Translations under genes and position numbers: made by a program
Source: Fictibacillus arsenicus
GTDB lineage: Bacteria; Bacillota; Bacilli; Bacillales; Fictibacillaceae
Assembly (NCBI RefSeq): GCF_001642935.1
Contig: NZ_CP016761.1
Coordinates: 2,418,001 to 2,482,000 of the forward strand
Reading direction: 5' to 3'
Length of the DNA: 64,000 nt
The notes under the pieces: generated by a model
Told to the model about the DNA's origin: nothing
Seen by the model: only the letters and a program-made list of their open reading frames with translations
Databases searched by the model: none
Shown here: piece by piece, positions 1 to 64,000 of the stretch
How the letters are laid out: the number at the start of each line of letters is the position of its first letter
How positions within the stretch are numbered: position 1 is the stretch's first letter

Positions 1-211
1 TGTTTTAATTCCTGGAATTATGGCCGTAATGGGCATAAAATGGATGAGGGACACATTATTTGGAGTATTGCAATTTCCTTTCCCTTTCTTGTGGCTCCAG
101 TTTATCGCAGGATTTGTTAGTTTTTCAGCTGGACTTGCCTTTGTGGGAGGATTTATATTTTACCGTGATCGAAAAAGAAATAAAGTACAGTTAAAGTATA
201 AGAAAAAATAA
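1..211 (+). CDS. DUF2627 family small membrane protein (YqzF-like), 5' end cut by the window
   Basis: The frame is open from base 2 to the stop at 209-211, so the real start lies upstream and the internal ATG at 20 is not the start. The visible protein has two hydrophobic segments separated by a short polar stretch and ends in a basic tail (YRDRKRNKVQLKYKKK). The run IKWMRDTLFG followed by FPFLWLQF is what I remember of B. subtilis YqzF, which lies in the same neighbourhood upstream of spo0A. Function is unknown. It is followed directly by a terminator. Confidence 0.75.
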   Translation, partial: VLIPGIMAVMGIKWMRDTLFGVLQFPFPFLWLQFIAGFVSFSAGLAFVGGFIFYRDRKRNKVQLKYKKK

Positions 212-245
212 CCAGACCAATAAAAAAATTGGCTGGTTATTTTTA
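210..245 (+). terminator. Rho-independent terminator after the yqzF-like gene
   Basis: AACCAG and CCAAT pair with ATTGG and CTGGTT around an A-rich loop, with one bulged base, and a T run follows on the plus strand. Confidence 0.75.
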
Positions 246-332
246 ACCTGAGCGAAGCGGCACGCAGAATGAGCGTAACTCAAGGGTTTTGAGTGTACGT
301 GTAACAATTAAAAGAACACGTACCGTAAAAAT

Positions 333-370
333 AAAAAGGAACTAACTCAAATGAGTCAGCCCTTTTTATT
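333..370 (-). terminator. Terminator of spo0A
   Basis: On the minus strand an imperfect stem (AAAAAGG, CTGACTC / GAGTTAG, CCTTTTT) with a short loop is followed by a T-rich run, just past the spo0A stop codon. It is nearly symmetrical and could work in both directions. Confidence 0.75.
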
Positions 371-372
371 TT

Positions 373-1170
373 TTATCCAGCTTTATGTTCGATGCGAAGT
401 TTATCAGCGACCATCGCAATGAATTCACTGTTGGTTGGTTTTGCTTTGGACATAGAAACTGTGTAGCCGAATAGAGAAGAGATGCTGTCGATATTTCCAC
501 GGCTCCAAGCAACTTCGATCGCATGGCGGATCGCGCGTTCAACACGGCTTGAAGTGGTATTAAACTTTTTAGCGATATCAGGATACAATACTTTTGTAAT
601 TGATCCTAATAGTTCAATATCGTTATATACCATAGAAATCGCTTCTCGTAAGTACATATAGCCTTTTATATGAGCAGGGACTCCAATTTCGTGGATGATG
701 CTCGTAATACTTGCGTCTAGATTACGCGGTTTATTTATAGATTGGAAACTGCTTCGATTATTTCCGGATGCACGCTGAACTGTTGTTTTTTCTGATCCGC
801 AAATTTGGCGGATCTGACTAGCTAAATTATCCATATCAAATGGCTTTAAGATAAAATAAGAAGCTCCAAGATCAACAGCTTTTTTCGTTACATCTTCTTG
901 TCCAAAAGCAGTTAGCATAATTACATTAGGCTGAGGCAGATCATCACTTGATCTGATTTTTTCTAAAACAGCTAATCCGTCTAAATGCGGCATGATAATA
1001 TCGAGTACGAGTACATCAGGATTTTTATTTTCTAAAACGGAAAGACATTCTTGACCGTTATAAGCTACCCCAATTACTTCCATGTCTTCTTGACTTGAAA
1101 GATATTCCCTCAAAAGACTAATTAGTTCACGATTATCATCAGCTAGACACACTTTAACTTTTTGCACCAT
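373..1170 (-). CDS. spo0A: Stage 0 sporulation response regulator Spo0A
   Basis: Master response regulator for entry into sporulation; phosphorylated by the phosphorelay, it activates and represses genes through 0A boxes. The 265-residue protein has an N-terminal receiver domain with the acidic pair in LADDN, the phospho-acceptor Asp in [10 protein letters not shown], the switch Thr in MLTAFG and the Lys in FILKPFD. A linker follows, then the Spo0A-specific C-terminal DNA-binding domain, including the helix region [17 protein letters not shown]. The start at 1170 is chosen because GGGGAGG lies six bases upstream and the family begins here; the frame is open seven codons further up. Two 0A-box-like sites upstream suggest autoregulation. 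Confidence 0.98.
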
Positions 1171-1316
1171 TAATTCCTCCCCATCCAACAATTTCTTGTT
1201 TTTCCCATTGTAAGATTTTCAACAATAAATCTTAAATCCCTTTATTTTGTTTTAAATTTTTTAAAATTATTTTATTTTTGTTGTAGAAAAAGCTGTTTTC
1301 TTCAATTTACTTCGAA

Positions 1317-1357
1317 TTTCGACAGTTATTAGTATGTAAACATATATATTTGTCGAA
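1317..1357. promoter_or_regulatory. Two Spo0A-box-like sites upstream of spo0A
   Basis: TTTGTCGAA at 1349-1357 (plus strand) and TGTCGAAA at 1324-1317 (minus strand) match the TGTCGAA core bound by Spo0A. They lie between the vegetative promoter and the gene, where B. subtilis has its autoregulatory 0A boxes. Sites are seen; binding is inferred. Confidence 0.55.
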
Positions 1358-1371
1358 TTTTCTTTACTACC

Positions 1372-1400
1372 ATTATACAAAATTTTCTTAAAGATGTCTA
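1372..1400 (-). promoter_or_regulatory. Sigma-A type promoter of spo0A
   Basis: On the minus strand TAGACA (1400-1395), a 17-base spacer and a perfect TATAAT (1377-1372) lie about 200 bases before the spo0A start. By position this corresponds to the vegetative promoter Pv of B. subtilis. I could not find a convincing sigma-H promoter downstream. Confidence 0.6.
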
Positions 1401-1504
1401 AACAATAAAGAAAACCTTTTCATTAGATATTATTAACAGGCTTTAAAAGCTTCTTTTCTGAAGGTTGTTGGCTACTAAGAGATTCTCAAGAGTTCTTCTT
1501 TGAA

Positions 1505-1810
1505 TAGTTAATTGGAGCAGAAGGGCATGACTCCTGCAGGACGAGCGGGACAGGTGAGACCACTCAATGTTCGCAGTACGGAAGGGCTTAAAAGCGAGCC
1601 ACTGCAGAGAAATTTAACCACTTTCAAAAGATTGTTGTTTTTGTTAATTATCTTCGTAGAAAAAGTTGATTGGAGTGCAAGGTGCGAGACTCCTGTGGGA
1701 CGAGTGTGACAGGTGAGACTCCTGAAGGCGCAAAGCGCCAGGAGGCTCACCGCACGCCCCACGGAAAGCGAGCGACCTGGAACGGAAATCAACTACTTTC
1801 AAAAATCAAC
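1505..1810 (+). repeat. Palindromic intergenic repeat, one decayed and one intact copy
   Basis: Two tandem members of a repeat family found throughout this window. The first (about 1508-1635) is decayed. The second (about 1666-1803) is intact: it starts GTTGATTGGAGTGCAAGG, ends with GGAAATCAAC, and folds into nested stems. These are GTGGG/CCCAC (1695-1699 with 1758-1762), GTGAG/CTCAC (1713-1717 with 1746-1750), CTCCT/AGGAG (1719-1723 with 1740-1744) and GGCGC/GCGCC (1727-1731 with 1735-1739). Short frames through it are by-products of the repeat. Confidence 0.85.
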
Positions 1811-1849
1811 CACTTCTAATAGCAACAAATAAAAAAACAGGCAACTGTG

Positions 1850-3136
1850 TCAGCTCGCCTGTCTTCTTTCTTCGTATATATTTATACCAGCTTCATCCAG
1901 CATCCACTCAATATGAACACCATATCCTGAAGTCGGGTCATTTACAAACACATGTGTTACTGCACCAATAATTCTTCCGTTTTGAATGATTGGACTTCCG
2001 CTCATACCTTGTACGATCCCACCAGTAATTTTTAAAAGTTCGGGATCAGTGATTTTGATTACCATACCTTTTGTTGCCGGAAACTTTTGCGGAACTGAAC
2101 TAATCACATCCACATCAAATTCCCTTACCTTTGAACCGTTGACTACGGTAAGGATTTTGGCAGGACCTTCTTTTACTTGATCAGATAATGCAATTGGCAG
2201 AGGCTGGTTCCAGCTGCCGTTAGAAATTTTATCGTTCAATCTCCCAAATATACCAAAAGGACTATTTTTTGAAATATCCCCTAAAACTCTCTGGTCATTT
2301 GAGAAGCGTGCTAATTTTTCTCCAGGATGTCCGTTCGAACCTTTTTCAATTGAAGTTACTGTTGAACCTAAGATTTCGCCATCATTTACTTTGATCGGCT
2401 TTTTGGTATCCATGTCTGAAATAACATGTCCTAAAGCTCCGTACTTAAATGAAGCTGGGTCATAAAAAGTAAGTGTACCGACTCCAGCAGCAGAGTCTCT
2501 GATATACAATCCAATTCGATATGACTGATCATTTTTATCCTGAAGGGGTTTAAGTGTTTTGTGCAGGGATTTGCCATCTCTGATGATTGTTACATCAAGC
2601 GGTTTTTGAGATTCCCCAGACTCTCTCACAAAAGGGCTGACATCGCCCATCTTTTTTATATCTTTTCCATTGATTTTGGTAATAATATCTCCTACCTGAA
2701 TATCGGCAATTTCCCCTGGAGACTGCTTACCTGAATTCGTATTTACAAGATGATGACCAACAATAAGGACTCCGAGTGTATTTAATTTTACACCTATAGA
2801 TTGTCCGCCTGGTACAACTTTTAAATCGGAAAGTACTTTTACATCCATCTTTTTAATGGGAAAACTTGCTGCTTCGAGAGTTGCCATACGATCACCACTT
2901 GTTTTGGCTTGTATCGAAACGATCTTTTCACTTTCCTTAGCTGTGGTATAAATTTCATTCTCTTCCTGCTGTATAGATGTACCTGCAGGAAGTGACTGAA
3001 TCGAATTTTGTCCTTCAAAAATTGTAACAGATTCAGGCAGTTTCACATAATCACGCACAGGAGACAAAAAACCGATTCCCACTAAACTTCCAAGGAGAAT
3101 AACGCCGATCATTCGCCGAAGTAAATCCTTAAACAT
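1850..3136 (-). CDS. spoIVB: SpoIVB serine peptidase, sigma-K checkpoint signal
   Basis: Forespore-made peptidase (family S55) secreted into the intermembrane space, where it triggers processing of pro-sigma-K by cleaving SpoIVFA. The 428-residue protein has an N-terminal membrane or signal segment (about residues 8-27), a PDZ domain around residues 110-190 ([16 protein letters not shown]), and a C-terminal peptidase domain. The domain carries the family His in ALGHVISD and the nucleophile Ser in [11 protein letters not shown]. The start ATG has GAGGAGAG spaced seven bases. It lies between spo0A and recN, as in B. subtilis. Confidence 0.96.
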
Positions 3137-3220
3137 CTTTCACTCTCCTCGCTCCAAGCTCACACCCTCACCATGGCTGTACCTTTAATTTAGCCTACGG
3201 ACCATAAGATTATAACCGGC

Positions 3221-3260
3221 AAAAAAGAAAAAGCTATTCCTTAAATGGATAGCTTTTTCA
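3221..3260 (-). terminator. Terminator of recN
   Basis: On the minus strand GAAAAAGCTAT pairs with ATAGCTTTTTC around an 11-base loop and runs into a T-rich tract, directly after the recN stop. Confidence 0.8.
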
Positions 3261-3272
3261 TGCATAATTGTT

Positions 3273-4964
3273 TTAAGATGATTTTTTTATGGTCTCTGCA
3301 AGCTGGAGCAATTCCTGTGCATGCTGTTTGGTCAAATCAGTAATTTCCACGCCAGAAATCATCCGGCCGATTTCATGAACTTTTTCATCCGTTTTTAAAG
3401 AAAGTACTTTCGTAACAGTTCTGCCCTGGAGAGTTGATTTTGAAATATGGAGATGTGTATCAGCCATAGCCGCAACTTGAGGAAGATGGCTGATGCATAG
3501 CACTTGGGAATCGACCGATACACGGTAGATCTTCTCTGCAATAGCCTGAGCGACTCGTCCTGATACTCCTGTGTCCACTTCATCAAAGATAATAGCAGTA
3601 ATTCCTTGATTTTCAGAAAAAATGGTTTTTAAAGCCAGAATAACTCTGGATAATTCTCCTCCAGAAGCAACTTTTGATATAGGCTTCAAAGGCTCACCCT
3701 GGTTGGGAGAAATAAAAAATTCAACAGAATCCATACCTGTCTTCAAAAACTGATTTTCTTCCGTTCTTTCCATTACAACCTCAAATTCCGTTTTTTCCAT
3801 ATAAAGCTCTTTAAGCTGCTGCTGAATGGCTTTCTTTAGTGTTTTCGCTATTTCTGAACGCTTTTTTGTAAGCTTTTTGCCAGAGGTTTCTAATTTTGTT
3901 ACAACCTTTGACTGCTTAGCTTTTAGCTCTTCTATATGGTTATCTTTGTTTTGAATGAGTTCAAGTTCCTTTTTAACCTTCTCCCCATAACGTAAGATTT
4001 CCTTTACAGAAGAACCGTATTTACGTTTGAGTTTACTAATTTCATCAAGACGCAATTCGATGCCGTTTAATCTTTCCGGGTTATACTCTAGTGAATCAAA
4101 CATATCACGAATTTTGTACGTCAGTTCTTCGAGCACGTAGAAACTGCTGCCAAACTGCTCCTCGTCTGCCTTAAGTGATTCATCCAGCGCTGCTACCTGT
4201 GAGAAATCAGCCATGGCACTAGAAATAAGTTCAAGACCTTTACCTTCTCCATAAAGACTGTGATATGCGTCCTGGAGGTGTCCATGAATTTTTTCGAAGT
4301 TGCCGAGCATTCTCTTTTCTTCTTCGAGCTTGATATCCTCATCCTCGAGCAAATTTGCCCCAGTAATCTCTTCGTATTGATACTCTAATAAATCAATTCG
4401 CTGAGCGATCTCTTGCTCATTCCTTGAGAGTTCTGAAAGCTGTTTGCTTATATCTTTATATTCTTTAAACGCTTCTTCATAAGTAAAGAGCTCTTTCTTA
4501 AAACCTTTGTCACCAAAGCTGTCTAATAAGAATAGGTGTTTATCCGGCTGCATCAAATATTGAGTTTCATGCTGCCCGTGAATATCAACTAGAGCTTGTC
4601 CTATTTCTTTTAATACAGAAAGTGTGACGAGCTTCCCGTTTACTCGGCAGATGCTTTTTCCGCTATCAGTGATATCACGTTTAAGTACAACCATTTCATC
4701 AGTTATGGTTATCCCGACTTCTTCACATTTCTCGTAAACACGATGATACTCATGAATGTGGAATAATCCTTCAATTTCTGCTTTTTGTGTTCCATAACGA
4801 ACAAACTCAGTTGAGCCGCGCCCACCTATTAAGAGGCCTATAGCATCAATAATGATCGATTTTCCTGCACCTGTTTCCCCTGTTAAAACAGTTAGCCCTT
4901 TTTTGAAAGAAACGCTTAAAGAATCGATAATAGCAAAATTACGAATACTTAATTCTGCTAACAA
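3273..4964 (-). CDS. recN: DNA repair ATPase RecN
   Basis: SMC-like ATPase acting early in double-strand break repair. N-terminal Walker A (GETGAGKS), a long coiled-coil middle with a short hinge, then the ABC signature ASGGELSRV and Walker B IIFDEVDTG in the last 150 residues. About 563 residues, usual for the family. No ATG start is available: the frame offers GTG at 4973 and 4970 and TTG at 4964. The TTG is preferred because the homologues begin at LAELSI and AAGGTGTGG lies just before it. The gene follows argR by 24 bases and is probably co-transcribed. Confidence 0.95.
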   Translation of the reverse strand: MLAELSIRNFAIIDSLSVSFKKGLTVLTGETGAGKSIIIDAIGLLIGGRGSTEFVRYGTQKAEIEGLFHIHEYHRVYEKCEEVGITITDEMVVLKRDITDSGKSICRVNGKLVTLSVLKEIGQALVDIHGQHETQYLMQPDKHLFLLDSFGDKGFKKELFTYEEAFKEYKDISKQLSELSRNEQEIAQRIDLLEYQYEEITGANLLEDEDIKLEEEKRMLGNFEKIHGHLQDAYHSLYGEGKGLELISSAMADFSQVAALDESLKADEEQFGSSFYVLEELTYKIRDMFDSLEYNPERLNGIELRLDEISKLKRKYGSSVKEILRYGEKVKKELELIQNKDNHIEELKAKQSKVVTKLETSGKKLTKKRSEIAKTLKKAIQQQLKELYMEKTEFEVVMERTEENQFLKTGMDSVEFFISPNQGEPLKPISKVASGGELSRVILALKTIFSENQGITAIIFDEVDTGVSGRVAQAIAEKIYRVSVDSQVLCISHLPQVAAMADTHLHISKSTLQGRTVTKVLSLKTDEKVHEIGRMISGVEITDLTKQHAQELLQLAETIKKSS

Positions 4965-4988
4965 GTACACCACACCTTATTAAAAGAT

Positions 4989-5438
4989 TTACAGCATATC
5001 TAAAAAACGCTGCGAAATATCCGAACTTACATCCTTTGAACGGCAAATGATTAAGATTGTATCATCACCGCAAATCGTTCCCATCAGATCTTCCCAATCC
5101 AGCTTATCAATCAATGCACCTATTGCATTTGCATTACCTGGAAGGGTCTTCATAATAATTAAATGATCCGCATGATCTATGCTTATAAAGCTGTCTGTCA
5201 GTGTTCTTCTAAGCTTTTGAAGAGGATTAAACCTCTGGTCCGCCGGAAGACTGTATTTATAACGTCCGTCATTCATTGGAACCTTTACAAGGTGAAGCTC
5301 TTTAATATCACGTGAAACCGTTGCTTGTGTAACATTAAAGTTTGCTTTCTTCAAAAGTTCAACAAGATCATCTTGGGTTTCAATATCATGATTGCTGATC
5401 ATCTCTCGAATTTTAATATGTCGCTGTCCTTTATTCAC
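4989..5438 (-). CDS. argR: Arginine repressor ArgR/AhrC
   Basis: Arginine-dependent transcription factor that represses arginine synthesis and activates catabolism. Predicted 149 residues, the same length as B. subtilis AhrC. The N-terminal winged helix has the recognition region [17 protein letters not shown]; the C-terminal oligomerisation and arginine-binding domain has [15 protein letters not shown] and [14 protein letters not shown]. The start is a GTG at 5438 with GAGGTGG upstream; four extra codons are open further up but hold the ribosome site. It sits directly upstream of recN. Confidence 0.96.
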
Positions 5439-5529
5439 TAGTAGATCCACCTCAATTTTTACACTGTCACATTCTGCCTTTATCTTATACTATTGTGCAT
5501 AGGATGTAAATTTTTCATTAATGGAATAA

Positions 5530-5812
5530 AAAGAAAAGGCTGTTCTCGCAAATTTTGTTGCTTTTGAAAGTAGTTGATTTCCGTTTCAGGTCGCTCGCTT
5601 AAACTTTGTTGCTCTTGAAAGTGGTTGATTTCCGCTCCAGGATACTCGCTTTCCGCGGGGCGTGCGGTGAGCCTCCTGGCGCTTTGCACCATTAGGAGTC
5701 TCACCTGTCACACTCGTCCCGCAGGAGTCTCGCACCTTGCACTCCAATCAACTTATCAATGAAGTGAAAGAAAAAATAATCTTAAGCAACAATCTTTTAG
5801 AAAAAAGCCAAA
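5530..5812 (-). repeat. Palindromic intergenic repeat between yqxC and argR
   Basis: Reverse-oriented copy of the family seen at 1666-1803, with the same core (GCGGG/CCCGC and GTGAG/CTCAC stems) and an extra partial end at about 5557-5590. The flanks carry the family ends: AAGGCTGTTCTCGC on the left, and CAACAATCTTTTAGAAAA on the right. It fills nearly all of the 390-base gap between the two genes; I see no gene in it. Confidence 0.8.
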
Positions 5813-5813
5813 G

Positions 5814-5849
5814 AAAAAGAGCAGGACTATGGCTATTCCCGCTCTTTTC
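5814..5849 (-). terminator. Terminator overlapping the end of yqxC
   Basis: On the minus strand AAAAGAGC and GGA pair with TCC and GCTCTTTT, with a T-rich run after. The 5' arm lies within the last codons of yqxC. Confidence 0.7.
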
Positions 5850-6651
5850 TAAAAGTATTATGCGCTTCAGTAACAACTTCCTTAATTCTCTCGTCAGAGA
5901 TAGGTGATCTATCCTGTTTATTTACTTCCCCATGAAGAAGAAACTCAATATTTCCGTCTCCACCGGTTATTGGAGAATAAGACAAATCCACAGGGTTTAT
6001 GCCTGTTTTTTTTGCAAATTCAATTATTTCAAAAATAACTCTTTCGTGGACTTTCGGATCTCTGACAATCCCCTTTTTGCCTACTTCTTCTCTGCCGGCT
6101 TCAAACTGAGGCTTAATAAGAGCAATCACTTCACCATTATCCATAAGCTGAGCGAGAACTGGAAGAATAATTCTAAGTGAGATAAATGATACATCAATTG
6201 TTGCAAAATCCGGAATTCCATTTTCAAGCTGGTCAGGAGTTACATAACGGAAATTCGTTCTTTCCATTACAGCAACACGGGGATCATTCCGCAGCTTCCA
6301 GGCTAACTGGTTATATCCAACATCGATGGCATAAATAAATTTAGCACCATTCTGCAGGGCACAGTCAGTAAAGCCCCCTGTGGAAGCCCCAATATCCATA
6401 CCAGTTTTATCTTTAACATCAAAAGAAAAGACTTTTAATGCTTTCTCTAGCTTTAAACCGCCTCTTCCCACATAAGGAATTAAATCTCCTTTAACATGTA
6501 AAGGGGCATCTGTTTCAATTTTTTCTCCAGGCTTGTCCATGCGTGTTGTTCCAGAATAAACAAGGCCTGCCATAACCGACCTTTTTGCTTTTTCTCTTGT
6601 TTCACACAATCCGCGGTTGACAAGCAGTACATCTACACGTTCTTTTTTCAT
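5833..6651 (-). CDS. yqxC: TlyA/YqxC family rRNA methyltransferase
   Basis: Predicted SAM-dependent ribose methyltransferase of the TlyA (so-called hemolysin) family. An N-terminal S4 RNA-binding domain ([20 protein letters not shown]) precedes an FtsJ-like Rossmann domain with the SAM loop [13 protein letters not shown], and KPQFEAGR further on. 272 residues is normal. The ATG overlaps the dxs stop by four bases (ATGA), so translation is likely coupled. The substrate is not known for Bacillus; TlyA of mycobacteria methylates 16S and 23S rRNA. Confidence 0.92.
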
Positions 6652-8546
6652 GTAAAAAGACCCTTTTCTGCTTTTCTTTTAACCAGTTTTTTGACACGTT
6701 CAACCAGATCAGGAGTCGTAATACCGATCTCTTCAAGAAGCTTAGTTACACTTCCGTGTTCGATAAAGCAGTCAGGTATACCCATACGGTCTATTAAAAC
6801 GCTTGCTTGATTATCGGCAGCATGTTCAAGTACAGCACTACCGAATCCGCCCTGTAAAATAGCTTCTTCCAAAGTAAGAATCGGCATGTTTTGAGCATAT
6901 AATTCGTTCAGCATTTTAAAATCAAGCGGCTTAATGAACCTTGCGTTAATTACCCGAGCAGATACTCCAGATTTCGCGAGTATTTCCCATGCCTCAAGCG
7001 CCATCGGTATCGTTGTTCCAAAAGTAAGAATGGCAACATCATCGCCTTCTTTCAGTACTTCCCAAGATCCAATTGGAATATTTTCAAACTCATCGTCCAT
7101 TTGAACACCAGTTCCATTACCTCTTGGAAAACGGATTGCGATCGGCCCATCTTCATATTTCAGCGCTGAATATACCATATGCTGAAGTTCATTTTCATCT
7201 TTACCCATCATTAGCACCATATTTGGTATATGGCGCAAAAATGCAATATCAAATACACCTTGATGCGTTTCTCCGTCTGCACCAACTAAACCTGAACGGT
7301 CGATAGTAAACAGAACATTCAAGTTCTGTCTTGCAACGTCATGAACTACCTGATCGTATCCTCGCTGCAAGAACGTAGAATAAATGGAAAGTACAGGCTT
7401 CATTTTTTGTGTAGCTAGACCTGCAGCCATAGTAGTGGCATGCTGTTCAGCAATCCCTACATCAAAAAGGCGGTCTGGAAAGGCTTTTCCGTAGTCCACT
7501 AGCTTTGAACCAATTGTCATTGCCGGTGTGATAACCGCAATCCGCTCATCTTTATGGGAGAGTGTTTCTAATGTTTTACTTACAACACCACTGTAAGAAG
7601 GACCGGTTTGCTGAGGCTTGATTTGTTCACCTGACTCGATCTTGTATGGTCCAACACCGTGCCAGCTGTCCTTTTTATCACTCTCAGCCGGTTCATATCC
7701 TTTTCCTTTTTTAGTAAGAACATGAATGATCACAGGACCTTTTGTTTTCTTTGCATATGAAAGGTTTTCAATTAAATCGTCCAAGTCGTGCCCATCTACA
7801 GGACCTAAGTACGTATATCCAAGTTCTTCAAAGAACATGCCTGACACCAATAAGTATTTTAGACTGTCTTTTACACGTTCAGCAGTAGCGGCAAGCTTGC
7901 CTCCAAACGCAGGTATCTTCCGGATCAAAGCTTCTAGTTCATCTTTCGCTTTATTATACTTTCTGGCTGTCCTCATACGTCCAAGAACGTTGTGCAGAGC
8001 ACCAACATTTGGTGCAATGGACATTTCGTTATCGTTTAAGATGACAATCAGGTCTTTCTTTTCATGACCGATATGATTTAAAGCTTCTAGCGCCATCCCG
8101 CCTGTTAGTGCACCGTCTCCGATAACTGCGATGACTTTATCATCAGTCTTTTTAAGATCACGTGCAATTGCCATTCCCATAGCGGCAGAAAGAGATGTTG
8201 AACTATGGCCCGTTTCCCATACATCATGTTCACTTTCAATTCTCTTAGGAAATCCGCACAATCCTTTATATTGGCGCAGTGTATCGAATTGAGACGCTCT
8301 GCCTGTTAGGATTTTATGAACATACGCCTGGTGCCCGACATCCCAAATAAATTTATCTTTCGGGCTGTCAAATACCTTATGCATAGCGAGTGTCAATTCA
8401 ACAACTCCCAGATTAGGACCTAAGTGGCCTCCTCTTACTGATAGTTTCTCGATTAAAAAAGAACGGATATCACCGGCTAATTTATTTAATTGTTCAGTCT
8501 CATATGATTTTAAAAAATGAGGATTCTGAATGTCTTCCAGGTTCAT
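6648..8546 (-). CDS. dxs: 1-deoxy-D-xylulose-5-phosphate synthase
   Basis: First enzyme of the MEP isoprenoid pathway: condenses pyruvate and glyceraldehyde-3-phosphate using thiamine diphosphate. The motifs visible are [18 protein letters not shown] near the N-terminus, the thiamine diphosphate motif starting GDGALTGG and ending [10 protein letters not shown], and a transketolase-type pyrimidine-binding domain and C-terminal domain with [13 protein letters not shown]. The start at 8546 (632 residues) has AGAGAGG eight bases upstream and matches the family start; seven earlier codons are open. It is next to ispA, another isoprenoid gene, with OLE RNA and oapA between. Confidence 0.97.
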
Positions 8547-8566
8547 GGAATATGCCTCTCTTTCCA

Positions 8567-9163
8567 TTAACGCCTTTTTTTCTCTTTCTTAGCAGGCGAT
8601 AGCAGTTTAATTCTTAATTTTTCCTCTAAAAAATATAATAAACGCCCAACCTGAAAAATAATAAAGGTTGAGTGATTGATCGCATAAGATTTTCCTAATG
8701 CTTTTCCGCCGACTGTCAGTGCAGCAACAACACTTGTAAAGATGATTGTAATCAAGTACTCGAGATTTGAGCCATTATTCTGATCCATTGAAAGTGTTAA
8801 CTCTACCACAACTGCAGCAGATGCTGTACCACTAACTATACCAGATATATCCCCAATTACGTCATTGCAAAAGTTCGCTACACGATCAGCGTTTCTTGTT
8901 ATTAGAATAGCATGTCTTGCACCTGGTACTCGTTCTGAAGCCATCGCATGAAACGGAACTTCTTGAGCCGCTGTAGATGCTACTCCGATAATATCAAAGA
9001 TAACACCGGTTAACACGATTAAAAAGACGATTCCCATCCCGATGCCCCACGAAACACCGTTAAGGAGGGCAGAAGAGACAACTGTAAAAATAGCCGCTAA
9101 CACAAGAGTGATAACGGCAATGCTTGTACTCCATTTGAGTGTTTTAGAAAAGGAATGCTTCAT
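8567..9163 (-). CDS. oapA: OLE-associated membrane protein OapA (DUF21-like)
   Basis: Membrane protein of 198 residues with two close hydrophobic segments near the N-terminus (about 12-65), two more near residues 125-165, and a basic C-terminal tail ([10 protein letters not shown]). In B. halodurans the gene right after the OLE RNA encodes OapA, which binds OLE and takes it to the membrane; the family resembles the DUF21 domain of CNNM/CorB metal transporters. Position (ispA, OLE, this gene, dxs), size and topology all fit. The start at 9163 has AAGGAG; the longer open frame reaching 9277 runs into the RNA gene and is rejected. Confidence 0.82.
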
Positions 9164-9200
9164 GCATAACTCCTTCTTTTTTGGTAACTTTATGTAATAA

Positions 9201-9819
9201 GGAGTGGTCACCTTATTAAGTAAAGACTGCGGCTTAGGTCCAGTAGGTTTTCCCAGAAGAGTACGAAATGTCGCCATATTCGCGGTTTCCCTTTACTCTC
9301 TTCTTAACGCTGTCGCCAAACGTTAGACTAGATTACCACTTAGTCCGCACTATAATCCCTAACAGGTGTCTAGATAGCAGAACAGTCTAGGAGTTTTCCT
9401 CAACAGCCCTTCGCACATTCCCTAGCCTCTTTTGCAGAGTAGATTTCATATGGCATAAAGCTCAAAATCAGCGGCCAACCGATACAGGCTTTTCACACCA
9501 TAATCCCCTCTAACACCACTCAAGGCAGGCTACGCTGCTCGCCTTTTCTTTTCCTGAAGATCAAGAAAAGCGGCAAGGCAGGTTCAAACCCCATTTCGCA
9601 GTAAGGTCTTTTGAACACAAACCGCAAATATGGGGGCCTCCGCGGAAGAAGGGTCATCGCCCACATGCCATTGTGGATCGCCCTTCAACCTTAACTCCCA
9701 GCATTAACCCAAGGCTGGGCGCCTCAAGCCAACACAAGGAACTTCATCGATGTGCCCTTTGGCGGATTTTTAGGCCCGCCTTCAGGAACGGGGGGCTGAC
9801 TAGAATACTGCACCACTCC
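9201..9819 (-). ncRNA. ole: OLE RNA (ornate large extremophilic RNA)
   Basis: About 620 bases with no plausible gene, lying between ispA and a small membrane protein gene, the known locus of OLE RNA (about 610 nt). The ends define a perfect stem: GGAGTGGT at the 5' end (9819-9812) pairs with ACCACTCC at the 3' end (9208-9201). Inside are several GC-rich hairpins: GGCGG/CCGCC near 9760-9785, CCCAGC/GCTGGG near 9690-9715, GGGCGATCC repeated in GGGCGATGACCC near 9645-9685, and a TTTTCTT/AAGAAAA stem near 9545-9570. It is richer in GC than the surroundings. Identity rests on locus, length and structure, not on an alignment. Confidence 0.85.
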
Positions 9820-9864
9820 AAAGCAAATAATATCATATCATACTTCCAATTGCTCAACAATCTC

Positions 9865-10746
9865 TTAGTGATTTCTTTTTATAATGTAGTCAGCAATGGA
9901 TGCTAATATGCCTGTATTTCTATTGATTTTACCTAAATGTTCCAACGAATTCCGAATATGATTTTCCATTTCTTTTTGTGCACCCTCAAGACCCAGCAAT
10001 TTCGGATATGTCGTCTTTAAGTTTGCTTCATCACTGCCAATCGGCTTGCCTAGTTCATCCTGATTACCTGTGATATCCAGGATATCATCCTGAATTTGAA
10101 ATGCGATTCCTATATGCCGAGCATAGAGCTGTAAAGCCAAAAGCTCCCCTTCAGTCGCATCAGCCGCAATTCCACCAGTTAATACCGAGCACTCCAGCAT
10201 TTTACCTGTTTTCTTTTCGTGAATGCTCTCAAGTTCTTTAAGAGAAAGCTCTCTGTTTTCACCTTCAAGATCTTCTACCTGGCCGCCTACCATGCCTTCT
10301 GCACCTGCTGCACGAGAAAGAACGGAAAGCAATCTGACTTTTTGTTCCGCATTTAGAAAGACATTGTCCGAAATCAAAGAAAAGCTTTCTGTTAAAAGGG
10401 CGTCTCCTGCCAAAATAGCTTGGGCTTCTCCATACACTTTATGAGAAGTAAGTTTTCCCCTTCTATAATCATCATTATCCATAGATGGAAGATCATCATG
10501 TATAAGAGAATACGTATGTACAAATTCAATGGCACATGCTGCATCTAATACAAATTCAGGGTCTTTTTGAAAAGATTCCATTACTGCAAGTGCTAATATG
10601 GGGCGCAGTCTTTTTCCTCCTGCAGAAATGGAATACAGCATTGAATCCTTTAAAGTAGGCGGAGCATTAAGTTTATTGAGATAACCAATCATCCTATCTT
10701 CAACTAATTGTTTCTTATCCCGAAGATATTTTTCAAAATCAATCAA
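9865..10746 (-). CDS. ispA: Polyprenyl (farnesyl/geranyl) diphosphate synthase
   Basis: Condenses isopentenyl diphosphate with allylic primers to make farnesyl diphosphate for undecaprenol and quinone synthesis. 293 residues with GGKRLRP near the N-terminus, the first aspartate-rich motif in [10 protein letters not shown] and the second, DDILD, in the C-terminal half. It overlaps the xseB stop by four bases and leads into OLE RNA; dxs lies downstream. Product chain length cannot be read with certainty from the sequence. Confidence 0.95.
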
Positions 10747-10985
10747 TGATCTTCCTCCTGGATGACGAAAGGTTCTTCCTTTCCATCTTCATGCATGATC
10801 GTATCCATTTTCTTTTCAACGTTTTTAAGCTTTGTATGACAAAGCTTTGAAAGCTTCATACCCTGCTGATAAAGATCAATACTTTCTTCCAGCGGCACAT
10901 CACCTTGTTCAAGTTTCTCAACAATCTCTTCAAGCTGTACCATCGCATCTTCAAATGTTAATTTTTTTTCCGTTTTTTCAGCCAT
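10743..10985 (-). CDS. xseB: Exodeoxyribonuclease VII small subunit
   Basis: Small helical subunit of exonuclease VII, which degrades single-stranded DNA in repair. The 80 residues form a helical hairpin typical of the family ([19 protein letters not shown], then [14 protein letters not shown]) with an acidic tail. GGAGGG lies upstream of the ATG. It starts just after xseA and overlaps ispA, so xseA-xseB-ispA is one unit. Confidence 0.96.
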
Positions 10986-10988
10986 TGG

Positions 10989-12335
10989 TTAAAGACCCTC
11001 CGTTCCAGTGATGTGACAATCGATCTGTCCGTCTTTAAGTTTTATCGTTAACGACTCACCAGAATTAACTTGTTTCACAGACTTGACGAGTTCGTTTTTT
11101 CCTTTTTTATAAGTAAGACTGTATCCTCTATCCATTATAGCTAACGGATTTAATGAGGACAGCCTTGAAATTTTATTGGAAAAATTCGTTTGGTGTTGTC
11201 TTACATGCCTGTTTGTTTCTTTGATTAAGTTCTTATGAAGCAAATTCACTTTTTCATTTGCTTTTTGCAGCTGGCCAGCCGGAGAGAATAGAGCTAACTG
11301 ACGCTGCATCTGTGTTAACTGTTTCTGATGCTCTCCAAGAAATGTTTCTGCAGTTCTTTTTAGCTTATCTATGTGCCTGTCGAGTTCCTGTTCCTTCTGC
11401 TTCACAAGCTGAGTCGGATATTTAAAAGCATATGATTTCTGCAGACGGCTTAAGTGCTGCTGATGACCAGCTAAAAAATCACCCATAACTCTTTTCAGTC
11501 TTACACTTCTTTGGTGCAGCCGGTCACCGAGTTCATCCAAATGGGGGACAGCTAACTCAGCTGCTGCGGTTGGAGTAGGCGCTCTTAAGTCAGCTACAAA
11601 ATCTGAAATCGTAAAATCTGTTTCATGACCTACTGCAGAAATAACCGGTAAGCGTGATAAAGAAATAGCGCGTGCAACGATTTCCTCATTAAACGCCCAT
11701 AACTCCTCGATCGAACCTCCGCCACGGCCGACAATCAATACATTAGCTTTATTTAATTCATTCGCCTGTTCAATTGCACGGACAATTGATGGAGCTGCAC
11801 CTGGCCCCTGAACTAGAACAGGAAACAAAGTAACGGTTGCTAAAGGAAAGCGGCGTTTTATCGTAGTTATGATATCCCTGACTGCAGCTCCTGTTGGAGA
11901 AGTAATAACTCCTATTTTTATAGGAAACTTTGGCAGCAGCTTTTTGCGTGATGAATCAAAAAGTCCTTCGCGTTCAAGCTTGTTTTTCAATACTTCATAC
12001 GCTAAAAAGAGATTACCCACTCCATCCTGCTGCATCGTTCTTGCATAAAGCTGATATTGTCCTTGTGGTTCATATACGGAAAAGGAACCTTGAATCAAAA
12101 CATTCATACCTTCTTCAGGCTTAAAGTTTAAATACTTATTATTTCCCGCAAACATAACTGCGCTTACTCTGCTATTTGCATCTTTTAAAGTGAAATACAG
12201 ATGACCTCTGCTATGCAGTTTAACATTTGACAACTCACCTTTAACCCATACATCCTGCAGGTTGCCGTCATTTTCAAATAATCGCTTGATATATCTGGTA
12301 ACAGCAGATATTGGAACATACCGATCGTTTTGCAT
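10989..12335 (-). CDS. xseA: Exodeoxyribonuclease VII large subunit
   Basis: Catalytic subunit of exonuclease VII. It has an N-terminal OB-fold (residues 1-100), the catalytic region with VITSPTGAAVRDI, GRGGGSIEELWAFN and GHETDFTI, and long coiled coils near the C-terminus that bind XseB. The start at 12335 gives 448 residues and overlaps the folD stop as TAATG, with AAAGGAAG upstream; ten more codons are open but lie within folD. Confidence 0.96.
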   Translation of the reverse strand: MQNDRYVPISAVTRYIKRLFENDGNLQDVWVKGELSNVKLHSRGHLYFTLKDANSRVSAVMFAGNNKYLNFKPEEGMNVLIQGSFSVYEPQGQYQLYARTMQQDGVGNLFLAYEVLKNKLEREGLFDSSRKKLLPKFPIKIGVITSPTGAAVRDIITTIKRRFPLATVTLFPVLVQGPGAAPSIVRAIEQANELNKANVLIVGRGGGSIEELWAFNEEIVARAISLSRLPVISAVGHETDFTISDFVADLRAPTPTAAAELAVPHLDELGDRLHQRSVRLKRVMGDFLAGHQQHLSRLQKSYAFKYPTQLVKQKEQELDRHIDKLKRTAETFLGEHQKQLTQMQRQLALFSPAGQLQKANEKVNLLHKNLIKETNRHVRQHQTNFSNKISRLSSLNPLAIMDRGYSLTYKKGKNELVKSVKQVNSGESLTIKLKDGQIDCHITGTEGL

Positions 12336-13198
12336 TAGTGAACTTCCTTTGTCTTCTTTCTCCATTTTGATGCAAGCACTGTATTATTCATCAGCATCGT
12401 GATCGTCATTGGACCTACTCCGCCAGGAACAGGAGTGATATGTTTCGCTTTTGGCTTAACAGCTTCAAAATCAACATCTCCACACAATTTACCGTTCTCA
12501 AGACGGTTTACACCTACATCAATCACAACGGCACCAGGGCTAACCATAGCTTCGGTAATAATGTTTGGTTTTCCTACTGCGGCAATTAAAATATCGGCCT
12601 GCAGTGTTTGTTCTGCCAGATTTTTTGTTCTTGAATGGCAAAACGTAACCGTTGCGTTCTCTTGCAAGAATAGCTGTCCAGCAGGTTTTCCTACTAAGTT
12701 GCTTCTGCCTACCACAACAACATGCTTTCCAGAAATCTCTTCACCTGTCTGTTTTACCATCTCTAATATACCAAGCGGTGTACATGGAATAAACGCATGC
12801 TCGTCACCAGCATGCATTCTTCCGATATTTATAGGATGGAAACCATCAACATCTTTTTCAGGCAGGATTGTTTCAATAACTTTTGATTCACTTATATGTG
12901 AGGGTAAGGGGAGCTGAACAAGAATTCCGTCGATTTGTTCATCATTGTTAAAGGATTGAATGCAGTCTAACAAATCATTTTCAGAAATGGACTCAGGCAA
13001 TTCAGTTAATACTGAGTGCATTCCCAGTTCTTTGCATGTTCTTTCTTTTGCAAGAACATATGAACGTGATGCAGGGTGATCGCCTACTAGAATAACAGCC
13101 AGTCCAGGTACATTTCCTTCTAGCTTTAGTTCCTGTATCTCTCTAGCCAGCTGCTCTCTTATCTCTTTTGCAATTTGCTTTCCATCTAATACAGTCAT
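12335..13198 (-). CDS. folD: Bifunctional methylenetetrahydrofolate dehydrogenase/cyclohydrolase
   Basis: Interconverts 5,10-methylene-, methenyl- and 10-formyl-tetrahydrofolate using NADP. 287 residues with the catalytic Lys region YVLAKERTCKELGM, QLPLP, DVDGFHP, the dinucleotide loop VVVVGRSNLVGKPAG, and PVPGGVGPMTITMLMNNT. GAGGGGG lies before the ATG. A long open frame on the opposite strand (12399-12917) is a shadow. Folate interconversion links it to gcvT and yqgN in this window. Confidence 0.97.
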   Translation of the reverse strand: MTVLDGKQIAKEIREQLAREIQELKLEGNVPGLAVILVGDHPASRSYVLAKERTCKELGMHSVLTELPESISENDLLDCIQSFNNDEQIDGILVQLPLPSHISESKVIETILPEKDVDGFHPINIGRMHAGDEHAFIPCTPLGILEMVKQTGEEISGKHVVVVGRSNLVGKPAGQLFLQENATVTFCHSRTKNLAEQTLQADILIAAVGKPNIITEAMVSPGAVVIDVGVNRLENGKLCGDVDFEAVKPKAKHITPVPGGVGPMTITMLMNNTVLASKWRKKTKEVH

Positions 13199-13220
13199 TC
13201 TAGGTCCCCCTCAAAAATTA

Positions 13221-13616
13221 TTATTTTTTCCGGATATCTGAGATTATCTTACCTAATACACCATTTACGAAGCGTCCTGCTTCCTCACCGCCAAATATTT
13301 TAGCAGTTTCTATCGCCTCATTCAGCGTTACGTTCTTCGGAACTTCATCCATGTAAAGCCATTCATAAGCTGCCATTTGCAAAACAACACGTTCTACATT
13401 AGCAAGTCTTGAAAAGCTCCATTTTTCTAAATAAGGAGTTAGAAATTTCTCTATCTCTGCTTTATTTTCAACGGTTCCACTCACGATTTCATTAAGAAAA
13501 TCATCAGATGGTTCTCCTTCTAATACGTGCTCCATAGCTTCTTCAATACTAATGTTACTCACTTCAATTTGAAAAAGCGATTGAAAGGCTTTTTCTCTAG
13601 CAAGTCTACGTTTCAT
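13221..13616 (-). CDS. nusB: Transcription antitermination protein NusB
   Basis: RNA-binding antitermination factor acting with NusE (S10) on rRNA operons. 131 residues, all-helical; begins MKRRLAREKAFQSLFQIE and ends with the conserved EAGRFVNGVLGKIISDI. AAAGGAAG precedes the ATG. It heads the unit nusB-folD-xseA-xseB-ispA and is followed by folD after 22 bases. Confidence 0.95.
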   Translation of the reverse strand: MKRRLAREKAFQSLFQIEVSNISIEEAMEHVLEGEPSDDFLNEIVSGTVENKAEIEKFLTPYLEKWSFSRLANVERVVLQMAAYEWLYMDEVPKNVTLNEAIETAKIFGGEEAGRFVNGVLGKIISDIRKK

Positions 13617-13734
13617 AATTCGACTTCCTTTCTATATGCGAACAATTTCTATCTAGCATAATACCATATTCAGACGAGAGGTTACAATCCGAACATTTAA
13701 TACTAAAACCCTTCAAAACATTCAGTTTTTTATC

Positions 13735-14065
13735 TAGAAAATGCTGTTTCCAAATACAATGTTGCTTTTGAAAGTAGTTGATTTCCGCTCCAGGCTGCTC
13801 GCTTTCCACGGGGCGTGCGGTGAGCCTCCTGCCGCTTCGCGCCATTAGGAGTCTCCACCTGACCGCTTCAGGGAAGTATTCTTGCTCCTGCGTCTACAAG
13901 TAATTGCTACCGACGTAAGCTTCCTCGTCGCATGCCTAGCGAGAAGCTTCTCATGTGGTAGGCACGCAACTTGCGCTACAATCAACTTGCAAATGATGAG
14001 AATTTAAAAAGCAAAAAGCAACATTCCTTTAGAAAACAGCCTTTAGTAACAAAGCATAAGAAAAA
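13735..14065 (-). repeat. Long-form palindromic repeat between yqhY and nusB
   Basis: Reverse-oriented long variant. From left: TGCTGTTTCC end, GTTGATTTCCGCTCCAGG, the GGGGCGTGCGGTGAGCC core, then an extra arm of about 130 bases with the palindrome-rich run CGTCGCATGCCTAGCGAGAAG, and AATCAACTTGC plus AGAAAACAGCC at the right end. It is almost identical to the copy at 16735-17035 but inverted. It fills the 500-base gap together with the yqhY terminator. Confidence 0.85.
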
Positions 14066-14073
14066 GGCTAAGA

Positions 14074-14110
14074 AAGAAAAAAATCAAAGGAGGAATCCCC
14101 CCTTTGATTT
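14074..14110 (-). terminator. Terminator of the accB-accC-yqhY operon
   Basis: On the minus strand AAATCAAAGG pairs perfectly with CCTTTGATTT around a nine- or ten-base loop, followed by seven Ts. Confidence 0.88.
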
Positions 14111-14115
14111 CTGTA

Positions 14116-14520
14116 TCAATCTACTTCAGGTGCTTCATATTGTTTTTCTTTGGAGTCGAATTGAACGCCTACCACAAAAACATTAATGTCAGTTGCTTCT
14201 AGAGCAGTCATATCTAACAATGCCTGTCTGACATAATCTTGGATTTTTTGAGCAACATCTGGAATCGCAACGCCATATTTCATAGATACATAAATATCGA
14301 TTGAAATACCTGACTCTGACAGCTCAACTTTTACGCCTTTACCATGCGTTTTCTTTCCAAGTCGCTCTACAACTCCACTTGCAAAGCTCCCTCTCATTGA
14401 CGCTACACCTTCAACATCTGAAGCTGCAATACTTGCAATAACTTCAATTACTTCAGGTGAGATTTCAACTTTACCTAACTCTGATGAATAGCTCTCCATC
14501 TCAAATGACAGTTCATTCAT
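14116..14520 (-). CDS. yqhY: Asp23/Gls24 family protein YqhY
   Basis: 134-residue cytoplasmic alpha/beta protein of the Asp23 family; contains GKVEISPEVIEVIASIAA and EATDINVFVVGVQF, typical of the fold. In B. subtilis yqhY is co-transcribed with accB-accC and its loss disturbs fatty-acid control, so a role in regulating acetyl-CoA carboxylase is likely but not shown here. The start at 14520 has GGAGGTG upstream; it follows accC by 17 bases. Confidence 0.92.
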   Translation of the reverse strand: MNELSFEMESYSSELGKVEISPEVIEVIASIAASDVEGVASMRGSFASGVVERLGKKTHGKGVKVELSESGISIDIYVSMKYGVAIPDVAQKIQDYVRQALLDMTALEATDINVFVVGVQFDSKEKQYEAPEVD

Positions 14521-14537
14521 TTTATGCACCTCCACTG

Positions 14538-15896
14538 TTATTCACTTTTTGAAGTTAAATCATGATTTTCTAAAAACTTAGTATTAAAATCCCCATTCAC
14601 AAATGTTTCATGGTTTAAAAGACGCAGATGGAAAGGAATGGTCGTGTGAACTCCTTCAACAATAAATTCACTTAATGCGCGCTTCATACGATCAATTGCT
14701 TCTTGTCTAGTGTTCCCATAAGTGATTACTTTAGCAATCATAGAATCATAGAATGGCGGTATTGTATATCCAGGATACACGGCTGAATCAACGCGGACAC
14801 CTAGTCCTCCTGGAGGCAGATACATGTCGATCTTTCCGGCAGAAGGCATAAAGTTCTTTTCAGGATTCTCTGCATTAATTCTGCATTCGATTGACCATCC
14901 ATTAAACACAATGTCTTCCTGCTTATATTTTAACTTTTCGCCTGATGCTACTTTGATCTGTTCTTTTATAAGATCAATCCCAGTAACCATTTCTGTTACA
15001 GGATGCTCAACTTGAATACGTGTGTTCATTTCCATGAAATAAAAGTCACCGGTATTAGGGTCAAAAATAAACTCAACAGTACCCGCACCGGAGTATTGAA
15101 CTGCTTCAGCGGCTTTAACAGCAGCTTCACCCATTTCTTGGCGTTTTTCCGGACTAATTGCAGGAGATGGTGTTTCTTCTAAAAGCTTCTGCAAGCGTCT
15201 TTGGATACTGCAGTCTCTTTCTCCCAAATGAATAACATGTCCGTAATTATCTGCAAGAACTTGTATTTCTACATGACGGAAATCTTCAATGTATTTTTCG
15301 ATATAAACGCCTGGATTACCAAAAGCAGTTGCAGCTTCCTGCTGAGTGATAGCAATACCCTTTAATAGTTCAGCTTCGTTTTTGGCTACACGAATACCTT
15401 TTCCCCCGCCGCCGGCAGTCGCTTTAATAATAACGGGATAGCCAATCTTATTGCTGAGTTCAATGGCTTCTTCCTTATCCTTGATAATTCCGTCAGAACC
15501 GGGAACGATTGGTACTCCTGCATCTGCCATTGTTGCTCTGGCAACATCTTTAATTCCCATTTTGTTGATAGCTTCAGCACTAGGTCCTACGAATGTTACA
15601 TTGCACTCTCTGCAAAGCTCAGCAAAATCGGCATTTTCAGCTAAAAATCCGTATCCTGGATGAATCGCATCTGAACCTGTCAACGTGGCTACACTCATAA
15701 TATTGGTGAAATTTAAGTAACTGTCTTTTGAAGCAGTAGGTCCGATACAATAAGCCTCATCTGCCAAACGGACATGCAATGCATCCTTGTCAGCTTCAGA
15801 ATAAACGGCTACCGTTTCAACACCTAGTTCTTTGCATGCTCGAATAATCCGGACTGCAATTTCACCACGGTTCGCTACTAATAGCTTATTAATCAT
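14538..15896 (-). CDS. accC: Acetyl-CoA carboxylase, biotin carboxylase subunit
   Basis: ATP-dependent carboxylation of biotin on AccB, the first half reaction of malonyl-CoA synthesis. 452 residues: N-terminal domain [21 protein letters not shown]-grasp glycine loop [13 protein letters not shown], catalytic region [14 protein letters not shown]. The ATG at 15896 is preferred over the one two codons upstream because AGGAGGG then has seven-base spacing. Twelve bases after accB, so a single operon accB-accC-yqhY. Confidence 0.97.
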
Positions 15897-15908
15897 CGAC
15901 ATACCCTC

Positions 15909-16412
15909 CTATTCTGCTTTCACGAGGAACAGAGGTTGTCCATATTCTACTAGTTGTCCGTTCTCCACCAAAACTTTTACAATTTCACCGTTAACTTCGG
16001 ATTCAATTTCGTTAAATAATTTCATAGCTTCAATGATACATACGATGCTGTCTTTTGATACTTGGTCTCCGGGCTTAACGAAAGGACCATCGTCTGGAGA
16101 TGAAGCTGCATAGAATGTACCAACCATTGGTGACACAACTTTATGTAAAGAAGAATCTTCTTCTGCAGCTTTAGATTCTTGCTGTACTTCCGGACTAGCC
16201 TTTACCGGTTCTGCAGCAGGAGCTGACTCTATTGCAGGTGGTGCTTGATTTACTACAGGCTGAACGGGTACTTCTTCTGTCTGATATGAAACAGCAGTTC
16301 CAGCATTCTTTTTAAGAACGATTTTCGAACCGTCATTTTCATATTTGAATTCATTGATACTTGATTTGTCGATAAGTTTAATTAGTTCTCGGATTTCTTG
16401 TATTTTTAGCAT
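15909..16412 (-). CDS. accB: Biotin carboxyl carrier protein of acetyl-CoA carboxylase
   Basis: Carries the biotin that is carboxylated by AccC. 167 residues: a helical N-terminal segment, a flexible Ala/Pro/Glu-rich linker (about residues 45-85), and a C-terminal biotinyl domain with the target Lys in [11 protein letters not shown]. First gene of the operon, with a sigma-A promoter 135-160 bases upstream. Confidence 0.97.
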
Positions 16413-16546
16413 GAGATCTCGACTCCTTTAAAAAATCCTATCCAGGTTTATTTTTATTTAGCACCTTCTATTGTGACTAGGTCTTAACAAAAGTAATATA
16501 CCATATTTCTTTTTTCATGGATACATTAGTTTCATGTACAAATTTA

Positions 16547-16575
16547 ATAGTACACGATTCCTAAAGAGATTGTAA
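16547..16575 (-). promoter_or_regulatory. Sigma-A type promoter of accB-accC-yqhY
   Basis: Minus strand TTACAA (16575-16570), 17-base spacer, TACTAT (16552-16547). The leader of about 130 bases to accB holds no clear structure. Prediction by eye only. Confidence 0.45.
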
Positions 16576-16679
16576 GCGATTACCGTTATGAATACTTTAT
16601 TATTCTATTTTTGCCTATATAAAATAAATACAAACCGGGTTCCTATCTTTTCTGTCAAATCGTTTTGCTTGTTGCTCTT

Positions 16680-17036
16680 CTTTGACTAGTTGATTGTAGC
16701 GGAGAACTCCTTAGGCAACTATGCTTACAAAATGCTCTTTTCTAAAAGATTGTTGCTTTAGGCTTTTTCTATTCTCATCATTTGCAAGTTGATAGGATCG
16801 CAAGTTGCGTGCCTACCACATGAGAAGCTTCTCGCTAGGCATGCGACGAGGAAGCTTACGTCGGTAGCAATTACTTGTAGACGCAGGAGCAAGAATACTT
16901 CCCTGAAGCGATCAGGTGGAGACTCCTAATGGCGCAAAGCGGCAGGAGGCTCACCGCACGCCCCGTGGAAAGCGAGCAGCCTGGAGCGGAAATCAACTAC
17001 TTTCAAAAGCAACAATGTATGCGAAAACAGCCTTAC
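16680..17036 (+). repeat. Long-form palindromic repeat between accB and spoIIIAH
   Basis: Forward-oriented long variant with a decayed fragment at its left (16690-16735). It begins with CTCTTTTCTAAAAGATTGTTG, contains the 130-base arm with AGGCATGCGACGAGGAAGC, then the AATGGCGCAAAGCGGCAGG core, and ends GCGAAAACAGCC. By eye it is nearly identical to the copy at 13735-14065 in inverted orientation. With the accB leader it fills the gap of nearly 700 bases; I see no gene. Confidence 0.85.
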
Positions 17037-17075
17037 AAAAACGACTTATTCAAAATATAACACGAAATGCCACAA

Positions 17076-17105
17076 AATAAAAAAAGCCGGAATCACTCCG
17101 GCTTC
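17076..17105 (-). terminator. Terminator of the spoIIIA operon
   Basis: Minus strand AGCCGGA/TCCGGCT stem with a five-base loop and a T run, four bases after the spoIIIAH stop. Confidence 0.88.
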
Positions 17106-17108
17106 ATT

Positions 17109-17621
17109 TTACTTTGCGGCATGGTATTCAACAGCTACTGTTTTGCTGCTGCCCAGATGTTCGTTTGCTAAATTCATAATCTCAACAACTTCTTTTTTGG
17201 ATAATTTATCTGCTTTTACGATCACTTTAATCTCATTATTCATCGTGCTGACAAGTGCATCTTTAAAGCCCATTGATTTAATTAGTGTTTCGAGAGTAGC
17301 TTCTTTCATTGTAAGTGACTGCAGTTCTGTCATTTTAGCCCAAGCCTCCGCTTGCACTTCTGCGGACGCATCTTCTGATCCTGCTACAGCTACATAATCA
17401 GCACTCATCTCGTCACGAACTTCATCACGCTCTAAACGAAGGGCTGTGAACATATCATCGTTTGCAACACCTGAAACTGTAGCATCTTTACCAGATTTTT
17501 TACCTGCCTCTAAGTATGCAAGATCATCAGTTCCACCTGGTGCAGTAATGTAATACACAGATAATACAATAATCAAACTAAGCATTGTTAAAAGCCAAAC
17601 TGTTTGCTTTTTAAGTAACAT
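17109..17621 (-). CDS. spoIIIAH: Stage III sporulation protein AH
   Basis: Mother-cell component of the engulfment channel; its extracellular YscJ-like domain pairs with forespore SpoIIQ. 170 residues: a membrane segment at about 6-25 (TVWLLTMLSLIIVLSVYYI), a variable linker, and the C-terminal domain ending EHLGSSKTVAVEYHAAK. The start at 17621 (MLLKKQ) has GAGGGGG; twenty upstream codons are open but overlap spoIIIAG. Last gene of the operon. Confidence 0.95.
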   Translation of the reverse strand: MLLKKQTVWLLTMLSLIIVLSVYYITAPGGTDDLAYLEAGKKSGKDATVSGVANDDMFTALRLERDEVRDEMSADYVAVAGSEDASAEVQAEAWAKMTELQSLTMKEATLETLIKSMGFKDALVSTMNNEIKVIVKADKLSKKEVVEIMNLANEHLGSSKTVAVEYHAAK

Positions 17622-17625
17622 TCTT

Positions 17626-18270
17626 TTAATCCCCCTCGTATTTTTTTGGGACCACAGATACATTGTGGCTGCCGATATCAAATACTTTTGTTATCACATC
17701 GATGATCATTGCTTTTGTTTGCAGATTTTCCGCTCCTTGAGCTACAACCGCTATACCCCTTATTTTTGGCTTTTCGGTTGTTATTACAATAGGTTCTTCT
17801 TTTCCATCGTTTTGAACGATTACAATCTTTTCTTCTGTCTTTTGATCTTCAATCGTTCGTTTTCCTCCACTTTTATCTGTTTCGGATGTTGTTTGCCTTT
17901 GAATGTTCTCGTCAGTTGCAACTTCTTTTCTCTCAGTTGTTTCAAGCTCTACATAAACTGAGACACTCTCCACTCCTTGGATCTGTTCTAACAGATCTTT
18001 CAGCTGATTCGAATATCTGTCTTCATAAGATCGAATGTTCTTGTTTGTGACTTCTTTTGTATCCTTGAATACGGCTTCTGATTCATTCGATTGTGTGTTG
18101 TTAGAAAGTGTTTGCATGGAAACATTTTTAGCAGGGGAGTCAATCATTTTACTTATAAACATAAGAGCAATTCCCAATAGAAGCAGTACAAGTAAGTATT
18201 TTTGTTTATTCCCTGCTTTATCACTTAGCTGCAGCCATTTTTTTATCTGTTCCCAAAATGAATGTTTCAT
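17626..18270 (-). CDS. spoIIIAG: Stage III sporulation protein AG
   Basis: Ring-forming protein of the mother-cell to forespore channel. 214 residues: short cytoplasmic part, one membrane segment (about 25-42), then an extracellular domain with the family run GVESVSVYVELETTERKEV. A polar insertion (QTTSETDKSGGKRTIEDQ) corresponds to the family's beta-triangle insertion. It starts within the spoIIIAF stop (ATGA). Confidence 0.95.
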   Translation of the reverse strand: MKHSFWEQIKKWLQLSDKAGNKQKYLLVLLLLGIALMFISKMIDSPAKNVSMQTLSNNTQSNESEAVFKDTKEVTNKNIRSYEDRYSNQLKDLLEQIQGVESVSVYVELETTERKEVATDENIQRQTTSETDKSGGKRTIEDQKTEEKIVIVQNDGKEEPIVITTEKPKIRGIAVVAQGAENLQTKAMIIDVITKVFDIGSHNVSVVPKKYEGD

Positions 18271-18890
18271 TGGGATGACTCCTCTCCCCCTTCCATTTCC
18301 ACCTCAAGCTGCTGTGCATCTAGCTGCCATTGGCTGGCCAAGAATTCTACTATCTCTTCAGGAACTCCATCTTTTTCAGCTTGGTCTCTCTTTTCAGAAA
18401 TACTCACATCCACTTCTGATACTTCTGAGATACCAGCTGGTTCATGATGTTTAGCTAGTACAACTTTCACACCTGTTATATCTTCAGGCTTTAAAGACTC
18501 CGTACCGCTATTCGTATGGATTTGAAGATCGACAATTTCTAATTCATACGTCTTATTCAAATCCTCCTGAACTTGTTTTTTCATTGGGACAGCCATTTGC
18601 TCTAATATATATGCACGTTGTGCGCCTTGTATTTCACTTTTATTTTTTTCTATCGAATTTTTTATTTCATTTTCCTTTGCAGCTGCTGGCAGATCCATAG
18701 CTTGAAACACTTGATCCATATCAGAATTTAATAATTTAAATAGTGGAGACAGCATAGCAAGCAAAATAAGAAGGCCGATTACCATCTTGATATAACTCTG
18801 AAATTGGTTGCCTGGCAATAATAGCTCGATTACCCCTGCGAGCAGAACAAGCACAAGGATGTTCGTGATCCATTCAGTTAAGAATCCCAC
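18267..18890 (-). CDS. spoIIIAF: Stage III sporulation protein AF
   Basis: Membrane protein of the spoIIIA channel: two N-terminal membrane helices (about residues 5-27 and 33-52), then a soluble domain that resembles a ring-building motif (YELEIVDLQIHTNSG). 207 residues. Overlaps spoIIIAG by four bases and follows spoIIIAE by 13. Confidence 0.93.
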   Translation of the reverse strand: MGFLTEWITNILVLVLLAGVIELLLPGNQFQSYIKMVIGLLILLAMLSPLFKLLNSDMDQVFQAMDLPAAAKENEIKNSIEKNKSEIQGAQRAYILEQMAVPMKKQVQEDLNKTYELEIVDLQIHTNSGTESLKPEDITGVKVVLAKHHEPAGISEVSEVDVSISEKRDQAEKDGVPEEIVEFLASQWQLDAQQLEVEMEGGEESSQ

Positions 18891-18903
18891 ATTTAACGCC
18901 TCC

Positions 18904-20076
18904 CTATCGGACCATCAGCGTGACATTGCCAGCAGCTATTATGATGGTTATAGCAAGAAAAAACATGATAGAAACCGTCATTAGTGCTGCAAAGATAAAC
19001 ATGACACTTTTACCTATAATTCCTAAACACTCTACGATTGGTCCTCCGCCTAGCGGCTGCAGCAAGGCAGATGCCATACTGTAAATGAAAGCTAAGATTA
19101 ATACTTTGATAGCTGGGAATATGGCAATCAGCAATAAGAGTGCCGCACCTATTATTCCAACCGAATTCTTCAGGAGTATGGAGGCACTCATGACTGTATC
19201 CGTTGCATCCGTAAACATTCTACCTACTACCGGAATAAAATTGCCCGTAATAAATTTTGCAGTCTTTATAGTAATTCCATCAGCTACTGCTGCTGTTGCT
19301 CCCTGAACACTCATAACTCCAAGAAAGACGGTAAAGAAGAATGCTAATGAGCCAATGCTTATATTTCTCAGCAGCTTTGCTAACTGAGTAACTTTGTGAT
19401 GTTCTGACATTGTAGAGACGATACTTAATAAAGCAGATAAAAAAAGCAGAGGAAGTACAAAATTTTTAATAAGCAGACCGCTCGTGTTAACTAAAAATAA
19501 GATGACTGGATGGAAAAAGGCGACAGAAGCTATACTTCCTACAGTCGCCATCAAAGCCAGAAGAAGAGGAATGAGTGCAATCATAAAACTGAGCATCGTA
19601 TCTATCGCTTCAACAGCATATGAAATGGCCACATGAAAACTATTAAGTGCCAATATAATCAAAACCATATAGATAATCGAATAAGCAACCTTAGATATTG
19701 CTGATTTATCAAATGCATTTTGTATAGATTGCAAAAGCATGCTGAATACTGTCAGTAATATTAAGGTACCGAGAAGTTTTCCATGAACAGCCATTTCATG
19801 GAACATAAATTTTAATAGACCTATCATGTAGGCTTTTATAGAGAATTCTTTATCACCTTTTACAAATTCAAAAAATGTACCTTTTTGGCTCTCCGGCAAG
19901 AAACCTCCGTATTCATTAGAGACGCTGTCCCAAAAATCTTTAATTTCATCAAGTTCCATGGATGAGATCTGATGCTCTACTATTTCAGAAGTGAAAGATT
20001 CCGCAGAAACAGATGCATGGCTGCCGAAAGTCATCGTAATCACGTATATTAGCAAAAAAAAGCTTGTCCGCATCAT
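18904..20076 (-). CDS. spoIIIAE: Stage III sporulation protein AE
   Basis: Polytopic membrane protein of the spoIIIA complex, with weak similarity to transporter permeases. An N-terminal signal segment, an extracellular stretch with YGGFLPESQKGTFFEFVKGD, then at least six membrane helices. Start chosen at 20076 because AGGAG precedes MMRTSFF; an ATG four codons earlier (20088) has no good ribosome site. About 390 residues, close to the B. subtilis protein. Confidence 0.95.
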   Translation of the reverse strand: MMRTSFFLLIYVITMTFGSHASVSAESFTSEIVEHQISSMELDEIKDFWDSVSNEYGGFLPESQKGTFFEFVKGDKEFSIKAYMIGLLKFMFHEMAVHGKLLGTLILLTVFSMLLQSIQNAFDKSAISKVAYSIIYMVLIILALNSFHVAISYAVEAIDTMLSFMIALIPLLLALMATVGSIASVAFFHPVILFLVNTSGLLIKNFVLPLLFLSALLSIVSTMSEHHKVTQLAKLLRNISIGSLAFFFTVFLGVMSVQGATAAVADGITIKTAKFITGNFIPVVGRMFTDATDTVMSASILLKNSVGIIGAALLLLIAIFPAIKVLILAFIYSMASALLQPLGGGPIVECLGIIGKSVMFIFAALMTVSIMFFLAITIIIAAGNVTLMVR

Positions 20077-20105
20077 ACTTCTCCTCATCCTTACGACCCG
20101 CTTTC

Positions 20106-20495
20106 TTATTTGGGAATAAGCGTCAGCACTGTTTCAATAATTACCGTTAAAATTGGAATTGCCATGACTAAAATTAGTATCTTTCCTCCAAGCTCTATCT
20201 TTGATGCAATTGCCCCTTGCCCGGCATCTCTCGTAATCTGAGCCCCAAATTCTGCAATATAAGCAATTCCAATAATTTTTAATAATGTTTCAACATAAAC
20301 CATATTTACATTGGCATTAACTGCCAGCCTTTGAAGCATCGTTATAACCTGTCCGATCTTATCAATCAGGAATAAAAAAATTCCCGCGCCTACCATAAGG
20401 GTGATCAAAAAAGCAAAATTCGCTTTCTGCTCTTTCAGGACTAAGGCTAAGAAAGCTGCGACCAGTCCAAAACCAACTATTTGGATAATTTCCAA
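20106..20495 (-). CDS. spoIIIAD: Stage III sporulation protein AD
   Basis: 129-residue membrane protein with about four hydrophobic segments; conserved end IPILTVIIETVLTLIPK. It starts at a TTG with GGAGGG seven bases upstream (MEIIQIVGFG). Part of the spoIIIA channel basal platform. Confidence 0.94.
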   Translation of the reverse strand: MEIIQIVGFGLVAAFLALVLKEQKANFAFLITLMVGAGIFLFLIDKIGQVITMLQRLAVNANVNMVYVETLLKIIGIAYIAEFGAQITRDAGQGAIASKIELGGKILILVMAIPILTVIIETVLTLIPK

Positions 20496-20508
20496 TTGGT
20501 CTCCCTCC

Positions 20509-20715
20509 TTAGTTCTGAAACAAAAAGACTCCTTTTACTTTCTGAAAAAGATCATCAAGCAAAGTGATCACCATGAATAAAGCGACTACAAACCCCAATA
20601 AAGTTACCCAATGTGCATAATCTTCTTTTCCAATCATTTTTAAGACGGTATGCAGCATAGCCACAATTATTCCTAAACCAGCGATTTGAAACACTGCGTT
20701 TACATCAAGTCCCAT
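20509..20715 (-). CDS. spoIIIAC: Stage III sporulation protein AC
   Basis: 68-residue protein made of two membrane helices (about 8-28 and 36-58): MGLDVNAVFQIAGLGIIVA and WVTLLGFVVALFMVITLL. Length and position between AB and AD are exactly as in B. subtilis. Confidence 0.95.
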   Translation of the reverse strand: MGLDVNAVFQIAGLGIIVAMLHTVLKMIGKEDYAHWVTLLGFVVALFMVITLLDDLFQKVKGVFLFQN

Positions 20716-20730
20716 GTAAAGTTCCCCCTG

Positions 20731-21246
20731 TTACATTAAAAGGATTACGATTAAAAGTCCCATCAGTACTCCGAGACTTTTGCACATTTTTTCATAACGC
20801 TCCTGTATATCTCTTGCTTCTTTTTCTTCACGATTCAAATGAGCAAGGGTCAGTTGAATTTGCTTTTGCTGATGTTCTTTATCGTGTCTGCCAAGGGTAG
20901 ATCCAAACTGGCGAAGCACTTCGATCTCCCCGCTTTTAAACGATGTTTCCTTTGCCAAAACATCCAGCTGGCATTCCCAAGCTTCTTGAACAGTATAGTG
21001 TCCATCATTTAACAATTCAGAAATTGTTAGAAAAAAGGAAGATAACGGCACTTTTAAAGGTTTTCCTATATGTTGAAACGCTTCACCGAGCGGAGTTGAA
21101 CCATACATGATCTCAGCTTCTAATGCTTGCAGTGTAACCTTTAGTTCTCGAAGCCGCTTCGGTCTCTCTCTGATACGCTTTGCCCATTCGAAACCAAATA
21201 TCGTTGTAGCTGACAAAATAGCAAGGGCACCGATCCAGCTCATCAT
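20731..21246 (-). CDS. spoIIIAB: Stage III sporulation protein AB
   Basis: 171 residues: N-terminal membrane helix, a central helical domain similar to secretion system F proteins (ELKVTLQALEAEIMYGSTPL is the family hallmark), and a C-terminal membrane helix (LGVLMGLLIVILLM). The start overlaps the spoIIIAA stop by four bases; a second ATG follows directly. Confidence 0.95.
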   Translation of the reverse strand: MMSWIGALAILSATTIFGFEWAKRIRERPKRLRELKVTLQALEAEIMYGSTPLGEAFQHIGKPLKVPLSSFFLTISELLNDGHYTVQEAWECQLDVLAKETSFKSGEIEVLRQFGSTLGRHDKEHQQKQIQLTLAHLNREEKEARDIQERYEKMCKSLGVLMGLLIVILLM

Positions 21247-22172
21247 GCCGCACCGCCTGACGACCGGTAGATCTCATTAAATGAACCATCATAAATACGC
21301 TGAATCGTACCTGGTCCATTTTCGCGGCTTAAAATAACATATCTTTGAAACAATGAAAGACCAGATAAAGGTTTCATCACCGGTCTTTTAAGAGCATCTT
21401 CCAAACTGCTGCCATGCGCCGTGAAAATCATCTGCACACCTGCATGCATAGCCTCCTGAATTGCTTCACCATCTTCTTTTCTTCCTATTTCATCCACAAT
21501 TAAGACTTGAGGACTCATTGATCGAATGAGCATCATCATTCCTTCAGCTTTTGGACAGGCATCAAGCACATCGACTCGTTTACCAAGTGAATGCTGAGGG
21601 ATTCCTTTAATAGATCCTGCAATCTCAGAACGCTCGTCCACGATCCCGACTTTAAAAGATGGAATGTTTTTTTGTTTTATTCCGCAGCTGACCAGTCTTG
21701 CAATATCTCTTAAAAGAGTCGTTTTCCCTGTCTGCGGAGGTCCGATAAGCAAGGTATTGTGCCAATTTTTTTGAAAAAGATAGGGAACAAGCGGCTCGGC
21801 AATACCTATTTTTTCTCTGGCAATCCTGATATTAAAAGAGCTTATTTCTTTAATGGCTTTTACAAATCCCTGCTCTGTTATTACTTTTCCAGCAAGACCT
21901 ACACGATGACCGCCAGAAATCGTAATATATCCGCGTTTTAGTTCTTCTTCTAATGCATATAACGAGTGCTGGCTCAGCCGATTAAGAAGAACTTGTGCTT
22001 CTTCTGCAGATACTGGCTTATGAGATGGATAGATCGGATTACTTGAACATACAATTTCTAATGGCTGTTCGATTCTAATTCTTATTTCTTCTACAGATTG
22101 AATAATGGCTGCAGGAAGATTGCGTAACATCTGCTGAATTTCTTCTGGAAACAATCTAAATATTTTTTCCAT
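21243..22172 (-). CDS. spoIIIAA: Stage III sporulation protein AA, channel ATPase
   Basis: Predicted secretion-type ATPase that powers or gates the SpoIIIA-SpoIIQ channel. 309 residues with Walker A GPPQTGKTTLL near residue 145, a further motif GIVDERSEIAGS, Walker B VLIVDEIGRKED, and an HGSSLEDALKRP segment near the C-terminus. AAAGGAG precedes the ATG. First gene of the eight-gene operon. Confidence 0.96.
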   Translation of the reverse strand: MEKIFRLFPEEIQQMLRNLPAAIIQSVEEIRIRIEQPLEIVCSSNPIYPSHKPVSAEEAQVLLNRLSQHSLYALEEELKRGYITISGGHRVGLAGKVITEQGFVKAIKEISSFNIRIAREKIGIAEPLVPYLFQKNWHNTLLIGPPQTGKTTLLRDIARLVSCGIKQKNIPSFKVGIVDERSEIAGSIKGIPQHSLGKRVDVLDACPKAEGMMMLIRSMSPQVLIVDEIGRKEDGEAIQEAMHAGVQMIFTAHGSSLEDALKRPVMKPLSGLSLFQRYVILSRENGPGTIQRIYDGSFNEIYRSSGGAA

Positions 22173-22204
22173 AGCCGGGTCTCCTTTTAAAGGCTCGTAC
22201 TATA

Positions 22205-22234
22205 AACGTATGGCTTATCCTTACGCTTTATGCC
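22205..22234 (-). promoter_or_regulatory. Likely sigma-E promoter of the spoIIIA operon
   Basis: Minus strand GGCATAAA (22234-22227), 14-base spacer, CATACGTT (22212-22205), 30-odd bases before the spoIIIAA start. Sigma-E promoters have roughly ATA at -35 and CATACA-T at -10 with 13-15 bases between, and the operon is known to be sigma-E controlled in B. subtilis. Fit is fair, not perfect. Confidence 0.5.
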
Positions 22235-22285
22235 AATAAAGAGAGGCTTAGTTAAGTATGAGGGGAAGATGTGCAGAAGTTTTTT

Positions 22286-22379
22286 AATTAGGTCTGATTT
22301 AAAATAATTAAGTCTAAGTGAGATAGAATTAGGTCTAACTGCAGGAACATTGAGTCTAAATTTATAAAATTACGTCTTT
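22286..22379. repeat. Five direct copies of AATTARGTCTAA phased at 20-21 bp
   Basis: Copies begin at 22286, 22306, 22327, 22348 and 22368: AATTAGGTCTGA, AATTAAGTCTAA, AATTAGGTCTAA, CATTGAGTCTAA, AATTACGTCTTT. The spacings are 20, 21, 21 and 20, about two helical turns, while the bases between copies differ. It lies in the efp-spoIIIAA gap, about 50 bases upstream of the presumed spoIIIA promoter. This gap holds yqhV in B. subtilis, if I recall the order correctly; no such gene is seen here. Confidence 0.75.
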
Positions 22380-22448
22380 CGTCAAACCTCGACTTCTTCT
22401 TCAAAGAAAGTCCCTTTTTGTAAGCATTATTGCTATGTAAAGAGCCAT

Positions 22449-22480
22449 AAAAAAAGCCTTATTCCGAAACGGAATAAGAC
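22449..22480 (-). terminator. Terminator of efp
   Basis: Minus strand CTTATTCCG/CGGAATAAG stem with a three-base loop and a run of seven Ts. Confidence 0.9.
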
Positions 22481-22502
22481 TTTCAAATCTTTATTCAATA
22501 TT

Positions 22503-23060
22503 TTATGCGCGTGAAACATATGCTCCATTTCTAGTATCAATCACAAGCTTGTCGCCTTGGTTAACAAAGAAAGGCACTTGGACAATCAAACCAGTTTCAA
22601 GGGTAGCCGGCTTTGTACCGCCTGAAGCAGTATCACCTTTAATTCCGGGCTCTGTTTCAGCAACAACTAATTCAACTGTGTTCGGAAGCTCAACTCCGAT
22701 TGTTTCACCTTGGTATGTCATGATTTGAACTGTCATGTTCTCTAACAAGTATTTTAGTTCGTACTCAATTTGAGATGCAGGAAGTTCAATCTGTTCGTAA
22801 GATTCATTGTCCATGAATGTGTGTGTATCACCTGAAGCATAAAGATATTGCATTTTACGATTTTCAATGTGTGCTTTAGATACTTTCTCTCCGCCACGGA
22901 ACGTTTTTTCTTGAATTCCGCCAGTTCGCAAGTTGCGTAGTTTTGAACGTACGAAAGCTGCACCTTTTCCTGGTTTTACGTGCTGGAATTCTAGAACTTG
23001 CCAGATTCCTCCGTCAACTTCAATTGTTAAGCCTGTTTTAAAATCGTTTACTGAAATCAT
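22503..23060 (-). CDS. efp: Translation elongation factor P
   Basis: Relieves ribosome stalling at polyproline. 185 residues in three beta-barrel domains: N-terminal KOW-like domain with the modifiable loop [20 protein letters not shown] (Lys32 region), then two OB-folds ending [25 protein letters not shown] precedes the ATG. It follows papA by 19 bases. Confidence 0.97.
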
Positions 23061-23079
23061 GTTTTTTCCTCCTGATTGG

Positions 23080-24153
23080 TTAACTTATCGTTATAAGAGA
23101 CTTTGTAGAGTGGGTAAGTGATTCATTACCATCTTTAGTTATAAGGGCATCGTCTTCAATTCTTACTCCGCCAAGACCTGAAATATAGATTCCAGGCTCG
23201 ACTGTAACAAGCATGCCTGGTTCTAGGACTGTATCAGATTTAACTGACAAAGCAGGTCCTTCGTGAACATCTAACCCGATTCCATGACCTGTCGAATGTC
23301 CAAAATAATCTCCATAACCTTTAGAAGCTATATAATCTCTTGTTAACGCATCTGCTTCTTTACCTGTCATTCCTGGTTTAATACCTTTCATGCCAAGCAT
23401 TTGTGCATCATAAACAACTTGATAAATTTCCTTTAGTTCATCTGATACATTGCCAATGGCCACGGTACGTGTAATATCTGAACAATAACCTTTGTAGTAT
23501 GCACCAAAATCCAATGTTACTAATTCACCAGTCTCAATCGTTTTATCTGATGCTACACCATGCGGCAGAGCTGAACGATAACCCGAAGCCACTATGATAT
23601 CAAATGATGAAGAGATTGCTCCGTTTTTCCTCATAAAAAATTCAAGTTCATTTGAAACTTCCCGTTCAGTCAAACCAGGACGTATAAACTCGATAATATG
23701 TGAAAAAGCGGCATCAGCAATAGACGCGGCATCCTTTACTATCTTAATCTCTGATTCATCCTTTATCAAGCGCAACTTTTCCACTAATCCTGTAACAGGA
23801 ACGAGCTTTGTTTCCGCTTTATTTAACTGGTTGTCATATGTACGATATGTAGAGAAAGTAACATCATCTTGTTCAAATCCTAGTTTTTTAATAGATAGCT
23901 CGTTTGCTAATTTAGCAACTTCTTCTGGAATAGGAGCCGTGTGCATAACTACACGGTACCCTTTTGCTTGTTCCGCGGCTTGTGTCTTATACCTAAAGTC
24001 CGTTACCAAAATAGCGTCATTTTTTGTAATAAGAAGCACCCCTGAACTGCCTTTAAAACCGCTTAAATAGAACCGGTTTGAAGAAGAAGTCACTAGTAAT
24101 GCATCAATATCGAAGCTCTCAAATAATTGTCTTGCTCTTTCTACACGATCCAT
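23080..24153 (-). CDS. papA: Xaa-Pro aminopeptidase (M24 family)
   Basis: Cleaves the first residue before proline; in B. subtilis the yqhT (papA) product is linked to EF-P related peptide recycling. N-terminal creatinase-like domain, then the M24 pita-bread domain with metal ligands Asp in [20 protein letters not shown], His in [12 protein letters not shown], Glu in VTVEPGIY and GVRIEDD. Two in-frame ATGs (24159 and 24153); the second has better spacing from GGGGG. Overlaps or abuts the aroQ stop. Confidence 0.94.
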
Positions 24154-24155
24154 AT

Positions 24156-24608
24156 TCATTCCCCCAATTTAACATTGTTGCTGAAAGCCTGCAGTGCAAG
24201 TTTATAGCTTTCAAATCCAAAACCTGATATTTGTCCGATTGTAACAGGAGCTATTACAGATTCCCGGCGAAATTCCTCTCTAGCATGTACGTTTGATAAA
24301 TGAACTTCAATTACAGGGACATCCACACTGGCAATAGCGTCTCTAATCGCATAACTATAATGAGTATAAGCCCCTGCGTTTAAAACGATTCCCTCATGAT
24401 TACCGGAAGATTCATGTATGTAGTCGATAATTTCTCCCTCTGAATTGCTCTGATAAAATGAGACATGAAAGGAAAGCTCAGAAGCTGTTTTTTCCAGTTC
24501 TAACTGAAGATCGTCTAATGTTTTCGCACCGTAAATTCCTGGTTCCCGTTTTCCTAAACGATTTAAGTTAGGACCGTTAATAATAAGAATAGACTTTTTG
24601 CAGTCCAT
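24156..24608 (-). CDS. aroQ: 3-dehydroquinate dehydratase, type II
   Basis: Third step of the shikimate pathway. 150 residues with INGPNLNRLGKREPGIYG (catalytic Tyr and the Arg nearby), LNAGAYTHYSYAIRDAI, and VIEVHLSNVHAREEFRRES containing the catalytic His. The start at 24608 has GAGGTGG; nineteen upstream codons are open but not family-like. Shares the pathway with aroK at 42.3 kb. Confidence 0.96.
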   Translation of the reverse strand: MDCKKSILIINGPNLNRLGKREPGIYGAKTLDDLQLELEKTASELSFHVSFYQSNSEGEIIDYIHESSGNHEGIVLNAGAYTHYSYAIRDAIASVDVPVIEVHLSNVHAREEFRRESVIAPVTIGQISGFGFESYKLALQAFSNNVKLGE

Positions 24609-24686
24609 AAACGCCACCTCGCCTTTACACAAAAAAAATAGAATGTTCTTACAACATTCTATCATAGCGTTTAATCTTTTGGATAG

Positions 24687-25202
24687 TTACGAACTTTGTG
24701 CAGACTGCTTCTTATCCTGAGCCTCACCGAATCGTTCTCTATATTCAAATGAAATAGAATACCCTATAAAAACACCATATAATATATATATACAGAGTGT
24801 TGTTGTAATTGTATTTTTTCCAATTGTGTTTATCGGCTCCAAACCTGGAAAGATGGGATGAAGCAAATAAAACACAATGCCCCATAATGCAGCTCCAAAG
24901 ACAATTCCGCCCCACATGGATTTAATTTTTGCAAAAGCGTAACGATACCCGATCGCCACTAAGATAGAGAGCAACGCAATAATCAGAATACTGATAAGCT
25001 GTCCGATCCATTGAGATTTCCATTTCCCTAATGCCCATGGTGCCAATACGAGTGCTGGACCTACCTTAGAAAAATTCAAGTAGTATGCAATGAAACCAAA
25101 TGAAGCCCAAATCAGTCCTCCAAAAAAACCTACTCCCACAACTCTGCTCATAAACGAAGATTGTGATTCTTGTTTGTTTTGCTCTAATTGTTTATCGTCC
25201 AT
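24687..25202 (-). CDS. yqhR: YqhR family membrane protein (FigP-like)
   Basis: 171-residue protein with four to five membrane helices and a polar N-terminus. It has the position and size of B. subtilis YqhR, which I recall being renamed FigP, partner of SpoVAF in an ion-channel complex that amplifies germination. Start at 25202 with GGAGGTG. A SpoVAF-family gene lies at 55.6 kb of this same window. The link is from literature memory, not from the sequence. Confidence 0.8.
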   Translation of the reverse strand: MDDKQLEQNKQESQSSFMSRVVGVGFFGGLIWASFGFIAYYLNFSKVGPALVLAPWALGKWKSQWIGQLISILIIALLSILVAIGYRYAFAKIKSMWGGIVFGAALWGIVFYLLHPIFPGLEPINTIGKNTITTTLCIYILYGVFIGYSISFEYRERFGEAQDKKQSAQSS

Positions 25203-25395
25203 AAACGAACACCTCCAACACACTATAGTATGTCCATAAAATACCACGTCAAACTATATAGGGCTTATTCAATCATAATCCGTGTAAAAGATGTATAAAA
25301 TGGGAAAAATACAAATAAATCATACCTTCTGGAGGAATATCCAGCTTTACTGTAGAATAGAAAGTACCTACAAAATTTTAGGCTGGGGGTCCAAC

Positions 25396-26343
25396 ATGAC
25401 AAAAGAGAAAAAACCCGTTTACGGCGGTCAAGCTGTACTAGAAGGGGTTATGTTTGCCGGAAGACACACATATGTCACGGCAATTAGAAGAAACGATGAT
25501 TCAATCGAGTATTTTGAACTTAAAAAGAAACCAGCTCCTGTGTTAGCAAAGCTTAAAAAGATCCCTTTTGTAAGGGGCTTTATCGCTATTATAGAAGCAA
25601 GTATGAACGGTACGCAGCACTTGAATTTTTCCGCTGAACGATTTGGTGTCAATCCTGGTGAAGAACAGGCAGAAGCAGAAGAGGAAAAACCTTCGAAATT
25701 TACTTTTTTCTTTAGCTTGGCGATAATCGGTGTCCTATCATTTCTGTTCGGAAAATTCGTGTTTACACTGGTTCCAGTATTCTTAGCAGAAGCTTTTCGT
25801 TTTATTGTTCCAGGTCATCTTGGGCAAAATCTTTTAGAAGGTTTGTTTAAGTTTATCTTCTTACTAAGCTATATTTATTTTGTTTCATTAACCCCCGCAA
25901 TTAAGAGGGTTTTTATGTATCACGGTGCCGAGCACAAAGTGATTAATACTTATGAAGCTGGGGATGAACTTACTGTCGAAAATGTTAAACGGCACTCACG
26001 GCTTCATTACCGCTGTGGCAGCAGTTTTATCCTGTTTACAGTACTTGTTGGAATGGTGATCTATTATTTTGTACCATCTGACGTACTTTGGCAAAGAATT
26101 TTATCCAGACTTGCGCTTATTCCTGTCGTTTTAGGGGTATCTTTTGAAGTATTACAGCTGACAAACAAATTAAGAGACGTTCCAGTACTCCGATATTTAG
26201 GATATCCGGGACTTTGGCTGCAATTACTGACAACAAAAGAACCTGACGAAAAACAAATAGAAGTTTCTATACTATCTTTTAATGAAATGCTTAAACGTGA
26301 CGCATCCTATGAAAGTGAGAAACAGCAAAATCAAATTGTTTAA
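25396..26343 (+). CDS. yqhQ: DUF1385 family membrane protein YqhQ
   Basis: 315 residues. N-terminal motif GGQAVLEGVMFAG, membrane helices at about residues 105-130, 155-175, 205-230 and 235-260, and the family block MYHGAEHKVINTYEAGDELT followed by RHSRLHYRCGSSF. Function is not established. Start at 25396 chosen for GGGGG and the family start; 35 upstream codons are open but unlike the family. Divergent from yqhR, followed by yqhP. Confidence 0.9.
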   Translation: MTKEKKPVYGGQAVLEGVMFAGRHTYVTAIRRNDDSIEYFELKKKPAPVLAKLKKIPFVRGFIAIIEASMNGTQHLNFSAERFGVNPGEEQAEAEEEKPSKFTFFFSLAIIGVLSFLFGKFVFTLVPVFLAEAFRFIVPGHLGQNLLEGLFKFIFLLSYIYFVSLTPAIKRVFMYHGAEHKVINTYEAGDELTVENVKRHSRLHYRCGSSFILFTVLVGMVIYYFVPSDVLWQRILSRLALIPVVLGVSFEVLQLTNKLRDVPVLRYLGYPGLWLQLLTTKEPDEKQIEVSILSFNEMLKRDASYESEKQQNQIV

Positions 26344-26362
26344 TTTTAAGGAGGTGAACCTG

Positions 26363-26731
26363 TTGCAACAGAATAGCAGAAGATTGCATCCTATCATTTG
26401 GTTTGTCATTTCACTGGCTGTTGTCGGAATCCTATATCAACTGATCACTTCACCTCGCCAACTATTTACAACCCTTCTGATCGGAGCAGCAGTGGTCGCC
26501 GTTTTTTACTTTATATTTCGCAGAACTTCATCAGGAGTAAACGGCAAATATAGAAAAGCAGTAAAACAATCAAAAAAACGGTATGGTTCCAATCAGAAGC
26601 CTTCAAAAACTTCGCCGTTATTTACAAACAAGAAAGTTAAAAATACAGCTCAGAAAAAACGCGCAAGAGAACATCACTTAACTGTTATTGAAGGGAAAAA
26701 GAACAAGAAAAAAAATCGAGCCTCCTTTTAA
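26363..26731 (+). CDS. yqhP: YqhP family small membrane protein
   Basis: 122 residues: two adjacent membrane helices (about 10-28 and 36-54), then a very basic, Lys-rich tail ending KKNKKKNRASF. The start is a TTG at 26363 behind a strong AAGGAGGTG; the longer open frame back to 26282 overlaps yqhQ in another frame. Function unknown. Linked to yqhQ as in B. subtilis. Confidence 0.8.
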   Translation: MQQNSRRLHPIIWFVISLAVVGILYQLITSPRQLFTTLLIGAAVVAVFYFIFRRTSSGVNGKYRKAVKQSKKRYGSNQKPSKTSPLFTNKKVKNTAQKKRAREHHLTVIEGKKNKKKNRASF

Positions 26732-26749
26732 GGATCAGGCTCGATTTTT
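26708..26749. terminator. Bidirectional terminator between yqhP and yqhO
   Basis: AAAATCGAGCCT pairs with AGGCTCGATTTT with A and T runs on both sides. The plus-strand arm overlaps the last codons of yqhP. Confidence 0.88.
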
Positions 26750-27658
26750 GTATGCAGGATGCGGATATGATTTTCCTGCGATCCAGCTCTGCAGAAAGTG
26801 TTCTGCCCTGTCATACCCAAACTGATAGAGTTCATTTTTCGCTTCAGCAGACAACTGAAAGTCGATAACTGATACATGTTTAACAGGCATAAATATAATA
26901 TCTCTCGCATCGTGTGAATCAATGTAGCGATTATCATGTGCTTGCATCATGGTTTCAAACAAAGCTTTAAAAAGCTGTACTGCATTCTTAACCTGATGTG
27001 TCGGAATATGATCATTGATATAGGAACTGAGCTGAAAACCTAGCACAGGGCGTATTGGCACCCGGTCTTTTCTTTGAAAAAGCCACATCGGAAAATTACT
27101 CAAGACACCGCCATCGACAATATAGCTTTTTTGTCCAACCCGATTGAACAGCTTAATAGGATAAAAGAAGTAAGGAAGGCTGCAGCTCATCCGAACAGCC
27201 CTGGCTATTGGAAACCGTTCTGGAAGCAAACCGTATTCTTCAAGATCATCCGGAAGAACAATAAGTCTCCCACGGGTTATATCTGATGCGATAATCTTTA
27301 AACTTCCATAAGGAATATCAGCAAACGTTACGATTCCCCGGTTAGCCAAAAGGGTTGCCACCCAATTTTCTAAATAATCTCCTTTAAACAGACCTAGTTT
27401 CCAATAAAGCTTTAACCAGTTCATAAACGGAATGGGAACCTTACTTGTGTCCAAGAACTTTTTAAAATCAAGTGTATCAATAATCCTTTTCATTTCATCA
27501 GCTTTATACCCGGCTTTTACTAAAGCTGCCATTAACGCACCGGCACTTGTCCCCGCTACCCTTTCAAAAGAAAGTCCTCTGTGTTCTGCAGCCTCAACCG
27601 CACCGATCAACGAGAGAGCTTTAATTCCTCCACCTGAAAATACGCCGTCTATTCGCAT
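26735..27658 (-). CDS. yqhO: Patatin-like phospholipase YqhO
   Basis: Predicted lipid acyl hydrolase with a Ser-Asp dyad. 307 residues: oxyanion loop FSGGGIKAL, nucleophile elbow GTSAG, and the Asp in IVDGGVLSNFP. No signal peptide, so cytoplasmic or membrane-associated. The substrate is unknown. Stands alone between convergent yqhP and upstream mntR. Confidence 0.92.
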   Translation of the reverse strand: MRIDGVFSGGGIKALSLIGAVEAAEHRGLSFERVAGTSAGALMAALVKAGYKADEMKRIIDTLDFKKFLDTSKVPIPFMNWLKLYWKLGLFKGDYLENWVATLLANRGIVTFADIPYGSLKIIASDITRGRLIVLPDDLEEYGLLPERFPIARAVRMSCSLPYFFYPIKLFNRVGQKSYIVDGGVLSNFPMWLFQRKDRVPIRPVLGFQLSSYINDHIPTHQVKNAVQLFKALFETMMQAHDNRYIDSHDARDIIFMPVKHVSVIDFQLSAEAKNELYQFGYDRAEHFLQSWIAGKSYPHPAYKNRA

Positions 27659-27723
27659 TGACCATCTCCTCCACTACTATCCTAATCGCATGAAGATGTC
27701 CTTTATAACCAATTTTTTCAAAA

Positions 27724-27752
27724 TAAAAAACAACCATAAAAAATTATGATTG
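27724..27752 (-). terminator. Terminator of mntR
   Basis: Minus strand CAATCATA/TATGGTTG stem (one G-T pair) with a five- to six-base loop, then TTTTTTATTTTG. The 5' arm overlaps the mntR stop. Confidence 0.75.
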
Positions 27753-28178
27753 TCCTTGTTCTTCGTTTTTAGCTTGCACTTCTCTTAATTCATTCAGGCG
27801 ATCTTTGTCTTCTTCAAAGAATTGCACGAGATCTCCTATCCGATCAATAGCGTTCCAGCTTAAGTGGTGCTCGATTCCTTCAACATCTTGAAAGATGTTT
27901 TCCTCATCTACCCCGATTACCTTCAAAAATTCTTCTAATAATTCATGTCTGTATACTAAACGCTTACCTAGTTTTTTTCCATTCGGCGTTAAAACAAAGC
28001 CTCTGTATTTTTCATAAACGACATACTTGCCTTTGTCGAGTTTCTGAATCATTTTGGTTACAGAAGAGGGATGTACCTCAAGGTTTTCTGCAAGATCTGA
28101 TACTCTTGCATATCCTTTCTCTTCTATTAGGGCATAGATGCGTTCAATATAATCTTCCATACTTGGGGTTGGCGGCAA
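27744..28178 (-). CDS. mntR: Manganese-responsive repressor MntR
   Basis: DtxR-family regulator that shuts off Mn uptake when Mn is high. 144 residues: winged helix ([24 protein letters not shown]), then the dimer domain. The metal ligands of the family are all there: Asp and Glu in MEDYIE, His in VYRHELLEE, Glu and His in EGIEHHL. The start is TTG (28178) with GGGAGGG upstream. A promoter and a ten-base palindrome lie just upstream. Confidence 0.96.
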
Positions 28179-28200
28179 AATGTTCCCTCCCTATAATAAA

Positions 28201-28249
28201 ACCAATTGGTCTCTATAAAAAGGATACTATAGAAATGTTTGAGTGACAA
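28201..28249 (-). promoter_or_regulatory. mntR promoter with a palindrome
   Basis: Minus strand TTGTCA (28249-28244), 17-base spacer, TATCCT (28226-28221), then the perfect palindrome ACCAATTGGT at 28210-28201, between the expected start point and the ribosome site. No regulator is known to me for this site. Confidence 0.45.
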
Positions 28250-28271
28250 GGGAATACCCTTTACCTGAATA

Positions 28272-29309
28272 TTACGTAAAATACTCAATCTCGGCTTGCG
28301 GAAACATGGTATTAATATAATTTTCTACCGTCTCTCGCAGATTTGTGGCTTGATCGTCTTGATACACATACTTGCCTATTCCATATTTGCCCCACTTGTA
28401 TTTACGTTCTTCCTCGTTCATTTCGAGCTTGCTTTTCGGATAATTTTTTTCGATTACCCTTTTGGCGGGCTTTGTAAAACGGTGCTGAATCAGTTCAAAA
28501 GTTAAATCGTTTGTTAAATGTTTTGGGAGCTTAGCCTCTAATATATCAAAAAGCTCTTTATACCCCTCTTCCCAATCCTTATGAAGATAAAGCGGTGCCA
28601 CAATAAAACCTAATGGGTATCCGGCTTCAGCTACTTTTATGGCAGCATTGATTCTTTCCTCTAATGGGCTTGTGCCTAATTCAAAGTTTTTGATTACATA
28701 ATGTGAATTAATACTAAATCGAAACCTTGTCCGTCCTTGATGATTGGCGTCCAGCAAATGATCAACATGATGATATTTCGTTGTGAAACGAAGTCTTCCT
28801 AAGTCCGTTTGACCAAAAAATTCAATCGCTTTTTTCAGAGAGTGGGTAAGGTGATCAATTCCAACGATATCTGATGTACATGACGCCTCAAACCGCGTAA
28901 CCTCTGGTGCTCTTTCCTGCATATACTTTTCAGCCTGAGCAAAGATTTCGTCTGTGTTTACATAAGTTCTTAAATAAGGCTTGCTGCCAAGGGTGGTTTG
29001 CAGATAACAATAATGACAATGTCCCATACATCCAGTTGCAAGAGGTATTGCATATTCAGCTGACGGTTTTGACGTATCAAATTTTAAAGTTTTTCGAATA
29101 CCGACAACAAGCGTTGACTTTGCGGTTCTGTACTTTTGAAAATCGTTATCTCCAGGCAAGTCACGTATTTGATTATGTGAAGTTGTCTCTCTTATTTCAA
29201 CTTCGAGCTTACTGAACTTATCGAAAAGCTCTTTGCCTAATGGATATTCAAGTGCACGCGGTTCAAAATAAATGAGCTGTGGCATAAACGGTTTATTAGC
29301 ACCGGCCAT
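28272..29309 (-). CDS. splB: Spore photoproduct lyase
   Basis: Radical-SAM enzyme that reverses the thymine dimer (spore photoproduct) during germination. 345 residues with the cluster motif CMGHCHYC, and the H-donor Cys in RFEASCTSDIVG. The start at 29309 has GGGGG eight bases upstream; five further codons are open. Family-length and nearly collinear with B. subtilis SplB. No splA-like gene is seen next to it. Confidence 0.97.
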   Translation of the reverse strand: MAGANKPFMPQLIYFEPRALEYPLGKELFDKFSKLEVEIRETTSHNQIRDLPGDNDFQKYRTAKSTLVVGIRKTLKFDTSKPSAEYAIPLATGCMGHCHYCYLQTTLGSKPYLRTYVNTDEIFAQAEKYMQERAPEVTRFEASCTSDIVGIDHLTHSLKKAIEFFGQTDLGRLRFTTKYHHVDHLLDANHQGRTRFRFSINSHYVIKNFELGTSPLEERINAAIKVAEAGYPLGFIVAPLYLHKDWEEGYKELFDILEAKLPKHLTNDLTFELIQHRFTKPAKRVIEKNYPKSKLEMNEEERKYKWGKYGIGKYVYQDDQATNLRETVENYINTMFPQAEIEYFT

Positions 29310-29407
29310 TTTACATACCCCCAAAATTCACAAATGATGAGGTTAGTATGTCCTAATATTGGCAAATGAAAAGAAGGAACCATTTCCAGTTCCTTCTTGC
29401 AATTCGT

Positions 29408-32400
29408 TTATAGTCCGCACTTTAATTGTGCATTACAGTTCGTACAAGTATTGCAGCCGCCGATTTCTTTTACTTTTCCCTTTCGGCAGACAGGACATGT
29501 GTTGCCTACTTCGTTACCGATTGTAACATCTGTTGAACGAAGGTCAGTAATCGTATCAAGAATGACGACTTTTTTCTTTTCTTCTTCCATTCCAAGGTCG
29601 ATCTCAGTTTGTTCAAATGTTTCTTCAGCTTTAAGAGTCAGAACTTGCGCATCACGGCTTCCATCAACATAAACAGTTCCGCCTTTTGCGCCGCCTTTAT
29701 ACAAACGCTCATAAACTTTCTGAACTTGATCAACTGTATATCCTTTTGGTGCATTTACCGTTTTGGAGATTGAACTGTCCACCCAGCGCTGAATGACACA
29801 TTGTGTATCCGCATGTGCTTCTGGGGCAAGCTCCATCGCTGCAACAAACCATTCAGGAAGTTCATTTTCATTAGCTTCCGGATTATTATCGAGATATTCT
29901 TTTACAATATCAGCTTTCACTTCAATAAACTTCCCAAGGCGTCCACTGCGGAAGTATGAGAATGAGAAGTAAGGCTCTAGCCCTGTTGAGACTCCGACCA
30001 TGGTCCCGGTGCTTCCAGTAGGAGCCACCGTTAACAAATGGGAGTTGCGAATTCCGTATTGTAAAATATCTTTTCGCACATCTTCAGGCAGCTTTTTCAT
30101 GTATCCTGTTTCAACAAAACGATTTCGAAGGTCATTAGTAGCTGTTTCTGTCTCACCTTCTAAGAATGGGAAGCTTCCCTTTTCTTTAGCAAGCTCGATC
30201 GAAGTTTTATAAGCGGTAACTGCGATCGTCTCAAAAATTTGATCCACAAGTTTATTTCCTTCTTCAGATCCATAAACCGTTTCACAGTAGATAAGCAGAT
30301 CATGAAGTCCCATTACACCTAGTCCGACACGGCGCTCGCCTAATGCCTGAACGCGGTTTGGTTCTAAGAAATATGGTGTTGCGTCAATTACGTTGTCTTG
30401 CATTCGTACGCCGACTTCAACAGTTTGTTTCAACTTCTCAAAGTCGACCTTCTTGTTTTCTTTATCAGCCATATTCCCGAGGTTTACAGCAGCTAAATTA
30501 CAAACAGAATATGGTGCAAGTGGTTGTTCCAGTTTTTTGTTATCACAGGGGCTTTTTATCCCCTGCTTCTGGAGGTTGATTTCCCTCATCCCTTTTTAAG
30601 GTACGACCAGTCAATTCTGGTCCAGCTCAGCATATCTTTTCACTATTAGAAATGGTATCTTTCATGAATTCAAGAAACTTTTTTCTGCCTTTATCTTCAC
30701 CAAATATTGATGCAGAAATAACTCTAAAGTCTTTAACTCCAAAATTTAATTGTATGTGATGCATTAAAGGGGCAAGATTTGTTTTAATCTTATTATATGG
30801 TGTATTAATTACTAATTCTTTATTTTCTTTTGCCCATTCTATAACAAAGGATTTAATCTCATTTTTTACTTGTTGACGATTGTATACGTACTGTTTTGTT
30901 GCCCTTTGTATATTCATTTTTGCAGCACATTTTTGTTTACAATGTTTACTTTTAGAAGTTTTCAGACATTTGAATTTATCGCCACATACAACACATAATC
31001 TTTCTACTCTAGGCACCTTTATTTTCCCTTTTTGTGTTAGTCCACTTTTTCTTAATCCCTCAATCATTCTTTGTTTTGAAAGACTATTTGACTCCCACAG
31101 CTTTTTAGTGTGTCTACCAATTAGTTTTTTCGTATCAGTATTATGTTTGAGAGATAAATGAGGATTTAGTTTGCCTTTGAGTGTTTTATTAATAGTTGTT
31201 TCTGGTGAATTGATCCACTCTTGGATAGTAAAGTGGAATGAACATGGCATTTGTTTCTTATAAATATTTAAAAGGTCTCTATATGATAACAATTGGCATT
31301 CTACATCAATTAGGTGTGAGACTTTATCCAATATGATTTTCGCAGAAGACAATGCTGTCTTTTGTCTTGATTTAATCTCAACATCTTTGTAAGTTCATTA
31401 TCCTCGTTATAAATAAAGAAATCCGGTTTATAAATACTCGAACCCAGATCGTACACCTCTGTCTCATAAGTCCATTTCACACTCATGTGATTTAGGTATT
31501 TGGCATAAGCGTATTCGTATGAACTTCTTAAATAATAACCAGAATAATAGCCACCATATCCTCTATTCATATAGAAACCCCAATTACCATTTATTTAAAT
31601 AGTGCTGCGGCCTCTTGGGGGAATTATATTCTGATTCCTCAGTTTCATCCCCTATGCGTTGCCCCTGACTAAACTTTTACATTTAATCTTCGGTTCGGAT
31701 TAGGATTCTCACCCTTCCCGCTTAGTTCCGCAGTTTTTAACGTGAGGCAATTTAAGCCACCTTACCACACGGATTAGTAGCTACAACTTTTTGTCCATAT
31801 GCTGTAGCGTTCGTCATGTCATTCGCATTATCGATAAAGAAGATACCAGGTTCTGCAGAGTATGTTGCACAAATGTTGATCAGGCTCCAAAGTTCACGTG
31901 CTTTAATACGTTTATAAACACGAATTCCGTAACCTTTTTCTTCCCAAACACGAACATCTCCAATTTCGTGCCACTCATTATTGTAAGCTTCCATTTCCTC
32001 AGGAGAGTATGCTTCAACACTTGGGAAACGCAGACTATAATCACCATCATTATCTACCGCTTCCATAAATTCTTTCGTGATTGTTACGGAAATATTAGCT
32101 CCTGTCAGGAACTCTGAATTATGAACACTGTAAGTACCGCCGTCGCGAAGCATCGTTTCTGCATCGCGTAAAACATCAGAGTCAAAACCGCCTGTTCCTG
32201 GAATATCTTTATAACGTAGAATTCCTTCGTACATTGCTTTTTGAGCTGGTGTTAACGGTGTGAACTTCAGCTTATCTTGTGCGACTTGTTTTATCTTCTC
32301 GTCGTTCGTATTTTCAATCAAATAACGCAAAATACGGGGATTTTGCATTTTAGAAATAATGAAGTCAATAATGTCAGGATGCCAGTCTGCAAGCATGATC

Positions 32401-33203
32401 ATTTGCGCCCCTCTGCGCGATCCACCTTGCTCAACCAGATGCGTCAGTTTCGCAATATCATCCAGCCAGGATACTGACCCTGATGATTTACCGTTTACGC
32501 CTCGTGCCAGTGCATTTTTTGGTCTAAGTGTTGATCCGTTCGTTCCAACGCCGCCGCCCCGGCTCATGATCTCCATTACTTGCTTGCGATGATCTGAGAT
32601 TCCTTCACGCGAGTCTTTTACATATGGCATAACGTAGCAGTTAAAATACGTTACGTCTGTTTCTGCTCCTGCACCGTAAAGAACTCGTCCAGCCGGTACG
32701 AAGTTCATTTCAGAAAGTTCTTTATAGAACTTCTCGAACGATTCCTGGCGCTTTTCCTCTGTCGTTTCAACAGATGCTAATCCTGTGGCATTCCTTAGCG
32801 CAATCTGCTCGTAGAATACTTCCAGCGGCTTGTCCATCACATCGAGTGAACGTGTAATAAGTCCTGTTTCTGCTTCTTCCGGTTTTTCAAGTACTGCTTT
32901 GAATTCATCCTCAACTAAAACTACTGCATTTTTATCGTCCCAGTTGACTGATTGAATATAGCCAAGTCCTCTCGCCGGAAATTTCGGATCTTCTTTGACC
33001 GTTAAAACAACAAAATCACCCGGTTTGAGTGTTTTCTTTTCTGTGTCTTTAAAACTGTATCGATCAAGCATCACCAGTCGTGAAACACCTTTATGAGTCG
33101 TTTTCATTGTGGATGATACGGGATGTACTTGTGGAAATTGTGCTATATCTTGATTAAGAGCTTCGTAGTCGATACCCTTTTTAACAGTGGCAACTGTGTC
33201 CAT
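29408..33203 (-). CDS. nrdJ: Adenosylcobalamin-dependent ribonucleotide reductase (class II), split by a group I intron
   Basis: Reduces ribonucleotides to deoxyribonucleotides with a B12-generated thiyl radical, without oxygen. Exon 1 is 33203-31764 (480 codons), exon 2 is 30529-29408 (373 codons and stop); joined, 853 residues, in frame. Joining restores NPCG-EQPLAPYSVCN, the catalytic loop with Asn, radical Cys and Glu. Exon 1 has the early Cys in VTYFNCYVMPY and the loop RGGGVGTNGS. Exon 2 has GSTGTMVGVSTGLEPYFSFS and the C-terminal redox tail with TCPVCRKGK and GCNTCTNCNAQLKCG. AAGGAGGAG precedes the ATG. No cobalamin riboswitch is seen upstream; NrdR-like boxes are. Confidence 0.95.
30530..31763 (-). 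ncRNA. Group I self-splicing intron in nrdJ
   Basis: The 1234-nt insert interrupts nrdJ between the Gly and Glu codons of NPCGE. At the 5' splice site the exon end CGTGTGGT pairs with intron GCCTCACG (7 of 8, with a U-G pair at the cut) as a P1 helix; the intron ends in G (CTG then GAACAA), as group I introns do. CAGCA (31607-31603) pairs with TGCTG (30632-30628) as P7, the latter inside AAGATATGCTGAG, close to the usual group I S element. Three hairpins near the 3' end (GACCAG/CTGGTC, GAGG/CCTC, CAGGGG/CCCCTG) fit P9 stems. The nuclease ORF lies in the region of P8. Confidence 0.88.
30627..31570 (-). pseudogene. Intron-encoded homing endonuclease, frameshifted
   Basis: Two overlapping frames (31570-31310 and 31352-30627) belong to one broken gene. 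The first has RSSYEYAYAKYL and YKPDFFIYNEDNELTKM; shifting frame near 31382-31388 continues as VEIKSRQKTALSSAKIIL. Together this gives the E, PD and E-x-K pattern of PD-(D/E)XK nucleases, also used by I-Ssp6803I- and I-Bth0305I-type homing enzymes. The second part carries a Cys cluster (CVVCGDKFKC, then HCKQKC) that may bind zinc. The stop codon lies inside the P7 strand of the intron. One indel, or a sequencing error, separates the halves. Confidence 0.75.
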
Positions 33204-33240
33204 ATTTCTCCTCCTTTTTCATATTCTCACACATGGTGAA

Positions 33241-33302
33241 TGTCTATATCTTGTATGTATTTCTTCTACCCCTATACTATATATACGTAAACACCATGTC
33301 AA
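33241..33302 (-). promoter_or_regulatory. nrdJ promoter with two NrdR-like boxes
   Basis: Minus strand TTGACA (33302-33297), 17-base spacer, TAGTAT (33279-33274). Two palindrome-like sites with cores CTATATCTTG (33244-33253) and CTATATATAC (33277-33286) resemble the NrdR box (acaCwAtATaTwGtgt). They are 33 bp apart, about three helical turns as in known pairs, and the second covers the -10. The remaining 250 bases up to lipM are AT-rich with nothing else I recognise. Confidence 0.55.
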
Positions 33303-33523
33303 AGAAAAAATCTTGTCAAACTTGAAATCAAGAGTAATTACTAGAATATCAAAGAGAAAAGAATAATTTATATGATTTTATTTAATATTTGGCTAAATAC
33401 TAGATTTGTATTATATGGAAGTTTTATAATCCTATATAAAACAAAGGTTTTCTCAATATCCTTCTTTTTTATAAAAAAAATTAATTTCTTGACTTCTTTT
33501 TGTTTAATTCTTTTCCAAAAAGA

Positions 33524-33556
33524 AAAAATCGAGACCTCTTTTGAGGTTTCGATTTT
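33524..33556 (-). terminator. Terminator of lipM
   Basis: AAAATCGAGACCTC pairs with GAGGTTTCGATTTT around TTTT, with T-rich sequence on the minus strand beyond. Confidence 0.88.
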
Positions 33557-33562
33557 CTATTT

Positions 33563-34399
33563 TTATCTTCTAAAAGTCCATTCGTCATTTCTATATCTTG
33601 TGTCTGCAATACGTTCTACTTCAGCCCATTGTTCTTCCGTTAACGTATAGGGAATAAGATTAATATTCAATCCATCTTCAAATCCTTTTTTGAAGGCTGT
33701 TTTTGCACCATTAATCGTAACAGGTGAATCTAGCAGATCATTAATAGCTACTGCCTTTTTCTTAAAAGCATCTTGCATTCTTTCTCGCAGACGGTCACTG
33801 GAATACTTAAATAAATCAAAGAGTTTATCTTCCTCTAGATCTAATAAAATAGAACCATGCTGAAGGATGACGCCTTTTTGTCTTGTTTGAGCGCTTCCAG
33901 CAACTTTTCTTCCTTCAACAACTAATTCATACCAGGAAGGTGCATCGAAACAAACAGCTGAACGAGGATTTTTTAAACCTTCGCGCTCTTCATCGGTTTT
34001 TGGAACCGCAAAATATGCATCCAGTCCTAATCCTTGAAAACCTTCTTTAATGCCTTCAGAGATAACTCTATAAGCCTCTGTAACAGATTGCGGCATGGCA
34101 TCATGATCTTCAGAAACGATTACACTGTATGTCAGCTCCTGATCATGAAGGACCCCGCGTCCGCCAGTTGGACGTCTAACAAAGCCTAAATTATATTTTT
34201 TTACGGCATCAAGATTTATCTCTTTTTCTACTTTTTGAAAATAACCAATGGACAAGGTTGCTGGATTCCAGCCGTAAAAACGGATAACAGGAGGGATTTT
34301 CCCTTCGCTATGCCATGTTAATAAAGCTTCATCCATCGCCATATTAATCGCTGGTTCACAGTTACCTGAATCAATGTAATACCAATTTTCTTTTTCCAT
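33563..34399 (-). CDS. lipM: Octanoyl-[GcvH]:protein N-octanoyltransferase LipM
   Basis: Transfers octanoate from acyl carrier protein to GcvH, the first step of lipoate assembly. 278 residues, the same as B. subtilis LipM. Motifs: [18 protein letters not shown], the catalytic Cys in [13 protein letters not shown], and the Lys in [15 protein letters not shown]. The start at 34399 has GGGAG; six more codons are open. Functionally tied to the glycine cleavage genes nearby, although gcvH itself is not in the window. Confidence 0.96.
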
Positions 34400-34487
34400 G
34401 TTTTCGTCTCCCTGCAATTCTATCGTAACTAGTGTACCAAATTCGGTGATTGTGTCAAAAACAATCGCTTAAATCCTATTATTTTCT

Positions 34488-34516
34488 TTGCCTATCGGGT
34501 CCAGCACCGCTATAAT
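34488..34516 (+). promoter_or_regulatory. Sigma-A promoter of yqhL
   Basis: TTGCCT, a 17-base spacer and a perfect TATAAT, ending 32 bases before the yqhL start. Confidence 0.65.
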
Positions 34517-34548
34517 TGGGGTAGATTGTTTAAAGGAGTGCAAGCATT

Positions 34549-34929
34549 ATGGAATGGATAATTTTAATAGTTATTATTGTTGTAGCAATACTTGCTTATG
34601 TTGTTACTATGGGACTCTATCAAAAGAAATTTTTAAAAACTCTAAATGAAGAAGAGTTTAAAGCAGGATACCGTAAAGCTCAGCTAATTGATGTACGTGA
34701 GCCTGAAGAATTTAAAAAAGGGCACATTCTAGGTGCCAGAAATATTCCGTTATCTCAAATGAGACAGCGATTAAAGGAAGTTAGAAACGACCAGCCCGTG
34801 TACCTATACTGCGAGAGCGGATTTAGAAGTGCACGTGCGGCAAACTTCTTAAAGAAGAAAAAATACAGCAACCTGCATCATCTGCAAGGCGGATTCCGCA
34901 AATGGACAGGCCGTGTAAAATCAAACTAA
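34549..34929 (+). CDS. yqhL: Membrane-anchored rhodanese-like protein YqhL
   Basis: 126 residues: N-terminal membrane helix (IILIVIIVVAILAYVVTMG) and a single rhodanese domain with LIDVREPEEFKKGHI and the active-site Cys loop CESGFRSA. Predicted sulfur carrier or transferase facing the cytoplasm; substrate unknown. AAAGGAG precedes the ATG. Convergent with gcvPB, sharing a terminator. Confidence 0.92.
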   Translation: MEWIILIVIIVVAILAYVVTMGLYQKKFLKTLNEEEFKAGYRKAQLIDVREPEEFKKGHILGARNIPLSQMRQRLKEVRNDQPVYLYCESGFRSARAANFLKKKKYSNLHHLQGGFRKWTGRVKSN

Positions 34930-34933
34930 AAAA

Positions 34934-34967
34934 ACAAAGCAGCCCATTTCAGGCTGCTTTTTTGTTT
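34934..34967. terminator. Bidirectional terminator between yqhL and gcvPB
   Basis: AAAGCAGCC/GGCTGCTTT stem with a seven-base loop, A run before and T run after. Confidence 0.9.
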
Positions 34968-34972
34968 GGTTA

Positions 34973-36436
34973 TTAAGCTTGTTTACTGTATTTTAGAATC
35001 GGTTTTCTCGCTGCAGTTGCTTCATCCAGTCGTTTTACCACAGTTGTATGAGGCGCTTCTTGCACCAATTCTGGAGTTTCTTCAGCTTCTTTTGCGATTT
35101 GAATCATCTTTTCGATGAATTCATCAAGTGTTTCTTTGGATTCTGTTTCAGTCGGCTCAATCATAATCGCCTCTTCTACGCTAAGCGGGAAGTAGATCGT
35201 TGGCGGGTGATAGCCAAAGTCGAGCAAACGTTTTGCAATATCAAGAGTTCTTACCCCAAGTTTCTTCTGGCGTCGTCCAGACAATACAAACTCATGCTTA
35301 CAGTGCTGTGTAAAAGGAAGGTCGAAGTGCGGCTCTAATCGGCGCATCATATAGTTTGCGTTCAGAACAGCATTCTCTGAAACTTGATGCAGACCATCTG
35401 GACCCATTGTCATGATGTACGTGAATGCACGAACATTGATTCCAAAGTTTCCGTAAAATGGCTTCACTCGTCCGATAGATTGCGGTCTGTTGTATTCAAA
35501 CTTATATACATCGTCCTCTTTTACAAGTACTGGTTTCGGCAAGAACGGGATAAGATCCGCTTTTACACCTACAGGGCCAGATCCAGGACCTCCGCCGCCA
35601 TGGGGACCAGTAAATGTTTTATGCAAGTTAAGGTGAACAACATCAAAGCCCATATCTCCAGGTCTTGCAAAGCCTAGGATAGCATTTGCGTTTGCTCCGT
35701 CATAATAGAGCTTTCCGCCAGCTTCGTGAATGATTTTCGCCATTTCTAAAATATGCTCTTCAAAAAGACCAAGAGTGTTTGGATTCGTTAGCATCAATGC
35801 TGCTACATCTTGGTCCACAACACGTTTCAAATCTTCTAAGTCAACTAGACCGCGTTCATCTGATTTAACTGTTATCGATTCAAATCCAGCAACTGTTGCA
35901 GAAGCAGGATTAGTTCCGTGAGCTGAGTCAGGTACGATTACCTTTGTTCGGTTAAAGTCACCATTTGCTTCGTGATAAGCACGAATCATCATAAGCCCTG
36001 TCCACTCACCGTGAGCGCCAGCTGCCGGCTGCAATGTTACTTCATCCATACCCGTAATTTCGGCTAATGAAGTTTGGAGACGGTACATCATTTCCATTGC
36101 ACCTTGAACAGTTTCTTCGTCTTGAAGCGGGTGAATATGAGCAAATCCAGGGAAACGTGCAACGTCTTCGTTAATTTTAGGGTTGTATTTCATCGTACAA
36201 GATCCGAGTGGATAAAAACCAGAATCTACACCATGGTTACGGTTTGATAACGCCGTGTAGTGACGGACGATCTGCAGTTCAGAAACCTCAGGCAGTTCAG
36301 GTTCTTCTGTACGCAAATAATCGGAAGGAATAATGGATTCTACATTTACTTCTGGTACATCAAGTTCCGGAATACTATAGCCAACTCGGCCCGGCTTTGA
36401 TAATTCAAAAATTAGTGACTGATGTTCTGTACGCAT
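34973..36436 (-). CDS. gcvPB: Glycine dehydrogenase (decarboxylating) subunit 2
   Basis: C-terminal half of the two-piece P protein: decarboxylates glycine with pyridoxal phosphate and passes aminomethyl to lipoyl-GcvH. 487 residues; PLP Lys in [17 protein letters not shown]; also [12 protein letters not shown] and [18 protein letters not shown] precedes the ATG, which lies inside the end of gcvPA (25-base overlap). Confidence 0.97.
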
Positions 36437-37776
36437 GACAACCCCTCCAATACATTTGCAAGCTGATCGATTTCTTCTTTTGTTCTCATCTCAGTTACCG
36501 CGATAAGCATATGATTTTTCATTTCAGAATAAGAAAGACCTAGATCGTATCCACCGATAATTCCAGATTCTAATAACTTTTGGTTTACTTCTTTAGCAGA
36601 GCATTTAAGTTCGATAACAAATTCATTGAAAAACGATCCTGTAAATGCAGTTTTCAAACCTTTGTCTTCAAGCACTTTCTTTGCGTAGTGTGCTTTTTGA
36701 ATATTTTGGTGCGCCACTTCTTTAACACCTTTTTTACCAAGCGCTGTCATTGCAATAGATGCAGCAAGAGCATTTAGAGCCTGGTTTGAACAGATGTTAC
36801 TTGTTGCTTTATCACGTCTGATATGCTGTTCTCTCGCTTGAAGAGTCAATACAAATCCGCGTTTGCCGTCTTCATCAACAGTCTGTCCCACTAATCTGCC
36901 TGGGACTTTACGCATAAGCTTATTCGTTACAGCAAAGTATCCGCAGTGAGGTCCGCCGAAACCTTGAGCAATACCAAAAGGCTGCGCGTCACCAACAACG
37001 ATGTCCGCTCCAAATTTGCCAGGAGGAGTTAATGCTCCTAATGCAAGTGGATTAGAGGAAACAACGAACATTCCTTTATTTTCATGAATGATTTCTTCAA
37101 TCTCTTTTAATGGCTCGATCTGACCAAAGAAGTTAGGATATTGAACGATAACACAAGCTGTTTCTTCATCAACCGCTGAACGCAATCCGTTTAATGAAGT
37201 TAGACCGTTTTCAGCATCTACTTCCACTACTTCAAGGTGCTGCCCTTTTGCATAGGTTTTCAGAACATCTCTGGATTCCGGATGCACGGATTTTGAAACG
37301 ACGATTTTCTTTCTTCGTGTTTGTGCCGCTGATAACAATCCAGCTTCAGCTAGTGAAGTTCCCCCATCATACATAGAAGAGTTTGCTACATCCATTCCTG
37401 TTAATTCACAAATCATTGTCTGGAATTCAAAGATAGCCTGCAGCTCACCTTGGGAGATTTCTGGCTGATAAGGAGTGTATGCTGTATAGAATTCTGAACG
37501 TAAAAGCATATGGTTCACGATGGATGGTGTGTAATGGTCATAAACACCTGCACCTAAAAAGGAAGCATAATCCTTCGTGTTTTTATTCATGGCCGCAAGC
37601 CTGCCCATTTCTTTTACAAGCTGTGGCTCTGATAATGCTTCTTCGATATCCAGGCGTCCTTTAAAACGAACCTCTTCAGGAATATCTTTAAAAAGCTCTT
37701 CTGTTGTTTCAATTCCAATCGTCTCAAGCATTTCCTTTTTATCTTGATCTGTCATCGGCAAGTAACGGAACGTCAT
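36412..37776 (-). CDS. gcvPA: Glycine dehydrogenase (decarboxylating) subunit 1
   Basis: N-terminal half of the P protein, fold type I but without the PLP lysine. 454 residues: begins [17 protein letters not shown], contains [20 protein letters not shown] and [21 protein letters not shown] upstream; 25 bases after gcvT. Expressed from the riboswitch-controlled gcvT promoter. Confidence 0.97.
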
Positions 37777-37801
37777 TGTTTGTCCTCCTTATTAAAACGA
37801 T

Positions 37802-38902
37802 TTATTTTCCACGTTTATAAAATGGTGATGCTGCCACTTTTGCTTTTAAGCGTTTTTGGCGAATTTGCACTTCAACTTCTGTGCCAAGTTCGCTGTATTC
37901 CTTGTCAATAAGTACAAGTCCCAGGTTCTTCTTTAGTGAAGGAGATTGGGTGCCAGTAGTTACTTCACCGATCTTCTTATCCCCTTTAAACACTTCATAA
38001 TGAGAACGAGGAATACCTTTATCGATCATCTCAATACCAACAAGCTTACGAGGTGCTCCATTTTTCTTTTGATCAGCAAGCACTTCTTTCCCGATAAAGT
38101 CTGCATCTTTATCCGTCTTCACTGCAAATCCAATACCAGCTTCAATCGGCGTGATATCTTTTGTCAGCTCCTGCCCGTAAAGTGCAAGTTTCGCTTCAAA
38201 ACGAAGCGTGTCACGTGCACCTAGACCTGCTGGCAGCAACCCATCTTCGCTTCCCGCTTCTAATACGGATTTCCATAGTTTTTCAGCATTAGCTGTTTTT
38301 AAATAAATCTCAAATCCATCTTCACCTGTGTAACCTGTTCTAGATACTAACGAAGGGATACCAGCTAGCGATACATCTTCTTTGAAACGGAAGAAGCCGA
38401 TTTCAGAGAGGTCAGTATCTGTCAGCTTTTGAAGAATCATTTCAGCTTTTGGTCCTTGAATAGCAAGCTGCGCATATTCAGATGACACATTAACAAGCTC
38501 TACACCTTCAGTTTTGTGACTGTTTAGCCATTCGAAATCTTTTTCAATATTTGAGGCATTCACAACTAGCAAATAGTCATTTTCATCTCTTTTATAAATC
38601 AAGAGATCATCTACAGTTCCGCCGTTTTCATAGCACATCGCCGTATATTGCGCCTGTCCATTTTGAAGTTTAGAAACATCATTCGTCATTGTATATTGCA
38701 AGAATGATAGTGCATTTGGTCCTTTTACTTCGAACTCACCCATGTGGGAAACATCAAATAAACCTGCTTGAGTACGTACAGCCTCATGTTCCTCTTTAAT
38801 ACTTGAAAACTGAACTGGCAATTCCCAGCCACCGAAATCAATAACTTTTCCACCGTGTTCTTTATAAGTGTTAAATAACGGCGTGCGCAACAATGTAGCC
38901 AT
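37802..38902 (-). CDS. gcvT: Glycine cleavage system T protein (aminomethyltransferase)
   Basis: Takes the aminomethyl group from lipoyl-GcvH to tetrahydrofolate, giving methylene-THF and ammonia. 366 residues: [12 protein letters not shown], the catalytic Asp region [17 protein letters not shown], and [14 protein letters not shown]. The start at 38902 has AAGGAGG; twelve codons upstream are open. First gene of gcvT-gcvPA-gcvPB, behind a glycine riboswitch. Confidence 0.97.
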
Positions 38903-38948
38903 GTGAATTCCTCCTTTTTCATACTTTAAAATTTTCAATCAATTTTGG

Positions 38949-38993
38949 ACAAAAAAAGGACAGAGAGACCCCTTAAAAAGGGATCCTCTGTCC
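38949..38993 (-). terminator. Intrinsic terminator of the glycine riboswitch
   Basis: Minus strand GGACAGAG pairs with CTCTGTCC around an inner AAGGG/CCCTT-type stem, then TTTTTTT. The upstream arm (38993-38986) is also the closing strand of the second aptamer, so glycine binding would compete with the terminator. Confidence 0.85.
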
Positions 38994-39152
38994 TGCAACC
39001 GGTAAGTTTCTCAATCCTGAGTTTCTTCGTTGGTGGCTTTCATCTATTTAAAAAGCTCTCTCCAGAGATGCGTCTAGCAAGAGTCTTTTTGCCTGAGAGT
39101 TTCACAATTGTTTGCTCCTTCGGCGCCGCTAAAGCAGTCTCTCCTCTTACTT
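38986..39152 (-). promoter_or_regulatory. Tandem glycine riboswitch controlling gcvT-gcvPA-gcvPB
   Basis: The first aptamer is canonical: AGGAGAGACTGC, GCGGCGCCGAAGGAGCAAA, GAAACTCTCAGGCAAAAAGA (39150 down to about 39080). The second starts CTCTGGAGAGAGC and has GCCACCAACGAAG. The expected closing AAACTCTCAGG is replaced by AAACTTACCGG after a short CTCA/TGAG hairpin. Glycine riboswitches turn gcv operons on when glycine is high; the terminator downstream fits that. Confidence 0.9.
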
Positions 39153-39170
39153 TCATTCGCGAGTATGTTA

Positions 39171-39199
39171 TTGTCCAAGGTCGCACATACTATTACTAT
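39171..39199 (+). promoter_or_regulatory. Sigma-A promoter of yqhH-yqhG
   Basis: TTGTCC, 17-base spacer, TACTAT, 75 bases before the yqhH start and back to back with the gcv leader. Confidence 0.45.
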
Positions 39200-39273
39200 G
39201 TTTACTACATTATTATCCTATCATTTTTATAAATGGAATGGCAATGAACTTTTTTATGGAAAGGAAATCCAGT

Positions 39274-40971
39274 ATGAAAATCGACGTTCAGTTTCAGCGA
39301 GATTGGCATGATGACTTTTTAAAGCGTGTGGAAGAAGACGGACCATGGGCCAACTGGGAGTTGTATAACTTGGCACTTGAAGCCGAAAATCACCTTGCAA
39401 TACCTGAATTTTTGGGCCTGCAAGCACCAGCCCATCTACCACAAATGACTTTTCTGCCTCATCAGCTGGACGTTGCAACAACCGTTATTGAACAAATGAA
39501 CGGAAAAGCGATACTAGCAGATGAAGTCGGTTTAGGTAAAACGATCGAAGCTGGATTAATTTTAAAAGAATACATGATTCGCCGCCTTGCGAAGAAAATC
39601 TTAATTCTAGTTCCTGCTTCTTTAGTTATACAGTGGACGAATGAGCTAAATCAAAAATTCTTTATACCTGCGATTGCTCAAAAAAAAGCTTATGTTTGGG
39701 AGCAATGTGATGTAGTCGTTTCATCGATTGATACAGCAAAACGCGCCCCGCACCGCGATATTGTTTTGAATCAGGAATATGATCTTATTATTATTGACGA
39801 AGCACATAAATTAAAAAATAAGAAAACAAAAAACTACGAATTTGTTCAGCTTCTGAAAAAGAAGTTTTGTTTGTTGTTAACCGCCACTCCAGTACAGAAT
39901 AGAGTCGAGGAAATCTTTAATCTTGTTTCACTCCTAAAACCAGGACATCTTGGCAACAGAGAAAATTTTGATAAAGATTTTAAAGAAGATAAGTCTTCTT
40001 TGAAAAACGAAGAGAAACTGAAGCAGTTGGTCAATAAAGTAATGGTTCGAAACAGAAGAGAAGAAACCGGCTTAAAGTGGCCAAAACGGCTAGTAAAAAC
40101 CATCCCTATAACATTATCAAAAACAGAGCGGGACCTTTACGATGAAATATCGAAGCTTAAAAGAGAGTCTTACTTTGATAGAAGCAAGTTCTCTGTTGTT
40201 ACCTTGCAGCGTGAAGCTTGCAGTTCAAGAGAAGCTGTATTTTTAACGCTTAAAAATATGCTTCAAAAGGATGTTCCATCTGTAGTAATGGAAAACCGTA
40301 TCGTTGAACTGATGAAGAAAATCGAACTGGTTGATCAAAACTCTAAAGCATTGAAGGCGCTTGAGCTTATTCAGTCAATTAACTCAAAAGTTATCATTTT
40401 CACTGAATATCGGGCTACCCAATTATATTTACAATGGTTTCTTCAGCAGCACGGCATCTCTTCTGTTCCCTTCCGAGGAGGCTTTAAACGAAGCAAGAAA
40501 GACTGGATGACACATCTATTTAAAACCCGTGCTCAAGTTTTGATCGCTACTGAAGCTGGAGGCGAAGGAATAAATCTTCAATTTTGTCAGCACATCATAA
40601 ACTATGATCTACCATGGAATCCGATGAGAATTGAACAGCGTATCGGCCGTATCCATCGAATTGGGCAGCAGGGAGATGTTCACATCTATAATTTTGCTAC
40701 TCAGAACACCATTGAAGAACATATCTTAAACCTTCTTTACAACAAGATTAACTTGTTTGAGAGTGTCATTGGCGAACTTGATGAGATCTTAACGAAATTT
40801 GAAATTAAAAATATTGAACGCCATATTTCTGATATCCTGAACACTTCTGACAGTGAAGGAGAAATCAGGGTAAAGATGGATAACCTAGCTTCCCTTATCA
40901 ATTTAGATGGAGGAATAAAGCAGAAAGGATGGGAAGAGCATGCAGCAGCACGAGATACATCGATTTCTTGA
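39274..40971 (+). CDS. yqhH: SNF2-family helicase YqhH
   Basis: Swi2/Snf2-type ATPase of about 565 residues. Motif I ADEVGLGKTIEAG, DEAH box IIIDEAHKLKN, motif III LLLTATPVQNR, then the second RecA domain with ATEAGGEGINLQF and QRIGRIHRIGQ. It resembles the compact RapA-like helicases; the cellular job is unknown. The start at 39274 has AAAGGAAA; a further ATG at 39238 lacks a ribosome site. Overlaps yqhG by 32 bases, so the two are coupled. Confidence 0.93.
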   Translation: MKIDVQFQRDWHDDFLKRVEEDGPWANWELYNLALEAENHLAIPEFLGLQAPAHLPQMTFLPHQLDVATTVIEQMNGKAILADEVGLGKTIEAGLILKEYMIRRLAKKILILVPASLVIQWTNELNQKFFIPAIAQKKAYVWEQCDVVVSSIDTAKRAPHRDIVLNQEYDLIIIDEAHKLKNKKTKNYEFVQLLKKKFCLLLTATPVQNRVEEIFNLVSLLKPGHLGNRENFDKDFKEDKSSLKNEEKLKQLVNKVMVRNRREETGLKWPKRLVKTIPITLSKTERDLYDEISKLKRESYFDRSKFSVVTLQREACSSREAVFLTLKNMLQKDVPSVVMENRIVELMKKIELVDQNSKALKALELIQSINSKVIIFTEYRATQLYLQWFLQQHGISSVPFRGGFKRSKKDWMTHLFKTRAQVLIATEAGGEGINLQFCQHIINYDLPWNPMRIEQRIGRIHRIGQQGDVHIYNFATQNTIEEHILNLLYNKINLFESVIGELDEILTKFEIKNIERHISDILNTSDSEGEIRVKMDNLASLINLDGGIKQKGWEEHAAARDTSIS

Positions 40972-41716
40972 AAGATATTTTGATGCTAACGAATGCCGTA
41001 TTCTGGAGAAGAACTTCAGTTACATGAAGGTTCAATTAACGACTGAGCTGGACAAAGTACTTATGAATCGCCCATTCTATTGGCACTATCTTGAAAAAAC
41101 CGGTGGTACTCCTAATCCCATGACCTTAACACTGGTTACCGGACAGCAGCAGTCACCAGATGGTAAAGGAGAGTTTATTCATTTTGGCTCTCCCCGCCTC
41201 CATCAAATATTTGCATCTACAAAAAAACTCGCTTCTTTTATCCGGTTATACGAATCGGTGCCGCAGCAAGGTGCTCAAGTTCCTCTTCAGCCCTGGCTTT
41301 GTTTAAATGTGAAAGTTACCTATCAATGTGATCAGAAAAAGGATCAAGTGCTCTCGTATGGCATTCAGCTTATTAATGGGACGATAGAAGACCAGTTTCA
41401 TAACAGGCTTCAGAAGCTTTTATTAACTAAAAGAATTCCGGATTTTTGTTACACGCTTTCTCCATTTATAAAGCCGGAAAGTGCGATTAAAAGGCTTGAG
41501 GCTAAAATACAGGAAGTGATCGACGAGGATGATCATACTTGGGCAGATGACGCAAGGAATCGCTGGAAGGAAGATCAGGACCTTTTAGAAAGTTTTTATG
41601 AGGATCTTTTTACTAAACCTGAAGCTTACCATGTTGAAAAAGAAGCACTTCGTACTCAGTATGAGCCTAAGATCATAGTAGAAATCATAAACGGAGGGCT
41701 CTTTTATCTTTCATAA
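40940..41716 (+). CDS. yqhG: YqhG family protein
   Basis: 258-residue soluble protein with no motif I can tie to a reaction. It always follows the SNF2 helicase yqhH in Bacillus and overlaps it here, with GGATGGGAAGAG before the ATG. Visible features: FLERYFDANECRI, PFYWHYLEKTGGTPNP, and an acidic C-terminal third (IDEDDHTWADDA). A partner of YqhH is the simplest reading. Confidence 0.85.
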   Translation: MQQHEIHRFLERYFDANECRILEKNFSYMKVQLTTELDKVLMNRPFYWHYLEKTGGTPNPMTLTLVTGQQQSPDGKGEFIHFGSPRLHQIFASTKKLASFIRLYESVPQQGAQVPLQPWLCLNVKVTYQCDQKKDQVLSYGIQLINGTIEDQFHNRLQKLLLTKRIPDFCYTLSPFIKPESAIKRLEAKIQEVIDEDDHTWADDARNRWKEDQDLLESFYEDLFTKPEAYHVEKEALRTQYEPKIIVEIINGGLFYLS

Positions 41717-41729
41717 AGACTTTTTCGTA

Positions 41730-42022
41730 TACTATGTTGCTATTAGAAGATGTTGATTTCCGTTCCAGGATGCTCGCTTTCCGCGGGGCGTGCGGTGAGC
41801 CTCCTCGCCGCTTTGCGCCTTTGAGTGGTCTCACCTGTCCGCTTCATAGAAGTATTCTTGCTCCTGCGTCTACAAGTAAATACTACCGATGTGAGCTTCC
41901 TCGTCGCATGCCTAGCGAGAAGCTTCGCAAGTTGTAGGCACGCACCTTGCTCTCCAATCAACTAGTCAAGAAGTCTACTCAATAATAAATGTTAGTAAGC
42001 AACAATCTTTTAGATATGAGCC
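41730..42022 (-). repeat. Long-form palindromic repeat between yqhG and yqzE
   Basis: Reverse-oriented long variant: GTTGATTTCCGTTCCAGG, the GGGGCGTGCGGTGAGCC core, the extra arm with TCCTCGTCGCATGCCTAGCG, CAATCAAC, and the end GCAACAATCTTTTAGA. Flanking GCTGTTTTC ends are partly lost. It fills the 365-base gap with the downstream terminator. Confidence 0.85.
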
Positions 42023-42035
42023 ATGTAATCAAAAT

Positions 42036-42062
42036 AAAAAGCCGGGTTAGGCACCCGGCTTC
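42036..42062 (-). terminator. Terminator of the comG-aroK-yqzE region
   Basis: Minus strand AAGCCGGGT/ACCCGGCTT stem, five-base loop, then a T run. Confidence 0.9.
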
Positions 42063-42082
42063 ATCCTTTTTCCAGCCATTGC

Positions 42083-42271
42083 TTATCTTTTTCTTCTCTT
42101 CCTGAACATAAGACCTAAACTCATTGGCAAAACGCCAAAAAGGTATGTTAACAACGGTTCTTTTTCGTTTTTTCGTGTGCGCTTTCTTTCTTTTCGAACC
42201 GATTTTGGCTCGTCTAAATATTTTACTACTTTCTGAGTTAAATACTTTACGACATCGTTTCCCGCAGCCAT
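42083..42271 (-). CDS. yqzE: YqzE family protein
   Basis: 62-residue protein starting MAAGNDVVKYLTQKVVKYLDEP, then a basic stretch (RKERKRTRKNEKEPL) and a hydrophobic helix (LTYLFGVLPMSLGLMF) ending in RKRRKR. AAAGGAG precedes the ATG at 42271. Small gene found after comGG in Bacillus and regulated with competence in B. subtilis; function unknown. Confidence 0.88.
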   Translation of the reverse strand: MAAGNDVVKYLTQKVVKYLDEPKSVRKERKRTRKNEKEPLLTYLFGVLPMSLGLMFRKRRKR

Positions 42272-42322
42272 TAACAAAACTCCTTTTAAATAACCTTTCA
42301 CAATCTAGTCTTGTCTATTTGC

Positions 42323-42838
42323 TCAGGAATTAAACCGCTGTAACTCAATAAGTATTTGCTCACATACTTCTTGTGCTGTCAGGTCGTCCGTTAAAATCGT
42401 GATATCACTTTTTTCATAATGCTTGCTCCGCTCATTATAAAGCTGAAAAATATCTTCTTTTGTATTTGTCAGCAATAATGGTCTTTTCTTTCGTTCTTCT
42501 TCTTTCATTAACCTATTCCACAATACAGGAAAGCTTGTTTTTAGATAAATTACAGTTCCTTTACTTTTCATATAAGTAAGATTTTCCTCACGAACAACAG
42601 CTCCGCCCCCTGTCATGACTACTGCATGCTCGAGTGGAAGCTGACGAATGGCCAGAGATTCATAGTTTCTAAAAGCTTCTTCACCTTCATAATGAAAAAT
42701 TTCTTTTATCGTTTGTCCTCTCTGCTTTTCGATTGCCGAATCTACATCATATGGCGGAACTTCAAGCTGTTTGGAAAGATATTTTCCTACAGATGTTTTT
42801 CCGCACCCCATGAAGCCTACTAAATATATGGTGTTCAA
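42323..42838 (-). CDS. aroK: Shikimate kinase
   Basis: Phosphorylates shikimate in aromatic amino-acid synthesis. 171 residues with P-loop VGFMGCGKTSVGK, DVDSAIEKQRGQTIKEIF (shikimate-binding Asp and Arg), and VMTGGGAVVRE. The start is a TTG at 42838, two bases after the comGG stop; GGTGGAGGG within comGG is its ribosome site, so translation is coupled to the comG operon. Confidence 0.94.
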   Translation of the reverse strand: MNTIYLVGFMGCGKTSVGKYLSKQLEVPPYDVDSAIEKQRGQTIKEIFHYEGEEAFRNYESLAIRQLPLEHAVVMTGGGAVVREENLTYMKSKGTVIYLKTSFPVLWNRLMKEEERKKRPLLLTNTKEDIFQLYNERSKHYEKSDITILTDDLTAQEVCEQILIELQRFNS

Positions 42839-42840
42839 CT

Positions 42841-43224
42841 TTAACCCTCCACCCATTTTGTAACGCTATTCTGGGTTACATTATAATATACTTTCACCTT
42901 TTTTGTATGTTGCTTATCTGTAGATGCTTCGATCATGAATAGCCTTTCTTCTTCTGTCGTTTGATTGATCACCAAATTAACGCTTCCTTCATTCAATATT
43001 AATGTCTTCTCCATCGGGAAAAACACAGAAGCATCCTTCGCATAAATGATTGCCCGCTCTACCCCTTGCTGAACAAGCCGTGTTTGCTTTAATTGTTCTT
43101 CCTGCATATATACAAACTGCCTTTCAGAGGAAACCTTACCTGTCAGGTAACCAAAAAAGATAAGGATAACGAAACATAATGTGATTAAGAGAGGATAGAT
43201 AATCCCCTTTTCATTATTCATCAC
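42841..43224 (-). CDS. comGG: Competence protein ComGG
   Basis: 127 residues: one N-terminal membrane helix (IIYPLLITLCFVILIFFGYL), then a small extracellular domain. Member of the ComG pseudopilus set, without a clear prepilin cleavage site (NNEKGIIYPLL is only a weak match). Overlaps comGF by four bases. Confidence 0.88.
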   Translation of the reverse strand: MMNNEKGIIYPLLITLCFVILIFFGYLTGKVSSERQFVYMQEEQLKQTRLVQQGVERAIIYAKDASVFFPMEKTLILNEGSVNLVINQTTEEERLFMIEASTDKQHTKKVKVYYNVTQNSVTKWVEG

Positions 43225-43712
43225 TCAATCCTCCGAAAAAAACGATGGTATTCATTTCCTTGTGTATCGATAAGCTTTACGGCTAACAGTACATCTGAAT
43301 GTTTTTCCAGCACCATTTCACTAATATTCTGCACCCAAACTTCATGTCCCAGCCCATTTACTTGCTTACGAATAAGAGAATGATATTTTGAGAAACTTAA
43401 TACATTGCCGTTTGAAAGTGTGACGTACAACGAGTTATTAATCACTTCCACAGACTGTCCTTCCCTTATTTCTTTTCCTAACATAGAGAAAAATATGGAG
43501 GTTTCTTCCAATTGAGGGGTTGGAGGCTGTTTTTGAATAGGAATAAAGAATAATGGTATAAGCGAGGAGAGCATAAGGAGTACTGTCAAGGCGATGAAAG
43601 CTTCCATTAAGCTATGGCCCATTTGAGAATCAGCATATTTAATAATAGCTTGAACATGCTGTATACTCTTTTTGATTTGATGCCTCAAAATTAATACAGA
43701 TTTCATACTCAT
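43221..43712 (-). CDS. comGF: Competence protein ComGF
   Basis: 163 residues; prepilin-like motif MGHSLMEAFIALTVLLML at about residues 31-48, then an extracellular domain with the family run SKYHSLIRKQVNGLGHEVWVQNI. AAGGGAG precedes the ATG. The gene begins 74 bases inside comGE, an unusually long overlap, but the ribosome site and the family match support it. Confidence 0.88.
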   Translation of the reverse strand: MSMKSVLILRHQIKKSIQHVQAIIKYADSQMGHSLMEAFIALTVLLMLSSLIPLFFIPIQKQPPTPQLEETSIFFSMLGKEIREGQSVEVINNSLYVTLSNGNVLSFSKYHSLIRKQVNGLGHEVWVQNISEMVLEKHSDVLLAVKLIDTQGNEYHRFFRRIE

Positions 43713-43959
43713 CTGTAACTCCCTTTTTAGTAATTAACGAATATGATGTTCCGTTTCGCGTCCACTCCATATCTTGCAATTGTATTTTCTTTAAAGAAAG
43801 CTGATCAACCTCTTCGATAGCAAACATTAGCTGCTCGGTAGTCTTTTGCTCTTGATGCAATATATAAACAAAGGGGAGACAAATGGAAGCTATAGCTGAA
43901 AACAGCAATAAACCCAACATGGATTCAAGCAGCAAATATCCATTATTGTTTTGCAACAT
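43639..43959 (-). CDS. comGE: Competence protein ComGE, minor pseudopilin
   Basis: 106 residues. Prepilin site NNGYLLLESM followed by a hydrophobic helix, then a short soluble domain. The start at 43959 has AAAGGG; the 25 codons open upstream lie in comGD. Overlaps comGD and comGF. Confidence 0.86.
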   Translation of the reverse strand: MLQNNNGYLLLESMLGLLLFSAIASICLPFVYILHQEQKTTEQLMFAIEEVDQLSLKKIQLQDMEWTRNGTSYSLITKKGVTDEYEICINFEASNQKEYTACSSYY

Positions 43960-44383
43960 AAAATTTCCCTTTACCAAGCTGGAACACCATTTTATACACA
44001 GCATTTCCTGAATATATATAAAGTGTCCCTGCACGGCTTATGTTTCCGTTTTGATTAAATTGGATAGTCAATTCCATGGCTTGTCCCTCAATGTTAATAT
44101 GTTTTGGAATTGGCCGGTTTAATACCTGATTTGAATTATAGGTTCCTATCTGGTACATACCTTTTTCATTATTGAAGGTTAGACGGTATACACTGCTTTC
44201 ATTAATTGCTTTTTGCTGAGTATAGATAATGTCCTTTTCAAGTGAATTTATAAAGTACTCTGTCTTCCTGTTTTTTATAAACGAATTGAACTTGGGATAA
44301 GTTGCAGAGCCGATTAATCCTATTATCAGGAGAACAATTATCATTTCAATCAATAAATAACCAGACTGCTTATATTTGCTCAG
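43943..44383 (-). CDS. comGD: Competence protein ComGD, minor pseudopilin, probable CTG start
   Basis: The first ATG in this frame (44353) lies inside the hydrophobic helix and would remove the prepilin signal. The frame is closed by TGA nine bases before a CTG at 44383. From that CTG the protein reads LSKYKQSGYLLIEMIIVLL, a normal leader with cleavage after Gly. The CTG overlaps the comGC stop as CTGA, like the ATGA overlaps in this operon, and GAGG lies ten bases upstream. TTG at 44359 is the only other near-start codon and also cuts the leader. 146 residues. Confidence 0.8.
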   Translation of the reverse strand: MSKYKQSGYLLIEMIIVLLIIGLIGSATYPKFNSFIKNRKTEYFINSLEKDIIYTQQKAINESSVYRLTFNNEKGMYQIGTYNSNQVLNRPIPKHINIEGQAMELTIQFNQNGNISRAGTLYIYSGNAVYKMVFQLGKGKFYVAKQ

Positions 44384-44700
44384 GGTGTTTCATCCTCTTC
44401 ATCCTCATTGTTCACATACACTTTCCCTTCACTATCGATGAGCAATGGTTCTTTATCGGGGCATACTTTTGTATCGATATAATTGTCATCAAAAAGCTGG
44501 TCTATTGTAGGCAATTCATTTTTTTCTGCTTCATAAGCCCCTACTTGCCCTTGCACGAGATCTATCGTCGCTTCACAACCAAGAGATTTGACGATAGCGT
44601 TATTTTTAGTCATACTCGGCAAGGCAATCAGCATCAAAACTGAAATAATAAGAAGGACAATCATCATTTCAATAAGGGTAAAACCATTTTCATTCCTCAT
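44380..44700 (-). CDS. comGC: Competence protein ComGC, major pseudopilin
   Basis: Main subunit of the DNA-uptake pseudopilus. 106 residues: short leader MRNENG, cleavage before FTLIEMMIVLLIISVL, then a soluble domain with two Cys (SLGCEAT, TKVCPDKE) able to form the known disulfide. Acidic C-terminus (EDEEDETP). Confidence 0.96.
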   Translation of the reverse strand: MRNENGFTLIEMMIVLLIISVLMLIALPSMTKNNAIVKSLGCEATIDLVQGQVGAYEAEKNELPTIDQLFDDNYIDTKVCPDKEPLLIDSEGKVYVNNEDEEDETP

Positions 44701-44717
44701 AAAAGTCTTTTCCCTCC

Positions 44718-45752
44718 TTATAAGGCATCCATTAGTTTAAACATCGGCAAGAGCATAGAAGTAAACATAAGCAAGACAAAACCACCAATTAAAGCAAAAA
44801 GGACAGGCTGTATTTTTTGCAGATTAGAAAGGATCTTCTCCTCCAATTCTATAAATATCCACTCTCCATATTGAATTAATTCAGAACCTAGTGCCCCATG
44901 GGCTTGTCCGAAACGAATGATCTCAGTCATTTCTTTTGCATAAAAAGGTTTATGAAGTAAAAGCTCAGGCAATGTTTTTCCATCTATCAAACCTTTTTGC
45001 AGCCTTATGCTCTCTTCTTGAAAAAATCCTTTTTTCATATGTTTTTCCATCACCATTAAAGCATCTGTTACCGGCAAACCGCTTTTTAGCATTGAACCAA
45101 AGTTAACGCTGAAATAGTGTGAGTTCATCAGCAAAAGAAATTTCTTTAAAATAGGTATTGATATTAACAAAATCATCTGATCTGAATAACTTGTATTTCT
45201 TTTTACAAAGTAAAAAGCGATCCATCCAATCAGAACAATTAGTAATGCTGCAATTAGGAAGTATGGAAACAAAGTTAGAAAAGACAGCATGATTGAGGTG
45301 AAAGCGGGTGTCTTAACTTCCAGAGAAGAAAACAGAAGAGAAAATTGAGGAAATAAGAAATAGTAAAAAAGAATACCAATCCATATTGTAAGAAATAACA
45401 AAAATAAAGGATATCTAATCGCTTTATTTAATCGATCTCTCCATTCGGCCCTTTTTTTCAAAAATGTACCGTTTTCCATCAAACTATCTGTTAAATTTCC
45501 GTTAACGCTGTTTATGGATAATGAACTGGTAACTTCATCCGGCAATTTTAGTTTGGAAAAAACATCTAGCACTGAATTGCCAGCCGACATTCTCTCTAAC
45601 AATTCATCTAATAAATGCTGTTCTTTATCGGGAAACTGCGGCCTTAGAAGCTCTATGCTTTTATTGATTGAATAGCCTTGACTTAATAAAAGGCCAAGTT
45701 TATAAAGAAAAATTCCTTGAGACGCTCCCTTCCACATTTTCTTCTTGAACAT
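44718..45752 (-). CDS. comGB: Competence protein ComGB, pseudopilus platform
   Basis: Polytopic GspF/PilC-type membrane protein that anchors pseudopilus assembly. 344 residues, two GspF-like repeats and three to four membrane helices (PLFLLFLTIWIGILFYYF, YFLIAALLIVLIGWIAF and near the C-terminus). The start at 45752 has GGAGG eight bases upstream; nine more codons are open. Overlaps comGA by 53 bases. Confidence 0.92.
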   Translation of the reverse strand: MFKKKMWKGASQGIFLYKLGLLLSQGYSINKSIELLRPQFPDKEQHLLDELLERMSAGNSVLDVFSKLKLPDEVTSSLSINSVNGNLTDSLMENGTFLKKRAEWRDRLNKAIRYPLFLLFLTIWIGILFYYFLFPQFSLLFSSLEVKTPAFTSIMLSFLTLFPYFLIAALLIVLIGWIAFYFVKRNTSYSDQMILLISIPILKKFLLLMNSHYFSVNFGSMLKSGLPVTDALMVMEKHMKKGFFQEESIRLQKGLIDGKTLPELLLHKPFYAKEMTEIIRFGQAHGALGSELIQYGEWIFIELEEKILSNLQKIQPVLFALIGGFVLLMFTSMLLPMFKLMDAL

Positions 45753-46806
45753 TCCCCTGCCCTCCCATCCATCTTTCATAACTTTCTTTCGTTACAAATC
45801 CTGCTGCATATGCGTGATTAAAATAATAAGGGAGACTTTTATAAAAAGGCGGATCGGAAATGTCTTGATTAAAAGCGGTTTCCAATTCGTGATTGCTTAG
45901 GATTTCATAAATTCCTGCTCTTCTGAACGTCCTTGATTTAAAGCAAAAGTCGCTGCAGTGATCACCGCAAAAACGACAAGGTATTGAAATCAGTCTCTGA
46001 GAAACCACTCCCATTAAAGTCTGTTTCAATTCTGCCTCTCGGATCCCAAATTCTCTTAGACGCTCTAAACAGCCTATGCAATCTGAGGCATGCATCGTCG
46101 AGAGCACTAAATGTCCAGTTAATGACGCACGGATAACTAGCCGGGCAGCAGCTTCATCACGTATCTCCCCAATCATGATGACATCTGGATCGTGGCGCAA
46201 TAAAGATTTAAAACCTTCACCATATGTCACACCAGCTTTTTCATTAATTTCCATTTGGAGAAATGTATCAACTTTTCTCTCAACAGGATCTTCTAATGTA
46301 ACTACCTGGCGCTTGTAGTGTTGCTGGAGGTATTGCAGCAAAGAATAGAGCATTGTCGTTTTTCCTGAACCAGTAGGACCAGTAAATAATAACAAACCGC
46401 TTGAACGCTTAATGAGAAAAATGAGTTTTTGAAGTGCGTGCGGAAAAAGTGATAATTCATTAATTGAAAAGGACTCTTGCTGAGGAAGGATGCGGATTAC
46501 GAGAGATTCATTAAATGCAGAAGGAATGGAAGAAAGTCGAAGATGTACGCTAATATTATCTATAAGCACATCCATAGCACCGCTTTGAGGTTTACGATGT
46601 TCACCAATATCCATTCTGGCTGAATACTTGAAATGAGAAATGACTCGGACGTACTCTTCAAAATTAAGAGATCTGTACTCGAGTAATCTGTCATCAATAC
46701 GAAATTGTACTAGTCCTCCTTTTTTAAATGGAATGAAATGAATGTCAGATGCATTTTGAATTACGGCATCATGCAAAATCGAACTGCCTAATATTTTTAT
46801 TGGCAA
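45700..46806 (-). CDS. comGA: Competence protein ComGA, traffic ATPase
   Basis: GspE/PilB-type ATPase that drives pseudopilus assembly at the membrane. 368 residues: Walker A LFTGPTGSGKTTMLY, Asp box EDPVERK, Walker B DVIMIGEIRDEAAA, His box LSTMHASDC, and a Cys cluster CRFCGDHCSDFC typical of a zinc-binding tip. The start is a TTG with GGAGGTC ten bases before. First gene of the comG operon. I see no K-box (ComK site) I would vouch for. Confidence 0.95.
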   Translation of the reverse strand: MPIKILGSSILHDAVIQNASDIHFIPFKKGGLVQFRIDDRLLEYRSLNFEEYVRVISHFKYSARMDIGEHRKPQSGAMDVLIDNISVHLRLSSIPSAFNESLVIRILPQQESFSINELSLFPHALQKLIFLIKRSSGLLLFTGPTGSGKTTMLYSLLQYLQQHYKRQVVTLEDPVERKVDTFLQMEINEKAGVTYGEGFKSLLRHDPDVIMIGEIRDEAAARLVIRASLTGHLVLSTMHASDCIGCLERLREFGIREAELKQTLMGVVSQRLISIPCRFCGDHCSDFCFKSRTFRRAGIYEILSNHELETAFNQDISDPPFYKSLPYYFNHAYAAGFVTKESYERWMGGQGNVQEENVEGSVSRNFSL

Positions 46807-46928
46807 GCATTATCGACCTCCTTTTTGTTTCGTGTTATAAAAATACTTCACACAAAATAAAATTCCTGCCGTTTTTTTAGAAATCGCGCATATAATTTTC
46901 GACACGGCCCATACTAATATTGTTGCAT

Positions 46929-47003
46929 TGGGCTATAGCCAAGCGGTAAGGCAACGGACTTTGACTCCGTCATGCGTTGGTTCGAATCCAGCTAGCCCAG
47001 CCA
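46929..47003 (+). tRNA. trnQ: tRNA-Gln (anticodon TTG)
   Basis: Acceptor arms TGGGCTA and TAGCCCA pair in full; the anticodon loop CTTTGAC sits on an ACGGA/TCCGT stem and reads TTG; the T loop is GGTTCGAATCC-like; CCA is encoded at 47001-47003. It stands alone between comGA and yqgZ. Confidence 0.96.
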
Positions 47004-47004
47004 A

Positions 47005-47037
47005 AAAAAATAAACACTCTTAAGATTTTAAGAGTGC
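47005..47037 (-). terminator. Terminator between tRNA-Gln and yqgZ
   Basis: CACTCTTAA/TTAAGAGTG stem with a four-base loop; on the minus strand it is followed by TTTATTTTTTTT, so it ends yqgZ, and it may also stop the tRNA transcript. Confidence 0.85.
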
Positions 47038-47042
47038 ATTAA

Positions 47043-47432
47043 TCAGGACACATGACTTGAAATGTGTTCTTTTTCTTTTTTATGGCATAATTTTTTCATA
47101 TCGCCAGGGCTGTATCCGGCAATCAGCTGTTCTCCATCAGTTACGAGCGGACGTTTAAGCAGCTTTGGGTTCTTTGTTAACAGTTCTAGCAATTCGTTTG
47201 TAGATAGATCATAAATATCAACATCAAGCGATTTAAAGGACTGGCTTCTTTTAGCCAGAATATCTTCAGTCCCCGCTTTAGTCAGTTTTAATAATTCTCT
47301 GAGCTCTTCTACTGAAGGGGTTTCTTTAAATAAATGTCTTTCTTCAAATGATACTTTATTTTGTTTAAGCCACATTTTCGCTTTCCGGCATGAAGTGCAG
47401 CTTGGATATGTGTAAAACGTAATTGAATTCAT
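47043..47432 (-). CDS. mgsR: ArsC/Spx-family regulator, MgsR-like (YqgZ)
   Basis: 129 residues in the ArsC/Spx thioredoxin-like fold with the redox motif CTSC in YTYPSCTSCRKAKMWL and the conserved LKRPLVTDGEQLIAGY. In B. subtilis YqgZ/MgsR modulates part of the sigma-B stress regulon through RNA polymerase. Placement between comGA and yqgY matches yqgZ rather than spx. A CxxC plus the usual C-terminal region supports MgsR. Confidence 0.88.
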   Translation of the reverse strand: MNSITFYTYPSCTSCRKAKMWLKQNKVSFEERHLFKETPSVEELRELLKLTKAGTEDILAKRSQSFKSLDVDIYDLSTNELLELLTKNPKLLKRPLVTDGEQLIAGYSPGDMKKLCHKKEKEHISSHVS

Positions 47433-47545
47433 ATGACTTCACTCCTTTTGGTTTACATTACCTTTAAAAGAGGCATAATAAACCAAAATTAACCTACTTT
47501 GAGTAATTATATTTGAATTGTCTTTTTATCCGCTTACAATTGTCA

Positions 47546-47575
47546 TTTACAAGAGAGTGGAAACTCATATATAAT
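47546..47575 (+). promoter_or_regulatory. Promoter of yqgY
   Basis: TTTACA, 18-base spacer, perfect TATAAT, then a 40-base leader to yqgY. Confidence 0.5.
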
Positions 47576-47616
47576 ACTAAAGGATACAAGTATTGGCGAA
47601 AAAAGGAGGGATACAT

Positions 47617-47865
47617 ATGTCAAGAATGTATAAGGTTTTGGGCTTTTGGACAGGGATCATTGGTGTCATGGCTTATCTTGGCGATATGCAGGACATGGCG
47701 TTATTGTTCTTAGGACAAACGATTATGTTCGTTTCATTAGGTTATTTGAACTTATCTGAACGTATGTATATTTATATCTTTGGTGCTTATTTAACAGTTT
47801 TCTTTGTCGGATTTACATACTGGTCAACATTTATGATGACTCCTGGAGCTGGTGGAGGCCATTAA
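47617..47865 (+). CDS. yqgY: DUF2626 family protein YqgY
   Basis: 82-residue membrane protein with three hydrophobic helices and a Gly-rich end (TPGAGGGH). Start at 47617 has AAAGGAGGG. Function unknown; the family is restricted to Bacilli. Confidence 0.88.
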   Translation: MSRMYKVLGFWTGIIGVMAYLGDMQDMALLFLGQTIMFVSLGYLNLSERMYIYIFGAYLTVFFVGFTYWSTFMMTPGAGGGH

Positions 47866-47897
47866 TAGTAAAAAAGTTCATATCAGCTTATGAAAAA

Positions 47898-47930
47898 TGG
47901 ACCGTTATAAAACGGTCCGTTTTTTTTGTT
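47898..47930 (+). terminator. Terminator of yqgY
   Basis: GGACCGTT/AACGGTCC stem, four-base loop, then GTTTTTTTT. The stem also contains the stop codon of the convergent methylase gene. Confidence 0.9.
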
Positions 47931-48990
47931 GCTTTATAACTTGAAAGCCATTAGCAAGCGTACTATCCAAAAGGAATGACCTGATCGCCCTGTTCCTTTT
48001 ATGACCAGCAGAGAAAGGATCTGTACTCCCTGCATTGTTTAAATGTGATAACAAACCCTCTTTCAATAGGAATTCACCTTGCATGCAAAAATGTATGGTT
48101 TCAATACCTTTTCCTTTAGCAGCATTTTCAACTTGATCCCAATCTACATGATAAGTTATATCCATTTTTCCAGGATAAGTTAGAGGGTTATTTTCTATTT
48201 TATGCTTATGATATCCGCGAATACTGCCTTCTTTTAAAGCTTCTCTATTCCATTCTTCTCCTCGATAGCCGTAATCAACAAAGAAATAGACACTTTTCTC
48301 GCCAGTCCATTCATATAGATCATTCAGCCAGTTCATCATCTGAAATGACACTTCAAGCTCAAAATCACTTCTCCTTGATGCAAAACGTTTATCTAAAGAT
48401 AAAGATTGATCAGATGCTTTTATATATTTAAAACAAAACTCATCTGTATCTTCATCAAAAACAATCACTTTCTCAAACCAGTTATTTTTTTGTTTTTGAA
48501 AAATTCGTAATGGAAAAGCATCTAATACTTCATTTGCAAAAATAATTCCTTTAAAATCCGGATAAGATTCTTTTAGTTCCTCAAATGAACAAAAAATGGT
48601 CACAGAAGAACCTGTTAATTCATTTTGTAGAAGCTGACGGTGATAAGGACTTTTTTCAACAATGGTATAAGATATTTGTTTCCCAATACCGTTATCTTTC
48701 CAGCGGGATAAAACTTGTTTCGCGAATCGGCCTGTTCCTGCTCCAAATTCCACAATGATAGGATCTAATTTGTGTTCATGAATGGTTTTTGCAAAAACAT
48801 CAGCCCAAATTTTTCCGAATACATCTGATACTGAACTGGACGTATAAAAATCACCGTTTTTTCCAATCTTCTTCTGTTCGCTCATGTAATATCCGAAGTC
48901 TGGATGATAGAGAGCCAATTCCATAAATTGTTCCATCGTTATCCAGTGTTTCTGCTCCAAATATCTTCTTATATCATCTTTCAGACCCAA
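47905..48990 (-). CDS. MidA-like SAM-dependent methyltransferase (DUF185)
   Basis: 361 residues. N-terminal GDFYTSSSVSDVFGKIWA, SAM motif IVEFGAGTGRFAKQVL, and FANEVLDAFPLRIF are the hallmarks of the MidA/NDUFAF7 family, which methylates an arginine of complex I in mitochondria; the bacterial substrate is unknown. Two bases after yqgX, so co-transcribed. B. subtilis does not have this gene at this place as far as I recall. Confidence 0.85.
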   Translation of the reverse strand: MGLKDDIRRYLEQKHWITMEQFMELALYHPDFGYYMSEQKKIGKNGDFYTSSSVSDVFGKIWADVFAKTIHEHKLDPIIVEFGAGTGRFAKQVLSRWKDNGIGKQISYTIVEKSPYHRQLLQNELTGSSVTIFCSFEELKESYPDFKGIIFANEVLDAFPLRIFQKQKNNWFEKVIVFDEDTDEFCFKYIKASDQSLSLDKRFASRRSDFELEVSFQMMNWLNDLYEWTGEKSVYFFVDYGYRGEEWNREALKEGSIRGYHKHKIENNPLTYPGKMDITYHVDWDQVENAAKGKGIETIHFCMQGEFLLKEGLLSHLNNAGSTDPFSAGHKRNRAIRSFLLDSTLANGFQVIKQQKKRTVL

Positions 48991-48992
48991 CT

Positions 48993-49625
48993 TTAAAAAC
49001 CGCCCAAGAAAGGATTTGAATCCATTTCCATTCCTATTGTCGTCTCAGGACCATGACCAGATAGTACAACAGTTTCTTCAGGCAACTGCAATAATTTCTC
49101 ATGAATACTCTTTAGCAATGTATCCTGGCTGCCTCCGTAAAGATCGGTTCTCCCAATACTTCCAGCAAACAGTGCATCCCCGGAAAATACAGCTGCTGCA
49201 CCCTTCAAATAATATGAAACACTTCCCGGTGAATGTCCAGGAGTAGACAGTACCTCAAAAGAAAATGAGCCAATCTTTAAGCTTTTGTCATTATCCGTTA
49301 ATACGTGACTCGCAGGCTTAGCTGTGATATTTTGTCCAAAATGCATTGACCCGTTCTTTTTTGTATTTGTCAGCCAATCTTGTTCTTTTTTATGAATATA
49401 TAGTGGCAGCTGATATTTTTCCCGAACTGAATCTACTGCACCTATGTGATCGAAGTGAGCATGTGTCAGTAAAACAGCCAGCGGTTTTAACTTTAGAGAT
49501 TCTATATTTTGAATAATTTTTGTACCTTCACTGCCCGGGTCTATAATGATCGCTTCATTATTTGAATCATAAAGAATATATGTATTTTCTTGAACAGGTC
49601 CTACAGTAATTTTCTTCCATCTCAT
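48993..49625 (-). CDS. yqgX: Metallo-beta-lactamase fold hydrolase YqgX
   Basis: 210 residues; glyoxalase II-like. Metal ligands in THAHFDHIGAVD, the later His in STPGHSPGSVSYY, the Asp in FSGDALFAGSIGRTDL, and SGHGPETTIG. Probable thioester hydrolase, perhaps hydroxyacylglutathione- or bacillithiol-related; not proven. No ribosome site stands out, but the N-terminus MRWKKITVGPVQENTY fits the family. Confidence 0.9.
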   Translation of the reverse strand: MRWKKITVGPVQENTYILYDSNNEAIIIDPGSEGTKIIQNIESLKLKPLAVLLTHAHFDHIGAVDSVREKYQLPLYIHKKEQDWLTNTKKNGSMHFGQNITAKPASHVLTDNDKSLKIGSFSFEVLSTPGHSPGSVSYYLKGAAAVFSGDALFAGSIGRTDLYGGSQDTLLKSIHEKLLQLPEETVVLSGHGPETTIGMEMDSNPFLGGF

Positions 49626-49703
49626 GTTTTATGCCTCCAGTTCCAATTGCAAGTTCTTTCTTTCTATCTTACACTAAAACAGTCATATATACGGAGGAAA
49701 TGC

Positions 49704-50099
49704 ATGAAAGTCTACTATGGTTTTGAAAACAATTTAGAAGGTTTTGCTTTTTTGGACCGGGATGATGACTTTATCATTACAGATCATTGTATAGCTGATT
49801 CACATGAAGCGATTCCTTTACTTTTAATACGACCCTATAAAACTTCTCTTCTTTTTGAGGATTATGGATTCTTTTCTGAAAGTGGGAAATGTTATTTATA
49901 TCTTGATATGATTTGTGCATTTTCTGTTAAGGAAGGAGATCAGAATCAAATAGATATGTTCCTCATACAAGCAGAAGAAGAATTAATTGCCGTTGAAAAA
50001 GAAGATGAGGCCATTTATTTTTTCAGTGAACATAATAAACCCCTTATTTTGAAATGGGCAGCATCCTATCAGGTTATGACTGAATTCATTTTGTTATAA
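49704..50099 (+). CDS. Hypothetical protein
   Basis: 131-residue acidic, soluble protein behind a strong GGAGGAAA. I do not recognise a family. It starts MKVYYGFENNLEGFAFLDRD, has mixed alpha/beta character, and contains an acidic stretch EEELIAVEKEDEAI. It lies divergent from yqgX and upstream of yqgW. Good ribosome site and normal codon use say it is real. Confidence 0.7.
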   Translation: MKVYYGFENNLEGFAFLDRDDDFIITDHCIADSHEAIPLLLIRPYKTSLLFEDYGFFSESGKCYLYLDMICAFSVKEGDQNQIDMFLIQAEEELIAVEKEDEAIYFFSEHNKPLILKWAASYQVMTEFILL

Positions 50100-50210
50100 A
50101 TGTTCACTCGACAAACAGGGATAAAACAAGTAAAATAATACAAGGTTGTACCTGTGTGAAAGCGTTATACATAGGATTGGTATTACTCCAAAGCAAGGGG
50201 GCACAGAATA

Positions 50211-50396
50211 ATGGGATTAGCCATTATATTCGGCTTAGTAGCTATTCTAGCTGCATTGGGACTATTACGTTCGTTAAAAATTAAAAACTTAATGGCAGCA
50301 GGCTTCGCGTTCTTAACGTTTGCTGTATTTGGCTGGTTTACAGTCATGACTGTACTTGACGTATTAGTTGGCAGCGGCGGTTCAACAGGCCATTAA
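50211..50396 (+). CDS. yqgW: DUF2759 family protein YqgW
   Basis: 61-residue protein with two membrane helices (AIIFGLVAILAALGLL and AAGFAFLTFAVFGWFTVMTV) and a Gly/Ser-rich end. AAGGGGG lies 11 bases before the ATG. Function unknown. Confidence 0.85.
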   Translation: MGLAIIFGLVAILAALGLLRSLKIKNLMAAGFAFLTFAVFGWFTVMTVLDVLVGSGGSTGH

Positions 50397-50402
50397 AATC
50401 CG

Positions 50403-50437
50403 AAAAACCATCAGAATTATTATTCTGATGGTTTTTC
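50403..50437. terminator. Bidirectional terminator between yqgW and yqgT
   Basis: AAAAACCATCAGAAT pairs with ATTCTGATGGTTTTT around a short loop. Confidence 0.92.
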
Positions 50438-50446
50438 TATATAAAC

Positions 50447-51640
50447 TTACATATACAAACTGGCAACCAATATACCCCGTGTGTCTTCATAAATTTTATC
50501 GAACTGTCCTAATGGCAATGGGTTAACCCCTAAACCAAGTTCAATTGTAAAGCCTGGTCTTCTAAACTCCTGTATAAACCAGTCTTTATATCCTGCATAG
50601 CTGTCAACATACCTGATGGCTTTATATCCGCTGACCCGTTCAAATTCCTCTGCAATCTGCTGGGAGATCGGCATAGGTTCCTCTCCTTCAAATCCCCAAT
50701 AAAGCTCCTTTCCTTGGGTATGAAGAGCAACTACCCTGTCAAAATCATACTTTTGTGCAGCCTGAGCCATGGCGATTGCTTCAGGTTCAGATAATGGTGC
50801 TATTCCAGGATAATCTCTAGGTGCAGGCTGTTTAGGTTTCCTCGGCTGTTCCAGTTCCCACCTTGCAGGGAACTGGTTATTTAAATCAACACCTCTAATA
50901 TTGGCTTTCCATGATGAAAAGTCTTTTTTTCCTTTGTTTAAGTTTAATACAAAATCTTTTAATTCAGCATCCTCCGGAGGACCTTGTAAAACGAGGTCCA
51001 CACCATCTGGATCAACCATTGGTACGGCAAGTAAAGTGGTATTCTTGTATAGATAGAGTGAAGAGATATCATTCATGGAAGCTTCACTTGTTAAGGCTCG
51101 AGCATACTCATTAATAAATTTCATAAGTATAGCTGTTGTAATCCATTCATTTCCGTGAAATGAACCGTTTATGTGTACTTTCTTCTTTCCTTTACCAACT
51201 ATAAGCATATCGATGGGCTTTCCCTGTACGGAATGTCCAATGGTTTGTTTTTTAATAAAAGGATAAGTTTGCATTAATTGATCAATGTCCTTCTTTAACG
51301 CTTGGCTGTCATATTTTCGTTTTCCCTGAATACAAGGAAATGGAAGGACATAAGGAATGTTGATTTCATCTTTCACAAATATTTTCTTTGGATCGACTTC
51401 CTGGTTTAATAAGTAAAGCGCATCAATCGGTATATCTTTTTCCTCAGCAATTTTAAAGAATGTGTCACCATTTTTTATCTTATAGCGCTGAACAGCGACT
51501 CCAGGTATATGAACTTTTGTTCCTGCTTCAATATTTCCAGAATGCTTATTGGGATTTGAATCCTTAATTAAAGTGTAAGGGATAGACAAGAGTCTGGAAT
51601 AGTACCAAAGCGAGTCCCCGTTTCGAACAAGAATTTCCAA
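50447..51640 (-). CDS. yqgT: LysM-containing gamma-D-glutamyl-diaminopimelate endopeptidase YqgT
   Basis: Peptidoglycan stem-peptide hydrolase of the M14 zinc carboxypeptidase family. 397 residues: two LysM domains (about 2-46 and 52-97), then the M14 domain with zinc ligands in NGSFHGNEW, a later His in VALHTQGKELYWGF, and the catalytic Glu in FTIELGLGVNPL. No signal peptide is visible, as in the B. subtilis and B. sphaericus enzymes (endopeptidase I), which work during sporulation. Confidence 0.92.
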   Translation of the reverse strand: MEILVRNGDSLWYYSRLLSIPYTLIKDSNPNKHSGNIEAGTKVHIPGVAVQRYKIKNGDTFFKIAEEKDIPIDALYLLNQEVDPKKIFVKDEINIPYVLPFPCIQGKRKYDSQALKKDIDQLMQTYPFIKKQTIGHSVQGKPIDMLIVGKGKKKVHINGSFHGNEWITTAILMKFINEYARALTSEASMNDISSLYLYKNTTLLAVPMVDPDGVDLVLQGPPEDAELKDFVLNLNKGKKDFSSWKANIRGVDLNNQFPARWELEQPRKPKQPAPRDYPGIAPLSEPEAIAMAQAAQKYDFDRVVALHTQGKELYWGFEGEEPMPISQQIAEEFERVSGYKAIRYVDSYAGYKDWFIQEFRRPGFTIELGLGVNPLPLGQFDKIYEDTRGILVASLYM

Positions 51641-51700
51641 TCAAAGCCCTCCCTAAAAACGTTCTCTTAAAGATGTATGATTGCTGTACCCATATATGCA

Positions 51701-51733
51701 AAAAAAAGCACTTAGCCGAGGCTAAGTGCTTTG
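51701..51733 (-). terminator. Terminator of the ltaS-type gene
   Basis: Minus strand AAAGCACTTAGCC/GGCTAAGTGCTTT, very short loop, T run; ends eight bases before the stop codon's plus-strand end. Confidence 0.93.
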
Positions 51734-51741
51734 TCATATTA

Positions 51742-53625
51742 TTAGTTTTGCTTTGCTTTGTCTTTATCATAAAAGCGCAGCAAGTCGCCGTAGATGATTC
51801 GGTCTGACATATCCAGCTCCGTTTTTGCACGTTCAGCATAAGGTTCGCATGCATTTTCTTCGCCTTCAACTGGTTTCCCAGTTGCCTTGTCGTAACACTT
51901 GCCATCTGTAAAAACATTATCTTTCGTAATATAAGAATTATCGCGAAGTACTGCGAAATCTTCACGGTCTTTGGAGAAAAGGTCTGACCCTAATTGAATA
52001 TCACCTTTTGTATCAATTCCAAGCAAGTGCAAGATGGTTGGTTTTAAGTCTATTTGTCCGCCGACTGTATCCATCTGCTTACCTTTTTCACCTGGCATAT
52101 GAATGATCAATGGTACTTTCTGCAATTGAGTTGATTCAAATGGTGTAATTTCTTTTCCTAAGAATTGACCCATTGCATCATTGTGATTTTCCGAAATACC
52201 ATAATGGTCACCATACATGATAAAGATAGAGTCTTCATATAATCCAGCTGCTTTTACATCAGCAAAGAACTCTTTAAGTGCTTCATCCGTGTAACGGACA
52301 GTTGTAAAATATCGGTTAACTGTCCCGTCATTTGAAGTCCATTCTGGGATCATTTCATCTTCTTCTTCCAATGTGAAAGGGAAGTGATTCGTTAAAGTAA
52401 TATACTTTGTATAGAATGGCTTATTCATTGCCTGCATTTCTTTCAAGTGAGGAATCGATTGTTTAAAGAAATCTTTATCCTTTAATCCCCAGCCAATTGA
52501 ATTTTCAGGTGTAACTTCAAAATCTTTTAACGAGTAATAACGGTCATAACCGAAATTATCATACATAATATCACGATTCCAGAAACTCTTGTTGTTAGCA
52601 TGCTGTACTGATGAATAGTAGCCTTGCTCTTTCAAGATCTCTGGCGTTGCATTGTATTGATTTTGTGAATGTGTAAAGAATACTGCTCCACTTGGAAGCG
52701 GATATAGTGAGTTATCTAACAAGAACTCTGAATCAGATGTTTTCCCTTGCCCAGTTTGGTGATAGAAGTTCGGGAAGTAATAGCTGTCTTTAATCAAGTC
52801 ATTCATAAACGGTGTAATTTCTTTTCCGTTAACTGATTCATTAATAACAAAGTTTTGTGTTGATTCTACAGAAATTACGAAAACATTTTTGCCTTTTGCT
52901 TTACCAAACATCTCAGGGTTCGGTTCTTTATAATTGGCACGTGTATAGTTTTCAATATCCGTAATTTCGCTTCCATCTGCGAATGCACGCTGAGCTTTCG
53001 CTTTAGACTGAATAATTGAATCATAAATATGGTAGTTGTATGAACCAATATTCTTAATCAGCATCTCACGGTCAAAAGTACGTGTTAATAACTGTGGACG
53101 CTCTGTTTCAGCAATTCCAACGTTTACGATAAAGAATACGATCGCTGCTGCATAAGTCAGTGTAATCTGTTTGCGTGACGCACGAGCAGGACGGTAATCA
53201 GCACGTCTCATAAAGTAAGCTAAGATTAAAATGTCAACAAACACTAAAACGTCTGTTGGCTGAATTAATTCAAAAACACTGTTTCCTAGATCACCCATGT
53301 TGCTTGTTTGAAACAACACTGGAATGGTAATAAAGTCGTTAAAGAATCTGTAAAAAACCATGTTTGCATACATTACAAAACTCATGATCGCACTTACGGC
53401 AATGATCATTCTTCTATGCGCTTTACCTTTAAAATAAAGGGTAATACCTAAGAATAAGATGACCGAACTGATTGGATTAATAAATAGGATCAGTTCCTGA
53501 ATTTTGTTGTCCATTGGCAATTCAAATGCTGTTTTATATACGATATACGTTTTAACCCATAATAAAGCAATTGCGATAAAGAAAAACTTATAATCAGCAA
53601 AAGCTTGTTTCATTTTTTCTTTCAT
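51742..53625 (-). CDS. yqgS: Lipoteichoic acid synthase (LtaS family, YqgS-like)
   Basis: Polymerises glycerol-phosphate onto the glycolipid anchor. 627 residues: five N-terminal membrane helices (about 10-185), then an extracellular sulfatase-fold domain with the catalytic Thr in ISVESTQNF, metal-binding MYGDHYG and the H in NHFPF. B. subtilis has four paralogues; position next to yqgT and glcK matches yqgS. The start at 53625 (MKEKMKQ) lies 12 bases after GGAGG, a rather long spacing; an upstream TTG would include the ribosome site. Confidence 0.92.
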
Positions 53626-53720
53626 AATGTTCTCTGACCTCCTCAATCAAAAAGAACTTGTGCAGTTAAATTCAAATGTTATTTTTTATACTCTTCTTTA
53701 TCCGCTGTATCCATCGGGAA

Positions 53721-53738
53721 TGTAAATCACCATTTACA
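53721..53738. promoter_or_regulatory. Perfect inverted repeat upstream of the ltaS-type gene
   Basis: TGTAAAT, four bases, ATTTACA, about 95 bases before the start. It could be an operator. The remaining 330-base gap is AT-rich and holds the glcK terminator; I see no gene. Confidence 0.4.
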
Positions 53739-53911
53739 AAACCTTAACTAAAGGATTACATAAAGAGTATAATATATGGTTTTGCACAAGAATTCAATAC
53801 CCTAACGTACTATTTCAAGATTCTGACAAATAGGACAACAAAACTATATTAGTTTTACCCTAATTTTTAATCCATAAACAATTAGACGAACCTATGATGA
53901 AAAAGTTTCAA

Positions 53912-53945
53912 AAAAATAAAGAACCACTGTATGCGGCTCTCTATT
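53912..53945 (-). terminator. Terminator of glcK
   Basis: Minus strand AGAGCC/GGTTCT (one G-T pair) with a nine-base loop, then TTTATTTTTTTG. A weak stem. Confidence 0.55.
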
Positions 53946-53957
53946 TTTATATAGTAT

Positions 53958-54917
53958 TTATATGTTATGTTTTGCAAGCCATGCACCGCCGATAACGCCA
54001 GCGTCATTGCCTAAAGTTGCTACTGTAAGTGTTGCTCCTTCTGCTACCCGTGGAAGTGCAAAACGTTTAAATTCTTTTTCAAGTCTCGACATCAGTATGT
54101 GGCCAGCTTTCGAAACGCCTCCACCAATTACAATTTTTCCTGGATTAATACTGTTGGAAAGATTTGCGATTACAAGTCCTAAATGGAAAGTAACTGAGTC
54201 TAATGTATCAATTGCGGCCTGATCGCCATTCTCAGCTGCCTCAATCACATCTTTTGCTTTTAGTTCACCATTATTTTTTAATACTTCATTAAGAGTTGAA
54301 GATGGATCCTCTCCTGCTTTTTCTGTCGCAATTCTAGCTATTCCTGTAGCCGATGCAATAGTCTCAATACATCCTGACTTTCCACAATTACAAGATGCTC
54401 CGCCTTCCGGAATCGATGTAATATGCCCAATCTCCCCTGCCATTCCATTAGTGCCATGCATGATATGGCCATTCACAATAATTCCGCCACCAACACCTGT
54501 TCCTAGCGTTACCATCAGCAGATTCCCTTCTCCATCTCCTGCACCGCGCCACATTTCACCTATCGCTGCAATATTTGCATCATTGTCTATGGTAACTGAA
54601 AGACCTGTAGCTTTTTCAAGCTCTTCTTTTAGAGCATAATCTCTCCACCCAATATTTACAGCATGATAAATGAATCCTGTCTTCATATCTATAAATCCTG
54701 GAGCACCCATACCAATCGCAGCGAGCTTTTCACGTTTTTCAGAGAGCTGATCTAATTTGGCATCTATGGATTGAGCAATGTCACTGACAATATGCTTGCC
54801 ATATTCAGATATGTTTGTAGGAATCTCCCATTTTTCAACGATATGACCATCAAGTGTTATAAAAGCTACTTTTATTGTTGTCCCGCCTAAGTCTATCCCA
54901 ACTAGCCATTTTTCCAT
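53958..54917 (-). CDS. glcK: Glucokinase (ROK family)
   Basis: Phosphorylates free glucose with ATP. 319 residues; ATP loop GIDLGGTTIKVAF, second motif VTLGTGVGGGII, and the ROK zinc site GEIGHITSIPEGGASCNCGKSGCIE is present in full (His and three Cys; the longest run quoted here is broken at residue 7 and 20 by the family). Follows yqgQ by 13 bases, as in B. subtilis (yqgQ-glcK). Confidence 0.95.
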   Translation of the reverse strand: MEKWLVGIDLGGTTIKVAFITLDGHIVEKWEIPTNISEYGKHIVSDIAQSIDAKLDQLSEKREKLAAIGMGAPGFIDMKTGFIYHAVNIGWRDYALKEELEKATGLSVTIDNDANIAAIGEMWRGAGDGEGNLLMVTLGTGVGGGIIVNGHIMHGTNGMAGEIGHITSIPEGGASCNCGKSGCIETIASATGIARIATEKAGEDPSSTLNEVLKNNGELKAKDVIEAAENGDQAAIDTLDSVTFHLGLVIANLSNSINPGKIVIGGGVSKAGHILMSRLEKEFKRFALPRVAEGATLTVATLGNDAGVIGGAWLAKHNI

Positions 54918-54930
54918 TTTGCTTCATCCT

Positions 54931-55122
54931 CTATTGTAATTTATTGTTTACTGAACGAATAATAAGAATTGCTGTTTTGTATTCGTTTACATCAATAAGT
55001 TTCTGGTTGTACAGCTCTCGAACTTCTTCTTGAATTAATTCTAAATCTGCAGCTGGATTTCCTGTGTATATAATGGTTCCAAACCTTTTTAATAACTGCA
55101 GTACATCATACATTGTTTTCAT
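54931..55122 (-). CDS. yqgQ: YqgQ family protein (DUF910)
   Basis: 63-residue helical protein beginning MKTMYDVLQLLKRFGTIIY and ending TAILIIRSVNNKLQ. GTAGGTG precedes the ATG. The B. subtilis homologue has a three-helix fold and may bind single-stranded nucleic acid; function unproven. Co-transcribed with glcK. Confidence 0.92.
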   Translation of the reverse strand: MKTMYDVLQLLKRFGTIIYTGNPAADLELIQEEVRELYNQKLIDVNEYKTAILIIRSVNNKLQ

Positions 55123-55214
55123 TTTCTATCACCTACGTCATTATAACAAAAATTACGGGTCCGAATGCAAGCCTTTGCATAAGATCTTCACAAAAAAACA
55201 GCCAGTTTTTTTCT

Positions 55215-55531
55215 GAGGGCACTGAAAAACCGTTTGAACAGAAAAAAGAATCAAACCACCTCGATAAGAGCTGGTTTGATCCTTTTTTTGCATACAAACA
55301 TGTAAGGATTGTAGCGGAAGGGTACTGACTCCTCGAAAATGAAATTCACATTTTCTTCGTGCGAGGCAAAGCTGCCGTAGCCTTCCTTGTCCTGCGGGAC
55401 GAGTGGGACAGGTGAGACCCCTAAAGGCGCGTAGCGGCAGGGGGCTCACCGCCCGCCCCGCGGAAAGCATGTACCCTGGAGCGGAGATCCCAACATTCAA
55501 CATTTTATTTAGGGACTTTTTCAGTGCCCTC
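55215..55531. repeat. Palindromic repeat within 15-bp inverted arms
   Basis: A 317-base block bounded by perfect 15-base arms: GAGGGCACTGAAAAA (55215-55229) and TTTTTCAGTGCCCTC (55517-55531). Inside are a bidirectional terminator (55250-55287) and a GC-rich member of the repeat family (about 55310-55500) with stems GCGGG/CCCGC (55394-55398, 55457-55461), GTGAG/CTCAC and CCCCT/AGGGG (55418-55422, 55439-55443). The outer ends differ from other copies. It occupies the gap between yqgQ and the SpoVAF-like gene. Confidence 0.8.
55246..55288. terminator. Bidirectional terminator inside the repeat block
   Basis: ATCAAACCA/TGGTTTGAT stem with a 13-base loop, A run before and T run after. Confidence 0.8.
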
Positions 55532-55557
55532 TTTTTTTCTCTAGCTGTTTTTTCGCA

Positions 55558-57021
55558 TTAACGATCTGGGTCCTTGGGGTGCAGGACAACAGGTCTTCTG
55601 TTTTTCAATGGCATTGGAATTCTAAATATCACATCTCTGATCGCTTTATAGTTAAAAGGGATAAACGGCCATAAGTATGGGATATGAAAAGATTTAAAAG
55701 AAACAAAAAACAAAATGGCTAACGTAAACCCTGCCATGTAGCCAGGCACTCCAAATAGGGCCGTAAGTGCCAATAATGAAAGTCTTAATAATCTGTTGGC
55801 AAGACTAAGTTCATAAGTGGGTGTTGCAAAAGTCCCTATTGCGGCTACTGCAATATATAACACGACCTCATTCACGAACAGACCTACCTCGATAGCAACT
55901 TGCCCAATTACGATGGCTGATACAAGTCCTAATCCTGTGGATACAGATGTAGGGGTATGAATGGTAGCCATCCTAAGCATGTCCATACCAAGTTCAATAA
56001 TTATAAACTGTAAAAAAAGCGGAACAACACCAATCTCCTCAGGACCAATAAAACTGAGACTGATCGGCAGCAATTCTTTTTGAACAGAAAATAAATACCA
56101 AAGCGGAAGCAGAAAGATTGAAATCCATACCGCAAGAAAACGGACAAACCTTAAATACGCACCTACGATTGGTTTTTGCCTATATTCTTCTGCATGCTGA
56201 AGATGATGCCAAAATGTAGTTGGAGTTATAAGAACTGATGGTGAGCCGTCTACAAAAACGAGAACATGCCCTTCAAATAGATGAACAGCTGCAGTATCAG
56301 GACGTTCTGTATACCTCACTAATGGATAAGGATTAAAATGCCTTCCGCAAATAAATTCCTCAACCGTTTTTTCTCCCATTGGAAGCCCGTCTGTATCAAT
56401 CTTTTTTAGAGAGTCTTTAATTCGTCCCACTATATGCGGATCAGCTATGTCCTCAATATAGGAAATACAGATATCTGTTTTAGAGCGTCTTCCTATACTC
56501 ATATATTCCATTCGTAAAGACCGGTCACGTACCCTTCTTCTTGTTAATGCTGTATTAAATATAATCGTCTCTACAAAGCCATCTCTTGCTCCTCTTACTA
56601 CCCGCTCAACATCAGGCTCTTCTGGACCCCGGACAGGGTATGTTCTGGCATCGATCTGAATGATCTCAGGAACGCCTTCAACAATAAGAACAGTCGGCCC
56701 GCTCAAAACCCAATCTATCCCCTGGTTAAGATCATCTGATTTAGAAATCTCAACATATGGAATATACGTTTTCATTAGTCTCAATAGCGGATCGGGATCT
56801 AATTGGTCTGGTTTAAGATCTGCTAAGAGCTTCATTAAATAGTGAAGAATGTCATCCTTTACAAATCCATCTACCATGAATAGGGCCATTCTTCTGCCTG
56901 CATATTCTAAGTCTAAATGGATGCAGTCAAAACTAATATCAACACCCAGTTGTTTCTTCATATATTGAACATTTTCGTCAAAATCGTGTGAAAGAGGCTG
57001 TTTTTTTGGCAGATATGACAT
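55558..57021 (-). CDS. SpoVAF/GerA-family spore membrane protein
   Basis: 487 residues. A soluble N-terminal half with RTYPVRGPEEPDVERVVRG and TALTRRRVRD, then about five membrane helices, ending YLWPFIPFNYKAI. This is the GerA A-subunit fold, and it looks closer to SpoVAF than to nutrient receptors (GRRSKTDICISYIEDIAD). It stands alone, without the spoVA operon or GerB/GerC genes. It replaces gluP of the B. subtilis order. The start at 57021 has AGAGGAG eight bases before; two earlier ATGs are too close to it. A role in germination is likely. Confidence 0.88.
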   Translation of the reverse strand: MSYLPKKQPLSHDFDENVQYMKKQLGVDISFDCIHLDLEYAGRRMALFMVDGFVKDDILHYLMKLLADLKPDQLDPDPLLRLMKTYIPYVEISKSDDLNQGIDWVLSGPTVLIVEGVPEIIQIDARTYPVRGPEEPDVERVVRGARDGFVETIIFNTALTRRRVRDRSLRMEYMSIGRRSKTDICISYIEDIADPHIVGRIKDSLKKIDTDGLPMGEKTVEEFICGRHFNPYPLVRYTERPDTAAVHLFEGHVLVFVDGSPSVLITPTTFWHHLQHAEEYRQKPIVGAYLRFVRFLAVWISIFLLPLWYLFSVQKELLPISLSFIGPEEIGVVPLFLQFIIIELGMDMLRMATIHTPTSVSTGLGLVSAIVIGQVAIEVGLFVNEVVLYIAVAAIGTFATPTYELSLANRLLRLSLLALTALFGVPGYMAGFTLAILFFVSFKSFHIPYLWPFIPFNYKAIRDVIFRIPMPLKNRRPVVLHPKDPDR

Positions 57022-57082
57022 TTTCATCACTCCTCTGCCTATCATCCTTCACTTTCTCTAATCATTTCATACCTTCATATCA

Positions 57083-57113
57083 ATAAAATCCCAGCCGATA
57101 GCTGGGATTTTAT
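57083..57113 (-). terminator. Terminator of the M42 peptidase gene
   Basis: Minus strand AAATCCCAGC/GCTGGGATTT, five-base loop, T-rich end. Confidence 0.9.
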
Positions 57114-57118
57114 TACTC

Positions 57119-58165
57119 TTATACAAGTTGTGATTGCAAATAAGACTTAATAAGATTTGCAGTGTGTTCCAATGATTTTACATGTGTCCGCTCATAAGCA
57201 TGTGAAGCATCAATCCCAGGTCCGATTAAACCGTGCACAACATCAGCTCCCGCTCTAATAGCCGCAGTAGCATCTGAACCATAGAAAGGGTAAATGTCTA
57301 CTTTATAGTCAATTCCGTTCTTCTCGGCTAATTCAACTAAATGTTTTCGGAATCCAAAGTGATAAGGTCCGCCAGAATCCTTCGCACAAATACTTACGGT
57401 ATACTCATCAGTGGTTTGTCCATCACCGATTGCACCCATGTCTACTGCTAAATATTCGACAGTCTGTTCTGGTATATTAGAATTGCCTCCAAAGCCAATC
57501 TCTTCATTATTACTTATCAAGAAATGTGTCGTAAAAGGTAACTTTATTGATGATTTCTGAATTTGTTTAACAAGATGCATCAATATAGCTACGCTTGCCT
57601 TGTCATCTAGATGCCTGGACTTTACAAAACCGCTTTCAGTTTCATCAAAACGCGGATTAAAAGAAACGAAATCACCAACAGAAACCCCCGCTTCCTCAGC
57701 ATCCTTTTTGGAATGAAACTCTTGATCAACTCTAACTTCTATGTTCTTTTCGTCCCTCTTCAGGTCATCCATCCCTTTATATACATGTGCTGATGTCTGA
57801 TGCATCAAAACTGTCCCCGAGAAACGTTCCCCCCTTGAAGTGTGAATCGTACAATATTCACCTTCAACCGTGTTCCAATAATAACCGCCGATTTTATCTA
57901 ATTTTAAGCGGCCGTCACTTTTAATCTCTTTTACCATTCCACCAAGTGTATCAACATGAGCTGTTAATAATCGGTGTTTAGTATCATCTTCTCCTTTAAT
58001 TGTAGCAAGTAATGCTCCTTTGTTCGTAATTTTAAAAGGTACTTCATTTTCTTCAAAGAATTCTTTCATGTACTGAATGGCAGCTTCTGTATTACCAGAA
58101 GGACTTGGGATATGTACTAATTCTTTAATAAATCTTACAATTTCATTCGTTTGTATTTCCATCAT
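57119..58165 (-). CDS. M42 family metallopeptidase
   Basis: Predicted dinuclear zinc aminopeptidase of the FrvX/YsdC/TET type. About 348 residues; metal ligands in LLTAHVDTLGG, SRHLDDKASVAIL, NNEEIGFGGNS (catalytic Glu pair), VDMGAIGDG, and the last His in GIDASHAYERTH. Start at 58165 (or the next ATG) has AAGGAGGAG. Peptide substrate unknown. Confidence 0.93.
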   Translation of the reverse strand: MMEIQTNEIVRFIKELVHIPSPSGNTEAAIQYMKEFFEENEVPFKITNKGALLATIKGEDDTKHRLLTAHVDTLGGMVKEIKSDGRLKLDKIGGYYWNTVEGEYCTIHTSRGERFSGTVLMHQTSAHVYKGMDDLKRDEKNIEVRVDQEFHSKKDAEEAGVSVGDFVSFNPRFDETESGFVKSRHLDDKASVAILMHLVKQIQKSSIKLPFTTHFLISNNEEIGFGGNSNIPEQTVEYLAVDMGAIGDGQTTDEYTVSICAKDSGGPYHFGFRKHLVELAEKNGIDYKVDIYPFYGSDATAAIRAGADVVHGLIGPGIDASHAYERTHVKSLEHTANLIKSYLQSQLV

Positions 58166-58280
58166 CTTTCTCCTCCTTATATTCAAACATTACAATGTGA
58201 TATTTTAATTTTCCATCTTCTAATTTACGTGATAGCGCATACAATTTAGGAATTAGTTTGTCCTAGAGGAGGCACAGGTA

Positions 58281-59144
58281 ATGAAGTGGAAAATTTCAAT
58301 ATTTATGCTCATAATTATACTTGTAATAGGTATCATCTACCAGCCGTTTGTCAAAAAAGAGGCTCGTGAAAGTATTACTTTTTTTCCGATAGATAATTCT
58401 TTCTCTTTTACTGATGCTATAACATCCATAAAATTTGAAGAGGGAACTGCTTCAAACTATGAATTGGAATGGGACGTCGAGTCGGAATCCTCGGAAAGTG
58501 TTTATTTAAGACAAGACATTGCCATGATCTATGAAAACGGAAAACTTGCTAACAAAATGACCGAGTGGAAAACAAATGCAAAATCGATTGATCTGGAGAA
58601 AAATATACACGGAAAAACCCCTGGGTTATGGGAGGGCATCTCATATCATCAGGGTGAAATTCATATTAATGAAGAAAAATATCGTTCCGTTCAAAGAATG
58701 AGCAGTGATTATCTTTATACTGTTAGACCAAATAACACATTTACCGGTTTTAAAGAACCTAATTCTGCATCAGAACGGCGTTTAAAAAACTTCTTAGATC
58801 AAGAGACAAATAAATATCTTCAAAATACTTTAACTAAGCTTTTGGAGAATTATCAAATAAACCGCAACAATTATCACGTTATATCACTGCAGTCATTAAC
58901 AGGCTATAACGAAAAAGCGCTGCCAGGATTTAACTCACTTAAAAGCCAGGAGATTATCGGGAAATTATGGGAAGGACTTTATAAAAATTATTTTATTAAC
59001 ATCACAACAAAAACAGGTCAAAAGATCAGCCCCATTGGAAGCAGCATGCCATATATTTTATTAAGCAAAGATAAAACTCACTTATTTGTTTTATTTCAAA
59101 CCGCAACGGGAGAGAACATACAGCTCATTCAATACATTTCTTAA
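58281..59144 (+). CDS. Hypothetical exported or membrane-anchored protein
   Basis: 287 residues: N-terminal hydrophobic segment (SIFMLIIILVIGIIY) without a lipobox Cys, then a long extracytoplasmic domain I do not recognise. AGAGGAGGC lies before the ATG. Its end overlaps the convergent HAD gene by 20 bases. The genes around it give no clue to its role. Confidence 0.72.
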   Translation: MKWKISIFMLIIILVIGIIYQPFVKKEARESITFFPIDNSFSFTDAITSIKFEEGTASNYELEWDVESESSESVYLRQDIAMIYENGKLANKMTEWKTNAKSIDLEKNIHGKTPGLWEGISYHQGEIHINEEKYRSVQRMSSDYLYTVRPNNTFTGFKEPNSASERRLKNFLDQETNKYLQNTLTKLLENYQINRNNYHVISLQSLTGYNEKALPGFNSLKSQEIIGKLWEGLYKNYFINITTKTGQKISPIGSSMPYILLSKDKTHLFVLFQTATGENIQLIQYIS

Positions 59145-59853
59145 CTACACTTCTTAATTCATTTTCAGAGCAGCAGTTATATATGAATGGATTTGTCTGT
59201 GCTAACAATTTTTTTGAAGGATTCCACCATATCCCTGTCCACCCGGCTGTAACCGCTGGGTGGATATCAAAACTGAATGAGTCCCCAATATAATAAAAAC
59301 TCGCCGCGTGTATTCTGCTTTTCACATATTCAAATATCTCAAGACTCGGTTTGGCGAAAGAAAGTTCTGAGGAAATAAAAATGTTGTTCTGTGAGAAGCT
59401 TAGCCCGAGCATACTGAGCTTCTTTCTCTGCAATGCGGAACCTCCATTTGAAATGATACCTGCCACAAACCCTCGATTGTATAATAAATCAATAATTTCT
59501 TTAATCCACGGATAAGGTATAACAAATGAAGGGATTTTCTCTTCACAAAGTTTTCGGAAATAATCAATTTGATTCATATTAATCGGCTGGATATTAAAAG
59601 ATATTAATGAAGAAACAAGCCTGTTTCTTTGATATTGTTCACGTGTTACAGTTTTATCCTCATAAGCTGGCCAATATAGATCACAATAGATCTTATAAGT
59701 ATCAAACCATTTTTCAGCATTTACCGGCTTCTTCAATACAGGATAAAAAATTGACTTAAAGGCAAATAAAGAAGCCTGCTTAAAGGAGGCTTCGTAGTCA
59801 AATAACGTATTATCCAGATCAAAAAAGAAAGCTTTGCTTTTGGATACGTTCAT
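59125..59853 (-). CDS. HAD-family hydrolase
   Basis: 242 residues with motif I FFFDLDNTLFDYE, motif II in AGIISNGGS, the Lys in SFAKPSLEIFEY, and motif IV YIGDSFSFDI. A helical cap follows motif I. Phosphatase for a small metabolite, probably nucleotide- or sugar-phosphate-like; not predictable. Begins just after the small membrane protein gene. Confidence 0.88.
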   Translation of the reverse strand: MNVSKSKAFFFDLDNTLFDYEASFKQASLFAFKSIFYPVLKKPVNAEKWFDTYKIYCDLYWPAYEDKTVTREQYQRNRLVSSLISFNIQPINMNQIDYFRKLCEEKIPSFVIPYPWIKEIIDLLYNRGFVAGIISNGGSALQRKKLSMLGLSFSQNNIFISSELSFAKPSLEIFEYVKSRIHAASFYYIGDSFSFDIHPAVTAGWTGIWWNPSKKLLAQTNPFIYNCCSENELRSVVKKCIE

Positions 59854-59854
59854 A

Positions 59855-60031
59855 TTAGATCAGTTCATCCATCATTTTTGAACGCAATCCCGGGAAAGAC
59901 ATAGCACTTCCTACTACAAAACGTCTTATTAAAGGTTGTCCCAGCGCCATGTTGATAAGACGATAACGCATTCTATAACCGAGCATTACAGCAAGGAATA
60001 ATAGAAACCCTTTAATCATAAATCCTTTCAT
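59855..60031 (-). CDS. Small membrane protein of unknown function
   Basis: 58 residues: one N-terminal hydrophobic helix (MIKGFLLFLAVMLGY), then a short amphipathic part ending SKMMDELI. AAGGAGG before the ATG at 60031; 27 upstream codons are open but the ribosome site is inside them. B. subtilis has a small gene (yqgO) in a similar place; I cannot confirm the match. Confidence 0.65.
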   Translation of the reverse strand: MKGFMIKGFLLFLAVMLGYRMRYRLINMALGQPLIRRFVVGSAMSFPGLRSKMMDELI

Positions 60032-60137
60032 AAAAAAACCTCCTTGCTTATACTTTCTGTGTTTGAAGGCTTTTTTATTCGTAGATTCGGCCATCTTTAC
60101 ATACAGCAGCATCTATCCAGTCTGTTGACAGTAACTT

Positions 60138-60749
60138 TTAGTCAAAGGAGAGTTCAATAATCCTGTTTAGCTCATTTGTTGTATTCACATTTTTAAAGAA
60201 ATGTTCTTCCTCTTTATTCACTTCTATATATTGGGTGTTTTTTCTTTGGAGGAGTTTTAATACTTTATAGATATTTTCTTGTAAACAGGAAGTAATATCT
60301 GGTAAACATGTTCTTTTATATACTCCGTTTAACGGATATATTTTTCCGTTTAATACAGGAATGACACAATCATACTCTCCCTCTCGTGCAGCGGCAAGCC
60401 ATTTGCCATACATACTGCTGCTCATCAATGGCATGTCGCACGGAGTGACAAGATAGTAATCTGCTTTCTGGCTAATCATCCCGGTATAAATACCTGCTAA
60501 CGGTCCCTTTCCTTTATAGCGGGGTGCATCTTTAAGAATACGTATGTGCATAGAGCTGTTTTTAGTTAAAGGTGTCAACAATTCCTCACGCGTAATTACT
60601 AAAATCTTATCCGCAAAAGGCGATAGTGATTCAATCGAATACTCTATAAATGTTCTGTTATTCCACTCAGCTAATGCTTTTGGACTTCCAAACCGCCTGG
60701 ATTCACCGCCAGCCAAAACTATACCTGCACACATCAATTGACTGTCCAT
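60138..60749 (-). CDS. mobA: Molybdenum cofactor guanylyltransferase MobA
   Basis: Adds GMP to molybdopterin. 203 residues: nucleotide loop GIVLAGGESRRFGSPKAL, middle GKGPLAGIYTGM, metal site VTPCDMPLM. GGAGG precedes the ATG. Overlaps the DUF92 gene by 16 bases; no other molybdenum cofactor genes are in view, so its neighbours do not explain it. Confidence 0.88.
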   Translation of the reverse strand: MDSQLMCAGIVLAGGESRRFGSPKALAEWNNRTFIEYSIESLSPFADKILVITREELLTPLTKNSSMHIRILKDAPRYKGKGPLAGIYTGMISQKADYYLVTPCDMPLMSSSMYGKWLAAAREGEYDCVIPVLNGKIYPLNGVYKRTCLPDITSCLQENIYKVLKLLQRKNTQYIEVNKEEEHFFKNVNTTNELNRIIELSFD

Positions 60750-61525
60750 ATGTATAATCCTCCTGCCATTAACGCGCCAATGATTGTAGAACTAAAGTTA
60801 ACAAGATTATTTGTTACCCATGGCAATCCAAATATTCTCACTGTTTTCATTTTGCAATGCCATTTACTCTCAGTCTCTGTTTTACAAATTTGACAAAAAA
60901 ACTTCTGTTCAAACCATGCTCCAAAAAGGGTATCTGCAATATTCCCAAAAAAACCTGCAAAAATAATAATACCACTTCCCATTAAATTTGACGTATCATA
61001 AAGGAAATAGTAACTTATCCCAATTGCTGCAGCTCCTAAAACCGCAGCGATCGTCCCTAATCGTGTAACAGCTCCTGAAAGTCCTGCTTCAACTTTTCTC
61101 CATTCCTTTAAATGAAAAGGTTTCGTTTTTGACAGTATCCCTATCTCAGAGGCCCATGTATCTGCTGTAGCAGTCGCTAATGCACCAGTAAACATTATTA
61201 ACCAAACTGGATCTGGCATGAATACAGCACCTATTGCAGCAAGTATGGATGCACCTCCATTTGCAAACACTTGACCGACTGTCCTCCCCTTTTTGTCTTC
61301 TAAAGTTTCTGAGTAATAATCTTGTTTTACTTCTCTTTTCCACTTGGTTAAAAGGGATGATGTAAGAAAAAACATCGCTAATATGACTAGACCCTGCCAT
61401 TGAAAAGAATAAAAAGTTAGAGCACCTGTTAAAAATGCTGCTGAACTTCCCCAAAGTGTAAGCAGCCTAAAAATAAAAGAGCCCATACAGAGCAAAGCGA
61501 TCCCCGCAAAAAAGGCAGCTTCCAT
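60734..61525 (-). CDS. DUF92 family integral membrane protein
   Basis: 263 residues with five to six membrane helices; family signatures GRTVGQVFANGG and TADTWASEIGILSKTKP. Related plant VTE6 phosphorylates phytyl phosphate, so an isoprenoid- or lipid-phosphate kinase is possible; unproven in bacteria. One base after yqgN's downstream end, co-transcribed with mobA. Confidence 0.85.
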   Translation of the reverse strand: MEAAFFAGIALLCMGSFIFRLLTLWGSSAAFLTGALTFYSFQWQGLVILAMFFLTSSLLTKWKREVKQDYYSETLEDKKGRTVGQVFANGGASILAAIGAVFMPDPVWLIMFTGALATATADTWASEIGILSKTKPFHLKEWRKVEAGLSGAVTRLGTIAAVLGAAAIGISYYFLYDTSNLMGSGIIIFAGFFGNIADTLFGAWFEQKFFCQICKTETESKWHCKMKTVRIFGLPWVTNNLVNFSSTIIGALMAGGLYIWTVN

Positions 61526-61526
61526 T

Positions 61527-62084
61527 TTAAATATAGCATCCTTCTTCAGTAATGACTTGTTCTACTGGAACATCAAATTCTTCAAAAGGAAGTTGTTCTG
61601 CTGTCTGAAATGAGTATGCAATTGATATTGCTGACCCTTGATAGTTCTGTAAGAAACGATCATAATAGCCGCCTCCGTAACCAATCCTGTATCCTTTTTT
61701 ATCAAAGACTAGCCCGGGGACGATAAGTAAGTCGATATTTTCTTTAGAAATATCCTTCGTTTTTTCGATTATTGGTTCATAGAGGTCCATATATACATTC
61801 TCTAAATCATCAAAGGAACCCAGTTCTCTAAATTCCATTTTTTTATTAGCCGAATAGCATTTTGGTACACAAACAGTTTTTCCTTCCTCCCAAGCTTTTT
61901 TTATAATAAATGTCGTGTCTAATTCAAATTTTCTTGAAACAGTGATTCCGATAAAGTTCGAATTCCGCCATTCTTTTGTTTCAAATAATTGTACAGCTAT
62001 TTTTTCGCTCATAACTTTCCGATCATTTGCTTCCATAGAGATTAATAAGTTTTTAATTTTTTTTCGCCATTCTGACTTCGTCAT
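61527..62084 (-). CDS. yqgN: 5-formyltetrahydrofolate cyclo-ligase YqgN
   Basis: ATP-dependent conversion of 5-formyl- to 5,10-methenyl-tetrahydrofolate, a salvage step. 185 residues with the family end motif RIGYGGGYYDRFL and the N-terminal SEWRKKIKNLL. Start at 62084 has AGAGGTG; three codons are open upstream. Confidence 0.93.
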   Translation of the reverse strand: MTKSEWRKKIKNLLISMEANDRKVMSEKIAVQLFETKEWRNSNFIGITVSRKFELDTTFIIKKAWEEGKTVCVPKCYSANKKMEFRELGSFDDLENVYMDLYEPIIEKTKDISKENIDLLIVPGLVFDKKGYRIGYGGGYYDRFLQNYQGSAISIAYSFQTAEQLPFEEFDVPVEQVITEEGCYI

Positions 62085-62121
62085 ATGCAGCACCTCTTAT
62101 GAATTGAATTATGCCTTAATC

Positions 62122-62216
62122 ATAGCATGTGTCTCGCACCTTACACTACAATTAACCTGTCAATGAAATGAAGAAAGAAAATGACCCAAAAGCAACAATC
62201 CTTAGATATGAGCCTT
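62122..62216 (-). repeat. Remnant of the palindromic repeat
   Basis: TGTCTCGCACCTTACACTAC, AATTAACCTGTCAATGAAATG and AAAGCAACAATCCTTAGATA match one end of the family (compare 5735-5800). The core and the other end are gone. Confidence 0.6.
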
Positions 62217-62903
62217 TTTCAAAAAACGAATTAAGCTGTCTACGTGAATTGCTGCAGTATTAAATAATGTAATATCATCCCAATCATCTTGTTCAAGAAA
62301 GATTGGAAGTTCAGTACACCCTAGAATCAATCCATTGATATTATATTTACTTTTCAATTGATGAATCATGTTCCCTACAGCCGTTATATCATCTTCAATA
62401 AAAATGCCTCTGGAAAATTGTTTAAAAATCTTCTCCTGCAGGAAATCTTGCTGTGTTATTTCAGGAACAAAAATTTGGATTTCAGTGTTTATAAAAGGTT
62501 TTTTGTATAGATCGCTCTGCATAGTTGGAATCGTACCTAACAGGCCTATCCGGTTCTTTTTGCTTTTCATTACTTCATTATAGGTCACATCTACAATGCT
62601 GATCACTGGAACACCAACATTCCTTGTAATATCTTCATAAAAGAGATGAGGAGTATTTGAAGCTATAAGGATGACATCTGAGCCAGCTTTCATAAGATTA
62701 TTCATGGATTCAGATAAATATTGTATAAGCTGCTGAAATTTCTTTCCCATTGTTAAATGATGCACTTTACTGACATCTACACTTTCAATAACCATTTCTG
62801 GAAATACAGCGGAGTCAATTTTATTATGATATTGGCTGATTATCAGCTTGTAATACTCTATTGTAGCCTGTGGGGTCAAACCGCCTAAAATTCCAATTTT
62901 CAT
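62202..62903 (-). CDS. Aspartate/glutamate racemase family protein
   Basis: 233 residues of the PLP-independent racemase fold. Opening GILGGLTPQATIEYY; the second catalytic Cys is there (LILGCTELP), but the first position reads IASNTPH, with Ser where aspartate racemases have Cys. Family members with Thr or Ser here (YgeA-like) can still act on broad amino acids. It sits between rpmG and yqgN, not seen there in B. subtilis, so probably an insertion. Confidence 0.85.
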   Translation of the reverse strand: MKIGILGGLTPQATIEYYKLIISQYHNKIDSAVFPEMVIESVDVSKVHHLTMGKKFQQLIQYLSESMNNLMKAGSDVILIASNTPHLFYEDITRNVGVPVISIVDVTYNEVMKSKKNRIGLLGTIPTMQSDLYKKPFINTEIQIFVPEITQQDFLQEKIFKQFSRGIFIEDDITAVGNMIHQLKSKYNINGLILGCTELPIFLEQDDWDDITLFNTAAIHVDSLIRFLKKAHI

Positions 62904-62947
62904 TCTATCCGCTCCCCAATCATTAGCACTGATTTATTTTTATGTAC

Positions 62948-62992
62948 GAAAAAACGCCTGATTCCTCATTCTCATGGGAGTCAGGCGTTCTT
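62948..62992 (-). terminator. Terminator of rpmG
   Basis: Minus strand AACGCCTGA/TCAGGCGTT with a partly paired 17-base loop, then TTTTTC. Confidence 0.88.
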
Positions 62993-63000
62993 AAGTGAAA

Positions 63001-63150
63001 TTACTTAGTTTCACGGTGAACTGTGTATTTCTTTAAACGCGGGCTGTATTTTTTAAGCTCTAAACGGTCTGGATTTGTACGCTTGTTTTTAGTAGTGATG
63101 TAGTTACGATCACCAGTCTCAGTACAAGCTAAAGTAATGTTTACACGCAT
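63001..63150 (-). CDS. rpmG: 50S ribosomal protein L33
   Basis: 49-residue ribosomal protein: [17 protein letters not shown], then [19 protein letters not shown] and end TVHRETK. GAGGGAAA lies before the ATG. Only one Cys is seen (ACTETG); the zinc-ribbon pairs of C+ L33 proteins are missing, so this is a zinc-independent form. Next to yqgN as in B. subtilis rpmGA. Confidence 0.95.
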
Positions 63151-63250
63151 TGTTGTTTCCCTCCACATCTTTACCAAAGTACATATTAATGGTTACTAAC
63201 AGTCATTATTCTCTATTAAACCATACTTTAACATGATAACAAATTCTTAT

Positions 63251-64000
63251 CTAACGGGCAAGAGAGTTTTGTGAAAGTTTCTGATATACGGTCGTATATT
63301 CTTTTAGAACATCGACAAAAGTAGCATGTGACCATGTTAAAGGAGCAACTGATAATGCTTCACCTGTGAAGGGATGGAGCTGTTCTGGCAATACACCTGT
63401 TGAAAAACTATGCTCTTGAATCCATCGAAGAATTTCATGCGGCCGTTCTAAATCATGTACTATTTTTGCCTTTTGAATGTACCATTTTGCAACCCAAAGT
63501 GTACAAATCAGCCATGGATTGCCTGGAACCCTTGCAACTTCATGTGTTTGCTGAAAATAGTAATCATTTGTGTACCTTGCTATTCCACCGACACTCGTTT
63601 TTATACTTAAATCTTCTTCCATCTGATGCATCGTACGGATAACTCTTTCATCATCTGCTGAAAATACACCAAAGGCAAATAGGGCATACATGCTTGATTC
63701 CATCGTAAAATCTTTTTTATAAGCGTTATCATCTAATAAATAGATGCCTCTGATGAATCTGCCCGCGCCTTCATCATAGAGGTGTTTTTCCATTCCTGCT
63801 TTAATGCGTTCAGCACCTTTTTTATATCGTTCTGCCCGATCGTCTTCACCAAACAGCGTAGCAAATGAATATGCTGCCATCAGTCCCCCATACACACTGC
63901 TTGCTGTAAATGTAAATATTCCTCTTCTTTCCTCCCAAAGATCATAAGATTGCAGAGGAAGGTCAAGTTCACTATGCATGTATTGGAGCAAAAATCTAGC
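63251..64000 (-). CDS. Glycoside hydrolase family 15 protein, C-terminal part
   Basis: The frame runs to the window edge, so at least 249 C-terminal residues of a longer protein are seen. SYDLWEERRGIFTFTASSVYGGLMAA, which spans a catalytic Glu, matches the (alpha/alpha)6 barrel of GH15 (glucoamylase, trehalase or kinase-regulator-like); end LPEQLHPFTGEALSVAPLTWSHA is also typical. Substrate not decidable. The TTG near 63991 is not a real start. Confidence 0.85.
   Translation of the reverse strand, partial: ARFLLQYMHSELDLPLQSYDLWEERRGIFTFTASSVYGGLMAAYSFATLFGEDDRAERYKKGAERIKAGMEKHLYDEGAGRFIRGIYLLDDNAYKKDFTMESSMYALFAFGVFSADDERVIRTMHQMEEDLSIKTSVGGIARYTNDYYFQQTHEVARVPGNPWLICTLWVAKWYIQKAKIVHDLERPHEILRWIQEHSFSTGVLPEQLHPFTGEALSVAPLTWSHATFVDVLKEYTTVYQKLSQNSLAR

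Follow-up and report, generated by a model that had tools for sequence, protein, structure and literature searches.

A group I intron splits the NPCGE active-site motif at its Gly/Glu boundary in a class II ribonucleotide reductase gene of Fictibacillus

Group I introns are well represented in ribonucleotide reductase (RNR) genes. The accessible text on the database RNRdb counts more than 100 of them (PMC2795772), and this and other partly available papers place such introns in nrdE, nrdF, nrdB and RIR genes of Bacillus prophages, phages and cyanobacteria (PMC2795772, PMC3653736, PMC1995217). Introns in nrdE, recA and flagellin genes of Bacillus are described in the available part of a further paper (PMC3984707). 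Most group I introns sit at conserved sites according to PMC2814812, and PMC11878797 describes phage introns to which current subgroups are poorly suited. The element described below is of the same kind and lies in the same enzyme family as the RNR introns of Bacillus prophages, phages and cyanobacteria, several of which carry homing ORFs according to those sources; it differs from the ones they cover in lying in a class II gene, nrdJ, on a bacterial chromosome and at the junction NPCG/E. An nrdJ intron at NPCG/E is not described in the titles and abstract openings covered, which do not extend to key older papers on RNR introns, and NPCGE was not found in the RNR and intein literature among the matches listed. 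We make no claim that the site is unreported.

The interrupted nrdJ gene and the fold of its insert

The window, a 64-kb stretch of DNA, contains an nrdJ gene for class II RNR that is interrupted in phase 0 by 1234 nt at the junction of Gly480 and Glu481 (NPCG/E). We take the Cys of NPCGE to be the radical site and the Glu to be catalytic. The parts of the gene are:

31764-33203, minus strand: nrdJ exon 1, 480 codons, with TNPCG at its 3' end; matched by NF005991 and Pfam RNR domains
30530-31763, minus strand: group I intron, recognised by model R2 on both halves, by covariation and by empty sites in relatives
29408-30529, minus strand: nrdJ exon 2, 373 codons, opening with EQPLAPYS; matched by NF005991

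The length of each exon is divisible by three. NF005991, the NCBIfam model for vitamin B12-dependent RNR, aligns to exon 1 over model positions 7-481 with 910.6 bits, which exceeds the cut-off of 854 bits without help from exon 2, and continues on exon 2 at 481-858 with 732.9 bits, so that nothing is lost at the exon junction. The exon 2 protein is 89-99% identical to those of 17 congeners. Among named genomes, the closest exon 2 sequences come from Fictibacillus, and the window's genome forms a single 4.06-Mb contig. The initial annotation had assigned the insert to group I and set it at the Gly/Glu boundary of NPCGE, and this assignment is borne out by the fold, its covariation, matches to a covariance model and empty alleles in relatives. 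The intron is real and of a known kind, though unrecognised by the standard RNA library. The core consists of the following elements:

31728-31733, minus strand: P3 5' strand CTGCGG, paired with 31605-31610; C-G becomes U-A in 3 of 12 rows of alignment A1, and 6 of 6 pairs are doubly changed on alignment A2
31696-31720, minus strand: P4 and P5; 3 of 3 P5 pairs doubly changed on A1; P4 pairs doubly changed 0 on A1 and 4 of 4 on A2
31666-31689, minus strand: P6 extension hairpin (A1, A2)
31653-31657, minus strand: P7 5' strand GCATA, the guanosine-binding helix, preceded by a bulged C; no variation on A1
31618-31652, minus strand: hairpins P7.1 and P7.2; 5 of 5 and 2 of 3 pairs, respectively, doubly changed on A1
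31605-31610, minus strand: P3 3' strand CCGCAG (covariation on A1)
31599-31604, minus strand: P8 5' strand (A1)
30641-30647, minus strand: P8 3' strand (A1)
30630-30634, minus strand: P7 3' strand TATGC (A2)
30545-30566, minus strand: last hairpin upstream of the 3' splice site, similar to P9.1, with double changes in 5 of 7 pairs on A1

Alignment A1 holds the 11 ORF-less NPCG/E introns and the core of the window's intron with its ORF cut out (n = 12). The fold scored on it comprises P3, P4, P5, the P6 hairpin, P7, P7.1, P7.2, P8, P9 and the last hairpin. Standard pairs fill 96.4% of 643 cells, and changes on both sides occur in 30 of 54 pairs. The covariation score is 0.488, compared with 0.165 for shuffled alignments, none of 500 of which scored as high, and with 0.058-0.090 when the fold was slid along the alignment.

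A covariance model, R1, was built without the P7 pairs and then used to find related introns elsewhere. Alignment A2, consisting of 22 R1 matches from 20 chosen loci in other genes, has 96.2% of its cells paired, a figure in which cells are not independent events because its rows include intron halves and close relatives, and in which helices other than P7 lean to the model because A2 was fitted to R1. P7 is exempt from the latter bias. With 19 of the 22 rows scorable per pair, all 114 P7 cells pair and 4 of 6 pairs are doubly changed, the spellings being GCATA/TATGC, GCGTA/TACGC, GACTA/TAGTC and GGTCA/TGACC. Group I introns bind guanosine at a G-C pair of P7, a helix that also has a bulge, and this pair is G-C in 19 of 19 scorable rows. 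The bulge is C with an outer A-U pair in 15 rows and A with an outer G-C pair in 4, the two features changing together. A pairing CAGCAT/ATGCTG, picked by eye as P7, was dropped: changes there follow the P3 partner, and it is GCATA/TATGC that covaries on A2.

The P3/P7 pseudoknot characteristic of group I is accompanied by P4, P5, P6 and P8. Hairpins P7.1 and P7.2 between P7 and P3 are a mark of subgroup IA and are present here; we leave the assignment at IA, above the level of IA1-IA3. Both Fictibacillus introns, that of the window (approximately 30587-30622, minus strand) and that of locus L011, have about 36 nt extra in the P9 region, a stretch that the other ORF-less introns do not have.

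Model R2 was built from 9 nrdJ introns of other genera and 2 recA introns, the window's genus being excluded. At E ≤ 1 it matches just two places in the 64-kb window, the two intron halves flanking the ORF, in order: 31504-31763 (165 bits, E 3e-48) and 30532-30681 (51 bits, E 5e-14). The first match also lays ORF sequence on the 3' part of the model, without real pairing there. An Rfam scan of the insert, at gathering scores and at E ≤ 5, gave no match to the group I family RF00028; its one match of any kind, to SNORD78 with E 5, we regard as chance.

In the light of the family models, we count the Rfam miss as a false negative. None of the 11 ORF-less NPCG/E introns was found by RF00028 at E ≤ 1, and in four of these loci it matched elsewhere, above the gathering score in L017 and L019 and below it in L021 and L015. 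It likewise found 0 of the 9 R1-type introns in phage loci, all of which have R1 matches, and in phage loci L009 and L010 it matched an adjacent intron. The idea that RF00028 is blind to the whole R1-type group had to be rejected, as it found 2 R1-type introns in 8 loci of other genes, one in a flagellin gene (L124, 54 bits) and one in a tail sheath gene (L136, 93 bits). Because these two carry GGTCA and GACTA in P7, and none with GCATA or GCGTA was detected, the blind spot is the GCATA/GCGTA type and not every R1 match. The initial annotation had proposed a group I covariance model as a check, with failure to fold counting against an intron. R2 gives a positive answer on both halves and RF00028 a negative one; since the latter misses the intron and its 11 ORF-less relatives alike, the test would misfire with RF00028.

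Two further RNA elements lie elsewhere in the window. An OLE RNA at 9188-9832, minus strand (504 bits, E 5e-145), is overlapped at its 3' end by a 236-aa ORF (8567-9277, minus strand), in what we take to be the usual place of the OLE-associated protein. A glycine-GGAnGA riboswitch aptamer at 38984-39160, minus strand, scores 110.4 bits against a cut-off of 110, and a GcvPB-like ORF, named by eye, lies downstream on the same strand (34973-36436).

Splice sites, codon choice and the ORF in loop P8

Three elements mark the ends of the intron:

31752-31754, minus strand: in-frame stop TAA, the fourth intron codon; each of the 17 introns has a stop at codon 3 or 4
31741-31748, minus strand: internal guide sequence GCCTCACG; its pairing with CCGTGTGGT, where exon 1 ends, forms P1, which has one U-U mismatch and a U.G at the splice site
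30530, minus strand: intron terminal G, present in 17 of 17 introns

That P1, P7 and a 3' terminal G are visible in the sequence had been noted initially and stands. In isolation P1 folds with U.G at the splice site, a fold that is unremarkable by itself (z -1.86, with 10 of 200 shuffles as good), and the last exon base is T (U) in all 17 carriers. Exon and guide covary: exon CCG meets guide CAC in 15 introns and CCA meets CAT in 2, the two being exactly those of L013 and L018. P10 measures 4 bp in 10 introns and 3 bp in 5; in the remaining 2, of which the window's is one, it is 2 bp long. The in-frame stops are TAG in 9 introns, TGA in 5 and TAA in 3. Most group I introns carry such a stop, which keeps ribosomes out, according to the available part of a further paper (PMC3073962).

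If the intron works as its parts suggest, splicing would proceed by two guanosine-initiated transesterifications, for which P1 would offer the U.G at the end of NPCG, P7 would bind the guanosine and the terminal G would mark the 3' splice site. The stop just inside the intron would bar ribosomes from the ribozyme core. Without splicing, the TAA would end the protein after NPCG-KVA, and NrdJ therefore needs splicing; the initial statement that the unspliced product is dead is supported. The same genome encodes an RNR large subunit, as a 741-aa uninterrupted frame, beside a small subunit; by this pairing in the sequence the second reductase is class I, and NrdD has no match in the genome. Since an uninterrupted class I reductase is present, dNTP supply need not depend on nrdJ splicing. 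The suggestion that the intron links dNTP supply to splicing thus describes something possible and not required, the more so as 118 of 136 nrdJ genomes do without it. Nor is the site, as had been supposed, the most constant DNA in the gene: among the 118 empty alleles the nine preceding bases have 23 spellings, and the motif is constant as protein only. Most of the functional claims of the initial annotation fail in this way. Gly480 is spelled GGT in all 17 carriers, compared with 29 of the 118 alleles that are empty (Fisher p 1e-9, kinship ignored).

Inside the intron, and absent from the initial annotation, is a broken endonuclease-like ORF:

31310-31570, minus strand: piece 1, 86 aa, resembling the start of the intact ORFs of L012 and L020
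30627-31352, minus strand: piece 2, in another frame, its 3' end crossing P8, J8/7 and P7

Overlap of this sort between an ORF and the intron core is known as "core creep", in the available part of PMC3073962. A related ORF occupies the P8 loop in 5 of the 17 introns; L012 and L020 have it intact (311 and 310 aa, respectively), and in the window, L013 and L014 it is split over two frames. The two intact proteins have 185 of 310 residues in common, and because their genes differ at 89 first, 67 second and 176 third codon positions, this comparison suggests purifying selection on the ORF. At the same nrdJ site, the intron of L025 (genome G032) carries an HNH ORF (Pfam HNH, E 2e-8) in loop P5 and not in P8. 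The inserts without an ORF, 11 of 17, measure 245-290 nt. In G016, of the window's genus, positions 1-170 and 1117-1234 of the window's intron adjoin and the ORF is absent.

From a PDFF...VEIK motif read by eye, the ORF may be PD-(D/E)XK-like. Profile support is weak: Pfam Phage_endo_I reaches E 0.025, which does not pass the cut-off, and PHROG endonuclease families reach E 0.0016-0.042, the best PHROG (E 1.9e-9) being one of no known function. The intact ORFs matched no nuclease family significantly in Pfam or NCBIfam, and nothing significantly by solved structure. Of what would be expected of an actively homing intron, the exact site does occur empty in other genomes, and the window's ORF is not intact. 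The lineage would spread by homing by means of this PD-(D/E)XK-like ORF in loop P8, and the gain-decay-loss cycle of homing introns fits the data, as the ORF is intact in two introns, frameshifted in three including the window's, and gone in G016.

Distribution and horizontal spread

A DNA search covered 149 genomes, the window's own included. The insert lies at the exact junction in 16 relatives, 17 genomes with the window, and three further matching genomes matched elsewhere. Exon 2 protein matches (E ≤ 1e-60) were obtained in 136 of the 149, own included, and among these genomes with nrdJ the group I intron at NPCG/E is present in 17, from 10 families, including 2 of 18 in the window's genus. 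The site is unbroken in 118 of the 136, which are intronless alleles of the kind that the initial annotation proposed to look for. One of the empty-site genomes is a congener with 94.6% identical DNA (L062).

The model R1 matches 23 of the 149 genomes, the 17 carriers and 6 with matches in other genes only. Pfam identifies the host genes of R1-type introns as recA (L121, L128), flagellin (L134, L125) and tail sheath (L136), and the rest were named by eye. Under strict filters, at least 11 of 398 genomes spread over the phylum, the window's included, have an R1 match.

Other elements interrupt nrdJ as well. Genome G127 (L146, approximately 496-3107) has a group II intron two codons downstream (NPCGEQ/P), with a 619-aa frame containing Pfam RT, maturase and HNH domains and an RF00029 match of 64.7 bits that ends at the 3' exon; its genus also holds G093, a carrier of the group I intron. 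Further interruptions lie near codons 263-266 (GGSRRGA) and at codons 652/653 (PTGS), the latter in 10 genomes by a split exon 2 match; the loci are L147-L149, L153 and L154, and L150-L153, L155 and L156, respectively. RF00028 matches occur at these other interruptions in three NPCG/E carriers (L017, L019, L021). In G065 (L250) the nrdJ exon matches break at least three times, near codons 265, 460 (with an RT frame inside) and 480, and this genome also has R1 matches in recA and flagellin.

The intron and exon trees conflict. Within genus g3, exon identity among L014, L019 and L025 is 94-95%; the introns of L019 and L025 are 95% alike, and that of L014 is 82-83% like both. The L014 intron is instead 94% like that of L012, whereas the exons of L014 and L012 are 80% alike. 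In the intron tree, the partners of L012 and L014 come from two other families (94/99), and L023, from a third family, joins L019 and L025 (94/93); neither of these conflicting branches is starred. Locus L013 contributed to the intron tree and not to the exon tree, since its site has a second insert some 75 nt upstream; its exon identities carry no meaning and were set aside. Forcing the exons into the intron groupings, which were picked after viewing the trees, was rejected (AU p 0.001, 1e-4 and 2e-5), and holding the g3 introns as one clade was not rejected by the intron data alone (AU p 0.09). The conflict between the trees gives moderate support to exchange of introns and horizontal spread, with a direction of transfer that we would only infer. 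In the window's genus, the introns of L001 and L011 are 91% alike and the exons 83%, and slower change of the intron core could be an alternative cause of this difference. No tract of co-conversion was seen, in that exon identity to the nearest congener has no step at the junction.

Competing readings and relation to known introns

We are highly confident in reading the insert as a group I intron that comes from a mobile lineage, has probably lost its own mobility here and would splice itself from the nrdJ mRNA. One could suppose that it is dead for splicing and that nrdJ is a pseudogene, tolerated as class I covers the dNTP supply. The second RNR, the broken intron ORF and the weak P10 would suit this; both exons are open and covered by NF005991 over model positions 7-858, exon 2 keeps its high identity to 17 congeners, and the core helices of the window's own copy pair, and we consider such a pseudogene very improbable. 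Replacement of the group I assignment by a group II intron or an intein deserves almost no credence. The group II intron of G127, two codons downstream, is what brings it to mind, yet the window's insert has no RT ORF and no RF00029 match at E ≤ 5, an intein would be cut short by the stop at codon 4, and neither accounts for a P3/P7 pseudoknot with covariation.

The intron might also be kept as a switch, its splicing responding to guanosine, growth state or B12 and so setting the ratio of class II to class I enzyme. Such a role would be in keeping with the position in active-site codons of a metabolic gene, the interruptions at two other nrdJ motifs in other genomes and the extra P9-region stretch in the two Fictibacillus introns, and the accessible part of PMC3073962 considers how translation and splicing may be coupled in group I introns. 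Its absence from 118 of 136 nrdJ genes weighs against a switch, and patchy presence and tree conflict suit a parasite better; we think regulation of this kind very improbable. A self-splicing intron of a mobile lineage accordingly remains our reading of the locus.

More speculatively, the NPCG/E introns may be a site-specific lineage unseen by Rfam that homed between Bacillales families and dictates synonymous codons of an active site; nrdJ may host several intron lineages at once, with class I as the backup that makes such a load tolerable. We put this wider proposal forward tentatively and with more doubt than belief. Under it, carriers must spell NPCG so as to pair with the guide, and a readable codon footprint would therefore result; if this is true, the footprint of the parasite could outlive the intron. 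At a single active-site junction, 17 genomes from 10 families share one intron lineage, and alleles that are empty, lack the ORF, hold it intact or hold it broken are all available, so that the homing cycle and the price in codon choice of an active-site intron become directly testable in harmless bacteria. Genes for NrdJ may also be mis-annotated as split or as pseudogenes.

Phage introns are related to the nrdJ intron and differ from it in host genes and ORFs. A blastn search matched ten phage records, in 8 of them at the 5' core (101-152 nt, 72-79% identity) and in 2 at the 3' end, and R1 matches are found in 9 of 9 phage loci examined; examples are gyrase A of phiR1-37 and the major tail protein of vB-SscS-F1, both annotated in two pieces. 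A tblastn search of 50,697 phage records with the intact endonuclease-like protein of L012 gave nothing at E ≤ 1e-3. The recA and flagellin introns of Bacillus relatives lie in other host genes and are matched by the nrdJ model R1, with the P7.1 pairs conserved; the P7 of the flagellin introns is GGTCA/TGACC, and that of the recA introns is GCATA/TATGC or GCGTA/TACGC. By alignment, the NPCG/E intron has the same layout of paired elements as the Rfam group I family itself (RF00028, Intron_gpI).
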